Part shown: positions 1 through 64,000 of the stretch, one piece after another
How positions within the stretch are numbered: the first letter of the stretch is position 1
Layout of the letters: the number at the start of each line of letters is the position of its first letter
Assembly: GCA_028712885.1 (NCBI GenBank)
Contig: JAQTPK010000009.1
Coordinates: forward strand, 1 to 64,000
DNA length: 64,000 bases
Source: Syntrophales bacterium
GTDB lineage: Bacteria; Desulfobacterota; Syntrophia; Syntrophales; UBA4778
Direction of reading: 5' to 3'
Program-made: the position numbers and the translations under genes
Notes under the pieces: model-generated
Database searches by the model: none
What the model was told of the DNA's origin: nothing
Seen by the model: the letters and a program-made list of their open reading frames with translations, nothing else

Positions 1-1181
1 GGAGATACGGCGGACTGTTTTACGACCGCTCCGTCCGGCGCCAGGTTTCCCCGCAGAATGGCGATCCCCCCCTCTTTTCCGTACGGATCGTCCAGTTTGC
101 GGATCACGCCGCCGTCCGCGCCGCGCGCCTTTTTCAGATTGTCTCCGACCGTCTTTCCCGTGACGGTAAGCGCCTCCTTGCGGATCGATCCCGCTTTGGC
201 GATCTCCTTCATGACGCTCTGGATGCCTCCAGCGCGGTCCAGGTCCGAAAGGTAGTGGCTTCCCGCGGGGCTCAGGTAACAGATGTTTGGCGTCCTGCGG
301 CTGATTTCGTTGAATATATTCAGATCGAGAGTTATCCCCGCCTCGTGGGCAACGGCCGGAATATGGAGCACCGTGTTTGTCGAACAGCCCAGGGCCATAT
401 CGACCGCGATGGCGTTTCGGAACGCATCGAGCGTTGCGATGTCCCGCGGGGCGGTGTTCTTCTTCAGGAGAGCCATTATCTGCATCCCGGTCTGTTTTGC
501 CAGCCGGCGGCGGGCCGCATCGACCGCCGGGATGGTCCCGTTCCCCGGCAGCGCCAGCCCGAGGGCTTCCGTCACGCAGTTCATGGAATTCGCCGTGAAC
601 ATGCCGGCGCAGGAACCGCAGCCGGGGCAGGCGCGGTCCTCGAGAGCCTGGAGATTTTTAGAACTCATATGCCCGGATTTGACCCTGCCTACTGCCTCGA
701 ATACGCTGATCAGGTCGACGGACTTCCCTTCGACGGTCCCCGACAGCATCGGGCCGCCGCTGACAAAAATAGAAGGAATATTGAGCCGCATGGAAGCCAT
801 AAGCATTCCGGGAATAATCTTGTCGCAGTTCGGAATGAAAACGAGTCCGTCGAAGGGATGCGCCGTCGCCATTATCTCGACGGAGTCGGCGATGATTTCC
901 CTGCTGGCAAGCGAATACTTCATCCCTGCGTGGCCCATGGCAATTCCATCGCAGACGCCGATAGCGGGAAATTCCACGGGCGTTCCTCCCGCCAGGCGGA
1001 TGCCGGCCTTGACGTCCTCGGCTAACCGGTCGAGGTGTACGTGTCCGGGGATGATCTCGTTGGCGGAGTTCACTACTCCGATAATGGGGCGTGCGATCTC
1101 CTCGTCGGTATATCCCATCGCCTTGAACAGCGAGCGGTGGGGCGCCCTTTCCAGACCTTTTTTCATCATATCGCTGCGCAT
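1..1181 (-). CDS. ilvD: Dihydroxy-acid dehydratase, C-terminal end runs off the window start
   Basis: Minus-strand translation from ATG at 1181 reads [51 protein letters not shown]...[18 protein letters not shown]; absent from the ORF track because it has no stop inside the window. Confidence 0.95.
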
Positions 1182-1195
1182 TATTACCTCCAGCA

Positions 1196-1267
1196 GGGTT
1201 CGAGGATTCAAGGGGTCGAGGGTTCAAGTAAAAGAGGGTCCCAGGATTCAAGGGTTCGATGCTTCAG
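1196..1267. repeat. Degenerate 8-nt tandem repeat (GGGTTCGA GGATTCAA GGGGTCGA GGGTTCAA GTAAAAGA GGGTCCCA GGATTCAA GGGTTCGA TGCTTCAG)
   Basis: Units align in exact 8-nt phase between ilvC and ilvD. Confidence 0.85.
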
Positions 1268-1344
1268 ATGAAATAAGACTACTTTCCGCATTCGCTCCTC
1301 TTACCGGCTTCCCGGTTTTCCTGTCGTCTCAGCTTCTCATCCTC

Positions 1345-2406
1345 TCAACTTCGAGCTTTTTTGCGTCTTTCCGGCCGCAGGGACCGGACCGCTGCGCCCG
1401 CCCTCCACATTTCCATGTTGCGCATTCCGTCGAGCTCCTTCTGGAGCTTTTCGCGGTAATCGGGGGCGCTGTTCGCCTTGAGAACGATCCGGGTTTCTTT
1501 TCCGGAAATGACCCGCTCATAGAGACGGTCGAATACAGGGGCGACCGCATCCCGGAACTTGTTTTTCCAGTCCAGCGCGCCCCTCTGCGCCGTCGTGCTG
1601 CAGTTGGCGTACATCCAATCCATGCCGTTCTCAGCGACAAGCCTGATCAGGCTCTGCGTGAGCTCTTCCACGGTCTCGTTGAAAGCCTCGCTAGGGCTGT
1701 GCCCGTGGCGGCGCAGAACGTTGTACTGCGCCTCCATGACTCCGGCGAGACAGCCCATGAGCACGCCTCTTTCCCCCGTCAGGTCGCTGTAGACCTCCTT
1801 TTCAAATGTCGTGGGGAAAAGGTAGCCTGAGCCGATCGCGATGCCAAGGGCGAGCGTGCGTTCCAGGGCGCGCCCGGTATAGTCCTGGAAAACCGCATAA
1901 CTGGAATTGATGCCGCTGCCGTCCAGGAAATTCGATCTTACCGTTCTTCCGGACCCCTTCGGCGCAACGAGGATAACGTCGATATCCGGCGGCGGGACGA
2001 TTTTCGTGAGATTTTTGTAGGTGATGGAGAAACCGTGAGAAAAATAGAGGGCCTTGCCCGCCGTCAGATGGGGTTTAATGGACGGCCACACGGTTTTCTG
2101 GCCCGCATCGGAAAGCATATACATTATTATGGTCCCTCGGCGTGCGGCCTCTTCCAGCGGAAACAGGGTCTCGCCGGGTTTGAACCCGTCCTTGACGGCC
2201 TTCTTCCAGGTGGCGCCCCCCTTGCGCTGACCGACGATTACCCGGATTCCGTTGTCCCTCATGTTCATCGCCTGTCCCGGGCCCTGGACGCCGTATCCGA
2301 GGACGGCGACGGTCTCGTTTTTCAGGATCTTCTGAGCTTTTTTAAGAGGGAACTCCTTCGAGGTAACGACCTCTTCGATGGTTCCGCCGAAATCAATCTT
2401 TGCCAT
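1345..2406 (-). CDS. ilvC: Ketol-acid reductoisomerase
   Basis: ORF 353 aa; VLGYGVQGPGQAMNMRDNG, APKGSGRTVR. Confidence 0.95.
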   Translation of the reverse strand: MAKIDFGGTIEEVVTSKEFPLKKAQKILKNETVAVLGYGVQGPGQAMNMRDNGIRVIVGQRKGGATWKKAVKDGFKPGETLFPLEEAARRGTIIMYMLSDAGQKTVWPSIKPHLTAGKALYFSHGFSITYKNLTKIVPPPDIDVILVAPKGSGRTVRSNFLDGSGINSSYAVFQDYTGRALERTLALGIAIGSGYLFPTTFEKEVYSDLTGERGVLMGCLAGVMEAQYNVLRRHGHSPSEAFNETVEELTQSLIRLVAENGMDWMYANCSTTAQRGALDWKNKFRDAVAPVFDRLYERVISGKETRIVLKANSAPDYREKLQKELDGMRNMEMWRAGAAVRSLRPERRKKARS

Positions 2407-2422
2407 TAAAGACTCCTTTCTC

Positions 2423-2914
2423 TTACTTTGTGCGTTCCAGGGCTATGATTCCGGTCCGCGCCATATCATCGATTCCGAGCGGCGTCAGGCTCTGCAGCGC
2501 CTTTTCGATTTCTTCCCGCATTCCGGAGATTTCGATAACGCAGTGGTCCCCGTTCAGCGTAACCACCCTGCCGCGGAAGGTATCTATGATCAGGGCCACG
2601 TCCGCCTTGTTCTTGTCGGTCAGCCTCATCCGGACCAGCATCATTTCCCGCATGACGGTGGCCATCTTCGTCAGATCGGTAACCTTCTGGACGTCGATCA
2701 GCTTCATGAGCTGCTTTTCGATCTTCGTCAGCGTGGGCTGGTCGGCGATCGTGGTCAGAATGATTTTCGAGACCTTCGGGTCCAGCGTCGCATCCACGCA
2801 CAGCGTCTCGATATTGTAACCTCTTCCTCCCAGAGTTCCCGCAACCCTGGCGAGGACGTCCGGCTTGTTGCTAACCAGCAGCGACAATATGCGCTCTTTT
2901 TTCTCCCTTTCCAT
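2423..2914 (-). CDS. ilvN: Acetolactate synthase small subunit (ACT domain)
   Basis: ORF 163 aa; LSLLVSNKPDVLARVAGTLGGRGYNIETL. Confidence 0.93.
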   Translation of the reverse strand: MEREKKERILSLLVSNKPDVLARVAGTLGGRGYNIETLCVDATLDPKVSKIILTTIADQPTLTKIEKQLMKLIDVQKVTDLTKMATVMREMMLVRMRLTDKNKADVALIIDTFRGRVVTLNGDHCVIEISGMREEIEKALQSLTPLGIDDMARTGIIALERTK

Positions 2915-2930
2915 TTTGTCTCCTCGTGAA

Positions 2931-3012
2931 TGGGCTAAGGGCTAAAGGCCAAAAGGCTAAGGGTATCCTTCTGATTTTCTGCCTCGCGCCTCGTGCCTCG
3001 TGCCTTTAGCCT
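2931..3012. repeat. Heptad-type inverted repeat element between ilvB and ilvN
   Basis: Left arm GGGCTAA GGGCTAAA GGCCAAAA GGCTAAGG; right arm TGCCTCG CGCCTCG TGCCTCG TGCCTTTAGCC; GGCTAAAGGC / GCCTTTAGCC is a perfect inverted pair. Confidence 0.8.
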
Positions 3013-3015
3013 CAT

Positions 3016-4728
3016 TTAATTAACCATTTCCCGGCTGCCGAGCGTCATCTCGTGGATCGGCCCGCCCGGTTTCACCATCGGATAAACGCATTCCTCTCTG
3101 GCGACCTGGAAATCCATGATCACCGGCCCGGGAGTGGAGATTCCCCGGCGCAGCACCTTTTCGACTTCGGCCGGTTTTCCCGTCCGGAATCCCGTCAGGC
3201 CGTATGCCTCGGCGAGTTTTACGAAATCGGGCGCATGGGTCATGTCGGTATGGGAGTACCTCTTTTCATAAAAGAGCTCCTGCCATTGCCGGACCATCCC
3301 CAGGTATCCGTTGTTAAGAATGACTATCTTTACCGGAATTTTATACTGTACGGCCGTCGCCAGCTCCTGGATGTTCATTTGGATGCTGCCGTCCCCGGCG
3401 ATATCCACGACCAGCTTGTCGGGATGCGCCAGCTGCGCTCCGATTGCCGCCGGGAATCCGTAGCCCATTGTCCCCAGTCCCCCGGAAGAGAGGAACGTGT
3501 TCGGATAATCGTATTTATAGAACTGGGCGGCCCACATCTGGTTCTGCCCGACCTCGGTGGTGATGATGGTATTTCCTCCCCTGGTCAGTTCGTAGAGGGT
3601 CTCGATTACGAACTGCGGCTTGATTACCTCGTCGCTCCGGCAGTAGGACAGCGGCACGTCCCGTTTCCAGCCGTCGATCAGGCCGAGCCACTCGCGGCGC
3701 TGATCGCCGGTGACCGTAAAATTCTTTTCTTTCAAGAGTTGATTGAAACTCCTCAGTGCCGATTTGCAGTCGCTTACGATCGGAACGTCGATCATTACGT
3801 TCTTGTTGATCGAGGAAGGGTCCACGTCCACGTGTACGATCTTGGCGTTTCTCGCGAAAGTATCTATTTTGCCCGTGACCCGATCGTCAAAACGGCAACC
3901 CAGGGTGATCATGAGATCGCAATGGCTGATCGCCATATTGGCGTAATAGGTGCCGTGCATGCCGGGCATTCCCAGCCACAATGGGTCCGTTCCCGGAAAC
4001 GCGCCCAGTCCCATCAGCGTGGAAGTCACCGGAGTCTTCGTCCTCCAGGCCATTTCCCTCAATTCCTGGGAAGCCCCGCCGAGGATGATTCCTCCTCCCG
4101 AGAGAATTAGAGGATTCTTCGCTTCCGAAAGCATGTCCAGGACCTGAAACGCCTTTTTGGAGGGCGGGCGGGGCTGGGGCTCCTCCTCGTCCCGGAAGGA
4201 GGAGGGGGTATATTCCGCCATCGCGTTCATGACGTCTTTGGGAAGATCGATCAGAACGGGGCCGGGGCGGTCGGACCTTGCGATATGGAAGGCTTCGCTT
4301 ATCGTCCTCGTCAATTCCTCTACGCGCCTTACCTGGAAGTTATGTTTTGTGCACGGGCGTGTAATCCCGATAATATCCACCTCCTGGAAGGCATCCGTCC
4401 CGATCAGGGATGTAGGGACCTGCCCTGTGAAGACGACGATCGGAATGGAATCCAGGTGGGCGTTGGCGATCCCCGTCACGGTATTGGAGGCCCCCGGGCC
4501 GGACGTGACGAGCGCCACTCCTACCTTGCCCGAAGCCCTTGCGTATCCGTCCGCGGCGTGAACGGCCCCCTGCTCGTGCCGCACGAGAATATGCCTGATA
4601 TTTCCTTTGTGCAGTTCGTCGTAGATATCAATTACCGCGCCTCCGGGGTATCCGAAGATCACGTCGACTCCCTCCTGCTTTAATGCCTGGATCAAGATCT
4701 GGGATCCTTTAATTTTCAAGGGAAACAC
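3016..4728 (-). CDS. ilvB: Acetolactate synthase large subunit (ThDP enzyme)
   Basis: ORF 570 aa; GYPGGAVIDIYDEL, GDGSIQMNIQELATAVQYKIPVKIVILNNGYLGMVRQWQ. Confidence 0.96.
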   Translation of the reverse strand: MFPLKIKGSQILIQALKQEGVDVIFGYPGGAVIDIYDELHKGNIRHILVRHEQGAVHAADGYARASGKVGVALVTSGPGASNTVTGIANAHLDSIPIVVFTGQVPTSLIGTDAFQEVDIIGITRPCTKHNFQVRRVEELTRTISEAFHIARSDRPGPVLIDLPKDVMNAMAEYTPSSFRDEEEPQPRPPSKKAFQVLDMLSEAKNPLILSGGGIILGGASQELREMAWRTKTPVTSTLMGLGAFPGTDPLWLGMPGMHGTYYANMAISHCDLMITLGCRFDDRVTGKIDTFARNAKIVHVDVDPSSINKNVMIDVPIVSDCKSALRSFNQLLKEKNFTVTGDQRREWLGLIDGWKRDVPLSYCRSDEVIKPQFVIETLYELTRGGNTIITTEVGQNQMWAAQFYKYDYPNTFLSSGGLGTMGYGFPAAIGAQLAHPDKLVVDIAGDGSIQMNIQELATAVQYKIPVKIVILNNGYLGMVRQWQELFYEKRYSHTDMTHAPDFVKLAEAYGLTGFRTGKPAEVEKVLRRGISTPGPVIMDFQVAREECVYPMVKPGGPIHEMTLGSREMVN

Positions 4729-4740
4729 CTCCTTCTTGAA

Positions 4741-4780
4741 TAAAAAAAACCGTTACCATCTCTTAAGGGTGGTAACGGTT
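4741..4780 (-). terminator. Rho-independent terminator in the ilvB leader (attenuator)
   Basis: Minus strand AACCGTTACC-acccttaagagat-GGTAACGGTT followed by TTTTTTTT; 10-bp perfect stem, upstream of the ilvB start. Confidence 0.9.
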
Positions 4781-4802
4781 CATTGCCGAACAGGTGCAAC
4801 CA

Positions 4803-4871
4803 TCACCCCCCTGCTGTGCAGGGGACTACGATAACGACGAGTACGAAGGCGATGGTTTCAAGGCATCTCAT
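4803..4871 (-). CDS. ilv leader peptide MRCLETIAFVLVVIVVPCTAGG (22 aa)
   Basis: ATG at 4871, TGA ending 4803, AAGGA Shine-Dalgarno 8 nt upstream; codons gta ctc gtc gtt atc gta gtc encode V-L-V-V-I-V-V; terminator follows. Confidence 0.88.
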   Translation of the reverse strand: MRCLETIAFVLVVIVVPCTAGG

Positions 4872-4895
4872 CAGATTATTCCTTGTGAGATTGAG

Positions 4896-4924
4896 AAGCT
4901 AACAGTTCATTCCGCATATGTCAA
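4896..4924 (-). promoter_or_regulatory. Sigma70-type promoter for the ilv leader/operon
   Basis: TTGACA (4924-4919), 17-nt spacer, TAGCTT (4901-4896). Confidence 0.7.
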
Positions 4925-4965
4925 GATGATTTTAAATACCGGGACGATAGGTTGTTTTCCTTTTC

Positions 4966-4994
4966 TTGACAATCCGGCTTCCCTCTGATAGCTA
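4966..4994 (+). promoter_or_regulatory. Possible divergent promoter for the radical SAM gene
   Basis: TTGACA, 17 nt, TAGCTA. Confidence 0.4.
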
Positions 4995-5048
4995 CTATTC
5001 TCTGAATGTTTCACTATAAACTGATTTCGGACGGGCACTGCCGAGCAG

Positions 5049-6749
5049 TTGATCCCGCGTGAAATGGCGCTCTTCGATCTGGGGAGGTACGAAGCCGCTG
5101 TAAAGCCGCTTGTGCCTCTTTTTATTTTCGCCCTGACGACGGAAATGGCTCTGGATGCAATAATCATATCGGATATCGGGGGAGACAGCCTCTCCGGATC
5201 GAGTCCCCTCAGGCTGGAAATAGACGGGAGGCCCGCCACGCTTCCCGCCGTCCTGAATTTCCTGGAGAATGGCGGAAAGATAACGCCTCCCGTCCGGGAC
5301 GAAGACCGCCTGAGCTGGTCCTCCGCGCCCAGGCTGAACGGAATTCACCTCTTTCACGAGCTTGAGCGGCACGGATTCCGGGCGGAGCTGATCAACAACT
5401 ACTACGCTGAAAAGGACCTCTTTCTCCGGCACCTTGAACAGAGTCCCCGCGCGGTGGTAATCTCGACAACCTTCATCATTTCCAAACAGGCCATCCGCAG
5501 GCTTGTCGAGGATGTACGGACGCACGCGCCCGGCATCGCGGTCATCCTGGGGGGGCCGTTCGTTTACTCGTCTTTTCTGCTGATGCAGAAAAAGGCCGAT
5601 CCCTCCTATGAAACGGAATCCGCCGGAGATGATTTTCTTTTCCTCGATGTCCGGGACGAGCCCGCGGTCGATCTCTACATTATCGGCCGGAGCGGACATG
5701 CCGTCCTGAGGGAGGCGCTGAAGAGAATCCGCGACGGAAGGAAGCCGGAAGGCCTTCCCGGTACGGCCTGGCTGGACGGAAACAGATACGCGTTCGGCCC
5801 TCCGAACGCAGAAAACGATGAAGTCGGGCCCGGCCTGATCCCGGACTGGAGCATCCTTCCGGACAGGGTTTTCAGGACGGAGGTCGTTCCCATCCAGGCG
5901 AGTACAGGCTGTCCTTTTAAATGCGCCTACTGCAATTTCATCAAGGACCGCCGCTTGACTTACGTAAAACCGCTCGACCGGCTGATTGCGGAGCTGAAAA
6001 GCGTCTCCGCCCGCGGCGCCCGTTATGTCCGCTTCATCGATGACAATTTCCGTCTGGGAAGGATGGATCTCGACCAGGTCTGCCGAAGGCTCATCGATGA
6101 AGGCATAAACCTGAAATGGATGAGCTTCATCCGCGCAGGCACCTTGAAGAATTCCGATCTGGAATTGCTGCGGCGGGCCGGATGTGTGGAAATGCAGCTT
6201 GGGCTCGAATCCGCCGCCGGCCGCATTCTGCAGAACATGAACAAAGAGGCCGACCCCGGCCTCTATGCCGGCGTTGTGAAGGACCTTCTGTCGGCCGGCA
6301 TAAATGCCTCCTGCTGTTTCATTTTCGGTTTCCCCGGCGAAACGGAAGAGACGGTCCGCAGGACCATCCAATTCATCAAGGAAAGCGGGCATCCCGAACT
6401 GGAAGGGGTTTTTTCCTGGTCAATCTATCCGTTTATCCTTGCCCCCCTGAGCCCCGTTTATGAGCCCGGGATGAGGAAAAGATACGATCTCACCGGCTAC
6501 ATGATGGAATGGAAACATGCGACGATGGACTGGAAAGAGGCGCGCGGATGGATAAAACGGGCGTTTGTCGAAATAGAGAATTCCGGCCCCCACTACGGAG
6601 AAGAAAACCTCGATCTCTTTCTCGGGCTTTCCGCCGCCGTCAGGAAAAAATTCTCAGCCGGCCGGCATAAGCTCGCCAAGCTGGGCGTAGCGGGGAGGCT
6701 GGACCGTGAAGTAATGATTCGGGTCTTTCGCGAGGTCCTGGCCGGATGA
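5049..6749 (+). CDS. B12-binding-domain radical SAM protein (start may be 5145, MALDAIIISDIGGD)
   Basis: CxxxCxxC motif CPFKCAYC; N-terminal cobalamin-binding-like region before it. Confidence 0.85.
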   Translation: MIPREMALFDLGRYEAAVKPLVPLFIFALTTEMALDAIIISDIGGDSLSGSSPLRLEIDGRPATLPAVLNFLENGGKITPPVRDEDRLSWSSAPRLNGIHLFHELERHGFRAELINNYYAEKDLFLRHLEQSPRAVVISTTFIISKQAIRRLVEDVRTHAPGIAVILGGPFVYSSFLLMQKKADPSYETESAGDDFLFLDVRDEPAVDLYIIGRSGHAVLREALKRIRDGRKPEGLPGTAWLDGNRYAFGPPNAENDEVGPGLIPDWSILPDRVFRTEVVPIQASTGCPFKCAYCNFIKDRRLTYVKPLDRLIAELKSVSARGARYVRFIDDNFRLGRMDLDQVCRRLIDEGINLKWMSFIRAGTLKNSDLELLRRAGCVEMQLGLESAAGRILQNMNKEADPGLYAGVVKDLLSAGINASCCFIFGFPGETEETVRRTIQFIKESGHPELEGVFSWSIYPFILAPLSPVYEPGMRKRYDLTGYMMEWKHATMDWKEARGWIKRAFVEIENSGPHYGEENLDLFLGLSAAVRKKFSAGRHKLAKLGVAGRLDREVMIRVFREVLAG

Positions 6750-6755
6750 CAATTC

Positions 6756-9197
6756 TTATCTGGGCTTTCCATCTGGAGGATCATCACCCCTGTTTTCCGT
6801 CTTCTTCTGGTCGGGCGTGCCGAGGAAGAATTTCAGGACCCTGTTCTCGACCGGATTTGCAGAGTAATCGGCAGGCGCCGATCCCGACAGGAAAACCTCG
6901 TTTATCGTATTTGAAGCGCCCGGCTTGGCGAGCAGACCCGTTTTGGGATCAATCTTCACGGAGATGACCCCTTCAGGCATCGGGAAAGATTCGGCCGGCA
7001 GCTGCTGGACGGCCCTCTCCATGAAATAGAGCCAGATCGGGGCGGCCGCCATCCCTCCGACCTCGGCTTTTCCGAGCGGCTTCCCGTCGTCATAGCCTAC
7101 CCAGACCCCCGCGACAATAGAGGGCGTATATCCCACAAACCAGGCGTCCTTCAGATCATCCGTCGTGCCGGTTTTTCCCGCCGCCGGTCTTCCGAGCGAT
7201 TTTACCCTCCATCCCGTTCCCCTCAGCACCACGTCCTGGAGAATCGAAGTCGTCAGATACGCGACTTTGGGGTCGATCACCTGTTCCACGACGGGCTTGT
7301 GCTCTTCGAAAACGTTTCCGGTGCGGTCCACGATTTTCCGTATGTAGAACGGCTCTACACGCCTGCCCTCGTTGGCCAGAACGCCGAATGCCCTGACCAG
7401 TTCCTGGACGGTCACTCCCGATGTGCCGAGCGCCAGGGAAAGGTTTTTCGAGACCGGGGAAGTAATCCCCATGTTGGCCGCATAGTCGGCCGCGTAATTC
7501 ACCCCGATCTCCTGGAGGATCTTGATCGTTACAACATTGCGCGAGTGGACCAGGGCGCTCCTCAGCGTAGTGGGACCCCAGTACTGGCGGTCGAAGTTTT
7601 GCGGCTTCCATTCCCCTGCAGGGGTGTCGAAAGATATCGGCTCGTCCACGATGATCGTCGCCGGGGTCATTCCCTTGTCCAGGGCCGCTGAATATATGAT
7701 CGGCTTGAAAGCCGAACCGGGCTGTCTCCGGGCCTGCGTTGTCCGGTTATATTCGCTCTTGTTGAAATCCCTGCCTCCCACCATCGCCTTGATCTCGCCG
7801 TTCCTCGCGTCCATGCACAGGAGGGCCGCCTGCACGGTCCGCCCCATTTCTATGGCCAGCCGCAGCTCGGAGCCTCCGTCGATGACCCGCGCGTACACAA
7901 CGTCGCCGGGCTGGAAGGATGTTGCCGGAGTTTTCCCCGCTCCTCTGGCCGCGGGCTCAAGGACGATATCGTCGTAATCGGCCATGCCCGCGCGGGCGGT
8001 GCCGACTTTCAAGTGCAGGACCTTTGCTTCTGCATCGTTCTTTTCCACCAGGGCCTTTACGACCTGGCCGCGCTCGAGCGGCCTTGCCTCGAGTCCCCTG
8101 TCCAGCTCTTCCAGGAAGCTTTTGTAGGCGCCCTTATGGATCCTGCGCATCGGAGTTTTCAGGCCTTCCCGTTTTTCAAGCTCCTGGAGCCCCCGCTCCA
8201 CCGCCGCCTCCGCGGCCCGCTGGGCATTGATGTTCAGGGTGGTGTAGATGTCCAGGCCTTCCTTGTAAAGCACGTCGCTTCCGTAATTGGCCAGGATGTA
8301 GCGGCGTATGTTTTCCGTGAAATACGGCGCGATCTTCGCCTTCGCCCCCTCCTTGTTCAGGCGGACGGGCGTCTTTATAATCCTCTCCTTTTCCTCCTCG
8401 GTGATATACCCGTCCTCGACCATCCGGGTGAGCACATAGGCCTGCCGCTGGTAGGCTTTCTCCGAGCTCACAAAGGGGGAGTACTTGCTGGGGGCCTTGG
8501 GGAGTCCGGCCAGCATGGCCGCCTCCGCCAGGGTGATCTCTCTGGCGCTTTTAGCGAAATAATAACGCGAGGCGGCCTCGATGCCGTACGTTCCGTGGCC
8601 GAGATAGATCTGGTTCAGATAAAGGTTCAGGATTTCGTATTTCTTCAGATAATTGTTGATGCGGTGGGCGAGGATGACCTCTTTTATCTTCCGTCCGTAG
8701 GTCTTTTCTGAGGTAAGGAAAAAAGATTTGGCCACCTGCTGCGTGATCGTGCTCCCCCCCTGGACGATTGCGCCGTGCTCCAGGTTTTTCACGAACGCCC
8801 GGACAATCCCGTACAGGTCGACTCCTTCATGCTCGAAGAACCTGGAATCTTCCGCCGCGACGAAGGCGTTGATCACGTATTTCGGGACCTTGGAAATCGA
8901 GATGACCCGCCTGTCCTCCATGAAGAACTCGTGCAGGAGATTGTTGTCGTCGGCGTATATCCTGGTGGTAATGCTGGGGCGGTAATCCTTCAGGGAATAG
9001 ATGTCCGGCAGATCGCGGATGATCCAGTACAGGGATGCGCCTCCGGCTATAAGAACCAGGGGAAAGAGGATCAGACTTCCGATTACGAATTTTCTGAAGA
9101 GGGAGCTTCCGCGGGCCTTTTTCCGGATTCTTTTCAGGGATGTCCTGCCGAAAACCTTCATTACTGATCCTGCCTGCGAGCCTTTTTCTCTCCCCAA
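6756..9197 (-). CDS. Penicillin-binding protein 1A family (start probably MKVFGRT near 9161)
   Basis: EDSRFFEHEGVD, GGSTITQQVAK (glycosyltransferase 51), RQPGSAFKPI, GKTGTTDD (transpeptidase). Confidence 0.93.
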   Translation of the reverse strand: MGREKGSQAGSVMKVFGRTSLKRIRKKARGSSLFRKFVIGSLILFPLVLIAGGASLYWIIRDLPDIYSLKDYRPSITTRIYADDNNLLHEFFMEDRRVISISKVPKYVINAFVAAEDSRFFEHEGVDLYGIVRAFVKNLEHGAIVQGGSTITQQVAKSFFLTSEKTYGRKIKEVILAHRINNYLKKYEILNLYLNQIYLGHGTYGIEAASRYYFAKSAREITLAEAAMLAGLPKAPSKYSPFVSSEKAYQRQAYVLTRMVEDGYITEEEKERIIKTPVRLNKEGAKAKIAPYFTENIRRYILANYGSDVLYKEGLDIYTTLNINAQRAAEAAVERGLQELEKREGLKTPMRRIHKGAYKSFLEELDRGLEARPLERGQVVKALVEKNDAEAKVLHLKVGTARAGMADYDDIVLEPAARGAGKTPATSFQPGDVVYARVIDGGSELRLAIEMGRTVQAALLCMDARNGEIKAMVGGRDFNKSEYNRTTQARRQPGSAFKPIIYSAALDKGMTPATIIVDEPISFDTPAGEWKPQNFDRQYWGPTTLRSALVHSRNVVTIKILQEIGVNYAADYAANMGITSPVSKNLSLALGTSGVTVQELVRAFGVLANEGRRVEPFYIRKIVDRTGNVFEEHKPVVEQVIDPKVAYLTTSILQDVVLRGTGWRVKSLGRPAAGKTGTTDDLKDAWFVGYTPSIVAGVWVGYDDGKPLGKAEVGGMAAAPIWLYFMERAVQQLPAESFPMPEGVISVKIDPKTGLLAKPGASNTINEVFLSGSAPADYSANPVENRVLKFFLGTPDQKKTENRGDDPPDGKPR

Positions 9198-9907
9198 CGG
9201 GCCACGAGAATGCCGGCTTCATAGAGCACGATCATGGGGAGCGCCATCATCATCTGGGTAAAGGCGTCGGGCGTGGGCGTGAGTATAGCCGCAAGGATGA
9301 AAATTATCAATATTGCGTATTTCCTCTGGCGCGAAAGCGTCCGGGCGCTTACGACTCCTATTCTCGAGAGAAAGAAAATAACGACCGGTATCTCGAAAAT
9401 AACGCCGAAAGCGAGCAGCAGCCTGGTGGCGAACGAAAGATACTCGCGCAGGGTGAGCATGGGCCTCAGGAAATCCGTCGAAAATTCCATGAAGAAGCCG
9501 AAAGCTGGAGGCAGGACGAGGAAATAGGCGAACAGGACTCCTCCCGAGAACAGGATAGTGGACGAGAGGACGAAAGGCACGACATACTTTTTTTCAGACG
9601 CATACAGCCCCGGGGAAATGAATTTCCAGAGCTGGTAAAGGATGAACGGCGCCGAAATGACGAGGGCGGAGAATAAGGAAATTTTAAGATAGTTCAGGAA
9701 AGCCTCCGGAAGACCGGTGAAGATGAGATGGCTTCCCTTCGGCATTACAGAGACGAGCGGGCGGGTGATTATCGCCATCAGCTCTTCACGGAAGTAGTAT
9801 GACCCGCCCATGGCCGCCCCTACCGCCACGAGCGACCGGATCAGCCTGGTTCTCAGCTCTTCCAGGTGAAACCGAAGGGGCATTTTTTCGTTGGGGAGAT
9901 CACTCAT
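9161..9907 (-). CDS. tatC: Sec-independent translocase TatC
   Basis: MPLRFHLEELRTRLIRSL; multi-TM, FEIPVVIFFLSR. Confidence 0.93.
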   Translation of the reverse strand: MSDLPNEKMPLRFHLEELRTRLIRSLVAVGAAMGGSYYFREELMAIITRPLVSVMPKGSHLIFTGLPEAFLNYLKISLFSALVISAPFILYQLWKFISPGLYASEKKYVVPFVLSSTILFSGGVLFAYFLVLPPAFGFFMEFSTDFLRPMLTLREYLSFATRLLLAFGVIFEIPVVIFFLSRIGVVSARTLSRQRKYAILIIFILAAILTPTPDAFTQMMMALPMIVLYEAGILVARWGEKKARRQDQ

Positions 9908-9942
9908 CAGCAGAAGCTCCAGCAGGTAAGGCGGTCGCTCAT

Positions 9943-10254
9943 TCAGGGATTGTCCGGCCGGGGAGACGGTCCGGTTGACTCGGGGGGTTGGCCGGGTTCC
10001 TGTTTCTGTTCCGGAGCCTGGGCCTTTTCTTCTTCTTCCAGCTTCCGGCTGAAAAGCATGGATTCTTTCAGGTCGTCGGCGCCGGATTTCATTTTATCGA
10101 GGGCCAGTTCCTCTTTGACATCGTCCATTGCGCGCCGGAACTCCGCAAAGCCTTTTCCGATCGCGCGCGCGAGTTCCGGAAGCCTTGCCGGCCCGATCAC
10201 AATCAGGGCTACAATCATTATGACGATCAGTTCGGGCACTCCGATGTTGAGCAT
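9943..10254 (-). CDS. tatB: TatA/TatB-type translocase subunit
   Basis: [45 protein letters not shown]; the ORF track extends the start to 10332. Confidence 0.85.
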
Positions 10255-10420
10255 GGCTTCCCCTTTCCAGACGGAATATATCTTCTGCGGGAGTTTGTCA
10301 ATCCCTCGGACCCCCCGGACAGGCCGAAACACTTTGCCATAAAGGGTATTTTATGATAGAAATTCTTGATTTTTCAATACACGGTCGCTTTACGTAAACG
10401 GCGGCCGGAGCGAGGAGGGA

Positions 10421-11491
10421 GTGGCTGTGCCCCCAACAACAGGTATCGTCAGAGACCAGAGATATCTTCGTCACGAAACCAGCGTATTTCACCCGGAATC
10501 TCCCAAGCGGCTGGAGGCGATCTATAAAATGCTCGACTCCGTCGATATGAAGGGAAAATTCCTCGAAATAGAACCGCGGCCGGCATCCCTGGACGAAATC
10601 GGGATGATTCACAAGCCTGCATATATCGAAACGGTCGCAAGGACGGCCGAGATGGAGCATGCCTACCTGGATCCGGACACAGAGACGTCGCCTGAATCGT
10701 ACAGCGCGGCGCTGCTGGCCGCCGGAGGATTCCTGAACGCGATCGACCGGATCATGGAAGGGACGGTAAAAAACGCATTTGCATTCGTCCGTCCTCCCGG
10801 GCATCATGCCGAGGCCAGCAGGGCGGCGGGATTCTGCCTGTTCAATAACGTGGCTATCGGCGCCATGCACGCGATCCGGAAGCACGGGGTGGAACGGGTC
10901 CTGATTGTCGATTGGGACCTGCACCACGGCAACGGAACGCAGCATTCGTTTTATGATGACCCGAACATCGTCTATTTTTCCACTCACCAGTACCCCTTTT
11001 ATCCCGGCACCGGCGGACTGCAGGAAATCGGCCGGGGGAAGGGGCTTGGATACACGATCAATGTCCCCCTGGGGAGGGGGCCCGGAGATGCGGAATTCCT
11101 GAAGATATACCGGAAAATCCTGAGCCCCGTCGCGCGCGAATTCCGTCCCGGCATGATTCTCCTTTCGGCCGGATTCGACATATACTTTCAGGATCCGCTC
11201 GGCGGGATGAAAGTTTCCCCCAAGGGCTTTGCGACGCTTGCCCGCGTCCTCCTGAACCTTGCGGAGGAATGCTGCGGCGGGCGGTTCGGCATCATCCTGG
11301 AAGGAGGCTATCACATCGGGGGGCTGACGGAATCCGCCAAAGCCGTCCTCAATGAAATGATGGGAGAGACGGTAAAGTCCGAAGCGGAACTGGCCGCCGC
11401 CGAAGCCCAGGCCGCTCCTTCGATTGACCGGGTCATCAATGCCGTAATCGATCAGGTGGCGCCTATCTGGAAATCGCTGCGCCCGAAGTGA
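10421..11491 (+). CDS. Histone deacetylase / acetoin-utilisation-type deacetylase family
   Basis: RPPGHHAEASRAAGFCLFNNVAIGA, DWDLHHGNGTQ. Confidence 0.9.
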   Translation: MAVPPTTGIVRDQRYLRHETSVFHPESPKRLEAIYKMLDSVDMKGKFLEIEPRPASLDEIGMIHKPAYIETVARTAEMEHAYLDPDTETSPESYSAALLAAGGFLNAIDRIMEGTVKNAFAFVRPPGHHAEASRAAGFCLFNNVAIGAMHAIRKHGVERVLIVDWDLHHGNGTQHSFYDDPNIVYFSTHQYPFYPGTGGLQEIGRGKGLGYTINVPLGRGPGDAEFLKIYRKILSPVAREFRPGMILLSAGFDIYFQDPLGGMKVSPKGFATLARVLLNLAEECCGGRFGIILEGGYHIGGLTESAKAVLNEMMGETVKSEAELAAAEAQAAPSIDRVINAVIDQVAPIWKSLRPK

Positions 11492-11599
11492 AGAAATACC
11501 GGGCCGGAAAAAGAAACGCGCGATAAGTTCCGGGATTCCGGGTTCAGATGTGCGTTCGGGTTGTGAAATGCGAATATGCATTTCATTCCGAGATCTGAC

Positions 11600-11626
11600 G
11601 CTTATGGCGAGCCATGAGCTTTTTTT
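11600..11626 (+). terminator. Terminator-like hairpin just upstream of gatC
   Basis: GCTTATGG-CGAG-CCATGAGC-TTTTTTT. Confidence 0.65.
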
Positions 11627-11643
11627 ATTAGAGGAGTCTTTGC

Positions 11644-11931
11644 TTGAAGCTGACCAAAGCTGAAGTGGAGTACGTCGCCGCACTGGCGAGGCTTGAATTC
11701 TCGGAAGAGGAGAAGGAGAAGTTTACTTCCCAGCTCAACAGCATCCTGGATTACATGGATATGCTGAACCGGGTGGATACGTCCGGAGTGGTTCCGGAGA
11801 CCCACGCCATTACCCTCAGGAACGCCTTTCGCGACGACGTCGTGTGGAAATCCCTCGAGCCGGAAGAAGCGATAAAAAATGCGCCTGAAGAAAGGGGGAG
11901 CTGCTTCAGAGTTCCCAGGGTCATCGAGTAA
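11644..11931 (+). CDS. gatC: Asp/Glu-tRNA amidotransferase subunit C
   Basis: 95 aa, [16 protein letters not shown]; upstream of gatA. Confidence 0.92.
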
Positions 11932-13394
11932 TGGCGGCCGGACTGCATGAGTCAACCATTCACGAGCTGCAGGAAAAATTGCGCAGGGGCGACGTCACCG
12001 CCTCAGAAATAACGGAAGCGGTCTTTTCCCGGATCGAGGCGGTGGATGGGCGGATAAAGTCCTTTATCACCATTATGCGGGATTCGGCGGCAGCCTGTGC
12101 GAGAAGGGCCGATGAGGCGATACGCGCCGGGAAAGCCGGGCCCCTCACGGGAATCCCGATTGCGGTGAAGGACATCATGTGCACAAAAGGGGTGCGGACG
12201 ACCTGCGGATCCCGCATCCTGGAGAATTTTTTCCCGCCGTACGACGCGACGGTCGTCCGGAAGCTCAAGGAAGGGGGAGCGGTCATCGTTGGGAAGACGA
12301 ACATGGACGAGTTTGCGATGGGCTCCTCCACGGAGACTTCCTTCTACGGGATCACCAGGAACCCCTGGGACCTCGGACGTATCCCGGGGGGCTCGAGCGG
12401 GGGTTCCGCGGCCGCCGTTGCGGCCGGCGAATGCATCGCCTCGCTCGGTTCCGATACGGGAGGGTCCATCCGGCAGCCGGCGTCGCTCTGCGGTGTTGTC
12501 GGGATGAAACCGACCTACGGCCGGGTATCACGCTACGGGCTGATAGCCTTCGCCTCCTCACTGGACCAGATCGGCCCCTTTACCAGGGATGCGGAGGACT
12601 GCGCCATCCTGCTCAACGCGATCTGCGGATACGATCCCCTGGATTCCACGTCCGTTCCTGTGGAGACGCCGGATTACAGGTCTTTCGTGGGGAAAGACAT
12701 CAAAGGGTGGAAATTCGGAGTTCCCCGCGAGTACCTTATCGAGGGTATTGATCCGGAGGTCGCCGGGCTAATGGAGGAGTCAATCGGCGTTCTCGAATCC
12801 CTCGGCGCCGAGCGCGTCGACATAAGCCTCCCCCATACGGAATATTGCGTAGCCGTTTATTACGTCATCGCGCCCGCGGAAGCGAGCTCCAACCTGGCCC
12901 GCTACGACGGAGTCAAATACGGCTACCGGTCTCCGGATGCAAGGGACCTGATCGAGATGTACAGGAAGAGCCGATCGGAGGGCTTCGGCGCGGAGGTTAA
13001 GAGGCGCATCATGATCGGCACGTACGCGCTCTCATCCGGATACTACGACGCGTACTACAAGAAAGCCTCCCAGGTCAGGACTCTGATCAAGAGGGATTTT
13101 GAAGAGGCCTTCAGGAAATGCGACGTGATCGTGACTCCCACCGCTCCCACGGCGGCTTTCCGCATCGGCGAGAAGACGGACGATCCGCTGCAGATGTATC
13201 TTTCCGATATTTTCACCATCTCGGCAAACCTGGCCGGCATTCCCGGGATCTCCACGCCGTGCGGCTACACCGGGAAGGGGCTGCCGGTGGGGCTGCAGCT
13301 GCTTGCGGGGCATTTCCAGGAGGGAAAGCTGATCCAGGCCGCATCGGCGCTCGAGCGGAACGCCAAATTTGAAAAGAGGAGGCCGGCGCTCTGA
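11931..13394 (+). CDS. gatA: Asp/Glu-tRNA amidotransferase subunit A
   Basis: Amidase signature [32 protein letters not shown]. Confidence 0.96.
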
Positions 13395-14823
13395 TGGAAT
13401 ACGAAACGGTCATCGGGCTGGAAGTGCATGCCCAGCTCCTGACGGATTCCAAGATATTCTGCGGCTGCTCCACGAAATTCGGGGCGGCCCCCAACAGCCA
13501 CACGTGCCCGATATGCCTCGGGATGCCGGGTGTTCTGCCGGTTCTCAACCGCAAAGTGGTGGAATACACGATCAAGATGGGACTCGCGACAAATTGCCGG
13601 ATCAATCCGGAAGACGTGTTCGCGCGCAAGAATTATTTCTATCCCGACCTCCCCAAGGGATACCAGATCTCCCAGTTCGACCGGCCGCTTGCCGAGGACG
13701 GATGGGTGGATATCGAGATTGACGGAAAAAAGAAGAGGATTGGAATCATCAGGATACACATGGAGGAAGACGCCGGCAAGCTAGTTCACGACGAGACCAG
13801 CCCGTTCAGCTACGTGGATTTCAACCGGACCGGCGTGCCCCTGATTGAAATCGTCAGCCGGCCGGATATCCGCAGTCCCGAGGAAGCAACCTTTTACCTG
13901 AGGCGCCTGCATGAAATTCTGGTTTACCTGGAGATATGCGACGGCAATATGGAGGAGGGCAGTTTCCGCTGCGACGCGAACGTCTCGATCCGCCCCGGGG
14001 GCGCCGCAGAATTCGGCACCCGGACCGAGCTCAAGAACATGAACTCCTTCCGGAACGTACAGCGCGCGCTGGAATATGAGGTGAAGAGGCAGCAATACGT
14101 CGTAGAAGGGGGAGGGAAAGTCGCCCAGGAGACCCGCCTGTGGGACGACGCCCAGGGGACCACCCTCTCGATGCGCGGAAAAGAGGAAGCGCACGATTAC
14201 CGGTATTTCCCGGATCCCGATCTGGTTCCCGTGGCGATCGACAATGCCTGGATCGAAGAAGTCCGGGCGACCCTCCCCGAACTGCCGATGGAGAAGCGCG
14301 AGCGCTTTATCGGCGAATACGGCATCCCGGCGTACGATGCCGGCGTCCTGACCGCGACAAGAGCCCTTGCGGAGTTCTATGAAGAAACGGTCAAGCTGAC
14401 GGGAAAACCGAAGATCGCGAGCAACTGGGTGATGGGGGACGTGCTCCGTTACCTCAATGAAGAGAAACGGGATATCCGCGAGTCCCCGGTCAAGCCGTCC
14501 TCGCTCGCCGATATGATCAACCTGATCGAAAGGGGTACGATCAGCGGCAAAATGGCCAAAGAGGTTTTCGAGGAGATGTACCGGTCCGGAAAGGGGCCGG
14601 AGGCGATCATCGAGGAAAAGGGACTCGTCCAGATCACGGACGAGGACGCTCTGAAGAAGACCATCGAACAGGTCCTTGCCGCAAACCCCTCCGAAGCCGA
14701 ACAGTACCGGAGCGGCAAACAGAAGCTCTTCGGGTTCTTTGTCGGCCAGGTCATGAAAGCGACCGGCGGCAAGGCCAATCCCGCCATGGTTAACGACATC
14801 TTGAAAAAGATTCTGTCCGGCCG

Positions 14824-14827
<4 letters not shown>
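13394..14827 (+). CDS. gatB: Asp/Glu-tRNA amidotransferase subunit B
   Basis: [24 protein letters not shown]. Confidence 0.96.
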
Positions 14828-15910
<1,083 letters not shown>

Positions 15911-15918
<8 letters not shown>

Positions 15919-16564
15919 TCACAGAAACCTTATCCTTTTCGATTTTGACGGAGTTCTCGCCGATTCGCTGGAGATGTATGAATCCGCGGTTAACATGTGT
16001 TTCGAAAGGATCGGATTCGAGCCGGTCCGAAACCGGCTGGAATTTCTCTCGCTCTTCGAGGAGAATTTCTACGAGGTGATCGCCAGGCGCGGCATCGATC
16101 TCCGGGCTTTTGCGGAGGCGTCGGCGGCGATTGCGCCGGATCTGGACTACGGCAGCGTCAGAATCCACCCGGGCGTGCTCGATCTGCTGTTCCTGCTGAA
16201 AAACGGCAACGACCTGATCATCATCTCTTCCAATTCCTCTCGCGCCATCCGCGCGATATTCCCGGAGGCGGATTCCTGTTTCCAGCAGGTGCTGGGCTGC
16301 GATTTCACGTTCAGCAAAATCGAAAAGATACGTTACGCGATGGAATTTTTCCGGGCTCGCGGGGAGAACACTTTTTATGTCGGCGACACGACGGGAGACA
16401 TCCTCGAGGCGAGAACCGCCGGGGTGAAGACCGTGGCCGCCGCCTGGGGATGGCACACGAGGGAAATGCTGGAAAGGGCTCGTCCGGATTTTCTGATCGA
16501 TAACCCGGTGCAGCTGCTGGATTTGTTCGGACTGCCCGGTTCAGTTCAGAGTCCGGAGTCCTGA
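15911..16564 (+). CDS. HAD-family phosphatase (phosphoglycolate phosphatase-like)
   Basis: [48 protein letters not shown]. Confidence 0.88.
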
Positions 16565-16630
16565 GCAGGAGTCGAGGACTGGTTCTGCCGCACCCGAATT
16601 CAACATATTCAGGACTGAACTGAAAGTTGT
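16537..16630. repeat. Heptad-type inverted repeat element overlapping the HAD gene stop
   Basis: CGGTTCA GTTCAGA GTCCGGA GTCCTGA ... TTCAGGA CTGAACT GAAAGTT; inverted arms GGTTCAGTTCAGAGTCC / GGACTGAACTGAA. Confidence 0.75.
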
Positions 16631-16705
16631 GGTATGGACAGACCTTTTAAAAATTCCCGGATTCGTGTAAAATTCCTGGCCTGAAAAAGGACGGAGAAGA
16701 TAGCC

Positions 16706-17998
16706 ATGGAAAACGAAAAATTGCGGCTGGCTTCGAAACCGGACAGGAAAGACAAGCAGATCGAGCGCAAATACCGCAGCATTATCGAAAAACTGAACAA
16801 ATCGGAGCAGGAGAAGTATGTCATCCTGGACTCAATGTCCGAGCTCGTTTTATATCTCGACAGGGGAATGAGGGTCATCTGGGCCAATAAGGCGATGCAT
16901 CGCGCCTTCAACTTCAAACCCGGCGAGCTTGACGGAAAATACTGTTACAAAGCGATCCATAACAGGACTAGGGCGTGCGGCGTCTGCCCCGCCGACAAGA
17001 CGCTGGGGACAGGAGAGCCGCATGAAGTAGACGACATCTGCTCGTACGGGAAAATATGGGGCCTCCGCAGCTATCCCGTGAGGGACGCAAAAGGCTCGCT
17101 CACCGGTATTCTCGAGATCGTCACCGATGTTACCGAGCGGAGAAAGGCCGAGGAAGCCATGCGGCAATCGGAGCAGAAATACAGGGAACTTTTCGAAAAT
17201 GCCTACGATATAATCTATTTTCTCGATTTCGAGGGCAATTTCCTGTCGTGCAATGCCGCCGCGGCCGGGACGTACGGTTACGAACCCGAGCAGATGGTAG
17301 GGCTCAATATCAGCCATCTGATGGACCGTGAATATCTGCCGGTGGCGCGCGAGGTCATGCTGAAGAAAATGAGAGGTTCGGACGAGCCGAATCCCCAGGA
17401 ATTTCTGACGTACACCAGGAACGGAGAAGCGGTCTGGATTGAAGTCAACACGCGCCTGGTGCGCGAAAAAGGAGTTCCGGTATCTATTCAGGGTATCGCC
17501 CGCAATATTACCGAGCGAAAAAAAATGGAAGAGGCCCTGAAGCGGAGGGAGCGGGAACTGGAGGAGAACTCCCGCAACCTGGAAGAGGCGAACATGGCGC
17601 TGAAGGTCCTGCTCAAGCACCGGGAGGAGGACAGGGCCGAACTTGAAGAAAAAGTCCGCTACAATATCCGGGAATTCATTCTCCCGTACATAGAAAAATT
17701 AAAAATGACCAGTGTGGACAGCTATCAGTTGAATCAGTTGAATATACTGGAGGCGAATACAAACGAGATCGTTTCCCCTTATATTCGAAATCTGTCGCTG
17801 AAACACCCCGACCTGACGCCCAGGGAAATCCAGATCATCAATTTTATCAAAGAAGGGCATACCACGAAGGAAATAGCAAAACTCACCAATGCTTCATCGC
17901 GTACGATCGATTTTCACCGCAACAACATAAGAAAAAAACTGAAACTGAAAAACAGAAAAGCGAACCTCAGATCCTATCTCATGTCCTCGCCGCGCTGA
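16706..17998 (+). CDS. PAS-PAS-LuxR-type HTH regulatory protein
   Basis: Two PAS-like regions; C-terminal LTPREIQIINFIKEGHTTKEIAKLTNASSRTIDFHRNNIRKKL. Confidence 0.88.
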   Translation: MENEKLRLASKPDRKDKQIERKYRSIIEKLNKSEQEKYVILDSMSELVLYLDRGMRVIWANKAMHRAFNFKPGELDGKYCYKAIHNRTRACGVCPADKTLGTGEPHEVDDICSYGKIWGLRSYPVRDAKGSLTGILEIVTDVTERRKAEEAMRQSEQKYRELFENAYDIIYFLDFEGNFLSCNAAAAGTYGYEPEQMVGLNISHLMDREYLPVAREVMLKKMRGSDEPNPQEFLTYTRNGEAVWIEVNTRLVREKGVPVSIQGIARNITERKKMEEALKRRERELEENSRNLEEANMALKVLLKHREEDRAELEEKVRYNIREFILPYIEKLKMTSVDSYQLNQLNILEANTNEIVSPYIRNLSLKHPDLTPREIQIINFIKEGHTTKEIAKLTNASSRTIDFHRNNIRKKLKLKNRKANLRSYLMSSPR

Positions 17999-18089
17999 GA
18001 TCAGTTCCGAGTACTTGTTGTCATAACTGAGCCGAGACAGGAGTCGCATGCAGCTTCAATCCGAGCGCCCGCAGATAGATCTCAACTGA

Positions 18090-18584
18090 TTACAGGTCGT
18101 ACAGCTTTTCATCAACAACGGGTCTGGCCTTTTTTCTGCCCTTTTTCGGCGACGCGGCGTCGAAAGACAAGGCGTCCTCGGCTTCGAGCAGGTCGCCCAT
18201 TTCCTCTTCTATCCTCTCCGGGTCTTCCCCTTTTTCCATCCGGCGGAGCGCCTCTTCCATTTTCGGGCCGAGCGACAGCCCGGTGGCATCGGTGAGCTTT
18301 CGCATCAGGGCGGCGGCCTGCCTGGGGTCCTCCTCGTTCATGTGCTCCGCCTCATTGGCGAGCATGGACATGGCTTTTTCCATTCTGGCTTCGTCCAGGG
18401 GCGGCCCTTCCTCGTCCGCCGCCCCGGATTTGGACCTGGATGCCCTGGAAAAAATCGACATCTGCCGTTCCAGTTTCACCTTCCTGCACCTGGGGCAGTC
18501 GGGAATCTTTTCCGTATCTACCCTGCGCGAGAAGAAATTGAAAAGGGTGTTGCATCTCCTGCAATAGAATTCGTAAACGGGCAT
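18090..18584 (-). CDS. FmdB-family zinc-ribbon protein
   Basis: MPVYEFYCRRCNTLFNFFSRR...CPRC. Confidence 0.85.
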   Translation of the reverse strand: MPVYEFYCRRCNTLFNFFSRRVDTEKIPDCPRCRKVKLERQMSIFSRASRSKSGAADEEGPPLDEARMEKAMSMLANEAEHMNEEDPRQAAALMRKLTDATGLSLGPKMEEALRRMEKGEDPERIEEEMGDLLEAEDALSFDAASPKKGRKKARPVVDEKLYDL

Positions 18585-18609
18585 AAACGCCTCCGGCGGG
18601 GGGATAACA

Positions 18610-19708
18610 CTATGGTGAATAATTTACTTCTTCCTGCAAAAAAATCAAGTTCGGGGGGGAATGCAGCCGGAGTCTCGCGATGCGCCCGGCGAGGGGCGGA
18701 TGAGAGTAGTAGAAGCCGGCGAAAAGCGGATGGGGGTGGAGATTGGCCAGATTGTCTTTGGCGAGCCGTTTGAGGGCGGAGATCAGGGGTTCCGGGCCGC
18801 CGAGGAGGCGGACCGATTCGTCAATAAGCAATCTGTTTCAGCACGTGCTTCCGCGTCCAGTGCCCTATCTCGTGCGCCAGCACCGCAAGTATCTCCGCTC
18901 CGGAGTGGGAAGCCAGCAGTGTGTCGAAGAGCACGATCCTCTTTGTCCTTCCCAATCCCGTGAAGTATGCATTGGAATGCCGGCTTCTCTTCGCGGCGTC
19001 GACCTGGTATACCCCCTCCACGTGAATGCCGCCTTTCCTCGAAAGGGCGATAATATCTTCGCGAAGCGATTCGTCGCGGACGGGTTCATATTTGTTGAAA
19101 AGGGGTGCGATCACGACGGGATAAAGCCACAAAGCGAGGATCTGGAAGGCAATAATAAAGGCCCAGGAGAAAAGCCACCACAGGTCGGAATATCGGATCA
19201 GGAAAAGGAGCGGCGTCAGGAGCAGGACAAGGAGGACCGCCGATACCAGAAACCCCTTCAGGAGGTCGGCCGTCCAGATCTTTGCGGTAATCGTGCTGAA
19301 TCCGTATTTGCGCTCGATCCGGAATGTCCTGTAGGCCTCGAAGGGGATGTCGAGCAGCGCGCCGGCAATTCCGACAATCCCGAAGAAGACCAGGCCTGAT
19401 GCGACCGGATGCAGCCCGGCGGCGTCGATGCGGGCGGAGAGCCGGGGAAAGAGCCCGGAAAGAACCGCAGCCAGTATCAGACCGCTGCCGAACAGCGATT
19501 CCAGCGAGCTGAAGCGGGAATTCTCCGCCGTGTACCGGCTCATCCGGGAAAGGGTGCCGGCGTCGATCTCGCCTTCAAAACCTTCCGGCACCCGGCCGGC
19601 GTTTTTTCGGAGATGGCCGATGTTGAGGGCGGCCAGGCTCCATTTCAATGCGGCGGAGACCAGCATGGCGGCGATAAAGATCCAGAAGATCGGGCCTTGG
19701 CCGTTCAA
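18610..19708 (-). pseudogene. M48-family (CAAX/Ste24-type) peptidase with internal deletion and frameshift
   Basis: Frame 1 ends ..HEIGHWTRKHVLKQIAY*; the other frame continues immediately as ..LLIDESVRLLGGPEPLISALKRLAKDNLANLHPHPLFAGFYYSHPP; the intervening TM segments and third zinc ligand region are missing; TTG start proposed at 19708. Confidence 0.8.
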
Positions 19709-19739
19709 TGGGCGGATTCCTCTTCGGTGCTGAAAATCT

Positions 19740-21245
19740 TCATTGCCGGGGCGAAGAATCTTCGTCCGGAAAGATGCGGCTGTAAAGGGAGGCGAATCCA
19801 TCCTTGCCCGCGGCCAGCATGAGCGTCAGCGGCATGACGCGGCGCCCGAGGCTGAGCATCTTTTCGCATGTCTCGCGTATGTCCCACTGGGCATGGCGGT
19901 CGGCCCGAAGACGGGACATATGATAGAGCTCCCGAGCGTTTACCTTTATCGCCGTCCTCCGCCGGTGCGCGTTGGTAAGGATATAGCCGGCGGCGGCCGG
20001 CGAGATTCTGCGTATCCGCCCGTAGAGATCTTCCGTCCGGGATATGATCTCCCGGAACCTGTCCTTCATTCCGACCTCAAGCACGGAAGGAGGGATGGTG
20101 ATTCCCAGGGCCGGATCATAATCCTGGCTGACAATCGTCGCTATCCGGTGCCTCTTCAACTGGGCAAAACAGGACGCGCTTACCACCGCCTCGAAATGGA
20201 GGTCTATGTTTTCAAATTCCCGCGGGGGCGCGTCGTACGCCTTCATGTGGGAAAACGCCTTTTTTACCAGCTCTTCCTTCTCCTCCCTGTCCATCAGTCC
20301 CGCAATGGAAAGGCATCTCTCCATGGGCTGGCCGGCGGCAGCATGGATCAGCGAGGCGACAAGGAATTCATCCGCCGAAGGGGTCCAGGAATAGAGATTT
20401 ACATTCCCCTTCCGGAAAGTCCTGGGTGTTTCGTCCTCCCATTTTTTTTTGCCCCACTTGAGAATGCATTTTTCCGCTTCCTCGGCCAGCATCGGTCCGG
20501 CAAACAGGTCGAAAGGCGTGGGATCGGTGTAGCGGACGAGCGAGGGGGCGACGCCGGCGGTTGCGTCGTACAGCCTCCGCGCGCACTCCTTCGCCTCCGC
20601 GAGCGGGTGAGCCGCCAGCCTGCGCAGCATATGCTCCAGGTTCCTGGCGTTCAGAGTCATCCCGAGCTGCGTCTCCGTGGCCAGGGAGAGGATGTAGCGT
20701 GCATCCTCCTTCGCCCATCCCTCAAGCGTGGAGCGGTTTGCGGGATCCCGGGCAAGATCTTCATGCTTCCGGAAGACCAGGTCTCTCAATCTTTCAAAAA
20801 GGGACTGGTAGAAGGAATTCTGATCCCGGACCGTCTCCACGAAGGGAGCTTCCAGGCGGGCGGACCGGACTTCCTCCGGGATGACGAAGTCGTCCGTCAG
20901 GAGCACGTACCGCTGGGATTTTTCCGTATAGGAACAGAGCCGGAATTTCTCGATCTCTTCGACGACAAGCCGCGAAACGCCGAGGACGTCGATGTTGAAT
21001 ACGGTATGTTCGGCGATGGAGCTGTGCCCCATGCCGAAAACGATATTACGGTTCGAGCTCCTGGCCTTGTCTACTTCCTTGCGGGCTTCACGCCTCAGTT
21101 CGTCAACCGCCAGGGGGTTGCGGCTGATCCGGGCGTAAGCCGCCGAGATGGTCTCCGGCGTCAGGTCGTTGCGGTCGGGGTGGTTTTTTTTCAGCTCCTC
21201 GATGACGTCGGCATCAAGATTGTATCCGGCCAGAATGACTTTCAA
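19740..21245 (-). CDS. Tandem-domain ThyX-like (FAD-dependent thymidylate synthase superfamily) protein
   Basis: First half HSSIAEHTVFNIDVLGVSRLVVEEIEKFRLCSYTEKSQRYV; second half SASCFAQLKRHRIATIVSQDYDPALG. Confidence 0.72.
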   Translation of the reverse strand: MKVILAGYNLDADVIEELKKNHPDRNDLTPETISAAYARISRNPLAVDELRREARKEVDKARSSNRNIVFGMGHSSIAEHTVFNIDVLGVSRLVVEEIEKFRLCSYTEKSQRYVLLTDDFVIPEEVRSARLEAPFVETVRDQNSFYQSLFERLRDLVFRKHEDLARDPANRSTLEGWAKEDARYILSLATETQLGMTLNARNLEHMLRRLAAHPLAEAKECARRLYDATAGVAPSLVRYTDPTPFDLFAGPMLAEEAEKCILKWGKKKWEDETPRTFRKGNVNLYSWTPSADEFLVASLIHAAAGQPMERCLSIAGLMDREEKEELVKKAFSHMKAYDAPPREFENIDLHFEAVVSASCFAQLKRHRIATIVSQDYDPALGITIPPSVLEVGMKDRFREIISRTEDLYGRIRRISPAAAGYILTNAHRRRTAIKVNARELYHMSRLRADRHAQWDIRETCEKMLSLGRRVMPLTLMLAAGKDGFASLYSRIFPDEDSSPRQ

Positions 21246-21319
21246 AACTGTCGTCCTTAGATGAATTTGAAAGCTGAAAATAAATATCAGGATTACGGCG
21301 GGCGGTCAAAGGATATAAG

Positions 21320-21440
21320 ATGGGTAATGGGTTATAGGTTATGGGTATTGGGTATTGGGTTATGGGTGGGCCTATGATGACCCAGACCTATGACCCATCA
21401 CCCATAACCTATTGCCCATCTAATTACCCATTACCTATAT
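21320..21440. repeat. Heptad tandem array with inverted arm (ATGGGTA-type), divergent intergenic region
   Basis: ATGGGTA ATGGGTT ATAGGTT ATGGGTA TTGGGTA TTGGGTT ATGGGTG (21320-21368) then ACCCATC ACCCATA ACCTATT GCCCATC ... ACCCATT. Confidence 0.92.
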
Positions 21441-21464
21441 AAGATTTGAATATGATATAACAAT

Positions 21465-23693
21465 ATGAAAATGTCCTTTCCGCCGTCTTTGTCCGGAATT
21501 TACTTTTTTACAATAGTAGCAGATAAGAAGAACATGAAAATGGAACAGCCGAACGAACTGAAGGGCAGGATTGAGCGGATCACCTACTTTGATGAGGAAT
21601 CCGGTTTCACGGTCGCCCGCCTGATCGCCGACGGATACGGAAAACCTGTAACCGTCGCCGGGAATCTGATTTCGCCCTATCCGGGGGAGACGATAAGGGC
21701 GAGGGGAGAATGGGTGCGGCATCCCCGGTTCGGAGACCAGTTCAGGATTCAGTCCTATGAGGCGGTTCTTCCGGTGACGGCGGAAGGCGTCGAGAAATAC
21801 CTCGGCTCGGGGCTGATCAGGGGGATCGGGCCGGCGACGGCCGCCCGCATCGTCCTCAGATTCGGCAAAAAAGCTCTTGATATTCTCGAGAACGATTTCG
21901 GCAGGCTGCTCGAAATCGACGGAATAGGGGAAAAGCGCCTCGCAACGATGCGCCGGTCATGGGACGAGCAGAAAGGAGTGCGAAGGCTCCTTGCCTTCCT
22001 GCAGGAGCAGGGGATCGGCACCGCGCATGCGGTCAAGATTTCGCGGCGATACGGGGAGGAGGCCGTCCGGGTCCTCCGGGAAAACCCCTACCGGCTCGCC
22101 GCTGATATTTTCGGCATAGGTTTCCCGACGGCCGACGCCATTGCGGAAAAAATGGGCGTCAAAAGAGATTCCGCCCGCAGGATACGGGCAGGCATTCTTC
22201 ACGTCCTGGGCAGAGGGATCGAGGAAGGCCACGTGTTCCTGCCGGAGCGGGAGCTGTTCGGAAAATCCCGGGAGCTGCTGGGAGTAGGCGATGAGCATGT
22301 CTCCCGGGAGCTGGAGGTATTAAAGGACGAGGGGGAGGTCCGCATCGAGGACAAAGAGGGCCGGCCTGTTTATCTGGCCGGCCTGCATGCCGCCGAATGC
22401 GCCGTTGCCGCCCGCATCCGGGCTATTCGCGCGGGCCGAGGGCCGGCCGGGGTGAAAGACACGGAAAGATCCGTGAAAAGCGCCCTTGCCTCCCTGGGAC
22501 TGAGCCCGGCGGAAAAACAGGTCGAAGCGCTGTTGCGCGCCGTCAGGGAAAAAATTCTGGTCATTACCGGCGGGCCGGGCACCGGCAAAACCACTCTTGT
22601 CCGGGCGGTCCTGGAACTTTTCCGCAATGCGGGGGCAAGGGTGCGCATGGCGGCCCCGACGGGGCGAGCCGCGCGGAGGCTGTCCGAGTCTACCGGAGGG
22701 GATGCCTCGACCATTCACAGGCTGCTCGAATACAGCGTTCCCAGGGGCGGCTTCCAGCGGGACAGGGGAAACCCCCTCGATTGCGACCTCCTTGTCGTGG
22801 ATGAGGCCTCGATGATAGACCTTCTCCTGATGGACAATCTCCTCGCCGCGGTGCGCGACAGAGCGGCCGTGATTATCGTAGGGGATGCGAATCAACTGCC
22901 CTCCGTAGGACCGGGCAACGTCCTTGGAGACCTGATCGCCTCGGAGGCGGTTCCCGTTATCGAGCTGAACGAGATCTTCCGGCAGGCGGGAGAAAGCGCC
23001 ATTATCCTGAACGCGCACCGGATCAGAAACGGCGAATCACCGGTATTCGAGACGGGCGGCGATTTCTTTTTCATCGAGCGCGAGGACCCGGATGAGGCCG
23101 TCCGGACCGTTCTCGATCTGGTCGGGAAGAGGATTCCGGACAAATTCGGTTTCGATCCCGTAGAGGATATCCAGGTCCTGAGTCCCATGAACAAGGGCGC
23201 CGCGGGCACGATCAGCCTCAATGCCGCGCTTCAGGACCTGCTGAATCCCGCCGGACAGGAGATCATGCGGGGGGCCAGGTCTTTCCGGCGCGGCGACAAA
23301 GTAATGCAAATCAGGAATAACTATGACAAAGAGGTGTTCAACGGGGATATCGGGAGGATAGTCCGGATAGATCCGGAAGAGCACGAGCTGGCGATCTCTT
23401 TCGACGGGCGCGAGATTCCGTACGACTTCGCGGAGCTGGAAGAAATCGCGCTCGCCTATGCCATCACCATCCACAAATCGCAGGGCTCGGAATATCCGGC
23501 CGTGGTGATTCCTTTCCTCACACAGCACTACGTACTGCTTCAGCGCAACCTTCTCTATACGGCGGTTACACGCGCCCGCAGCCTCGTCGTTCTGGTCGGC
23601 TCCCGCCGGGCGCTCGCCATGGCGGTCCGCAACGGCCGCGCCGACGGGAGGTTCACGGGGCTCAAGGAGAAGCTCGCCGCTGTCAAGAACTGA
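21465..23693 (+). CDS. recD2: RecD2-like ATP-dependent DNA helicase
   Basis: ITGGPGTGKTTLVRAVLELF, VVDEASMIDLLLMDNLL, YAITIHKSQGSEYPAVVIP; 742 aa with N-terminal HhH-like region. Confidence 0.93.
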   Translation: MKMSFPPSLSGIYFFTIVADKKNMKMEQPNELKGRIERITYFDEESGFTVARLIADGYGKPVTVAGNLISPYPGETIRARGEWVRHPRFGDQFRIQSYEAVLPVTAEGVEKYLGSGLIRGIGPATAARIVLRFGKKALDILENDFGRLLEIDGIGEKRLATMRRSWDEQKGVRRLLAFLQEQGIGTAHAVKISRRYGEEAVRVLRENPYRLAADIFGIGFPTADAIAEKMGVKRDSARRIRAGILHVLGRGIEEGHVFLPERELFGKSRELLGVGDEHVSRELEVLKDEGEVRIEDKEGRPVYLAGLHAAECAVAARIRAIRAGRGPAGVKDTERSVKSALASLGLSPAEKQVEALLRAVREKILVITGGPGTGKTTLVRAVLELFRNAGARVRMAAPTGRAARRLSESTGGDASTIHRLLEYSVPRGGFQRDRGNPLDCDLLVVDEASMIDLLLMDNLLAAVRDRAAVIIVGDANQLPSVGPGNVLGDLIASEAVPVIELNEIFRQAGESAIILNAHRIRNGESPVFETGGDFFFIEREDPDEAVRTVLDLVGKRIPDKFGFDPVEDIQVLSPMNKGAAGTISLNAALQDLLNPAGQEIMRGARSFRRGDKVMQIRNNYDKEVFNGDIGRIVRIDPEEHELAISFDGREIPYDFAELEEIALAYAITIHKSQGSEYPAVVIPFLTQHYVLLQRNLLYTAVTRARSLVVLVGSRRALAMAVRNGRADGRFTGLKEKLAAVKN

Positions 23694-23708
23694 TGGAAGG
23701 CCCTCACG

Positions 23709-24836
23709 ATGAAAAAATGGAAGCGCGATAAAAGGAAAAAAGGTATCACCGGAGCGGAAGGCCGGCGCTTTACGAAAAAGGTGTCCGGGAAAATCGGCCT
23801 GCCGCCCGGAAGCCTGGTGCATACGGGCGATAAGCGGGAAGGGGGAGTCCGGATCCGAATCGTGGAATACGAAGGAGACCGCTTCCAGGAGAGGGAAATC
23901 CGCTCTCTGGATGAATGTTTCCCTCTCAAAAGCAAGCCTGCGGTAACCTGGATCGATATAGACGGGATCCATGATACGGAAGTCGTGCGCCGGGCGGGGG
24001 AGCTCCTGAATCTGCACCCTCTTCTGCTGGAGGATATAGTAACCGCAGGCCAGCATCCAAAAGTCGAGGAGCACGATGATTATCTCTTCATCGTGCTGAA
24101 AAGGCTTGAGATGAAAGACGGTCCCGAGGGGATCGATAATGAGATCAGTGCAGAACAGATCAGCATCGTCTTCGGGTCGAATTACGTCCTGACGTTCAGC
24201 GAACACGAGGATGAAACCTTTGCCTCGGTCCGGGATCTTCTCCGCAGCGCCAACGGCCGGTTCCGCCGGCGGGGGCCGGATTACCTGGCGTACATCATCC
24301 TGGACGCCGTAGTCGACCGCTACTTCCTCGTCCTCGACCGTTTGGGCGAGCGCATCGAGAGGACGGAAGAAGAGCTGATTTCCACACCCTCCGCGGAGAC
24401 GGTCAACGACATCCATCTTCTCAAGCGGGAGATGCTCTTTCTGCGGAAATCAGTCTGGCCGCTGCGGGAAATGGTGAGCTCGCTTCAGCGCTGCGGGTCC
24501 GAACTGGTTGATGAGACAACGAGGGCGTATCTTCGCGATGTTCACGACCATGTCATCCAGGTGCTCGATACAACCGAGACGTTCCGCGAAATGGTCTACG
24601 GCATGTTCGACATATACCTTTCGAGCCTGAGCAACAGGATGAACGAGGTCATGAAAATACTTACGATGTTTGCCTCCATTTTCATCCCGCTCACTTTCCT
24701 GGTCGGCGTCTACGGGATGAATTTCGAGTTCATGCCGGAGCTCAAATGGAAATGGAGTTACCCCATCCTCTGGCTGTTCATGATTGCCATGGCCGTTTCC
24801 ATGCTCGTTTATTTCAAGAGGAAAAAATGGTTCTGA
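23709..24836 (+). CDS. corA: CorA-family Mg2+/Co2+ transporter
   Basis: C-terminal FIPLTFLVGVYGMNFEFMPELKW (GMN motif). Confidence 0.95.
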   Translation: MKKWKRDKRKKGITGAEGRRFTKKVSGKIGLPPGSLVHTGDKREGGVRIRIVEYEGDRFQEREIRSLDECFPLKSKPAVTWIDIDGIHDTEVVRRAGELLNLHPLLLEDIVTAGQHPKVEEHDDYLFIVLKRLEMKDGPEGIDNEISAEQISIVFGSNYVLTFSEHEDETFASVRDLLRSANGRFRRRGPDYLAYIILDAVVDRYFLVLDRLGERIERTEEELISTPSAETVNDIHLLKREMLFLRKSVWPLREMVSSLQRCGSELVDETTRAYLRDVHDHVIQVLDTTETFREMVYGMFDIYLSSLSNRMNEVMKILTMFASIFIPLTFLVGVYGMNFEFMPELKWKWSYPILWLFMIAMAVSMLVYFKRKKWF

Positions 24837-24942
24837 TCATATTTAACTTGAAATTATTGGCAATTTTCTGATATTGCTGACCTGCAGGCTGAAGTTTTTC
24901 AACCATATCTCAATTACGGCAAACAATACTCGAGGGGATGAA

Positions 24943-25674
24943 ATGAAGCCAAAAATCACCGCCGCTACAGTTCAGCAGCTCGTAGAGGAACAGATACAGC
25001 GATGGACTACTATGGGCAGGGAGAAAAAGAAAAAACCCTATCCGGTCGTCACGATATCCAGGGAAGCCGGCAGCGGGGGACGGGAGGTCGCCAGGTATCT
25101 TGCGGAATACCTTAAACTCGACCTTTACGGCAGCCGGATCGTCAGTGAGGTCGCGAAGAGCGCTAAAATGAGCACAGCGGTCGTCGAGACGCTGGATGAA
25201 AAAGGGCGTTCGATGCTTGAAGACTGGATTTCCATCCTGGAAACGGAAAAGAATCTCTGGGGCTACGAATACCTTCGTCACCTGACAAAAGTAATCGGGA
25301 CGATCGGGCGCCACGGCCGCGCCGTTATCGTCGGAAGGGGGGCGCACCTGATCCTTCCGGCGGAAGAGACTTTCCGCGTCAGGATTGTCGCGCCGATGGA
25401 AGCAAGGATCAAAAATTTTCAGAAGGAATTCAAACTTTCCGCGGAAGAGGCCAGGAAGCGGATTATTGTCATCGAATCGGACCGGAATGAGTTTATCCGC
25501 AAATACTTCCATGCGGATATTGCCGATTCGTCCACTTACGACCTGACGATAAATACGAGCGCAATGGATCCGAAAGCCGCGGCGCAGCTCATAACGGCGG
25601 CTATCTGCCTCAGCAACAAGATGTCCGACAGGGTGGAAATCCTCAAGCCCGCTCTGACGTCGCTCTTTCGCTGA
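24943..25674 (+). CDS. Cytidylate kinase-like family protein
   Basis: VTISREAGSGGREVARYLAEYLKLDLYG ... VGRGAHLILP. Confidence 0.85.
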   Translation: MKPKITAATVQQLVEEQIQRWTTMGREKKKKPYPVVTISREAGSGGREVARYLAEYLKLDLYGSRIVSEVAKSAKMSTAVVETLDEKGRSMLEDWISILETEKNLWGYEYLRHLTKVIGTIGRHGRAVIVGRGAHLILPAEETFRVRIVAPMEARIKNFQKEFKLSAEEARKRIIVIESDRNEFIRKYFHADIADSSTYDLTINTSAMDPKAAAQLITAAICLSNKMSDRVEILKPALTSLFR

Positions 25675-25683
25675 AATTTATAA

Positions 25684-26703
25684 TTAAAATCTGGTTTTCA
25701 GAATGAAGTTAAAGACCACGTCCGGCGAAGACTTGACCAGAATGTCCTCGGAAACGGCTATATCGAGAGTCGTCTCGCGGGTGAGGGCGACGGTTCCCCC
25801 TAAAACGAGTTGTATGCCGGGCGACTCGAGCTCTTTCAGTTCGCTGTCCCGGTAGAAGGGAGTGTGGGCATCCGCCTGAATTTTAAGGACCAGACGTTCG
25901 CCGGGTTTCCAGCCTCCTCCCAGAGTTCCAAAAACGGCGGTGTTCCTCTGCTGTTCCGCGAGCACGCTTCCGCCCTTCATGGCCATACCGCCTCCGGCTC
26001 CGTATATCGACCATCGGCCGTACCGGGAATCGAAAGGACGGTCGGCGGTCACCCAGACGGCCAGGTCCGTGCTCCCGCTGCCGATAAGCGATCCGCTGTC
26101 CCCTGTCGGGAGTTTGAGGCTGGCGCGAAGCGCGGCCGATCCATTTCCTCCCCTGTATAATTGTCTCGCCCCCTGGAGCCGTACATCGCCGATGCCGCCG
26201 CTGCAGGAATCCAGTTTCAGGCGCTCGCCGCCGTCCCGGACATAACGGTATAGGAGCCTGTTTTTCGGGGCCAGATTCCTGCCGCCTTCCCGGAACCCGA
26301 AAGTGTGGTGCCAGGTATCGATGACACCGTCGAGGAATCCCCCCGTCTGGCTGACATAGGGAATGTCGATCCCCGCCTCCGTATCCTGCCCCAGGCCCCG
26401 CCTCACTCCGAGCGCGAAGGAGTGCGTTTCGCCGTCAATGAGCAGTGACTCCCGGTGGTTTTCGTCCAGAATATAATTGCTGGCAAGGACGGCGGAGAAT
26501 TCGAGTTCCGTTTTCCCAGCCTTGACGACACGGGGGCTTCCTGCTCCCGGCAGACCGAAGATCCTGATTACGGGGCTCTGGTTGTAAGTATTAAAAGGTT
26601 CAATCTCGAATGCGGGAACGCATGGAGGGCAAATTAAAGACAGCAAAGCTGCAAGGACGAAAAAACGGGTCATGTCGGGCCACAAGAAGCAGGATAAAAA
26701 CAT
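25684..26703 (-). CDS. Outer-membrane beta-barrel-like protein (DUF3187-like)
   Basis: Signal peptide; PFNTYNQSPVIRIFGLP; alternating pattern, C-terminal F (NFILKTRF). Confidence 0.65.
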   Translation of the reverse strand: MFLSCFLWPDMTRFFVLAALLSLICPPCVPAFEIEPFNTYNQSPVIRIFGLPGAGSPRVVKAGKTELEFSAVLASNYILDENHRESLLIDGETHSFALGVRRGLGQDTEAGIDIPYVSQTGGFLDGVIDTWHHTFGFREGGRNLAPKNRLLYRYVRDGGERLKLDSCSGGIGDVRLQGARQLYRGGNGSAALRASLKLPTGDSGSLIGSGSTDLAVWVTADRPFDSRYGRWSIYGAGGGMAMKGGSVLAEQQRNTAVFGTLGGGWKPGERLVLKIQADAHTPFYRDSELKELESPGIQLVLGGTVALTRETTLDIAVSEDILVKSSPDVVFNFILKTRF

Positions 26704-26870
26704 CTTAATTGAATATGGATGTATTTACGAGCTTTTTTGCTGTTCTTCAAAATGGAAATTCAGGGGTATTCGGCCTTGAATTTGAGGTCGTCTTGTAGTA
26801 CTCATCCGGTATCGCTTGGGTTCGCCGGCTTGCTCCGGAGCGCTCAGGACATGCCGAATGGGGTTCCCCT

Positions 26871-27203
26871 GTGCAGAAAATAGAATGTCCTGAATGCCTT
26901 AAGAGTTTCATCTGGACGGATAACATGCCGCTCCAGGGCAAGTGTCCCACCCCCGATTGCAGCTGGAATTACGACGTCCGGGAAGAACTCCGGAGAGGGG
27001 CGTTAAAACGGATACCCGGGCCGGAGAATCCCATTCAATGCTCGCGGTGCGGATCTCCGATTACATCCCGTTTCGCTTTTTGCACCGGCTGCAGAAGCCT
27101 TGTCACGGGTCCGGTCACCTGGGGCAGCGGATCCCTTCTGGCCTTTATCCTTTTTCTTCTGATTGCAGTCTCGATCGCTTTATATAAATATTCATTAAAG
27201 TAA
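26871..27203 (+). CDS. Small zinc-ribbon protein with C-terminal TM helix
   Basis: CPECLKSF..CPTPDC; CSRCG..CTGC; LLAFILFLLIAVSIAL. Confidence 0.6.
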   Translation: MQKIECPECLKSFIWTDNMPLQGKCPTPDCSWNYDVREELRRGALKRIPGPENPIQCSRCGSPITSRFAFCTGCRSLVTGPVTWGSGSLLAFILFLLIAVSIALYKYSLK

Positions 27204-27253
27204 TTGGGCCACTGACCCCTTTAACAATATCCGGACTTCCTTCCCTCCAGGAG

Positions 27254-28360
27254 ATGGCGATGAAAAAGACCCCCCTCTATGAGCGGCACCTTGCGCTCGG
27301 CGCGAAAGTGATCGACTTCGGCGGCTGGGCAATGCCGGTCCAGTACACCAATGTCATCGAGGAACACCGGACGACGCGCCGGAATGCGGGAATATTCGAT
27401 ATATGCCACATGGGGGAGATCGAAATACAGGGCGAAGACGCCTTTTCCCTGCTCCAGCATGTCATGAGCAGGAATCTGGAAAAGCAGTCTGCGGGGCAGA
27501 TGAAGCTCAGCCTGCTTCTTAACGAAAAAGGAGGCATTATCGACGATTTGACCGTCTACAAGACGGCGGAAAACAATTACATGGTAGTGACCAATGCCGT
27601 GACAAAGGACAGGGATCTTGCCTGGATCACGAAGGTCAGGGAGGAAAAAGGGTACGCCCGCGTGAATTTGCGGGATATTACTGATATTACGGGGAAAATA
27701 GATCTTCAGGGCCCCCTTGCAGCATCTATCCTGGAGCAGATCACTGCCGACGATCCCGGCTCTCTCGGTTTTTACTCTTTCTCCCGGACGCGCGTGCTCG
27801 GTAATCCGGCCATTGTCTCCAGGAGCGGGTACACCGGAGAAGACGGATTCGAAATATACGTCCCCGCGGATAAAGTAGGCGAAGTCTGGGACGCTCTCCT
27901 GGAGCAGGGACGGGGCCGCGGCCTGAAGCCGGTCGGGCTGGGAGCCAGGGATACGTTGAGACTGGAAGCGGGGATGATGCTTTACGGCAACGAAATGAAC
28001 GAGAACGTCACCCCCTTTGAAGTCGTGTACGGATGGATCACCGATCTCGATAAGGAATTCATCGGCCGGGACTGCCTCCTGCGGCAGAAGGAAAAGGGAC
28101 TAGAGAGAAAACTTGTCGGTTTCGAAATGGAGGACAGGGGAATCGCCCGGCACGGGTACAGCGTTACAGGAAATGACGGGAAAAAGATCGGGGAGGTCAC
28201 GTCGGGGACATTCTCTCCCACGTTGAACCGTCCCATCGGCCTGGCGTTTGTTCCGTTCTCTTTCAGGGAGCCCGGCACTGAGATCCGGATAGATATCAGG
28301 GGAAATCAGGCGAGGGCCCGGGTGGCGAAACTGCCGTTTTATAAAAGAGACAGACATTAG
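27254..28360 (+). CDS. gcvT: Glycine cleavage system T protein
   Basis: PLYERHLALGAKVIDFGGWAMPVQY; SRSGYTGEDGFEIY. Confidence 0.96.
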   Translation: MAMKKTPLYERHLALGAKVIDFGGWAMPVQYTNVIEEHRTTRRNAGIFDICHMGEIEIQGEDAFSLLQHVMSRNLEKQSAGQMKLSLLLNEKGGIIDDLTVYKTAENNYMVVTNAVTKDRDLAWITKVREEKGYARVNLRDITDITGKIDLQGPLAASILEQITADDPGSLGFYSFSRTRVLGNPAIVSRSGYTGEDGFEIYVPADKVGEVWDALLEQGRGRGLKPVGLGARDTLRLEAGMMLYGNEMNENVTPFEVVYGWITDLDKEFIGRDCLLRQKEKGLERKLVGFEMEDRGIARHGYSVTGNDGKKIGEVTSGTFSPTLNRPIGLAFVPFSFREPGTEIRIDIRGNQARARVAKLPFYKRDRH

Positions 28361-28474
28361 ACATCAGACGTTGGACGTCATGCTTCAGGTATGTAAGCCA
28401 AGCCCCATTAATCTGGTTCCGGCACCTAACGTCTAACGTCCAAAGTCCAAAGTCTAAAGTCTAATGTCCAATGG
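28352..28474. repeat. Heptad tandem arrays in inverted orientation overlapping the gcvT stop
   Basis: AGACATT AGACATC AGACGTT GGACGTC (28352-28379) and CTAACGT CTAACGT CCAAAGT CCAAAGT CTAAAGT CTAATGT CCAATGG (28426-28474). Confidence 0.92.
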
Positions 28475-28495
28475 CTGAAGAAGGAGGAGGAGGCG

Positions 28496-28894
28496 ATGTC
28501 AAAACCCAGTCCGGATGACCGGAGATACTCGCGGGAGCACGAATGGGCAAAAGATAATGGAGACGGAACGATCACAATGGGCATAACCGATTATGCCCAG
28601 GAAATGCTGACCGATGTCGTGTTTGTGGAGCTTCCGGAAACCGGAAAAAAAGTCAAGCAGATGCAGGTAGTCGCCGTTGTGGAATCGGTTAAATCCGTTT
28701 CGGACGTCTATTCCCCCGTGAGCGGCGAAGTAACGGAGGTGAACCGGATCCTCGAAGAACGGCCGGAGATTGTGAACCAGGACGCGTTCGGGGAAGGATG
28801 GCTGTGCAGGATCAGGATGGACGATCCGAAGGAATTGGACTCGCTGATGAGCTCTTCCCGATACGAGGAATTTATCAAGGATCTGAAGCACTGA
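28496..28894 (+). CDS. gcvH: Glycine cleavage system H protein
   Basis: YSREHEWAKDNGDGTITMGITDYAQEMLTDVVFVELPE; VVAVVESVKSVSDVYSPVSGEV (lipoyl Lys). Confidence 0.96.
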   Translation: MSKPSPDDRRYSREHEWAKDNGDGTITMGITDYAQEMLTDVVFVELPETGKKVKQMQVVAVVESVKSVSDVYSPVSGEVTEVNRILEERPEIVNQDAFGEGWLCRIRMDDPKELDSLMSSSRYEEFIKDLKH

Positions 28895-28899
28895 GAGGC

Positions 28900-30237
28900 A
28901 TGGAAATGAACTACGTTCCCCACACCGCCGAAGATCGGAAACATATGATGGAGACGATCGGGATCGGCTCCCTGGAAGAACTCTTTAAGGACATTCCGAA
29001 GAAATTCCGGCTTAAAAGGGCCCTGAAGCTCCCGCCGCCGCTGTCCGAGCAGGAAACCCTGAACCTGATGCAGGAACTGGCGTCAAAAAACCGGATCCCC
29101 GCGGCGACGCTGCGCGGCGCCGGCGCCTATCACCATTTTATTCCCGCCGTCGTAGGACATGTGATTTCCCGGTCGGAATTTTACACCGCCTACACGCCTT
29201 ATCAGGCTGAAATAAGCCAGGGCATACTTCAGGCTATTTATGAATACCAGAGCATGGTCGCCGGCCTGACGGGGATGCAGGTCGCGAATGCCTCCATGTA
29301 CGACGGGGCCTCGGCGCTGGCGGAGGCGGCGGTCCTTGCCGCAAAGACGCTGGGAAAGAGCCGGATCGTCATGGTCCGCTCCGTCCACCCCGAGTACAGG
29401 CAGGTCGTCCGAACCTATTCCTGGGCGAACGGTTATGAAGTTGTAGAGACGCCCTTTACCGGGAGCGGCGGGCTTGACCGCGGCGCCCTGCTCGATTCCG
29501 TTGACGACAAAACGGCTGCGGTCCTGGTCCAGAGCCCTAACTTTTTCGGGGTGATCGAGGACCTTGCGGCCGTCGAACGGGACGTGCACGCCAAAGGGGC
29601 CTGGCTTGTGGCGGGTTTCACGGAGGCGGTGTCGCTCGGGCTGCTTAAGCCCGGGGGCGAAGCAGGAGCGGATATCGTCGCCGGAGAGGGGCAGAGTTTC
29701 GGAAATCCCCTGAATTTCGGCGGCCCCTACCTGGGCATCTTCGCCGCGACGGGAAAGCTTCTGCGGAAGATCCCCGGGAGGCTGGCGGGGGCGACGGTGG
29801 ACCGCGAAGGGAGGCGCGGGTTCGTGCTGACGCTTCAGACCCGGGAACAGCACATCCGGAGGGAAAAAGCGACTTCCAATATCTGTTCGAACGAGGCGCT
29901 CTGCGCATTGGCGGCCGGAGTTTATCTGGCGAGCATCGGAAAGAATCTTCGCAAACTGGCCTGGCTCAACGTCCAGAAGGCTCAGTATCTCAGGAAAAAA
30001 CTCTCCGGACTTCCGGGCTGGGGCCCGGCATTCAGCGGTCCGGTTTTCAACGAATTCGCCGTCCGGTGCCCCGATCCGGCGGCGGCAAACGCGAGGCTCG
30101 AAAGGCACGGGATAGTCGGCGGATACGAAGCGGGCCGCCATTACCCGGAACTGTCCGACGTGCTCATTTTCTGCGCGACGGAAATGGTTTCGAAAGAGCG
30201 GATGGACCGCGCAGCCGGGATACTCGGCAAAGGTTGA
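28900..30237 (+). CDS. gcvPA: Glycine dehydrogenase (decarboxylating) subunit 1
   Basis: MEMNYVPHTAEDRKHMMETIG; LRGAGAYHHFIPAVV. Confidence 0.94.
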   Translation: MEMNYVPHTAEDRKHMMETIGIGSLEELFKDIPKKFRLKRALKLPPPLSEQETLNLMQELASKNRIPAATLRGAGAYHHFIPAVVGHVISRSEFYTAYTPYQAEISQGILQAIYEYQSMVAGLTGMQVANASMYDGASALAEAAVLAAKTLGKSRIVMVRSVHPEYRQVVRTYSWANGYEVVETPFTGSGGLDRGALLDSVDDKTAAVLVQSPNFFGVIEDLAAVERDVHAKGAWLVAGFTEAVSLGLLKPGGEAGADIVAGEGQSFGNPLNFGGPYLGIFAATGKLLRKIPGRLAGATVDREGRRGFVLTLQTREQHIRREKATSNICSNEALCALAAGVYLASIGKNLRKLAWLNVQKAQYLRKKLSGLPGWGPAFSGPVFNEFAVRCPDPAAANARLERHGIVGGYEAGRHYPELSDVLIFCATEMVSKERMDRAAGILGKG

Positions 30238-30280
30238 AGGGACCGCAAGAGAGGCGGCCTAATCAGAAAAAGAGGACATT

Positions 30281-31741
30281 ATGGAACTTATTTTTGAGAA
30301 GAGCAGGCCCGGCCGCTCGGGGGCGGGCATTCCGGAAAGCGACGTTCCCGCTGTCCCGGTCGAGCAGTGCATCGATCCGAAGCTGCTGCGGGAGGATGTG
30401 GATCTGCCGGAGGTCGCGGAAATCGATCTTGTCCGGCATTACACCGCGCTGTCGCGGAGAAATTTCGGGGTCGACGCAGGCTTCTACCCGCTCGGCTCCT
30501 GCACGATGAAGTACAATCCCAAGGTCAATGAAGACGCGGCGCGCCTTCCCGGATTCACCGCCCTGCACCCGTACGCGCCCGAGTCTTTCTCGCAGGGGAG
30601 CATGCGCCTCATGTACGAGTTGAGAAGGCATCTCAGCGAGATATTCGGCATGGGCGATTTTGCCCTTCAGCCCGCGGCCGGAGCCCACGGAGAGCTTACC
30701 GGCGTCATGGTGATCAAGAGGCATTTCGAGAAAAAGAGGGAGAGGCGGACGAAAATCCTGATTCCCGACGCCGCCCACGGCACCAATCCGGCATCCGGCG
30801 CTCTGTGCGGATTCGAGACGGTCACCGTCCGGACCAGCGCGGACGGAGGCGTGGACATAGGGCATCTGTGCGAGCTCATGACGGAGGAAACAGCCGGGCT
30901 TATGCTCACGAACCCGAACACGCTTGGCCTCTTCGAGCGGAATATTGAGAAGGTTGCCTCCGTCCTGCATGGAAAAGGCGGCCTTCTTTACTGCGACGGG
31001 GCGAATGCAAACGCGTTCCTCGGGATCACCCGTCCCGGGAGCCTGGGATTCGATCTGATCCAGCTGAATCTTCACAAGACTTTTTCGACTCCCCACGGCT
31101 GCGGCGGACCCGGGAGCGGCCCCCTCGGGGTGGCCCGGGAGCTTGTTCCTTATCTTCCCGTACCGCGCGTGGTGAAAGAAAGGACGCGGTACCGGTGGGA
31201 ATACGATGCTCCCGACAGCGTCGGCAGGGTCCGTTCTTTTTACGGGAATTTCAACGTGATGGTTAAAGCCCTTGCCTATATCCGTTCGCTCGGGCCCGAA
31301 GGTCTGCGCTGGACGAGCGAAGCGGCGGTCCTCAATGCAAATTACGTGAAAGCGAAGCTGGCGCCGTGGTACGACCTCCCATACAACCGCACCTGCATGC
31401 ATGAGTGCGTCTTCTCGGGGACGCGACAGGTGAGGGAAAGCGGAGTACATACATCGGATATCGCAAAGAGACTGCTCGATTACGGCTATCATCCTCCTAC
31501 TATTTATTTCCCGCTGATCGTACCCGAAGCGATCATGATCGAACCGAATGAAACGGAAAGCAGGGAAACGCTCGACGCCTTCTGCGAGGCCATGATCTCG
31601 ATAGCCAGGGAAGCGAAAGAAGAGCCGGAGCGGGTGAAATCAGCGCCCCTGACTACGCCGGTGAGGCGGATGGACGAGGTAAAGGCGGCGAGGGAGCCGG
31701 ACGTGCGCTGGAATCCGGCCGGGAGAGGAGGCAGGCGGTAA
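30281..31741 (+). CDS. gcvPB: Glycine dehydrogenase (decarboxylating) subunit 2
   Basis: [40 protein letters not shown] (PLP Lys). Confidence 0.95.
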
Positions 31742-32571
31742 TGGGAAGCAGTTTAGTGAAATTTCACGCAGGTCTGAGGGCGGCAGCGGCTCTGTTCATC
31801 GTAATCATGCTGACGGCCGGTTGTTCGCCCCCCCGCGGTTCGATGTGCCAGGTATCGACGTTGGGAGCACTGATGGAAGGAGTCTATGACGGCGAATGGA
31901 CCGTCCGGGATCTTAAGAAGAAAGGCGATTTCGGCCTGGGTACGTTCGACGCCCTCGACGGAGAGATGATCGTGCTGGCCGGCGCCGTTTACCAGGCCGG
32001 GGCCGATGGATCCGTTCGCCCGGCAAAGGACGACATGCGCACCCCTTTTGCAGTTGTGACCTCCTTTAAACCCGGCAAGATCCTGCGGCTGGAGGAACAG
32101 CCGGACATGGAGGGACTGCAGGCCGTGCTCGACAAGGCGATGCGGTCGCAGAACCTGCCCTACGCCGTAAAAATCGAGGGGGTGTTCACCCGCGTGCACG
32201 CGAGGAGCGTTCCGGCGCAGAAGAAGCCTTACCCCCGCCTGGCCGAGGTTACGGGAAATCAGCCTGAATTCGAGTATCGCGCCGTCCGGGGAACTATGGT
32301 CGGCTTCCGTCTTCCCCGGTCCATGGAAGGAATAAATCTCGCCGGTTACCATTTTCATTTTCTGACGGACGACCGGAAATCCGGCGGGCACGTACTGGAC
32401 TGCGCGCTGGCCGGAGGGCAGGCGGAAATCGCCGAATTGCACCGCCTTGATCTCAATCTGCCCCGCAGCGGGGCATTCCTGGAAGCCGCTTCCGCAGGCG
32501 CAAATCAGGCCGAGGCGAAGAGAGTGGAAAGCGCGGCCGGGAAGCATATCACTCCGGACGGGAAGAAATGA
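31741..32571 (+). CDS. Alpha-acetolactate decarboxylase family protein with lipoprotein signal peptide
   Basis: Lipobox LTAGC; QVSTLGALMEGVYDG, GDFGLGTFDALDGEMI, GYHFHFLTDDRKSGGHV (His cluster); overlaps neighbours (TAATG, ATGA). Confidence 0.85.
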   Translation: MGSSLVKFHAGLRAAAALFIVIMLTAGCSPPRGSMCQVSTLGALMEGVYDGEWTVRDLKKKGDFGLGTFDALDGEMIVLAGAVYQAGADGSVRPAKDDMRTPFAVVTSFKPGKILRLEEQPDMEGLQAVLDKAMRSQNLPYAVKIEGVFTRVHARSVPAQKKPYPRLAEVTGNQPEFEYRAVRGTMVGFRLPRSMEGINLAGYHFHFLTDDRKSGGHVLDCALAGGQAEIAELHRLDLNLPRSGAFLEAASAGANQAEAKRVESAAGKHITPDGKK

Positions 32572-33422
32572 ATCCCGCTCCGCCGCGCAAGCCCGGCTGG
32601 CTGAAAGTCAGAATCCCGCACACCGACGGGTTCGCCCGTGTGAACCGCGTCGTCTCCAGCCATGGCCTGCATACGGTATGCAGGGAGGCCCGCTGCCCGA
32701 ACATCTCGGAATGCTTCGATTCCGGAACCGCTACGTTTCTTGTCCTCGGGGACGTGTGCACCCGGAATTGCCTTTACTGCAACGTGCGCCACGGGACCCC
32801 GGCGGAAATTGATGGAAGCGAGCCGGAGCGGGTGGCGGAAGCCGTTGCGGAGCTCGGCCTCGATTATGTCGTCATCACTTCCGTAACCCGCGACGATCTG
32901 CCGGACGGGGGAGCGGATATATTCGCCGGATGCATCAGGAGCATCCGGCGGACCAGCCCGGACTGCCGGGTTGAGGCCCTCGTCCCGGATTTCGGCGGAA
33001 ACGGTGAAGCGCTCGACCGCGTTCTCGACGCGGGTCCCTGCCTCCTCAACCACAACATGGAAGTTGTCAAGCCGCTCTTTCCGGCGCTGCGGCCTCAGGG
33101 AAATTACGATGCTTCGCTCGAAGTTCTCCGGCATGCTTCTGCCGCGGGGGTCTGGAGCAAGTCGGGACTGATGATCGGCTTCGGGGAGCGAAGGGAAGAT
33201 ATTATCGCGCTCGCAGCCGACCTGAGGGAGACCGGCTGCCGTTCGCTGACTATCGGCCAGTACCTTCAGCCGTCGCGCGGGCATTTGCCCGTCCGAAAAT
33301 ATTATACCCCGTCCGAATTTCTCGAACTGGAGCAAATCGCCCGGGACATGGGATTCAGCCGCATCGAATCAGGACCGCTGGTCAGAAGCTCGTACCGTGC
33401 GGCCAGATCCGGCTGTACATAA
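32568..33422 (+). CDS. lipA: Lipoyl synthase
   Basis: ARCPNISECFDSGTATFLVLGDVCTRNCLYCNV; TKSGLMIGFGE-like motif. Confidence 0.94.
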   Translation: MNPAPPRKPGWLKVRIPHTDGFARVNRVVSSHGLHTVCREARCPNISECFDSGTATFLVLGDVCTRNCLYCNVRHGTPAEIDGSEPERVAEAVAELGLDYVVITSVTRDDLPDGGADIFAGCIRSIRRTSPDCRVEALVPDFGGNGEALDRVLDAGPCLLNHNMEVVKPLFPALRPQGNYDASLEVLRHASAAGVWSKSGLMIGFGERREDIIALAADLRETGCRSLTIGQYLQPSRGHLPVRKYYTPSEFLELEQIARDMGFSRIESGPLVRSSYRAARSGCT

Positions 33423-33423
33423 T

Positions 33424-33529
33424 CAGTTCACAGTTCTCAGTTCCCGGTTCAGTCGGCAGCTGAAGTTTAAGGGACACCATTATTTTTATAAAGGTCTTTT
33501 CGGAACTGTGAACCGTGAACTGTGAACTT
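33424..33529. repeat. Heptad tandem arrays in inverted orientation after lipA
   Basis: CAGTTCA CAGTTCT CAGTTCC CGGTTCA (33424-33451) and GGAACTG TGAACCG TGAACTG TGAACTT (33502-33529). Confidence 0.92.
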
Positions 33530-33534
33530 TATTT

Positions 33535-34443
33535 ATGCGCCGACAGGATTGGGTCCTCCTTTTCATAGTTTTCGCCTCGCTCGCGTTCGGGGTGCTGTTC
33601 CCCGGCCTCTGCGCACCTTTTCAGGGGCTTCCCACCTACGCCCTGATGGCCCTTTTTTTCCTGAGCTATCTCCCCATCCGTATGGGGGATATTATCCGGG
33701 AAATCCGCTCCGCTCCGGCGGTCATCCTGATTTTCACGGTAATGAAGCTGATCGTGCTTCCGCCGCTCGTCTTTCTGATGTTCCAGGCGTTCTGTCCTGC
33801 TTATGCCCCCGCGGCTCTTCTCCTTTCCGGCATATCCACGGGAGTTGTCGCTCCCTTCATGGCCAATCTCGTCGGAGCAAACGCCGTACTGGTCCTTGCC
33901 ATTGTCGTGACCACATCATTTTTCGTTCCCTTTACGCTTCCCGTTCTGATCCATGTATTCCTGTCCCGCACGGTGGAGCTGTCCTTGCCGGAAATGTTCC
34001 GCATCCTGCTGCTGATCGTATTCCTTCCGGTAATACTGGTCGAGCTCCTCCGAAAGGCCGCCCCGAAGCTGCTCGATATGATAGCGGCGAAGAGCTACCC
34101 GGCCTCGCTCACCCTCTTTGCCGTGATCAATCTGGGCATCTTTTCCCGGTATTCCGATTTTTTCTTCCAGGAACCGCGGACGATTTTTGGGGCCCTGGTC
34201 GTCGCGACGGCCCTGGCGGCTGTATACTTTTTGCTCGGTGTTTCCCTTTTCCGAAGCAGGGCGGTCGAAGACCGCCTGGCAGGAGCGGTGGTATTCGGCA
34301 ATATGAATAACGTTCTGGTTATCGTGTTTTCATCGCATTTTTTCGGACCGATCGAGCCCACGGTCGCCGCCATGTATATCGTCCCGTTTTTCGGCCTTAT
34401 CCTCCCGCTGCGCCTGTACGCCCGGCGCATGCGCGGGGGATAA
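33535..34443 (+). CDS. Bile acid:sodium symporter (BASS)-like permease
   Basis: Multi-TM; STGVVAPFMANLVGANAVLVLAIVVTTSFFVPFTLP. Confidence 0.7.
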   Translation: MRRQDWVLLFIVFASLAFGVLFPGLCAPFQGLPTYALMALFFLSYLPIRMGDIIREIRSAPAVILIFTVMKLIVLPPLVFLMFQAFCPAYAPAALLLSGISTGVVAPFMANLVGANAVLVLAIVVTTSFFVPFTLPVLIHVFLSRTVELSLPEMFRILLLIVFLPVILVELLRKAAPKLLDMIAAKSYPASLTLFAVINLGIFSRYSDFFFQEPRTIFGALVVATALAAVYFLLGVSLFRSRAVEDRLAGAVVFGNMNNVLVIVFSSHFFGPIEPTVAAMYIVPFFGLILPLRLYARRMRGG

Positions 34444-34587
34444 AAGGCTTGACAGGTTTTCCCCTTTCATCACATTATAATGTAAACGGTCCCGCATTAT
34501 CAGGGGTAAATCCCCTGCGGAATTCCGTTCGTTTTTCTTTCCGGACGTTCGCGTTAATCAGCAGAGAAAGCACTTCAGGAGGGGAAC

Positions 34588-36024
34588 ATGCGCCCTCACA
34601 TCTATCCTCGGGTATCGCGCAGCAGGTTTCAGGCAGCGGTGTTTTCTATAATGCTGTCATTCTTTGTTCCGGTCGCGCTCGTGGCTCCGGTTTTTTCCGA
34701 ACAGCCCGATCTGCGTACTTCGATCATCAAGGTGGCGAAAGAGAACATCCCGGCGGTGGTCCATGTCGAAGTTACCCAGAAGACCGAAGTGTCCGGTCCC
34801 GCGACCCCGTTCGACACTGACCCGTTCTTCCGGCGTTTTTTCGGAGGGCCGCGGCTGCCGAAAAAATTCCGGAGGGAAATGGTCGGTCTGGGCAGCGGAG
34901 TGATCCTTGACGGGAAGGGGAACATCCTCACCAACAGCCACGTCGTGTCGGGGGCCTCGAAAATCCAGGTCCTCCTGAGCAGCGGTGAAAGCTATGCCGC
35001 CAGGCTGATCGGGACGGACCCCAAGACGGATCTGGCTGTCATTCGGATCACGGCCAAAGGATCGCTCCCCTATGTGCGCTTCGGGGATTCGGACAAGGTC
35101 GAGGTAGGCGAATGGGTGGTTGCGATCGGGCATCCCCGCGGGCTGGACCAGACGGTCACGCAGGGAATCATCAGCGCGAAAAACCGGAGGGGAATAGCCG
35201 ACCCGTCCGGATATCAGGACTTCCTTCAGACTGATGCCGCCATCAATCCCGGAAACAGCGGCGGGCCGCTGCTGAATCTGAGGGGGGAAGTCATCGGGGT
35301 CAATTCGGCGATTGCCTCGGCCTCCGGAGGCTTCGAGGGAATCGGATTCGCCATTCCCAGCAACATGGTTCGCAACATTGTAAATGCGCTGATTACAAAA
35401 GGAAAGGTGGAAAGGGGCTGGCTCGGCGTAAGCGTGCAGGACCTCACACCCGACCTTGCGCGCTCCTTCGGACTGGAGAAAGCGAGAGGAGCCCTGATCG
35501 CGGAAGTGGTTAAGGGAAGTCCGGCGGAAAAGGCGGGGCTCAAGGAGGGTGATGTCGTCCTCTCCTACAGAGGGAAAGACGTAATGGACGCGAGCTTTCT
35601 CCGAAACGAAGTCGCGGTCACACGGATCGGAAGCGATGCCGAAATCGTCGTCTGGAGAAACGGCCGGAAGACGGAATTGGCGGCAAAGATCGGCAGCCTC
35701 GAAACGGCGGCCAAGACCCTTGTCGCCTCAGTGAAGGAGAGGCTTGGCGCGGAATTCAGGCCCGCCACGCTGAAGGAGTCCGAAAAGTACGGCCTGGAGG
35801 CCGGCGAAGGAGTCGTGATTGAAAGTTTGTCGCAGAAAAGCCCGCTCAGGGCCGCGGGGATCGAGCCCCGCGACCTTATTCTCGGAATCAACGGACAGAT
35901 AATCGACAGTATGGAAAACTTTGTGAATCTCGTTATGCAGCTTCCACCGAGTCAGAAAGCGCTTTTCCTGGTGCTGGACCACCGGACCGGCAATACGGGA
36001 ACAGTGGGGGTAGCCGTAAGATAA
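34588..36024 (+). CDS. Do/DegP-family periplasmic serine protease with PDZ domains
   Basis: NILTNSHVVSGASKIQV; TDAAINPGNSGGPLLNLRGEVIG. Confidence 0.94.
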   Translation: MRPHIYPRVSRSRFQAAVFSIMLSFFVPVALVAPVFSEQPDLRTSIIKVAKENIPAVVHVEVTQKTEVSGPATPFDTDPFFRRFFGGPRLPKKFRREMVGLGSGVILDGKGNILTNSHVVSGASKIQVLLSSGESYAARLIGTDPKTDLAVIRITAKGSLPYVRFGDSDKVEVGEWVVAIGHPRGLDQTVTQGIISAKNRRGIADPSGYQDFLQTDAAINPGNSGGPLLNLRGEVIGVNSAIASASGGFEGIGFAIPSNMVRNIVNALITKGKVERGWLGVSVQDLTPDLARSFGLEKARGALIAEVVKGSPAEKAGLKEGDVVLSYRGKDVMDASFLRNEVAVTRIGSDAEIVVWRNGRKTELAAKIGSLETAAKTLVASVKERLGAEFRPATLKESEKYGLEAGEGVVIESLSQKSPLRAAGIEPRDLILGINGQIIDSMENFVNLVMQLPPSQKALFLVLDHRTGNTGTVGVAVR

Positions 36025-36091
36025 AACCCCCGGAGCGGAAATAAGTACCGGCCGGCGGCGGGTCAAGAAACTAAAAACGGAGGGCTGGAAT

Positions 36092-36280
36092 ATGCTCAAC
36101 TGTCATGAGATGAAAACCGGGCAGATTTACGTCTGCGAAGAATGCGGAATCGAGCTGCAGGTAGTGAAGAGCTGCGAAGATCTCGGAAAAACGGAGGAAG
36201 AATGCCGATGCGCCGTTCCCGAGGATTCGGCGTGCGTTTTTTCATGCTGCGGAGAGGAGTTGCGGCTGAAAAAGCAGTGA
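36092..36280 (+). CDS. Small Cys-rich (putative metal-binding) protein
   Basis: 62 aa with CEECG, CRC, SCCG clusters (9 Cys). Confidence 0.6.
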   Translation: MLNCHEMKTGQIYVCEECGIELQVVKSCEDLGKTEEECRCAVPEDSACVFSCCGEELRLKKQ

Positions 36281-36287
36281 CACGTTC

Positions 36288-37652
36288 ATGGGAATTTTCA
36301 AGGCTTACGACATACGGGGACGCTATCCCGACGAACTGGATGAAGAGAAGGCGTTCAGGATCGGCTTCTCTTTTGTCCGGTTCCTGCGCGCGGAGAAAAT
36401 CGTGGTGGGCAGAGATATGCGTCTTTCCTCCCCGGCGCTGAGCCGGGCGCTGACGGACGGAGCCAGGACCGCAGGCGCGCAGGTAACCGATATTGGAATG
36501 GTCACGTCTCCCCTGCTGTACTATGCGGTCATCGAGACGGGATCCCCGGGAGGCGCGATGGTGACCGCGTCCCATCTCCCCGGAGATATGAACGGTTTCA
36601 AACTCTGCAGAGAGCTGGCCATACCCCTCAGCCGGGACCACGGGCTGGCCGAAATCGAGGAGATGGCCGGAGGAGCGGCCGTGAATACGGGGCGCGCCGC
36701 CGCCAGGGGGGGATACAAAACCGCGGATCTGCTCGAATCCTATATTGATCGTCTCAGCGGATTCGTCCGGAAGCCTGCCCCGCTCCGCATGGTCATTGAT
36801 TCCGGAAACGGGACGGCGGGGCCCGAAATCAGCCGCCTGCTGGAGAGATTTCCCGTCTGGCAGGCGGTCTGCATGCATATGGAGCCGGACGGGAGCTTCC
36901 CCCACCACGTCGCCAATCCCCTTTTGCCCGAGAATACGAGGGATCTGAGCGAGAAGGTTCGCGCGGAACGCGCCGATATCGGAATCGCCTTCGACGGCGA
37001 TGCCGACCGGTGCGGATTCATCGATGAAACAGGACGGAAAGTAAACGAGGACCTGGTTACCGCCCTGATCGCCGAAGTGTACCTGGCGCGCGAGCCCGGC
37101 GCCAAAATCATCTACGACCTCCGCTCCAGCCGCGCGGTGGCCGAAGCCATCGTTAAAATGGGGGGAAAGCCGGTCCGCACGCGGGTGGGACATTCGTTCA
37201 TCAAGGAGAAGATGCGGCAGGAGGGGGCGGTCTTTGCCGGAGAGCTTTCGGGGCATTATTACTACCGCGACACGGGCTATACGGATAACTCGCTGTTCAC
37301 CATGATTCAGATGCTCAATCTGCTTGCGACGGGAGGGCCTGCTCTTTCCGAACGCATGGAAGCCCTGCGCCGGTACAGCTCCACCGGGGAGATTAACCTG
37401 CGTTCCGGCCGGCAGGGGGACGTTTTTGCGGCGCTCGAGAAGGCGTACGGACGGTATGAGAGGGATTACCTGGACGGCCTGACCGTATCCGCAGGCCGGT
37501 GGTGGTTCAACCTGAGGGCGTCAAATACGGAACCGGTGGTCCGTCTCAATCTGGAAGCCTCCGACCCGGAACTGATGGAAGAGAAGAAAAGAGAGGTCAT
37601 CGGGCTGATCGTGCAAGCCGATCCCGATGCCGCGGCAGCAGACAGCGGCTGA
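36288..37652 (+). CDS. Phosphomannomutase/phosphoglucomutase
   Basis: FKAYDIRGRYPDELDEE; TASHLPGDMNGFKL; AFDGDADRCGFID. Confidence 0.93.
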   Translation: MGIFKAYDIRGRYPDELDEEKAFRIGFSFVRFLRAEKIVVGRDMRLSSPALSRALTDGARTAGAQVTDIGMVTSPLLYYAVIETGSPGGAMVTASHLPGDMNGFKLCRELAIPLSRDHGLAEIEEMAGGAAVNTGRAAARGGYKTADLLESYIDRLSGFVRKPAPLRMVIDSGNGTAGPEISRLLERFPVWQAVCMHMEPDGSFPHHVANPLLPENTRDLSEKVRAERADIGIAFDGDADRCGFIDETGRKVNEDLVTALIAEVYLAREPGAKIIYDLRSSRAVAEAIVKMGGKPVRTRVGHSFIKEKMRQEGAVFAGELSGHYYYRDTGYTDNSLFTMIQMLNLLATGGPALSERMEALRRYSSTGEINLRSGRQGDVFAALEKAYGRYERDYLDGLTVSAGRWWFNLRASNTEPVVRLNLEASDPELMEEKKREVIGLIVQADPDAAAADSG

Positions 37653-37658
37653 ACGGCC

Positions 37659-39101
37659 ATGAAACTTCCGGACCATAAATCCAAGATAGTATGCACCATC
37701 GGCCCCTCTTCCCGGGGGCCGAACGAGATCAGGGAAATGATCCGGGCCGGCATGAGCGCCGCGCGGCTGAATTTCTCGCACGGCTCCCCCGCGGAGCATG
37801 CTGAAACCATAAGGATCATCCGGGAGGAGGCCGCCCGGCAGAACAGGCCGGTGCCCGTGCTGGCGGATTTGCCGGGCCCCAAAATACGGGTAGGAATTCT
37901 TTCCGGCGGGCCGATCGAATTGAAGAAAGGCGATGATGTCGTCCTTGCGCCTTCGGGCGCGGCCGGAGCCGGCGAGATTCCCGTCGATTACGACCGCCTG
38001 CACGAGAGCGTTTCCAGGGGAGGGACCATATTCCTGGACGACGGCCGGATACGTCTCCGTGTCCTGGATTCAGCGGCCCCCCGTGTATTTTGCAGGGTGG
38101 TCGAAGGTGGTCTTCTCCAGTCGCGCAAGGGAATGAACATTCCCGGCTCCAGGCTGATGCCCGCGGCGGTTACGGAAAGGGATTTCCAGCTCATCGATTT
38201 CGCGCTGGATGCGGGGCTGAGCATATTCTGCGTGTCTTTTGTGAGCCGTTCGGACGACATCGTCCGGGTGAGAGAGTATGCGCGCAAGCGCGGCGGCAGA
38301 GTCTTTGTGATCGCCAAAATTGAGAGGGGGGAAGCCGTCAGGAACATGCGCGAGATTCTGGACGCGGCGGACGGGATCATGGTCGCCCGCGGGGATCTCG
38401 GGATGGAGATACCGATCGAGGATGTTCCTCTTGTCCAGAAGGAACTGATATTCGAGGCAAATCTTCGCGGCAAACCGGTCATCACGGCCACCCAGATGCT
38501 CGAATCCATGACCTCCAGCATCAGGCCGACGCGGGCGGAAGTAACGGACGTGGCGAACGCGATCCTCGATGGGACCGATGCGGTCATGTTGTCGGAGGAA
38601 ACAGCCGTCGGCAGGCATCCCGTGGAGGCGGTCCGCATAATGTCCAGAATCGCGAGAAAGGCGGAGCGGCGGCGGAAAGACGTTCCGGCCCTGGAAGATA
38701 TTGTGAGACGCGGCCTTGAAAAGAGAAAGAGAGCCGCTGTCGGCGAAGCAATTTCCCTCAGCATCATGCAGGCGATCCGGATCCTGAGGGTTAATTACGT
38801 CCTGGCGCCGACGCATACTGGAAGCACGCCGAGAAGGATCTCGCGATTCAAGCCGGACTGCTGGATACTTTCTTTTTGCGCGGACGAAAGGATACGCCTT
38901 TTTCTCTCGCTCACATGCGGAGTTTTTCCGTTCCCGCCGCCATCCGGCGAGACCGACGCCGGGGCAAGCCATGAAGAGATGGCAGTTTTTCTGAAGAACG
39001 AGGGACTGGCCGGGCGGGGGGACAGGGTTGTGCTTGCCCGGATGACGGCGCCGGGAGTTCCGGGAGGGCTGGACTCCATGGGCATTATCACACTGGTTTG
39101 A
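37659..39101 (+). CDS. pyk: Pyruvate kinase
   Basis: KIVCTIGPSSRGPNEIREMIRAGMSAARLNFSHG; MVARGDLGMEIP. Confidence 0.95.
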   Translation: MKLPDHKSKIVCTIGPSSRGPNEIREMIRAGMSAARLNFSHGSPAEHAETIRIIREEAARQNRPVPVLADLPGPKIRVGILSGGPIELKKGDDVVLAPSGAAGAGEIPVDYDRLHESVSRGGTIFLDDGRIRLRVLDSAAPRVFCRVVEGGLLQSRKGMNIPGSRLMPAAVTERDFQLIDFALDAGLSIFCVSFVSRSDDIVRVREYARKRGGRVFVIAKIERGEAVRNMREILDAADGIMVARGDLGMEIPIEDVPLVQKELIFEANLRGKPVITATQMLESMTSSIRPTRAEVTDVANAILDGTDAVMLSEETAVGRHPVEAVRIMSRIARKAERRRKDVPALEDIVRRGLEKRKRAAVGEAISLSIMQAIRILRVNYVLAPTHTGSTPRRISRFKPDCWILSFCADERIRLFLSLTCGVFPFPPPSGETDAGASHEEMAVFLKNEGLAGRGDRVVLARMTAPGVPGGLDSMGIITLV

Positions 39102-39236
39102 TCATCCCTGCGCCTATTCTTATTTTGGATATTTAGAAGCTCCGCATCGGGCTTTCTCCGATTGTCCGGCGCCGCCTTTAATACAATAAGAAAAGGTAAG
39201 TTTATTTCAAATCCGGCTTGAAAAGAGAGGTCGAAT

Positions 39237-39398
39237 ATGGAGATAGGCACAAGCAGGGGCCAGGCGGAAACGGCGGCCATTATTCAGGCTGTCCTCAGGT
39301 ATTTCGATGGGGAACAGCACGCGGATGCCGCATCGCCGGAGGCCTCCATTCTCGATGCGTTCAGGGTCTATTTCAAAGAAAAGATGGATGGGACCTGA
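39237..39398 (+). CDS. Small hypothetical protein (53 aa)
   Basis: MEIGTSRGQAETAAIIQAVLRYFDGEQHADAASPEASILDAFRVYFKEKMDGT; purine-rich GAGAGG upstream. Confidence 0.4.
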   Translation: MEIGTSRGQAETAAIIQAVLRYFDGEQHADAASPEASILDAFRVYFKEKMDGT

Positions 39399-39420
39399 AA
39401 TATTGGATAGACCGGGGAAA

Positions 39421-39909
39421 ATGATGCAGAGGATTTCGGCAGCGGTTCTCGCTTTTATCCTGCTTGCGGGCTGTGCTTCCGTCATTTCCGAAAATGTACT
39501 CCGTGAGGCGGATCAATCCGTTTCTTTCAGGGATGTTTTACGTGATCCGGAAAGATACCGGGGAAGGATAGTCGTTCTGGGAGGGTCCATTATTAAAAGC
39601 ATTCCGAAAAAGAATGAAACATGGATAGAAGTTCTGCAGCAGCCGCTCGGCGGCAGGCTGAAGCCGAAGAATACCGATATTTCGGAGGGAAGATTCATTA
39701 TCAAGTACCGGAATTATCTGGATCCCGGCGTTTACCGGCAGGGGCGCCGAATCACCGCTGCCGGCGAAGTAGCAGGCCGGGAAGTCCTTCCGTTGGGAGA
39801 GATGCAGTATTCTTACCCTGTTCTCATTAACCGGGAAACGCATCTTTGGGAGGAGGAACCGGCATACTCATCTCCTCAGTTTATGTTTGGCATCGGTATC
39901 GGCATTTAA
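39421..39909 (+). CDS. Slp-family outer-membrane lipoprotein
   Basis: Lipobox LLAGC; SFRDVLRDPERYRGRIVVLGGSI. Confidence 0.8.
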   Translation: MMQRISAAVLAFILLAGCASVISENVLREADQSVSFRDVLRDPERYRGRIVVLGGSIIKSIPKKNETWIEVLQQPLGGRLKPKNTDISEGRFIIKYRNYLDPGVYRQGRRITAAGEVAGREVLPLGEMQYSYPVLINRETHLWEEEPAYSSPQFMFGIGIGI

Positions 39910-39957
39910 TGCGGGGAGTCCGGAGTTAAGATAATTACCGAATCGAAGGCGAAAGCA

Positions 39958-40488
39958 ATGCGCCGCAATAGAATTTTTTTGATGCTTATTTGCGCCACAT
40001 TCCTATGTTCATGTGCGCCGTTTTCGCGGGAGATCATCAGGCAGTCGGATGAGGTCCTGACGGTCCGGGACGTTCAGCAATCCCCCGAAAAATACGCCGG
40101 TCGAATGGTTCTCTGGGGGGGGAGCATACTGGAGACCATCAATCAGAAAAGTGAAACCGTTTTGAGAATTCTTAAATTCGATCTGGATATGCAAAAAAAG
40201 CCGGCCAGGTCCGACAAGCCCGAAGGCCGGTTTGAAATAAGGTATCCGGGTTTTCTCGATCCGGCCATTTACGAATCAGGACGCCTTGTGACAGTGGCCG
40301 GAAAAATAGAGGGGATAAGCACTGCCCTGCTCGGGGAAATCAAATACGGTTATCCGGTCGTGCGCGCAGTCGAGATCAGATTGTGGGAGAAAATTGATCC
40401 GGCCCGGATCCCCCCGTATTGGTATGATCCATTCTGGGGTCCCCGCCCGTACTGGGACAGGTATCCTTATCACCCCTTTTATTGGTAA
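39958..40488 (+). CDS. Slp-family outer-membrane lipoprotein, tandem paralogue
   Basis: LCSCAP lipobox; TVRDVQQSPEKYAGRMVLWGGSI parallels the preceding gene. Confidence 0.8.
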   Translation: MRRNRIFLMLICATFLCSCAPFSREIIRQSDEVLTVRDVQQSPEKYAGRMVLWGGSILETINQKSETVLRILKFDLDMQKKPARSDKPEGRFEIRYPGFLDPAIYESGRLVTVAGKIEGISTALLGEIKYGYPVVRAVEIRLWEKIDPARIPPYWYDPFWGPRPYWDRYPYHPFYW

Positions 40489-40585
40489 ATAGTAAATAGT
40501 GAAGAGTGAAGAGAATGGATTACGTGCAACGGGAATTCTCTGCACGGAGCATCGGCTTTTTGCTTTTCCCTTTCACTTTTTAAAA
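40485..40585. repeat. Heptad-type element overlapping the second slp stop
   Basis: GTAAATA GTAAATA GTGAAGA GTGAAGA (40485-40512); T-rich arm CTTTTTG CTTTTCC CTTTCAC downstream. Confidence 0.75.
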
Positions 40586-40851
40586 AGGTCTTCGAGTTTT
40601 TTCCTGGCGTCCGAGCCTGGTTTTTCGCCGGCGGGGGATGAATCCCGGAAGCGGAAGAAGTCGCAGAAGTTCGATTTTTCCTTATCTGCAACCCTTTCCG
40701 CCTGCGGCTCGCGGCAGTTGTTGGAGAAGCCTTGCGCGAAGAACACGCAATTCAGGCAGCAGCGCAGGTCTCTCCCGCAGGCGGGACAAGCGTCCCGTCG
40801 GCCGGTGAAAAGATCCGTAATTTCCTTCCGGCAGGCATGGCAGACTTTCAT
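40573..40851 (-). CDS. Small zinc-finger-type protein
   Basis: CHACRKEITDLFTGRRDACPACGRDLRCCLNC. Confidence 0.6.
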   Translation of the reverse strand: MKVCHACRKEITDLFTGRRDACPACGRDLRCCLNCVFFAQGFSNNCREPQAERVADKEKSNFCDFFRFRDSSPAGEKPGSDARKKLEDLFKK

Positions 40852-41350
40852 TCCCGCAGACTATTCCAGGATGCGTCCTCTTGCAAGCGTAAACGGGGGC
40901 AAGGCATCAGGAGGAGAAAGTAGAATATCTGTATGCCAATACCGCCTTCCCTCAGCTGGACGGAGGATGATACGCAACGGTAACATTCCTTCCGTTCCGG
41001 CGCATCCCTGCGGCCTGCATGCGAAGCGCATCCTGATCCCCCCGGACCTGAAAATTAATCCCTTGCGCATCAGAAAAAGGTTGATTCTCTCTTGAGAATA
41101 GAGAAGACTATTGTTAAATATGATGTCTCCGTTCCGGAAACCCGGGACTTCCGGGGGAAGGGGATTTTCCTTACCACTGGTTCCTGAAGCACCCTTGCTG
41201 CAACGTGTTCACGTTCAAGCTCTGCAGCCGATTTCTGAAGTAAATCTGTTCAGGCATGTCGAATCGCGCGCTCTTCGTTCCAGAAATGCGCGAGAGCAAT
41301 GCCGTTCCGGACGCGAGAAAATAGAACAGAAATATTCAAGGAGCAGATTT

Positions 41351-42007
41351 ATGGGAATCAGGATACTTTTAGCCGATGACCACAGGATCGTTCGAGACGG
41401 GCTTCGGACACTGCTGGAAAAGCAGGCCGATATGGAAGTCGTAGCTGAGGCTGAAGACGGACGCACCACGGTGAATCTTGCCAGAAAGCTTCAGCCGGAT
41501 GTGGTTATTATGGACATAACCATGCCGGACCTGAACGGTATTGACGCCACCAGAAAGATCGTGAGCGAGCTTCCAATGACTAAAGTGATAGCGCTGTCCA
41601 TGCATTCCGACCGGCGTTTCGTCTCGGGTTCTCTGGAAGCAGGCGCTTCCGGATACCTGATGAAGGACTGTGCGTTCGAGGAGCTTACCAGCGCCATCCG
41701 ATCCGTCATATCTTCCAATCGCACCTATCTCAGCCCCAAAGTCGCCGATATCGTGGTTAAGAATTATGTGAATAAATTCTCGAGAACGCGGACGCCTTCG
41801 CCGCCTACGCTGACGAACAGGGAAAGGGAAATGCTGCAATTGCTGGCGGAAGGCAAGACGACGAAAGAGATTGCGTCCGGATTGCACGTCAGCATCAAGA
41901 CGGTCGAAACGCACCGTCGCAATATCATGTCGAAGCTCAACAGCCACAGCATCGCGGACCTTATCAAGTACGCCCTTCGCGAGGGGCTCATTTCACTGGA
42001 GACCTGA
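41351..42007 (+). CDS. NarL/FixJ-family response regulator
   Basis: MGIRILLADDHRIVRDGL; LTNREREMLQLLAEGKTTKEIASGLHVSIKTVETHRRNIMSKL. Confidence 0.93.
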   Translation: MGIRILLADDHRIVRDGLRTLLEKQADMEVVAEAEDGRTTVNLARKLQPDVVIMDITMPDLNGIDATRKIVSELPMTKVIALSMHSDRRFVSGSLEAGASGYLMKDCAFEELTSAIRSVISSNRTYLSPKVADIVVKNYVNKFSRTRTPSPPTLTNREREMLQLLAEGKTTKEIASGLHVSIKTVETHRRNIMSKLNSHSIADLIKYALREGLISLET

Positions 42008-42026
42008 TTCCATCCATCGGTATGCC

Positions 42027-42069
42027 GGCGGAATAACGCGTTCCGGATCCGGAGCGCGTTATTCCCGCC
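42027..42069. repeat. 43-nt near-perfect palindrome
   Basis: GGCGGAATAACGCGTTCCGGATCCGGAGCGCGTTATTCCCGCC. Confidence 0.85.
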
Positions 42070-42253
42070 AAAAAAGAAAAAAATCCCGGCCCCATTCGAA
42101 GTATTCCCGTGAGACGGCCGCTTCCGCCTGCATGTCTCATATCAAATGCTGTTGATGATTTTTCTGTAGATAAGTACTCCGGATAGATGAGGACCGATCT
42201 GTTGCTGAAAACCTGGATATGAGTTGTTCCATCACTTTGCCGGGAGGGGTAAC

Positions 42254-42994
42254 ATGAAAATCGAACAGTCGGAAGCCGGCCGGCTGAATCGCCGGCAGTT
42301 TATCATCGGGGCCGGCGCGGCAGCAATGCTTATTGCCGCCCGGTTCAGCATGCCTCAATCCCTCCTGCATGCGGGATCGTCCGCCGGACCGATACCGTTT
42401 CCTCCGCTGCCGTATGCGGAAGATGCGCTGGCCCCCTGCATATCGTCAAGAACCATGAACTTTCATTACGGGAAACATCATCGCGGTTACGTAGAAAAAA
42501 CCAATGACATGATCCGGAATACCCGGCTCCAGGGACTTTCCCTCGAGGAGATCATGAAGAGAACCGCCGGAGTTCCGGACCGGTCCGCGATTTTCAACAA
42601 CGCGGCTCAGTCCTGGAACCATATTTTCTTCTGGAACAGCATGAAACCGGGCGGAGGCGGGGCGCCCGGCGGGGAATTGAAAAAGGAAGTGGAATCCTCG
42701 TTCGGCGGCATGGAAAATTTTCGCCGCGCTTTCGCAGAGTCGGCCGCGAGCCGGTTCGGGAGCGGATACGCATGGCTTGTCTCCGACAGTGGAGTTCTCA
42801 AAATCGAGAGCACCCCCAATGCGGGAAACCCGCTGACGGAGGGAAGAGTTCCGCTGCTGAATCTGGATGTGTGGGAGCACGCCTACTATCTTGATTATCA
42901 GAACCGCCGGCAGGATTACATATCCGCATTTCTCGACCATCTGGCAAACTGGGACTTCGCCGCCCGCAATCTGTCGTCGGCGGGGCGAAAGTGA
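42254..42994 (+). CDS. Fe/Mn superoxide dismutase with twin-arginine signal
   Basis: NRRQFIIGAGAAAMLIAARF; MNFHYGKHHRGYVEKTN; LLNLDVWEHAYYLDYQNRRQDYI. Confidence 0.9.
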   Translation: MKIEQSEAGRLNRRQFIIGAGAAAMLIAARFSMPQSLLHAGSSAGPIPFPPLPYAEDALAPCISSRTMNFHYGKHHRGYVEKTNDMIRNTRLQGLSLEEIMKRTAGVPDRSAIFNNAAQSWNHIFFWNSMKPGGGGAPGGELKKEVESSFGGMENFRRAFAESAASRFGSGYAWLVSDSGVLKIESTPNAGNPLTEGRVPLLNLDVWEHAYYLDYQNRRQDYISAFLDHLANWDFAARNLSSAGRK

Positions 42995-43070
42995 CGGTTT
43001 ATCGCGAAGAGCGGGGTCATGTTTCTCTGTGTCTTGAGAGGATCCGAATAATGCGCGAGGGAGGAGGAAC

Positions 43071-43871
43071 ATGCATGCAAAACTCCTGATTATGATTTTG
43101 TCGCTGTTCGTATCGGCGCATTCCGCGCTCGGAGCCGTCCGGACGGAGCCGGTGGCTTACCGGGACGGAGATGTCCGGCTCGAAGGATGGATGGCGTACG
43201 ACGATGAGCCGGCGGGGAAACAGCCCGGCATCATCGTCGTTCATGAATGGTGGGGCATCAACGATTACATCAAAAAGAGGGCTGAACAGATGGCCGGTCT
43301 CGGCTATGTGGTTTTTGCCGTCGATATTTACGGTAAAGACACCCGTCCGAAGGACCAGAAAGAGGCTGCGGAGGCTTCCGGCAGATTCTCGAAAGATCGC
43401 GAGTTGCTGAGACGCCGGGCCGGGGCCGGTCTGGACGTGCTGAGGAGGAGTCCCAGGGCCGATGCGGCCCGCATTGCGGCCGTAGGCTACTGTTTCGGAG
43501 GAATGACCGTACTGGAGATGGCCCGCAGCGGAGCCGACCTGGCCGGGGTTGTCAGTTTCCATGGCGTGCTCGAAACCCCCCGGCCCGAAGACGCCCGGAA
43601 GATAAAGGGGAGCGTACTGGTGCTGCACGGCGCGGACGATCCCTTTGTGCCGCTCCGGCAGGTTAACGCCTTCATTAATGAGATGCAAAAAGGCGGGGTG
43701 GACTGGCAGATGAACATTTACGGAGGGGCGGTTCACAGTTTTACGAATCCTGCTTCCGGAGAGGATAGAAAAAAAGGGCTTGCGTATGACGAAAAGGCCG
43801 ACAGGCGTTCATGGGAAGCCATGAAATCTTTCCTGGAAGAGGTATTGGGGAAAGGCCGCAGGGTCAAGTGA
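43071..43871 (+). CDS. Dienelactone hydrolase family protein, signal peptide
   Basis: IIVVHEWWGINDYIKKRAEQMAGLGYVVFAVDIYGK; GYCFGGMTVLE. Confidence 0.9.
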   Translation: MHAKLLIMILSLFVSAHSALGAVRTEPVAYRDGDVRLEGWMAYDDEPAGKQPGIIVVHEWWGINDYIKKRAEQMAGLGYVVFAVDIYGKDTRPKDQKEAAEASGRFSKDRELLRRRAGAGLDVLRRSPRADAARIAAVGYCFGGMTVLEMARSGADLAGVVSFHGVLETPRPEDARKIKGSVLVLHGADDPFVPLRQVNAFINEMQKGGVDWQMNIYGGAVHSFTNPASGEDRKKGLAYDEKADRRSWEAMKSFLEEVLGKGRRVK

Positions 43872-43900
43872 TAATAAGAATACTTCAGAGGAGGCGAAAA

Positions 43901-44365
43901 ATGAAAGAACCTGTTTCGACGGGAGCAGAAATTCCCGACTTCACCCTGAAAGACCAGGATGGAAACGATTTCAGGTTTTCGCAGGCGCGGGGCAGGAAAA
44001 TCCTGCTCTCGTTTCATCCGTTGGACTGGACCGAAGTCTGACTCAGGCACCTTCAATCTCTGGAAGAGAATGCCGGTAATTTCGAAGCTGCGAATACGAT
44101 GGTCTTCGGAATCAGCGTAGACAGCGTCCCATGCAACGCCGCATGGGCGAAAGAAATTCAATTGAATAAAGTGAAGCTGCTCTCGGATTTCTGGCCGCAT
44201 GGGGGGGTTGCGCAGTCAATGGGGGTTTTCCGCGAAAAAGAAGGCATTACCGAGAGAGCGAATATTCTCGCCGACGAGAACGGGAAAGCGATTTTTGTGA
44301 AAATATATCCGATCAAGGAGATCCCCGATGTGGCCGAAGTGCTGGCCGCCGCACGGAAAAAATAG
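43901..44365 (+). CDS. Peroxiredoxin with in-frame TGA at the peroxidatic Cys position (putative selenoprotein)
   Basis: MKEPVSTGAEIPDFTLKDQDGNDFRFSQARGRKILLSFHPLDWTEV-[TGA]-LRHLQSLEENAGNFEAANTMVFGISVDSVPCNAAWAKEIQLNKVKLLSDFWPHGGVAQSMGVFREKEG..; same frame before and after TGA. Confidence 0.85.
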
Positions 44366-44495
44366 CCGGGCCGGGCTGACCGAATTCCCATCGATTCCAT
44401 CCTTTGCATTTGCAAATCTTCTCCTGAAACGATAAATATGTAAGCAAGGAATTTCCCGGGGCCGCTCCGATCTGTTTCAAGGATTTCCCGGGCGT

Positions 44496-44726
44496 ATGAA
44501 CGGGGAAGAGATTCGGATGCCGTTTTCCTCTACAGTTCAAGTCTTCGGGCTCGGCCAGTGTTCCCTTGATTATATAATTTACGGTCTGCTTCAGGGCTGG
44601 AATGAGGAAAAGAGCCTCGACCTGGCCGCATGGTCCGCCGCCCGGGTCAGCACCCGCATGGGAGGAAGAGCCGGCATTCCCTCCCTGGATGATTTGCGGA
44701 AGAGATGCCGGAAAACGGAGCAGTAA
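44496..44726 (+). pseudogene. Internally deleted PfkB-family sugar kinase remnant
   Basis: N-terminal VFGLGQCSLDYI joined in frame to C-terminal IYGLLQGWNEEKSLDLAAWSAARVSTRMGGRAGIPSLDDL. Confidence 0.7.
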
Positions 44727-44728
44727 CC

Positions 44729-44923
44729 ATGTCCGGTTTCAAAGCGCTTTACCTGGCGGCGTCACTGGCGATCATCGCGGCGCTCTGGCTGTTGATTCCC
44801 GAGGAATCCGGCCACCCGCAGGTCTGGGCCCTGGGTCTCAAGGCGAGAATGATCGGGTTCGTCGTTATCTGCCTGGCGGCCTTTTATTTTTTCTTTTTCC
44901 GGCGGGGGAAGAACTCAAGGTGA
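44729..44923 (+). CDS. Small membrane protein
   Basis: Two TM stretches; downstream overlap with the HAD gene. Confidence 0.45.
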   Translation: MSGFKALYLAASLAIIAALWLLIPEESGHPQVWALGLKARMIGFVVICLAAFYFFFFRRGKNSR

Positions 44924-45555
44924 TCAGGGCGGTGATTTTCGATCTCGGGGGCGTTTTGATCAGGAACCCCGTTCCGGGAATGATTAATTTTTTTTCACGC
45001 GAGCTTCGGGTCGATCAGGATGTCTTCCGGTCGGCTTACCGGCTGCATACCCTGGAATTTCAGCGGGGAATGGTGACAGAGAAGGTTTTCTGGAAGCGTC
45101 TGTGCTCCGATCTGGAGAGGCCCGCCCCTGCGAGTCATTCTCTCTGGACGGACGGATTCGCGGCCGCATACCGGGAGAGGGCCGGTATGTTCCGGCTTGC
45201 CGTCGGGTTGCGGAAAGGGGGATACAGAACGGGCATCCTGTCCGATACGGAGCCGCCTTCGGTACGCTTTCTCCTCCGCCGGGACTATTCTATGTTCGAC
45301 GTGCGCGTATTTTCCTGCAGCGAGGGGATCACAAAACCGGATCCGGAGATTTTCATGACAACACTGCGGAGGATCGGAGCGAAACCCCGGGAATCCGTTT
45401 TTATCGACGATCGCCCCGTCAACATCCGGGGTGCGGATGAAGCCGGCATGAAGTGCATCCTGTTTAAAAGCATGGCGCAGACGCGTGAAGAGCTGTCCGG
45501 ATTCTTTGTGAGAGTTCCCGTCATTGGAGCCGGTGCATCCGAGGATCAGAAGTGA
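44920..45555 (+). CDS. HAD-IA family hydrolase (GTG start)
   Basis: IRAVIFDLGGVLIRNP; ITKPDPEIFMTTLRRIGAKPRESVFIDDRPVNIRGA. Confidence 0.85.
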   Translation: MIRAVIFDLGGVLIRNPVPGMINFFSRELRVDQDVFRSAYRLHTLEFQRGMVTEKVFWKRLCSDLERPAPASHSLWTDGFAAAYRERAGMFRLAVGLRKGGYRTGILSDTEPPSVRFLLRRDYSMFDVRVFSCSEGITKPDPEIFMTTLRRIGAKPRESVFIDDRPVNIRGADEAGMKCILFKSMAQTREELSGFFVRVPVIGAGASEDQK

Positions 45556-46088
45556 AGCAAAGGATCATTACAGCAGCTGTTTGTCTGTTATTGTCCGGCG
45601 CTCTGTTTTCATGTGCGGAAACCGAAAAAAAACCGGGGCCGGGGGATGCCGTCCTGAATTACGTTGATGCACTGGCCCGCGGGCGCGCCGATGAAGCGGC
45701 GAAGTACCTGTCCGCAGACAGCCCGGAAAGGAAATTGCTGGCCGGGATGTCCGGCGCCTCCTCCTTTGAAGAGCGTTTTCTGAGGCAGGGCATGGCGCGG
45801 TACGTTTCGTGCGAAATAGGCAGGGTTGAACTCCTGGATGGCGGGTCCGGAGTCGAGGTCGCAGTGGCCGCGCCGGATCTTATGGTTTTGTTGGGGGATT
45901 TAGCACAGGTCATGCCGGCGGAGCAGGACGACAACCTCGAAGCGGTCGTTTCCGCCGGTGAGGCGGTGCACCATATGATTGAAAAATACCGAAAAGGAAT
46001 TCCCATGAAAAAGACCCGCGGGTGGTTCCGGCTGGTCCGGGAAGGCGATTCATGGAAAATTCATACCTACCGGAAGGAGGGGGGGTGA
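45552..46088 (+). CDS. Putative lipoprotein (DUF4878-like fold possible)
   Basis: LFSCAE lipobox; 178 aa. Confidence 0.55.
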   Translation: MKQRIITAAVCLLLSGALFSCAETEKKPGPGDAVLNYVDALARGRADEAAKYLSADSPERKLLAGMSGASSFEERFLRQGMARYVSCEIGRVELLDGGSGVEVAVAAPDLMVLLGDLAQVMPAEQDDNLEAVVSAGEAVHHMIEKYRKGIPMKKTRGWFRLVREGDSWKIHTYRKEGG

Positions 46089-46089
46089 A

Positions 46090-46728
46090 TTGGCGAAAGA
46101 AAGAATCACCGGAAGGCAGAAGGATGTCGCAAAAATGCTGAGACAACGGAAAGGCCCGCCCGCAGAAAGAAAGTTCGCGGGACGGACAACGGGAAAAACG
46201 GGAAACGCAGGAATTGCGGGGAAAACTGCAGCGGGGGGAAGTCTTCTGAGCATTGCCCTGAGAAACGAGAAAGCGGAAAGGGCTTTTTACCTCCGCCATG
46301 CCGAGAAGACGGAGAACAGGATCGAAAAGGCAATGTTCCGCCTGATTGCGGACGATGAGCTGGAGCATTATGACGCCCTGAAGCGCCTGCTCAAGGGGGA
46401 CATAGGTGAGATCGGGATGTCCGAAGAGGCCTCGGAAAAAATAAAGGACGTTTTGAGGCGGCAGGTTTTAAACGCAAAAAAAGCACCCCGCAGTTCCGCC
46501 GGCGACCTGGACGCCGTCAGGACCGCTATAAAATTTGAAGCCGAAGGAGCATCACGGTATGAGGAGATGAGGGACAGTTCCAATGATCCGGCGCAGAAGC
46601 GCCTTTTCGATCTCCTTGCATCAATGGAGCATGGGCATTTTCTTTCCCTGCGCGAACTGGAGGAGCTGATGACGGACCCCGCTTCCTGGAACACCTGGAG
46701 GGAGAGGCACAGCCTGGATGGGGGATAA
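46090..46728 (+). CDS. Rubrerythrin/ferritin-like diiron protein with basic N-terminal tail
   Basis: ALRNEKAERAFY, DDELEHYDALKRL, FEAEGASRYEEM, SMEHGHFLSL. Confidence 0.7.
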   Translation: MAKERITGRQKDVAKMLRQRKGPPAERKFAGRTTGKTGNAGIAGKTAAGGSLLSIALRNEKAERAFYLRHAEKTENRIEKAMFRLIADDELEHYDALKRLLKGDIGEIGMSEEASEKIKDVLRRQVLNAKKAPRSSAGDLDAVRTAIKFEAEGASRYEEMRDSSNDPAQKRLFDLLASMEHGHFLSLRELEELMTDPASWNTWRERHSLDGG

Positions 46729-46732
46729 AGAA

Positions 46733-46788
46733 AGTTCACAGTTCACACTTTGCAGTTCACGGTCCGCTGTTTAAGGTCACAAGTCCAC
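46733..46788. repeat. Heptad tandem array, one-sided
   Basis: AGTTCAC AGTTCAC ACTTTGC AGTTCAC GGTCCGC TGTTTAA GGTCACA AGTCCAC in exact 7-nt phase, 5 nt after a stop codon. Confidence 0.85.
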
Positions 46789-46837
46789 AGGTAATCTTTT
46801 CATTCCGGGCATAGACAAACAGGCAGGCGGTTGTGCG

Positions 46838-47677
46838 ATGGATAATATGTGGTCGTTTTTCTGGATTTTCATAATAGTTGCTTCTTTCATGCCTCTCCTG
46901 CAGCAGAAAATCATGCAGGCCAAACGCCTGGCGTTGATCCGCAAGCTTGAGCAGAAGAGGAATTCGAGAGTAATCACGCTTATCCACCGTCAGGAAACCA
47001 TGAAGATCCTCGGTTTTCCCATCATGAGGTACATAGATATCAACGACTCCGAAGACGTGCTCCGCGCCATCCGGCTTACTCCCGAAGATATGCCGATCGA
47101 TATAATCATCCATACGCCGGGCGGGCTGGCCCTTTCGACCGAGCAGATCGCCCTTGCGCTGAAAAGGCACAAGGCGCAGGTAACGATTTGCGTTCCCCAT
47201 TACGCCATGTCCGGCGGAACGCTGATCTGCCTGGCGGCGAACGAGGTTATCCTGGACGAGAACGCCGTGCTCGGCCCCGTAGACCCGCAGCTGGGGGAAT
47301 TCCCGGCAGCGTCCATTTTGCGGGCCGTCGCAAAGAAAGAACCAAAAGACATTGAGGACAGGACGATGATCCTGGCGGACGTGGCTGAAAAGGCCTTGAA
47401 GCAAATGCGGGAATTCGTCAAGGTGCTGCTCGTTCCGCGCCTGGATGAAGCTAAAGCGGATGAACTGGCCGCAGCCATGACCGAGGGCCGGTGGACCCAC
47501 GATTACCCGATAACGCATGAGGAAGCGGCAAAGCTGGGGATACCCGTTTCGCTGAACCTTCCCGAAGAAATCTACCAGCTGATGGAGCTGTTCCCGCAGA
47601 CGGCGCAGCAGCGCCCCTCGGTACAGTTCGTTCCCGTTCCGTACAAGAGAAGCCAGCAGAAAGAATCCGGCAAGTAG
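46838..47677 (+). CDS. SDH-family Clp-fold serine protease, N-terminal TM
   Basis: IDIIIHTPGGLALSTEQIALALKRHKAQVTICVPHYAMSGGTLICLAA. Confidence 0.85.
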   Translation: MDNMWSFFWIFIIVASFMPLLQQKIMQAKRLALIRKLEQKRNSRVITLIHRQETMKILGFPIMRYIDINDSEDVLRAIRLTPEDMPIDIIIHTPGGLALSTEQIALALKRHKAQVTICVPHYAMSGGTLICLAANEVILDENAVLGPVDPQLGEFPAASILRAVAKKEPKDIEDRTMILADVAEKALKQMREFVKVLLVPRLDEAKADELAAAMTEGRWTHDYPITHEEAAKLGIPVSLNLPEEIYQLMELFPQTAQQRPSVQFVPVPYKRSQQKESGK

Positions 47678-47687
47678 CACATGGAGG

Positions 47688-48143
47688 GTGGCCATGTTCA
47701 GGAAGATACTGGCGGCCGTGGACGGCTCGAAAACGGCCCGCAAGGCGGCCGGATATGCCGTCGAACTCGCGGGGAAATTGAAGGCGGAATTGATCCTGGT
47801 CAACGTGATCGACCTCTCAGTCCTGACCGCCCGTCAATACGTGGCGGGAAAGAAATCCCCAACGCACCTGATTGAGCCGATCGATGATTACCTGCGCCAG
47901 GCCGCGGAAGCGTTCATGGACGGCATCGAAGCGCTGGCGAATGAGGGCAAGATCAATCTGCGAAGGTCCATTCGAAGCGGCAAGGCGGCCCGCGAGATAA
48001 TCCGGGAGGCGGAGGATTCGGGCGCCGATCTCATCGTTATGGGTTCCCACGGGCGGAAACCTATTTCCTCGATGCTGCTGGGCAGCGTCGCGCTGGGCGT
48101 CCTGAGCGGGACAAAAATTCCGACGCTGATCGTGCGCTCGTGA
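47688..48143 (+). CDS. Universal stress protein
   Basis: ILAAVDGSKTARKAAGYAVELA; GADLIVMGSHGRKPISSMLLGSVALGVL. Confidence 0.9.
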   Translation: MAMFRKILAAVDGSKTARKAAGYAVELAGKLKAELILVNVIDLSVLTARQYVAGKKSPTHLIEPIDDYLRQAAEAFMDGIEALANEGKINLRRSIRSGKAAREIIREAEDSGADLIVMGSHGRKPISSMLLGSVALGVLSGTKIPTLIVRS

Positions 48144-48165
48144 AGCGGCCATATGAGCGAATTGC

Positions 48166-49668
48166 GTGAAAGGCGGCTTAAGGCCCGCCTTTTTTGTCTC
48201 GACTTGCAGGTTAAAATATTATAATTTAAAGAAAAAACAGGATGCACAGCTTGATCGAATGACGTCAGACCGCCATCATGTTTCGTTAATCCATGAAAAA
48301 AAACCCGGAAGGAGGGACCAGGGACATTCCGGTCTGGTCCTCAGCTATGAGTTCTTCAAATGCAGGGAGCTTATCCCCGATCTCGTGGCCAGAATTCATT
48401 CTTTTTCCCTGTCTGACCGTTTTTTCGAGGAGTACGAACTCGCCCTGTACGAGTTTTTCGAACCGCGCGGGACCGATACCGAGGACGATGTGAAGGAAGA
48501 CGTCTTCCGCAGCGAAGACGAATTCACCCTCTTCCTTTCCTGGTATTCCTTTTATTTCATTACGGACGAATTCGGCAGGAACTTCCCCGATTTTTATCTG
48601 CAGAGTCAGGGACGGCAGGCCTCATCCCTGGAAGAGGAAATACTGGAAGGAATGGCGCAATCCTTTCTCAGCGTCTACGAGGTTCAGTCCTCCGAAGCCG
48701 GCGCCGGGCTGGAGCTGAAGGATATCTTCACCGAAGAGACGTGTATCATCTTTGACGAATCGCTTTCCGTGCAGTTGTGCAAATGGGACCTTCTTTACGC
48801 CGGGATAATCAAGGCCGGAGGATTCCATTTCCTGGGAGGTTTCCACCCCTTGATAATGCCCCCCCGTCTGAAAACGCCTATTGAAATGACTGTCCGGGAC
48901 CTCTTTCTGGAAGAGAGAAAAAATTATTCGAATATGAGGGACTTTCTCCGGCGCAGCTCCTCAGAGGTCAATGCGGCGATAGAGGACGCCATAATAAGTT
49001 ACGAAAGGCCCGCTCAGAAAAACTCGGACGGCGAACTGCTGAATTTTTTCACCCTGGTTTATCACGTCAACGATCCTGAACAGGTGAGGGCCGCGCTGGA
49101 CCGGAGCTCGATCATGCACCTGGACCTGCTCCATACGGATGAGGAGGGCGGCTTCCGGAGGGCGGATTATATCTGGATCCGCAAAGGCCGGGGGAGGAGA
49201 AAGGGAATGGGGATACGGGGGATTCTCTTTCTGGAAAGAAACACGCTCAAGGCAAAATGCAATTCCTTCGAGAGGTCCGAAAAATTGCGGGCCGTTCTCG
49301 ACCGGATGCTCAGCGGGATGATCGAGATGAAAATGGCCGTTAACGAAAAACCCGAGGAGGGCCTGCAGAGCCCTCTGTGCCCGAATCCGCCGGGGAAAAA
49401 GTGGCTCTATTCAATCCCGGAATGTCGGGACATCCTGAAGGAAATTGTGGATTGCCATTACAGGAACTGGGTAAACGAGAGATTGCCGGCCATCGGAAAT
49501 ATGACGCCCCGCGAGGCGATGAAGCTGCCGCAGGGAAGAAAACAGCTGGAAGACCTCCTGAAGGAACTGGAAAACGAGAATGAAAGGGCTGTGCGGCGCG
49601 GAATGAAAAACGCCGATATCCTTGCCTTTCCGGTCGAAATGATCCGGAAAGATCTCGGGCTTCCTTGA
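48166..49668 (+). CDS. Hypothetical protein (true start probably MTSDRHH near 48259)
   Basis: 500-aa ORF; C-terminal WVNERLPAIGNMTPREAMKLPQGRKQLEDLLKELE. Confidence 0.6.
   Translation: MKGGLRPAFFVSTCRLKYYNLKKKQDAQLDRMTSDRHHVSLIHEKKPGRRDQGHSGLVLSYEFFKCRELIPDLVARIHSFSLSDRFFEEYELALYEFFEPRGTDTEDDVKEDVFRSEDEFTLFLSWYSFYFITDEFGRNFPDFYLQSQGRQASSLEEEILEGMAQSFLSVYEVQSSEAGAGLELKDIFTEETCIIFDESLSVQLCKWDLLYAGIIKAGGFHFLGGFHPLIMPPRLKTPIEMTVRDLFLEERKNYSNMRDFLRRSSSEVNAAIEDAIISYERPAQKNSDGELLNFFTLVYHVNDPEQVRAALDRSSIMHLDLLHTDEEGGFRRADYIWIRKGRGRRKGMGIRGILFLERNTLKAKCNSFERSEKLRAVLDRMLSGMIEMKMAVNEKPEEGLQSPLCPNPPGKKWLYSIPECRDILKEIVDCHYRNWVNERLPAIGNMTPREAMKLPQGRKQLEDLLKELENENERAVRRGMKNADILAFPVEMIRKDLGLP
48169..48196 (+). 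terminator. Rho-independent terminator after usp
   Basis: AAAGGCGG-cttaaggc-CCGCCTTTTTT. Confidence 0.75.
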
Positions 49669-49690
49669 AGATCACAGGGATGCGAGGCGC

Positions 49691-50359
49691 ATGTTCTCCC
49701 GGAAAGAATTGAAGCAGGCCGACACCACTTTTCCCGACGGGCGGTTAAAAGAGAAAAAAAGCTTTTTAAATGGAAAGCTGGAAGGGGAGTACGTCTCTTA
49801 TTTCAGCAACGGCCAGGTGATGCTTCGGCAATTTTACCGGGGCGGCATGCGCGAAGGCGAAGCCGTATCTTTTTACAAGAACGGGAATATAAGGGAGAAG
49901 GGCGCATTCAAGCGGGACAAGCTTGACGGCGCGTATGAATCATATTACGAAGACGGATCCATCAAGGAAAAAGAGTACTATGCAGGCGGTAAGCCGGACG
50001 GGAAATATGAATTCTATCTTCCGGGCGGAATCCTCAAAGAAGAGGAGAATTTCAAAGATGGTCGTTTCAACGGCGAATACAGATCTTTCTACCGCAGCGG
50101 AGAACTGCGGGAAAAGGGCGCCTTCAGGAACGACAAGAGACACGGCGAGTACGTAACGTTTTACAAGAACGGAAGCGTCAAACAGCGCGCGCATTACGAG
50201 GACGGAAAGCTTGTCGGAGAATTTACATCGTACGAGAGAGGGGGGCAGCCCTCGGTTCTCCAGGATGAGGATACGGATCTTGAAAACGAAGAGGCGAGAC
50301 GGGAATTCGATCAGATGCTGAAGAAGCTGGAGAGTCCGAATGGAGAAGAGCCGAAATGA
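49691..50359 (+). CDS. MORN-variant (YwqK-like) repeat protein
   Basis: About eight ~23-aa repeats: G..EGEYVSYFSNGQ / MREGEAVSFYKNGNIREKGAF / LDGAYESYYEDGSIKEK. Confidence 0.85.
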   Translation: MFSRKELKQADTTFPDGRLKEKKSFLNGKLEGEYVSYFSNGQVMLRQFYRGGMREGEAVSFYKNGNIREKGAFKRDKLDGAYESYYEDGSIKEKEYYAGGKPDGKYEFYLPGGILKEEENFKDGRFNGEYRSFYRSGELREKGAFRNDKRHGEYVTFYKNGSVKQRAHYEDGKLVGEFTSYERGGQPSVLQDEDTDLENEEARREFDQMLKKLESPNGEEPK

Positions 50360-51212
50360 AGTCAGGACCGCACCGCCCGGTAATATTCTCGTGCCGGCGG
50401 ACGGCTCCGATTACAGCGGGACCGCCATCCGCTATGCGATTTACGTTGCGGGGAAGCTGAATTCCGGATTAACCGGGCTTCACGTCGTAGACTTGAAGAT
50501 TATTCAGGGTCCTCTCTTCAGCGACATCGCGTTTTACAGCGGTCTGCCCGCATATTACGAATTCCTGCCGACGATAGAAGACGCCCTGGAACGCAGGGCG
50601 GACAGGATCCTGGGGGAATTCGAAAAGCTTTGCCGCAGCGCCGGCGTGCCGTTTGAGTTGAAAAAAGCCAGGGGGATAATCGACGAGACGATCCTTTCCG
50701 AGGGGAAAAAAACGGACTGGACGCTCCTGGCGCAAAGAGGCGAGCATTCCCATCTCGGCCAGGGCATTCTTCTGGGGTCCACGGCCGAAGCTGTTGCCAG
50801 AAAATCCCAGAAGCCTGTTATGATTACCCCGCGCGAATTCAAGGAAATAGAGAGCATCGGGCTGGCTTACGACGGGAGCGCCCCGGCTGCAACCGCCATG
50901 AAAATCGCGGCGGAACTCTCGGCAGCCGTCCGCTGGCCGTTGACCGTGATCGTCGTCTCGGATTCCCAGGAAGCTGCGGCCAGGCTGATCCGGTCGGCGG
51001 AATCTTTCCTCGAGCCTTTTGAAATAGACAGCGAAGTAATCACCCTTACCGGCAGAGAGGATCGGGAGATCCTTAAGTTCATAAAGGAAGGATCTGTCGA
51101 GCTGATGGTCATGGGTGCGTTCGGGAGGGGCCGGGTCAAGGAATTCCTGCTGGGAAGCACGACGGCGTTCATTATACGAAACAGTCCGATTCCGGTACTG
51201 CTCACCCATTAA
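50340..51212 (+). CDS. Tandem-domain universal stress protein
   Basis: NILVPADGSDYSGTAIRYAIYVAG; second domain GLAYDGSAPAATAMKIA...ELMVMGAFGRGRVKEFLLGSTT. Confidence 0.88.
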   Translation: MEKSRNEVRTAPPGNILVPADGSDYSGTAIRYAIYVAGKLNSGLTGLHVVDLKIIQGPLFSDIAFYSGLPAYYEFLPTIEDALERRADRILGEFEKLCRSAGVPFELKKARGIIDETILSEGKKTDWTLLAQRGEHSHLGQGILLGSTAEAVARKSQKPVMITPREFKEIESIGLAYDGSAPAATAMKIAAELSAAVRWPLTVIVVSDSQEAAARLIRSAESFLEPFEIDSEVITLTGREDREILKFIKEGSVELMVMGAFGRGRVKEFLLGSTTAFIIRNSPIPVLLTH

Positions 51213-51227
51213 CTATCTGGATGAAGT

Positions 51228-51407
51228 TAGTCTCAAGTCCCAGGTTGCTCAACCAGGAAACATAATATTTAAAACAGCAGGTCTGCTTTTGCTTGAGGGC
51301 CTGTTGCTCAAATAAACTCATTTATACTTTCAATGTCTGGCCCCACCCGCGCACCGAAAATTTCCGGAAAACCGCTGGACTGTTTAGGCAACAGGCCCTT
51401 GAGACTA
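51228..51407. repeat. ~180-bp segment bounded by imperfect terminal inverted repeats (MITE-like or hairpin)
   Basis: TAGTCTCAAGTCCCAGGTTGC at left; TAGTCTCAAGGGCCTGTTGCC (reverse complement) at right; a third related copy TTGAGGGCCTGTTGCTCAA inside. Confidence 0.55.
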
Positions 51408-52235
51408 CTTTTTACCTTTCACCTTTAACTCTTTTTCCGGGGCCGGCTCGCATTCAAACGATCCGGGGGGGAAAGAGGTGCGGACGGATTCCTGCAGCGA
51501 TGTAAGTGCGTCCTGGCGGGTTAAATCGAAATCAATGGGCGTAATCGTAATCATGCCCTCCTTCAGGGCGACGGCGTCGCAGTCTATTCCCTCCGCTCCG
51601 CTTATCTCCGTCTCCCCGGCCAGCCAGTAGTAGATGTTTTCCCTCGGGTCTATTCTCCTGTCAAAATCTTCTATCAGGCGGGCTCTGCCCTGCCTTACGA
51701 CCGCGACTCCCCTGATCCGGTCCTCCGGGAGGGCAGGCACATTCACGTTCAGCGGAACGCTCTTGAGGGGATTTTGACCAAGAATGAAAAGGGCCATCCT
51801 GCGGGCGAATTTTGCCGCAAACGAAAAGTCGCTGTTGCGCCGGTGGCTGTCGAGAGAGAGAGCCATGGCCGGGACTCCGAGGATCGCTCCCTCCGTCGCC
51901 GCTGAAACCGTTCCCGAATATATAACGTTTATGCCGACGTTTGCTCCCCGGTTTATACCGGACACAACGAGATCGACCGGATTCTCGCAGAGCTCCTTAA
52001 CTCCGATCTTGACGCAGTCCGCAGGGGTTCCCGAAACGGCATAGCCGTAGAAGCTCCCGTTCCGGTTGGCTTTCCTTACCATCAGCGGGCGGGCTATCGT
52101 AATGGCGTGGCCGACGGCGCTCTGTTCCGCTTCGGGGGCAACTATTACGCACTGGGCTATTCTGGAAAGCTCCCGGTACAGGGCGTGGAGTCCCTGGGCA
52201 TAGATGCCGTCGTCATTGGTCAAGAGAAATCGCAT
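51405..52235 (-). CDS. surE: 5'/3'-nucleotidase SurE
   Basis: MRFLLTNDDGIYAQGLHALYREL; SGINRGANVGINVIYSGTVSAATEG. Confidence 0.95.
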   Translation of the reverse strand: MRFLLTNDDGIYAQGLHALYRELSRIAQCVIVAPEAEQSAVGHAITIARPLMVRKANRNGSFYGYAVSGTPADCVKIGVKELCENPVDLVVSGINRGANVGINVIYSGTVSAATEGAILGVPAMALSLDSHRRNSDFSFAAKFARRMALFILGQNPLKSVPLNVNVPALPEDRIRGVAVVRQGRARLIEDFDRRIDPRENIYYWLAGETEISGAEGIDCDAVALKEGMITITPIDFDLTRQDALTSLQESVRTSFPPGSFECEPAPEKELKVKGKK

Positions 52236-52272
52236 GTGATTTATTATACAGAAAGTGTTCCAAAAAATGAAT

Positions 52273-52303
52273 GGGGGGACCTGAAGATGTTTCAGATCCC
52301 CCC
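52273..52303 (-). terminator. Rho-independent terminator after dnaK
   Basis: Minus strand GGGGGGATCTGAAACATCTTCAGGTCCCCCC then ATTCATTTTTT. Confidence 0.75.
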
Positions 52304-52324
52304 TTCGATTGCAAGACGACGGGA

Positions 52325-54241
52325 TTATTTTACTTCTTCGAAATCAGCGTCTACGACGTCGTCGTCCTTTTTCCCCTGGCCGGGCTGAGGTCCCGCTCCG
52401 GCCTGCGCACCTTCCTGCTGGCCCGCCTGCTGCTCCGTAGATTTCGCGTACATCGCCTCGGCCAGTTTGTGGGATGCCTGGGTGAGTTCGTCCTGAGCGG
52501 ACCGGATCGCGCCGAGATCGTCTCCTTCCAGGGCTTTTTTGACTTTTGCGACCGCCGTCTCGATCCTGGCCTTGTCATCGGACGAGATTTTATCGCCGAA
52601 ATCTTTTATGTTTTTCTCTACCGAGTAGATCATGGAATCGGCCTGGTTCCTCGCCTCGATCAGCTCTTTTCTTCTGCGGTCATCCTCCTGATGAGATTCC
52701 GCATCCCTGACGAGCTTGTCTATTTCCTCCTTGGAAAGGCCGCTCGATGCAGTGATCCGGATGCTTTGTTCCTTGCCGGTTCCGAGGTCTTTTGCGGAAA
52801 CGTGCACGATCCCGTTGGCGTCGATGTCGAATGTGACCTCTATCTGCGGCACGCCCCTGGGTGCGGGGGGGATACCGACCAGCTCGAATCTTCCGAGAGT
52901 CTTGTTGTCCCCGGCCATGGCGCGCTCTCCCTGGAGCACGTGGATGCTCACCGCCGGCTGGTTGTCTGCCGCCGTCGAGAAAATCTGGCTCTTTTTGGTC
53001 GGAATCGTCGTATTTTTCTCGATCAGCTTGGTCATTACCCCGCCCAGGGTTTCAATGCCCAGCGAAAGCGGGGTGACGTCGAGGAGCAGAATGTCTTTGA
53101 CTTCTCCCGACAACACGCCGGCCTGGATAGCGGCCCCGATCGCGACTACTTCGTCCGGATTGACTCCTTTATGCGGCTCTCTGCTGAAAAGCTCGCGCAC
53201 TTTCTGCTGCACCCGCGGCATCCGCGTCATGCCGCCGACAAGGATGACCTCATCGATTTCCCGCGGCGTCAGGTTGGCGTCTTTCATCGCCGTGCGGCAG
53301 GGTCCTTCGAGTTTCATAATAAGATCGTCGACAAGCTGCTCCAGCTTAGCCCTTGTCAGTCTCATGGTGAGGTGTTTCGGCCCGGACGCATCCGCCGTAA
53401 TGAACGGCAGGTTAATATCGGTCTCCAGAGTCGTCGAAAGCTCCATTTTTGCCTTCTCAGCGGCTTCCTTGATCCGCTGGAGCGCCATCCGGTCCTTCTT
53501 CAGGTCTATACCCTGCTCCCTTTTGAATTCGTCGCAGATAAAGTCCATCACTTTCTGGTCGAAATCCTCGCCGCCCAGATGAGTATCTCCGTTGGTCGAT
53601 TTGACCTCGAATACTCCGTCGCCGATCTCGAGAATGGAGATATCAAAAGTTCCTCCGCCGAGGTCGAAAACCGCGATTTTCTCGTCTTTCTTTTTGTCCA
53701 GTCCGTAAGCAAGCGAAGCCGCTGTGGGCTCATTGATAATCCTGACCACGTTCAAGCCGGCGATCTTGCCGGCGTCCTTGGTGGCCTGGCGTTGGGAATC
53801 GTCGAAATAAGCGGGAACGGTTATTACGGCGTCGTTAACCTTTTCCCCGAGATAGGCCTCTGCGGTCTCCTTCATCTTGGCCAGAATCATCGAGGATATC
53901 TCCGCGGGGCTGTAGTTCTTTCCGCGGATCGTCATCTGCGCATCTCCGTTGGATGCTTCCGAGATCTTGAATGGGGAGATCGTCTTGTCATACTGGACTT
54001 CTTTGGAATTGTATTTCCGTCCGATCAGTCTCTTGATGGCGTAAACGGTGTTTTCAGGATTGGTGATCGCCTGCCTGCGGGCGGCTGTCCCCACAATTCT
54101 CTCTCCTTTGTCCGTGAAAGCGACGACGGACGGAGTAATCCGGCTCCCCTCCTGATTCGGGATGACGACGGGATCGCCGCCGATCATGATCGCAACGCAC
54201 GAATTCGTCGTTCCCAGGTCGATTCCGATAATTTTAGCCAT
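52325..54241 (-). CDS. dnaK: Chaperone DnaK
   Basis: [20 protein letters not shown]-terminal [13 protein letters not shown]. Confidence 0.97.
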
Positions 54242-54260
54242 GATTAAAAATCCTCCTTGC

Positions 54261-54851
54261 TTACGATTTGCCTTGATCGAGTTCCTCCGCTTCCGGCTTG
54301 TGCTTGGTTACGGAAACACGCGCCGGTTTCAGCAGGCGGTCGTTCAGGAGATAGCCCTTCTCGAATTCATCCAGGACCCTGTTGTCTTCATGGTCCGGAC
54401 TTTCCACGCTCAATACAGCCTCATGCAGGTTCGGGTCGAATTCACTTCCGGCTGCCTCCACCTGCTTCACCCCGAATTTTCCCAGGCGTTGGAGGAACTG
54501 GCCGCGGATGATCTTCAGGCCATCGATAAAAGCATCGATATCTCTCGCTTTTTCAGCGTGCTCCAATGCGCGGTCGATATTGTCGAGGATAGGAAGGATC
54601 TCCTTTATAAGGTTTTCATTTCCATAGCGGACGAGTTCCGATCGCTCTTTGATCGAGTGTTTTTTGAAATTGTCCAGCTCGGCCGCAATGCGCAAATACT
54701 TCTCGTAATTGTCTTTGGACTCTTTTTCCTTTTCTTCCAGTTTCGTTTTCAGGTCTGTCGATTCCTTGTTTTCAGGCTCCGCAGGCATTTTCGTTTCCGG
54801 GATCTGTTCCCCGGCGGAGCCTTTTTTGTTGTGGTCAGCACCTTTTCCCAT
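54261..54851 (-). CDS. grpE: Nucleotide exchange factor GrpE
   Basis: 196 aa upstream of dna[34 protein letters not shown]. Confidence 0.92.
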
Positions 54852-54899
54852 CGTCAGTTCCTCTTCCGCTATGCCCGCGCGCTTATGCTTGAACAGCGC

Positions 54900-55496
54900 C
54901 TATCTCTTATGGTCAGGCTTCTGGAAAAGCCTGTAATCCACCAGTTCGCAGATGGCATGCCCGACGGTGATATGAATTTCCTGAATCCGGGGGGTGCTTC
55001 CTCCCGATACATTAAGCGAATGATCCGCGATCCTGGCAATTTCTCCCCCGTCACGACCGGTCAGCCCGATGGTGATGAGGTCCATTTTTTTCGCCGTTTC
55101 AAAGGCCTTGATCACGTTCGGCGAAGCGCCGCTGGTGCTTATGCCCCAGGCCACGTCGCCGGGCTGTCCGATGGCCCTGATCTGCTTTGAAAAAATTTCA
55201 GAAAAATCATAATCATTTGCAATACTAGTGATGACTGAGGTATCGGTGTTCAAGGCGATGGCGGGCAAGGGCGGTCTCTCGATCATGAATCGGTTTACGA
55301 ATTCCGCCGCAATGTGCTGGGCATCCGCCGCGCTTCCGCCGTTTCCAAAGAGCAGAATCTTGTTGCCTGCTTTGAGGGCCGCCGTAATAACCTCCACAAC
55401 CCTCGCCAGCCTGCTCAGATTCTCGTTTATGAAAACCTCTTTAAGATGACTGCTTTCCTTGAAAATCCGCAACAGAATGTCTTCAATATCTTCCAT
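54900..55496 (-). CDS. gmhA: Sedoheptulose-7-phosphate isomerase
   Basis: GNKILLFGNGGSAADAQHIAAEFVNRF; WGISTSGASPNVIKA. Confidence 0.92.
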   Translation of the reverse strand: MEDIEDILLRIFKESSHLKEVFINENLSRLARVVEVITAALKAGNKILLFGNGGSAADAQHIAAEFVNRFMIERPPLPAIALNTDTSVITSIANDYDFSEIFSKQIRAIGQPGDVAWGISTSGASPNVIKAFETAKKMDLITIGLTGRDGGEIARIADHSLNVSGGSTPRIQEIHITVGHAICELVDYRLFQKPDHKR

Positions 55497-55729
55497 AACT
55501 TACTAAATCTCTCCATGGTCAACTGGCCATAATTTATTAATGGTTTTCCCCCTGTCAAGATAATGCGGAAAATGATTGCAGTTTTAACGGGAATAAATGG
55601 AGCGTCCGGGTCCTGGAGGTAATCACGAATCTGAGTAAGGCGCGGTCCAAAGAGTCCCAGCTTAGAGATTTCTTTGAGAACGATGCAGAGGATTTCCGTG
55701 TTTTGAGCCGGAGTGGGGATCGGATTTTT

Positions 55730-57763
55730 TCAGTCCTCGTCCGGCAGCACGTCCGGGCGAAGACGTCTTAATTCCTCGAGTTTTCCACGATTCAGGCTTG
55801 ATTTCCAGGCGAAGTAGCCCGCTATCTTCGTAATGCCGTCCACGTCCTCGGAGCCGCATTTTGGGCATTTTTCAGTGAATCCCCGGCTGGTGTCAAGACA
55901 GGAGCGGCAGCAGGTAAAATCGGGGGAGAACGTCAATTGAGTGTTCCCGCAATCCCTGAATACTCTCTTCATAAGGGATACCAGGGAGCTCCCGCGCGGC
56001 ATGGCGGACCCCAGCCATACATGGCTGACCGCGCCCCACCCGGCCAAGGGGTGATAGGCGCCTTCATGATGGAGGCGAGTCATCACGTCTGCAGCATGAT
56101 CCGCCGTTATTGAGCCGGAATAATATACGCCTCCGCTGACCAGATCTCCGCTGATATGACGGCCTGCTTCAGGGGAGTGATACCTGAGATCCAGCCTGGC
56201 AAAACGATACGCGGTCGTCTCAGCAGGCGAGCAGGCGAGCGACAGGCGTATGCCGTACCTTCGCCCCAGTTTACCCGCGACGGAACCCAGATGGGAGAGG
56301 ATTTTTTTTCCATAACGGAGGGCTTCCACCGCGGAGCGGGCCTGCCCTCCCGATCTCATTTTAACGAGCTCGTTGAGGCCGACGAAACCGAGCAGGTACC
56401 GGGCATTATCGTAATCGAGATAAGGCGACCCGTCCCGGTCCATGGCGCAGAAGGCCAGGGGCCCTTCCTTTCCATGGGACTGAAGCGTTTTCATGTAGTC
56501 CCTTTTCTGCGCATGGGCCCTGGCTGCGAGCTCCGTCAGCGAACTGAGGAGGGAAAAAAGTCTCGCATCGTCGTTTTTTGAGCGATACCCGATCCTGGGC
56601 AGATTGAGCGTGACCATATGGACGGCCGCGCTCCTTTCATCCCCGCCGAGACCCTCCCCTGCCGGCGGCGTCCGGTCGAGCACAAAGAAGGGGTTTCCTT
56701 TATCTGCCGCCGCATTGCAGGCGTGGCGGAGAAAGTCCTTCGCTCCCGCCTCGCGAAACATCGATGCCGATACGTGAAGGACCGGTTTCGGAAAGAAGAA
56801 AGGCTTATTGCCGGCATCCCCCCGAAGATAAACTTCCATCATGGCCCAGGCGAGGCGGCGGGCGTCCTTCACATACTCTCCGTATTTCCTGCCGGTCGGG
56901 ATCCCGCCCGGCCCTATCGCCGCGCGGGCCGCCGTCTCATCCGGAATATCCCAATGAACGTGCAGGTTGGTGTACATGACCTGGCCCCCTCTCGAGACGG
57001 CCAATTGGGAGAATTCGAATATGAGCATCTGGACAAGCTGCCGCACCTGCTCATCCGTCCAGCCGGTAATATACGGGGCGAAGCAGACGTTCACCGCCTT
57101 CCATTCTATCGGCCCGGCGAAATTTCCCTGCAGGGCGGCGCTGAACCGCACCATATGCGCGAGGAGCACCTCTGCATGCCGTGCCGGCTTCGCCCGGGAA
57201 GACAGGTTGGGCAGATCGATTCCGTGTTCCTTGATATGCTCCAGCGATTGGGCCGAGCAGTAAGGGCGGTCGATATACCCGAGATTGTGGAGGTGGAAAT
57301 CCCCGGAAAGATGGGCTTCGCTCACGTCTTGAGAAAAGACGCTGTTCAGTGCGTATTCCCTTTTTATGCCGAGGGCCAGGGTAAGATTGGTCCCCTCCGG
57401 CCAGTGGGGAACATTGGCGTTCTCGCGGTTTCGATGGGCGATGAGATTGCCGATATCGTAGAGGGGAAAACCGAGCCGGGCATGGGCCCGCCTCGCGTGC
57501 TCGAGCCCTCTTTCGATCAGGCGGGCGTTTACGAGCTCGCGGATCAGAGGGGCCGTGAGGGTGGCGATTCCTGAGGAGAAAATCTGCTTTTCCACTTCCC
57601 GGCTTATGGCTTCCGCCGTATCGCCGTCCACATAGGTCTCCAGAAGCAGGGCGTCAACTATCTTCTGCCGGTTCCATTGGACGACATCCTCATTGGACGT
57701 CCTGACGAAGAGCGTAATATCCGTCGTATCCTTCTTCACGGGTGTACGTTGCTTCGTCCTCAC
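55730..57763 (-). CDS. nrdD: Anaerobic ribonucleoside-triphosphate reductase (GTG start overlapping alaC stop)
   Basis: ATP-cone-like N-terminus; GNFAGPIEWKAVNVCFAPY; C-terminal CCRSC..CPKCG..ITKIAGYFAWKSSLNRGKLEEL. Confidence 0.9.
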   Translation of the reverse strand: MRTKQRTPVKKDTTDITLFVRTSNEDVVQWNRQKIVDALLLETYVDGDTAEAISREVEKQIFSSGIATLTAPLIRELVNARLIERGLEHARRAHARLGFPLYDIGNLIAHRNRENANVPHWPEGTNLTLALGIKREYALNSVFSQDVSEAHLSGDFHLHNLGYIDRPYCSAQSLEHIKEHGIDLPNLSSRAKPARHAEVLLAHMVRFSAALQGNFAGPIEWKAVNVCFAPYITGWTDEQVRQLVQMLIFEFSQLAVSRGGQVMYTNLHVHWDIPDETAARAAIGPGGIPTGRKYGEYVKDARRLAWAMMEVYLRGDAGNKPFFFPKPVLHVSASMFREAGAKDFLRHACNAAADKGNPFFVLDRTPPAGEGLGGDERSAAVHMVTLNLPRIGYRSKNDDARLFSLLSSLTELAARAHAQKRDYMKTLQSHGKEGPLAFCAMDRDGSPYLDYDNARYLLGFVGLNELVKMRSGGQARSAVEALRYGKKILSHLGSVAGKLGRRYGIRLSLACSPAETTAYRFARLDLRYHSPEAGRHISGDLVSGGVYYSGSITADHAADVMTRLHHEGAYHPLAGWGAVSHVWLGSAMPRGSSLVSLMKRVFRDCGNTQLTFSPDFTCCRSCLDTSRGFTEKCPKCGSEDVDGITKIAGYFAWKSSLNRGKLEELRRLRPDVLPDED

Positions 57764-58989
57764 GCGCCGGCCCCGGCGGCCTGTTTCTTTTCCATTCCGG
57801 TAAAAGAGAGCCGCTTGATCTGCCGGATCGCCTGCCGGATCCTGTTTTCATTTTCGACAAGGGCAATGCGCAGATAGCCATCGCCCTCCGGGCCGAAAGC
57901 GATTCCGGGGGAGACCGCCACTTCCGCCTCTTCCATGAGACGAACAGAATAGTCCATTGATCCGAGGGCGCGGAAGGGCTCGGGGATCGGGGCCCAGATG
58001 AACATGGACGCCCTCGGTTTTTCGACCTTCCATCCGATGGAGTTCAGTCCGTCGCAGAGCACGTCCCTTCTGCTCTGGTAAATCGCAGCCTGTTTCAGGA
58101 TTTCCTTGTCACAGTGGCGGAGGGCGATTATCGCCGCAATCTGCACCGCCTGGAAGAGGCCGTAATCGTAATAGCCTTTTATGCGCGAAAGGGCGTCGAC
58201 GATTCTGGGATTCCCGAGGCAGTAGCCTACTCTCCAGCCCGCCATGTTGTACGATTTGGAAAGAGTGCCGAATTCAACGGCCAGGTCCCTGGCCCCTTTG
58301 ACCTGCAGAATGCTCGGGGCCTCATATCCGTCAAAAGTCACCCTGGCGTAAGCGAAATCGTGGATGATGATCAGCCGCCTCCGCCTCGCTACCCTGACCG
58401 CCTCCTCCAGAAATCCCAGATCCACCGTCCGGGCCGTGGGGTTATGCGGGAAATTCAGGAAAAGAACTTTTGGGGCGGGAGAATGGGTGCGGCAGATCTC
58501 ATCGACGCTCTTCAGAAAGGTTTCATCATCCTCGTGAGGCACGCGGACGACCTCCGCGCCGGCAATTACGGCCGAATAAATATGTATCGGAAAGGCGGGG
58601 ACGGGGACAATCGCGGCATCTCCCGGCCCCAGCAGCGCCAGGGACAGATGAGAAACGCCCTCCTTCGAGCCGATCGTGCAAAGGACCTCCGTATCGGGGC
58701 TGAGCGACACTCCATACTGCCGCTCATAATAGAGGGAAATCTCCCGCCTGAGGTTATGAATTCCCGAAGCCACCGAATAGCGGTGATTCCTCGGATCCCG
58801 GACGACCTCGCAGAGCTTGTCAACAACGTTCCGGGGCGTCGGGTCGGAAGGGTTTCCCATGGCCAGGTCGATAATATCTGCCCCGGCCTTCCTCTTTTCC
58901 AGTTTCAATTTGTTTATCCTGCCGAATACATACGGCGGGAGCATGTCCATTCTTCTTGAAAAACTGATAAAGTCATCGTGGTTTTCCAT
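57760..58989 (-). CDS. alaC: AlaC-type glutamate-pyruvate aminotransferase (PLP class I/II)
   Basis: RMDMLPPYVFGRINKLKLEKRKAGADIIDLAMGNPSDPTP; TLSKSYNMAGWRVGYCLGN; closely resembles remembered E. coli AlaC sequence. Confidence 0.88.
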   Translation of the reverse strand: MENHDDFISFSRRMDMLPPYVFGRINKLKLEKRKAGADIIDLAMGNPSDPTPRNVVDKLCEVVRDPRNHRYSVASGIHNLRREISLYYERQYGVSLSPDTEVLCTIGSKEGVSHLSLALLGPGDAAIVPVPAFPIHIYSAVIAGAEVVRVPHEDDETFLKSVDEICRTHSPAPKVLFLNFPHNPTARTVDLGFLEEAVRVARRRRLIIIHDFAYARVTFDGYEAPSILQVKGARDLAVEFGTLSKSYNMAGWRVGYCLGNPRIVDALSRIKGYYDYGLFQAVQIAAIIALRHCDKEILKQAAIYQSRRDVLCDGLNSIGWKVEKPRASMFIWAPIPEPFRALGSMDYSVRLMEEAEVAVSPGIAFGPEGDGYLRIALVENENRIRQAIRQIKRLSFTGMEKKQAAGAGA

Positions 58990-59010
58990 TTTCTGCCTCT
59001 CCTTGCCGGT

Positions 59011-59041
59011 AAAAAAAAGCCCTGAAAAATACATCCAGGGC
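59011..59041 (-). terminator. Second terminator of the alaC leader
   Basis: Minus strand GCCCTG-gatgtattttt-CAGGGC-TTTTTTTT, just upstream of the alaC RBS. Confidence 0.8.
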
Positions 59042-59047
59042 CTCAAT

Positions 59048-59087
59048 AAAAAAGGCCATGGACAATTTGCTTATCCTGCCCATGGCC
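59048..59087 (-). terminator. First terminator of the alaC leader
   Basis: Minus strand GGCCATGG-gcaggataagcaaattgt-CCATGGCC-TTTTTTATT. Confidence 0.88.
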
Positions 59088-59102
59088 TGTGAGATTTTGT
59101 AA

Positions 59103-59180
59103 TCAGAGGGATCCGCCACACGCCATGGGCCGTTTAGCCCTGGCTGCCGCTGCCGCCTGCATCGTGATGACGGAAAACAT
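59103..59180 (-). CDS. Alanine-rich leader peptide MFSVITMQAAAAARAKRPMACGGSL (25 aa)
   Basis: ATG at 59180, TGA ending 59103; AAAGGG upstream; codons GCG GCA GCG GCA GCC AGG GCT; lies between promoter and terminators. Confidence 0.85.
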   Translation of the reverse strand: MFSVITMQAAAAARAKRPMACGGSL

Positions 59181-59207
59181 GTAATCCCTTTCGCTTTGTT
59201 GTTTTAA

Positions 59208-59236
59208 AGCATATTCAGGAATCTTGCAGTTGTCAA
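59208..59236 (-). promoter_or_regulatory. Sigma70-type promoter for alaC leader/alaC-nrdD
   Basis: TTGACA, 17-nt spacer, TATGCT on the minus strand. Confidence 0.8.
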
Positions 59237-59250
59237 ATGATTTTTACCCG

Positions 59251-59358
59251 GGCTAAAGGTAAAGGGCAAAAGGCAAATGGCTTAAAAAACAGCAGACAGA
59301 TTCAGATCTCCTGTCAGGTTTTTCGCCCTTAGCCTTGGGCCCTTAGCCTTTTGCCTGA
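59251..59358. repeat. Heptad tandem arrays in inverted orientation beside the HD gene stop
   Basis: GGCTAAA GGTAAAG GGCAAAA GGCAAAT GGCTTAA (59251-59285) and CGCCCTT AGCCTTG GGCCCTT AGCCTTT TGCCTGA (59324-59358). Confidence 0.92.
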
Positions 59359-59359
59359 C

Positions 59360-60796
59360 TCACAGATTGGTTTTAGAGTGATAATTCATCTCCCCCGCCA
59401 GGGCCTGTTCCGCGGCTTGCGTCAGGTCGCTGTCGTGGTCGTGGGAAAGCGAGAACACACGGAGGTGGACAACACGCGCCGGAATGAACCTGTAGATCTC
59501 CTGGAGAGGCTCGGGCGAGGTCGTTCCCGTTGCCGGATTATAGATGTTGATGCGCCTGTTTCTTTCCGACATCGGGTTCAGGGGCCGGGGGTCCTGGGTG
59601 GCGAGATCCACTCTGAATCTCAGCTTTTTCAAACGGGGCGGGAGCTGCCTACGGATGCGAGCCTCGTATTCCCTCTCTCCGGAAAAGCTTGCTCCCTTCT
59701 GTAGCTGGTCGATGGAAAGCTCGGCGGAGTAGGACATCTTCCATTTGACCTTGCGGCTGTGCAGCTTTTCCCATTCCAGCGCCACCGATCTCTTCTTCTT
59801 CTCGCCGGAGGTAAGCCATTGCCGCACCGTCTGGAACAGGCTCCATTCGTCGCAGCGGAGATAGGAATCGAGCTTTTCCGCCGGATTGAACGGGTACGCC
59901 ATGCCCATGGTATCCCGGAATATCTCCTGCAGGTGCAGATCCAGGGCGCGCGTCGTCCGGTGATAATAAACATTGGAATAGAGATTCAGGCGGGCGTTGA
60001 TGAAGCGGCTGAGCGCAGAGGTCCCCGCCTGGTGAAGCGTCAGACCCTGGTCCGTGAAGAATGTGTAAGACCGCAACCTTGCTATATCTACAAGGTCGAG
60101 CGAGAAGCCGGTCATGTATGCGTCGCGCTGGACGTAGTCCAGGTTGTCCACGGTGTAGATTCCCGAAAATAGCTGGCGCAGGTGCAGCAGCCAGGACGGC
60201 TTGTCCGCCGGCTCCCCGCCTGCCGGCAGCTTGATGAGAAAAGCGATGTATTCCGGCTCCAGCGTCTCGCCTTTGGCAAACGGGCCGTTCGGGCTTCGCC
60301 TGATCCCGCGGATCGTTTCCGCAAGCTTTTTCCTGATGATCCGCTGCCCGATCAGTTCGTGGTTAAGGCCGAATGAGTCAAGGAAATGATCGTCGAAGAA
60401 GTGTCCGTAGGGCCCGTGGCCGATATCGTGGAGAAGCCCTGCGACCCGGAGGCACTCTTCAATGAAATGAATCGAAGGGCAGTTCCTGCAGACGCCGGCG
60501 AGGCTGGGATAAAGGTATCTCCCGAATTCGCCGGCGATGTGCATTGTTCCAAGGGAGTGCTGGAAGCGGCTGTGTTCGGCGGATGGGTACACCCACCTGG
60601 CGCTCTGAAGCTGATATATCCTGCGCAGGCGCTGGAGCCAGGGCGAATCTATGAGGTCCTGTTCTGTCCCCTCCGCGAGCGAATCCGCGGAGCGGATGGT
60701 GAACCAGGCGTACTGGTGAATCGGGTCGGCGATCAGAGCCTTGCCGTCGAAGATCCGCGCGGGTTCCGATTTGCCGGTTTTCCTCGACCCGCTCAT
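59360..60796 (-). CDS. HD-domain phosphohydrolase (dGTPase-like)
   Basis: EHSRFQHSLGTMHIA; VAGLLHDIGHGPYGHFFDD. Confidence 0.88.
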   Translation of the reverse strand: MSGSRKTGKSEPARIFDGKALIADPIHQYAWFTIRSADSLAEGTEQDLIDSPWLQRLRRIYQLQSARWVYPSAEHSRFQHSLGTMHIAGEFGRYLYPSLAGVCRNCPSIHFIEECLRVAGLLHDIGHGPYGHFFDDHFLDSFGLNHELIGQRIIRKKLAETIRGIRRSPNGPFAKGETLEPEYIAFLIKLPAGGEPADKPSWLLHLRQLFSGIYTVDNLDYVQRDAYMTGFSLDLVDIARLRSYTFFTDQGLTLHQAGTSALSRFINARLNLYSNVYYHRTTRALDLHLQEIFRDTMGMAYPFNPAEKLDSYLRCDEWSLFQTVRQWLTSGEKKKRSVALEWEKLHSRKVKWKMSYSAELSIDQLQKGASFSGEREYEARIRRQLPPRLKKLRFRVDLATQDPRPLNPMSERNRRINIYNPATGTTSPEPLQEIYRFIPARVVHLRVFSLSHDHDSDLTQAAEQALAGEMNYHSKTNL

Positions 60797-61425
60797 TTCC
60801 TCCCGACGACGATTATCAGCTGATACATTGAACTCCAGGTCATCGGTTTCGTGACGGCATTCGCGCCGATTTTCTGGGCTACCTGCTTGGCTTCGTTTGC
60901 CAGGCCCGCCGCATGAAACACTGTCGTAATGGCAAATGAACGGGGCGCCCGATCAACCCTGCCTACCGAGTAGCCGGCTTCAGAAAGTTTCTTTGAAAGC
61001 GCCCGAGCTGACGAGAGCCGAGTATTGCCGGCCAGGATCTTTATTTTGAGATCCTTTTTCAATACCTGGGCTTCGGCCGCGGCGTCTTTCTGCTTTTCGG
61101 GCTGGAGCTCTTTTTTCAGCTTCCGAACTTCTTCGTTCAGTCCGGCCATTCCGGATTGAAGGGCTTTCCTCTCCGCCTCCAGTCTGGCAATTTCCGCCTG
61201 TCGCTCTGCCAGGGTTTTTTCCTGGGCCTTAACCGAAGCCTCAAGTCCGGCCACCTCTTTTTTCAGGGATTCGTTGGCGGTCGTCAGTTCCTTGATGCTT
61301 TTTTCGTAGCTGCCGTCCATGCATTTGGACAACCCCGCGCAGCCGGAAAATGCAAAAACACCGCTTAGAAGCAGGAAAATCAGGAGCTTTCCTTTCATAT
61401 CACCCTCCTTTTCCGGTTGGTACAC
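60793..61425 (-). CDS. Coiled-coil lipoprotein with LytR C-terminal-like domain (true start probably MKGKLL)
   Basis: FSGCAG lipobox; heptad coiled coil; IKILAGNTRLSSARALSKKLSEAGYSVGRVDRA. Confidence 0.75.
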   Translation of the reverse strand: MYQPEKEGDMKGKLLIFLLLSGVFAFSGCAGLSKCMDGSYEKSIKELTTANESLKKEVAGLEASVKAQEKTLAERQAEIARLEAERKALQSGMAGLNEEVRKLKKELQPEKQKDAAAEAQVLKKDLKIKILAGNTRLSSARALSKKLSEAGYSVGRVDRAPRSFAITTVFHAAGLANEAKQVAQKIGANAVTKPMTWSSMYQLIIVVGRK

Positions 61426-61540
61426 ACCTCAAATATAGGAAAGAAGGGAAAAAATCCAGCAATTTCCTGCAGGCCGCGACAGGGCGGAGGAGATTGCCTT
61501 TTCCCGCCGTCATGATTATGATAAGCGCGAGCGAACGTAC

Positions 61541-62299
61541 ATGAAAAATTACAGCCGCGTTTTATTCTTCTTGTTAATTGTTCTTTTCCTCCTGCCGGGG
61601 CGGATCGGGGGGCAGGAGAAATTTCCCCGTCCGACGGGTGCGATAAACGATTTTGCGGGAATCATCCCTGCCGAATACGAAAGCAGGATGAACAGTATCG
61701 CAGAAGAAACGCTGCGGAAAACAGGCGCATCCATCGTGGTTGCGACCTTCCCGACGGCGGGAGACATCTCCGCCGATGAATTCGCCAACCGGCTGTACGC
61801 GGACTGGGGCGTAGGGAAAAAGGGGGAAGATAAGGGCGTCCTGATCTTTCTCGCCCTGAAGGAGAGGAAAATCAGGATAGAAACGGGCTACGGCGTGGAG
61901 GGCATCCTGCCCGACGGCCTGGTCGGGGAAATACTCGACCGGCATACGATTCCCTTTCTGAGGAAGGGGGAGTACGGGCGCGGACTCCTGGGGACGGTAA
62001 AGGCGGTTTCCGAGGTCATTGCCGCGGATGCAGGGGTCTCGATCGGAGACGGGCCGTCGGCCGCCAGGGAACGTATGAAACGCATTCCGGGCAGGCTCGG
62101 CCTCTGGGAATGGGTCCTGATCGGAATCGTACTCGCCTTTCTCATCGGCACAAAACCCGGGCGCTATCTCCTGCTCTGGATGATTATCAGCTCGAGCAGG
62201 GGATCCGGCGGGGGAGGTTTCGGCGGTTTCGGCGGCGGCGGGTTCGGCGGGTTCGGCGGGGGATCGAGCGGAGGCGGAGGCGCAGGCCGGGGTTTCTGA
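61541..62299 (+). CDS. TPM-domain (YgcG-like) membrane protein with Gly-rich tail
   Basis: INDFAGIIPAEYESRMNSIAEETLRKTGASIVVATFPTA; GGGGFGGFGGGGFGGFGGGSSGGGG. Confidence 0.88.
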   Translation: MKNYSRVLFFLLIVLFLLPGRIGGQEKFPRPTGAINDFAGIIPAEYESRMNSIAEETLRKTGASIVVATFPTAGDISADEFANRLYADWGVGKKGEDKGVLIFLALKERKIRIETGYGVEGILPDGLVGEILDRHTIPFLRKGEYGRGLLGTVKAVSEVIAADAGVSIGDGPSAARERMKRIPGRLGLWEWVLIGIVLAFLIGTKPGRYLLLWMIISSSRGSGGGGFGGFGGGGFGGFGGGSSGGGGAGRGF

Positions 62300-62318
62300 A
62301 TCCGGTAGCGAGCGCATT

Positions 62319-62353
62319 CCCCGTCCGCCTCGGGTCCGCCTAGGCGGACGGGG
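62319..62353. repeat. Strong hairpin CCCCGTCCGCCT-cgggtccgcct-AGGCGGACGGGG
   Basis: 12-bp perfect inverted repeat; also contains palindrome GTCCGCCTAGGCGGAC. Confidence 0.9.
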
Positions 62354-62393
62354 TAAGCGAGCGAATCATGTTTAAGCATTTTCCTTAAGGATA

Positions 62394-62427
62394 GAAGACT
62401 CTCCGGAGCTTGCTCCGGATAGTCTTC
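62394..62427. repeat. Hairpin GAAGACTCTCCGGAGCTTGCTCCGGATAGTCTTC adjacent to RBS
   Basis: Near-perfect 34-nt palindrome immediately before the GGAGG of the next gene. Confidence 0.88.
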
Positions 62428-62439
62428 AAAGGAGGAAGT

Positions 62440-63165
62440 ATGGCGGGAATACCTGAAAAGCCGGAGGAGGTTTTTTCGGATTTTTCCGGCGATCTCGGGG
62501 AGCTGTTCGGGGACGGGCTGGCCTCCATTATCCTGTATGGAAGCGGGGCGAGCGGAGATTATATACCGGGGAAATCGGACCTTAATTTCCTCGTCGTGCT
62601 GAACGAGAGCGCCCTGGAGAAACTCGAGGACGCCGCGCCTCTGCAGAAGAAGTGGAGAAAAAGAAGAATCGCTGCGCCTCTGTTCATGACGCAGGAGGAC
62701 CTGTGCCGCTCCATCGACTCTTTTCCCTTGGAGTTCCTGAATATAAAACAGAGCTATATCCCCGTGCACGGGCCGGATGTCCTGAAGGACCTCGCCCTCG
62801 ATCCTGAATCGGTCCGGCTGCAGTGCGAAAGGGAGCTCCGGGGGAAGGCCCTCCTGCTGCAGGGGCGTTTTCTGGAAACCGGGGGAGATGCGAAGCGGAT
62901 ACGGGAGCTGATCGGAGTGTCAATTATCGCATTCCTGTCCATATTCAGAGGGCTGCTCCATATGAAAGGTGTGGAGATACCCCGCGGACGGAAAGATCTC
63001 GTCGATGCCGCCTGCGCTTTATTCGGGATAGATAAGAAGACATTCCTTGACTGCATAGAAATAAAGGAAGAGGGCAGGAAATTCAGCGCCGACGAAACAA
63101 AGAGTATTTTCCGGGCCTACTTGAGGGAAGCGAGAAATCTCGCCCGGAAAGTGGACCGGATTTAA
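62440..63165 (+). CDS. Nucleotidyltransferase-domain protein
   Basis: LASIILYGSGASGDYIPGKSDLNFLVVL. Confidence 0.8.
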   Translation: MAGIPEKPEEVFSDFSGDLGELFGDGLASIILYGSGASGDYIPGKSDLNFLVVLNESALEKLEDAAPLQKKWRKRRIAAPLFMTQEDLCRSIDSFPLEFLNIKQSYIPVHGPDVLKDLALDPESVRLQCERELRGKALLLQGRFLETGGDAKRIRELIGVSIIAFLSIFRGLLHMKGVEIPRGRKDLVDAACALFGIDKKTFLDCIEIKEEGRKFSADETKSIFRAYLREARNLARKVDRI

Positions 63166-63170
63166 TAAAA

Positions 63171-63232
63171 GGTTTCCGGTATCAGGCTTTAACGAACGAT
63201 GCCCGGAACCCGACACCTGATTCCCGAAACCA
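63171..63232. repeat. Heptad-type inverted repeat upstream of lemA
   Basis: GGTTTCC GGTATCA GGC... and GGAACCC GACACCT GATTCCC GAAACCA. Confidence 0.8.
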
Positions 63233-63252
63233 TTTTTAATCAGGAGGTTAAT

Positions 63253-63819
63253 ATGAAGAAAGGTATGTTGATCGCCCTGGCTGTTGCGGCGATAGTCGTT
63301 TTGTCCGGGTACTTCTTTTTCCAGGGCACATACAACAGTCTCGTTTCCCTGGATGAGCAGGTCAAGACTTCATGGGCCCAGGTTCAGAACCAGCTTCAGC
63401 GCCGCTATGACCTCATCCCCAACCTTGTGGAGACGGTGAAAGGGTATGCGCGGTACGAAAAGGAAGTCCTGACCGAAGTAACGAACGCGCGGGCCAGGGT
63501 GGGGGGCGCCAGGACGGTTTCCAGCCAGATCGAGGCCAATAACGAACTGAGCAGCGCCCTCAGCAGGCTGCTGGTGGTAGTGGAGAGATATCCGGATCTC
63601 AAGGCCAATCAGAATTTCATCCGGCTCCAGGACGAGCTTGCCGGCACCGAGAACAGGATCGCGGTCGAGCGGAAGCGCTATAATGAATCCGTGCGGCAGT
63701 ATAATGTTAAAATCCGGAGCTTCCCGGAAAACATCGTGGCGGGAATGTTCGGATTCGAGCGGGCGGCCTTTTTCGAAGTGCCGGAGGCCGCGAAAGCCGC
63801 GCCGCAGGTAAAATTCTGA
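63253..63819 (+). CDS. lemA: LemA family protein
   Basis: YNSLVSLDEQVKTSWAQVQNQLQRRYDLIPNLVETVKGYARYEKEVLTEVTNAR. Confidence 0.95.
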   Translation: MKKGMLIALAVAAIVVLSGYFFFQGTYNSLVSLDEQVKTSWAQVQNQLQRRYDLIPNLVETVKGYARYEKEVLTEVTNARARVGGARTVSSQIEANNELSSALSRLLVVVERYPDLKANQNFIRLQDELAGTENRIAVERKRYNESVRQYNVKIRSFPENIVAGMFGFERAAFFEVPEAAKAAPQVKF

Positions 63820-63820
63820 G

Positions 63821-63855
63821 GGGCGTTGGGCATTAGGCTTCAGGCGTTGGGTAGA
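63821..63855. repeat. Heptad tandem array after lemA (possible second arm at window end)
   Basis: GGGCGTT GGGCATT AGGCTTC AGGCGTT GGGTAGA in 7-nt phase; C-rich ACCCTCGAAACCCC..GCCCCCTGCC at 63964-64000. Confidence 0.8.
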
Positions 63856-63911
63856 TTACACAGGAAACTGCTCTCCGTTTGGAAGGACCCGAGAAATAAA
63901 CTGCTTTATAG

Positions 63912-63956
63912 AAAAGCGCTGCATGGCGAGCTTGTCGCACCATGCAGCGCTTTTTT
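63912..63956 (+). terminator. Strong Rho-independent terminator
   Basis: AAAAGCGCTGCATGG-cgagcttgtcgca-CCATGCAGCGCTTTTTT. Confidence 0.92.
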
Positions 63957-64000
63957 CACTTGAACCCTCGAAACCCCTTGCCCCCTGCCTTACCTTGCCA

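Follow-up and report, generated by a model that had tools for sequence, protein, structure and literature searches.

Layout of the locus

The window analysed here is a 64,000-nt stretch of DNA from a Syntrophales bacterium. Read along its minus strand, positions 59240-58990 hold, in this order, a promoter, a leader ORF, a first terminator, 8 bases and a second terminator, after which an aminotransferase gene begins at 58989 (Table 1). When we checked the sequence, all leader elements claimed in a preliminary description of this DNA were present where it had placed them, and the two complementarities it reported, perfect over 9 nt for S2:S3 and 8 of 9 for S4:S5, were found as well. Terminator 1 is a 36-nt hairpin (59088-59053, -21.4 kcal/mol) with T6 behind it, and the hairpin of terminator 2 (59044-59016, -15.7 kcal/mol) precedes T8; the terminator scan reports terminator 2 alone, the loop of terminator 1 being over the limit of the scan. 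The promoter matches the consensus at 10 of 12 positions, and promoter scanning returned one site compared with 0.6 in shuffled sequences. The inferred transcription start lies at about 59201.

Table 1. Features of the leader region and of the genes downstream of it, in window coordinates
Feature	Position	Strand	Details and basis
Promoter	59208..59236	minus	TTGACA 59236-59231, 17-nt spacer, TATGCT 59213-59208
Leader ORF MFSVITMQAAAAARAKRPMACGGSL, 25 codons	59103..59180	minus	ATG 59180, stop TGA 59105-59103
Control codons GCG GCA GCG GCA GCC, five Ala in a row	59142..59156	minus	
S1 AGGGCT, partner of S2 in free RNA	59136..59141	minus	Window fold and S1:S2 own-partner energy
S2 GGCCCATGGCG, 5' arm of antiterminator 2:3	59121..59131	minus	2:3 covariation
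S3 AGGCCATGGGCAG, partner of S2 or S4	59076..59088	minus	
S4 TTGTCCATGGCCT and terminator 1 U-tract	59048..59065	minus	S4 59065-59053, then T6; 3:4 covariation
S5 GAGGCCCTGGA, partner of S6 (terminator 2) or S4 (relay)	59034..59044	minus	4:5 covariation, own-partner tests
S6 TTCAGGGCTTT and terminator 2 U-tract	59011..59026	minus	S6 59026-59016, then T8; terminator scan, 5:6 covariation
alaC-like PLP aminotransferase, 409 aa	57760..58989	minus	PRK08175, PF00155
nrdD-like anaerobic ribonucleotide reductase	55730..57763	minus	PF13597, 350 bits

Among 66 NCBIfam models, the alanine transaminase model PRK08175 fits the aminotransferase best, with a score of 537 bits that lies below the equivalog cut-off of 647; the protein also matches PF00155. 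We refer to it as AlaC-like, with alanine as the putative substrate. The nrdD gene overlaps the end of alaC by a few bases and is probably co-transcribed with it in the window. The alaC-nrdD unit proposed in the preliminary description was not confirmed, as nrdD did not adjoin alaC at any of the other alaC loci examined with flanking sequence. The adjacency belongs to this genome alone, and we rejected nrdD as a conserved operon partner of alaC.

Window positions 59260-59355 carry short intergenic repeats (TTTTGCCCTTTACCTTTAGCC and similar) in inverted arrangement, with copies of about 90% similarity at six other places in the genome. A DNA search for copies of the leader in its own genome returned short intergenic repeats only.

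Conservation of the alanine leader

Using a DNA search of 60 relatives, we matched AlaC leaders in three other genera, with the leader peptides MKFVKVIYKAAMAAGARKPMVCGGEL, MKFTDIIRQTAIAAAARAKKPVVCGEL, and MQAEKTRLMAAAAAAAMARRPMAGDAFL. Leader peptides homologous to that of the window are present at L098, L099, and L100. At a strict threshold, the window's order contributes six AlaC-bearing genomes out of 155, each with the leader upstream of the gene. Extending the search to the phylum and to two additional classes yielded 185 distinct AlaC upstream regions, 67 of which contain a short ORF with an in-frame run of at least four Ala codons, compared with a mean of 0.25 in shuffled sequences. A control with reverse-complemented upstream regions gave 31 and was set aside as unclean because GCGGCCGC and GC runs are self-complementary. 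Runs of other single residues are rare in these regions (alanine at 55 loci, followed by leucine at 8). The carriers belong mostly to the Desulfobacterota and include Desulforhabdus (L018), Syntrophobacteraceae (L020, L030), Desulfatitalea (L037, L047), Desulfosarcina (L052), and Desulfogranum (L025).

Among 169 AlaC proteins placed on a tree, leaders were found in 50 of 101 rows of one clade and in none of the 68 rows outside it; truncation at contig ends, or identity with a row already counted, caused a few rows to be scored as leader-less. Leader presence requires at most 11 changes of state on this tree, and many AlaC genes of Desulfobacula-like relatives have no leader. This suggests that the alanine leader is an old element that was lost several times, for example in Desulfobacula-like lines. 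For the AlaC clade that carries them, the Ala control codons offer independent support for a role in alanine metabolism. Six genomes (G440, G401, G312, G336, G421, and G512) encode a second AlaC-like paralogue with about 53% identity to the window protein; for relatives of this AlaC-like kind, the upstream regions retrieved came from other genomes and lack an Ala leader.

The architecture of the leader is conserved along with the codon run. Tandem hairpins were present in 68 of 71 leaders, at a median distance of 8 nt from each other, with the first hairpin starting a median of 26 nt past the stop codon. Of 66 distinct leaders, 28 have a promoter with at least 9 of 12 consensus matches ahead of the leader ORF, compared with 8% of shuffles. 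At least five T in eight positions follow terminator 1 in 47, terminator 2 in 48, and both terminators in 30 of these 66 leaders. At the median, S2 starts 6 nt downstream of the Ala run and ends 13 nt short of the stop codon. At L038, over 200 nt separate the end of the leader, both terminators included, from the downstream alaC, and an insertion seems to lie between the gene and terminator 2.

Nearly all leaders have runs of four to seven Ala codons, five being the commonest number. Across the leaders, GCG is used 137, GCC 112, GCA 56, and GCT 16 times, and start and stop codons are kept. The varied third base of the Ala codons indicates that the constraint acts on the residue. This speaks against a factor- or ligand-responsive RNA, such as a riboswitch or a T-box, in place of a translated leader. 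The strong and conserved alternative pairing described below would suit such an RNA, but the kept start and stop codons would not, and an Rfam search of the leader matched no described RNA family. We rejected this reading on the missing Rfam match and the variable third base, and consider it the least probable of the alternatives.

Another possibility is that the leader encodes a small protein with a function of its own or a peptide that arrests translation as a nascent chain, with the Ala run forming part of it and not serving as a tRNA sensor. Among close relatives of the window, the end of the peptide (RPMACGG) is indeed conserved. However, this end encodes S2, which must match S3, and leaders throughout the phylum have only the Ala run in common, the rest of the peptide being different. 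We rejected this explanation, which we regard as very improbable.

Covarying segments and the proposed relay

The alignment of leaders from alaC orthologues bears out the Ala-rich ORFs and the covarying pairings 2:3, 3:4, 4:5, and 5:6. For 66 leaders, we compared the pairing energy of each segment with its own partner and with partners swapped between leaders. Own partners were better for 2:3 (-16.2 versus -13.7) and for 4:5 (-13.3 versus -10.2), with 0 of 5000 permutations reaching the observed value in either case, and 3:4 and 5:6 likewise beat 5000 permutations. The S1:S2 own-partner energy was also better than swapped (0/5000). In the same 66 leaders, the control pairing 2:5 had no own-partner advantage (2267/5000), and the control pairings 3:6, 2:4, and 2:6 showed small differences only. 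When the analysis was restricted to six-base cores (43 distinct triples), 4:5 beat 20000 permutations (0/20000) whereas 3:6 did not. In L109 and some other leaders, individual pairings are weak.

Column counts were made on an alignment of 44 leaders. For L111, L135, L231, L249, L257, and L260, the automatic procedure had placed terminator 2 in a wrong or doubtful register; these leaders were kept out of the alignment and are included in some of the energy tests. In the 4:5 columns, 90.3% of cells are paired compared with 79.9% after shuffling and 12-47% when the columns are slid by one to three positions, and both sides have changed 45 times compared with 18.6 in shuffles. The corresponding values are 87.9% versus 83.2% for 2:3 and 92.9% versus 84.7% for the columns of the two terminators; all these shuffle tests are inflated by kinship among the leader sequences. 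Because the shuffles keep relatedness, single compensatory changes weigh most. At the 4:5 pair 123:155, C-G has become U-A in seven sequences that fall into two separate groups (L018, L106, L108, L133, and L134; L275 and L279). In these seven sequences, the S3 base G100 is unchanged and forms only G-U with S4, and the terminator 2 pair is broken in three of them. Similarly, S4/S5 read CAAUCC/GGAUUG in L068 and CAACCC/GGGUUG in L249, whereas S3 is GGGUUG in both; the matching S5 bases of L068 lie mostly inside the loop of terminator 2. Of the pairings in the predicted structure, 4:5 is the only one that accounts for the changes at 123:155, in L068, and in L249. These changes also supply precise base changes with which the relay can be tested. 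Thus, sequence comparison establishes the leader ORF, the conserved Ala run, the twin terminators, and the covariation of all four pairings, including a mutually exclusive antiterminator in which 2:3 and 3:4 both covary.

We next consider how these pairings would operate. The free window leader folds into 1:2, 3:4, and 5:6, that is, with both terminators formed. When a ribosome is masked onto one of the five Ala codons, whichever it is, 1:2 and 3:4 give way to 2:3, so that terminator 1 is absent, whereas a ribosome placed at the stop codon restores 3:4 and 5:6. When alanine is plentiful, the ribosome would cross the Ala codons and depart, and S1 would take S2. With S2 held in this way, two intrinsic terminators would form one after the other, 3:4 and then 5:6. 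If Ala-tRNA is scarce, the ribosome would stall on the Ala run and cover S1, and the freed S2 would pair with S3 so that terminator 1 fails. The unpartnered S4 would then pair with S5 once it is made, before S6 exists, and pre-empt terminator 2 as well; with both terminators pre-empted, the polymerase would read alaC. As S2 begins past the Ala run and ends before the stop codon, S2 stays accessible when the ribosome sits on the early Ala codons. From the median distance of 13 nt, a ribosome at the stop codon covers S2 only partly. Masking of S2 by this ribosome, which the preliminary description had made responsible for termination, may contribute, but it is probably not the sole mechanism; judged by the free fold, the 1:2 hairpin is probably the main block.

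The second step of the relay, in which S4 had been proposed to capture S5 and block terminator 2, has the covariation of 4:5 in its favor and equilibrium folding against it. In masked folds at equilibrium, 2:3 with 5:6 (-34.1 kcal/mol) outcompetes 2:3 with 4:5 (-30.5 kcal/mol), and 5:6 still forms. The relay must therefore act kinetically, and it is plausible that 4:5 forms before S6 is made and holds during the passage of the polymerase over the second U-tract. It is usual for the antiterminators of ribosome-mediated attenuators to be weaker than the competing terminators. Ribosome stalling, the order of events, and a 4:5 pairing that lasts long enough for the polymerase to pass terminator 2 are steps that we infer.

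The equilibrium result would also be expected of a single-step alanine attenuator, in which regulation is confined to 2:3 versus 3:4, terminator 2 is an unregulated and leaky second barrier that reduces basal read-through, and the similarity of S4 and S5 derives from a common GC-rich motif. The poor terminator 2 tails of some species fit this explanation, and a basal-lowering role was given to the extra hairpin in the model of the his leader (PMC1183508). By analogy, low leakage is probably the role of the second terminator here too. However, a common motif does not account for 4:5 complementarity that is matched within species (0/5000 and 0/20000 permutations), nor for compensatory changes that neither hairpin needs, such as the matching S4 and S5 of L068 and L249 next to an unchanged S3. 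In addition, a strong unregulated terminator 2 would defeat induction. We therefore consider the single-step explanation unlikely, though less so than the two alternatives discussed above. With a probability of roughly 0.8, the element controls an alanine-forming aminotransferase by ribosome-mediated transcription attenuation, sensing charged tRNA-Ala and acting through a two-terminator relay, a reading already put forward in the preliminary description and now backed by leader alignment and covariation.

Known attenuators and leaders for other amino acids

Alanine is among the commonest amino acids and, to our knowledge, is absent from the list of classical attenuators. In the enterobacterial trp, his, leu, thr, ilv, and phe attenuators, control codons in a leader ORF are combined with mutually exclusive pairing and an intrinsic terminator, ahead of genes for synthesis of the amino acid that is sensed (PMC1183508). 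The leader described here has these same components in front of a gene whose product is predicted to make the sensed amino acid; unlike the classical attenuators, it would sense alanine, carries two terminators in series, and is found in a different phylum. Its sequence contains the cognate codon run, the intrinsic terminators, the exclusive antiterminator, and a 1:2 hairpin that a stalled ribosome would cover. The his leader alternates between A:B, C:D, E:F and B:C, D:E over six segments. The alanine leader resembles it in that its alternating pairings form a chain of more than four segments, as shown here by the covariation of 4:5, but the last hairpin alone terminates in his whereas the middle hairpin 3:4 of the alanine leader also has a U-tract. 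In Salmonella, the extra hairpin of the his leader lies between the pause hairpin and the terminator (PMC1183508). Two tandem terminators and an antiterminator are likewise present in the rimP leader of some Gammaproteobacteria (PMC2965389), for which no amino-acid leader peptide is described. We found no description of twin-terminator leader peptides in the open-access literature. Within that literature, the domino arrangement, of which the preliminary description knew no earlier account, appears new in this form, with the extra hairpin of his as a precedent.

The uORF of whiB7 responds to many kinds of stall. In mycobacteria, uORF attenuation of whiB7 is linked to alanine starvation and to the alanine-synthesis gene aspC (PMC13236596). 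Unlike the alanine leader, it controls a transcription factor that activates aspC, and it is not an attenuator that acts in cis on the enzyme gene through an Ala run. In the open-access literature, our search did not turn up any description of a cis-acting attenuator that senses alanine and controls an alanine gene. The earlier suggestion that no alanine version has been described holds to this extent; whiB7 is a partial precedent, and sensing of alanine by a leader ORF is not wholly new. Should the proposed mechanism be true, the known attenuators would gain a cis-acting member for alanine, along with a design by which a single stalled ribosome inactivates both of two serial terminators.

The relay itself is not tied to alanine. 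A covariance model of the leader scored alaC leaders at 68 bits or more and set them apart from a second tier at 56 bits and below. Essentially all of the 34 second-tier loci retrieved are amino-acid leaders with twin terminators. Across the phylum, these include Trp- and Phe/Tyr-coded leaders (L293-L312, L318-L331; e.g., L295, L297, and L318). Trp runs precede TrpB-like proteins (L297, with the peptide MLKDARISKKNWWWWLQV), and Phe/Tyr-rich peptides precede DAHP synthase (L318, L321, L330) or an enzyme of the aldolase type that belongs to aromatic synthesis (L293, L305), where the enzyme names come from reading the sequences and that of DAHP synthase from its domain. At 30 second-tier loci, 4:5 was again matched within species, though more weakly (7/5000). 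The window's genome itself has a Phe-rich leader, MKVLLHNFAGGFFGFFMVCRHRFRD, before an AMP-forming ligase (L332, C93) and a leader with a doubtful second hairpin, MGNSVCTRLNGWFSYYYFGAQVCPSVGGM, before DAHP synthase (L333, C63). The double-terminator arrangement that had been proposed for alanine therefore exists and is re-used with Trp and Phe/Tyr leaders. Trp and Phe/Tyr runs before Trp and aromatic genes show that codon identity follows the pathway, which further argues against an arrest peptide.

We regard it as fairly probable that attenuators of the Desulfobacterota share a common twin-terminator relay chassis (2:3 then 4:5 versus 3:4 and 5:6) with swapped control codons, namely Ala for alaC, Trp for trpB, and Phe/Tyr for DAHP synthase and related genes. 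Such a chassis would provide two chances to stop, a low basal level, and one ribosome decision for both terminators. Its apparent re-use extends across a phylum in which regulation has received little study. At L319, L320, L324, and L329, twin-terminator leaders with Trp runs precede a predicted exported or outer-membrane protein and not a biosynthetic enzyme. Leu-rich leader peptides with a GGCCATGG..CCATGGCC terminator were found before a 2-oxoacid oxidoreductase gamma-like gene (L013, L014, L016), and this leader is probably a leucine attenuator.
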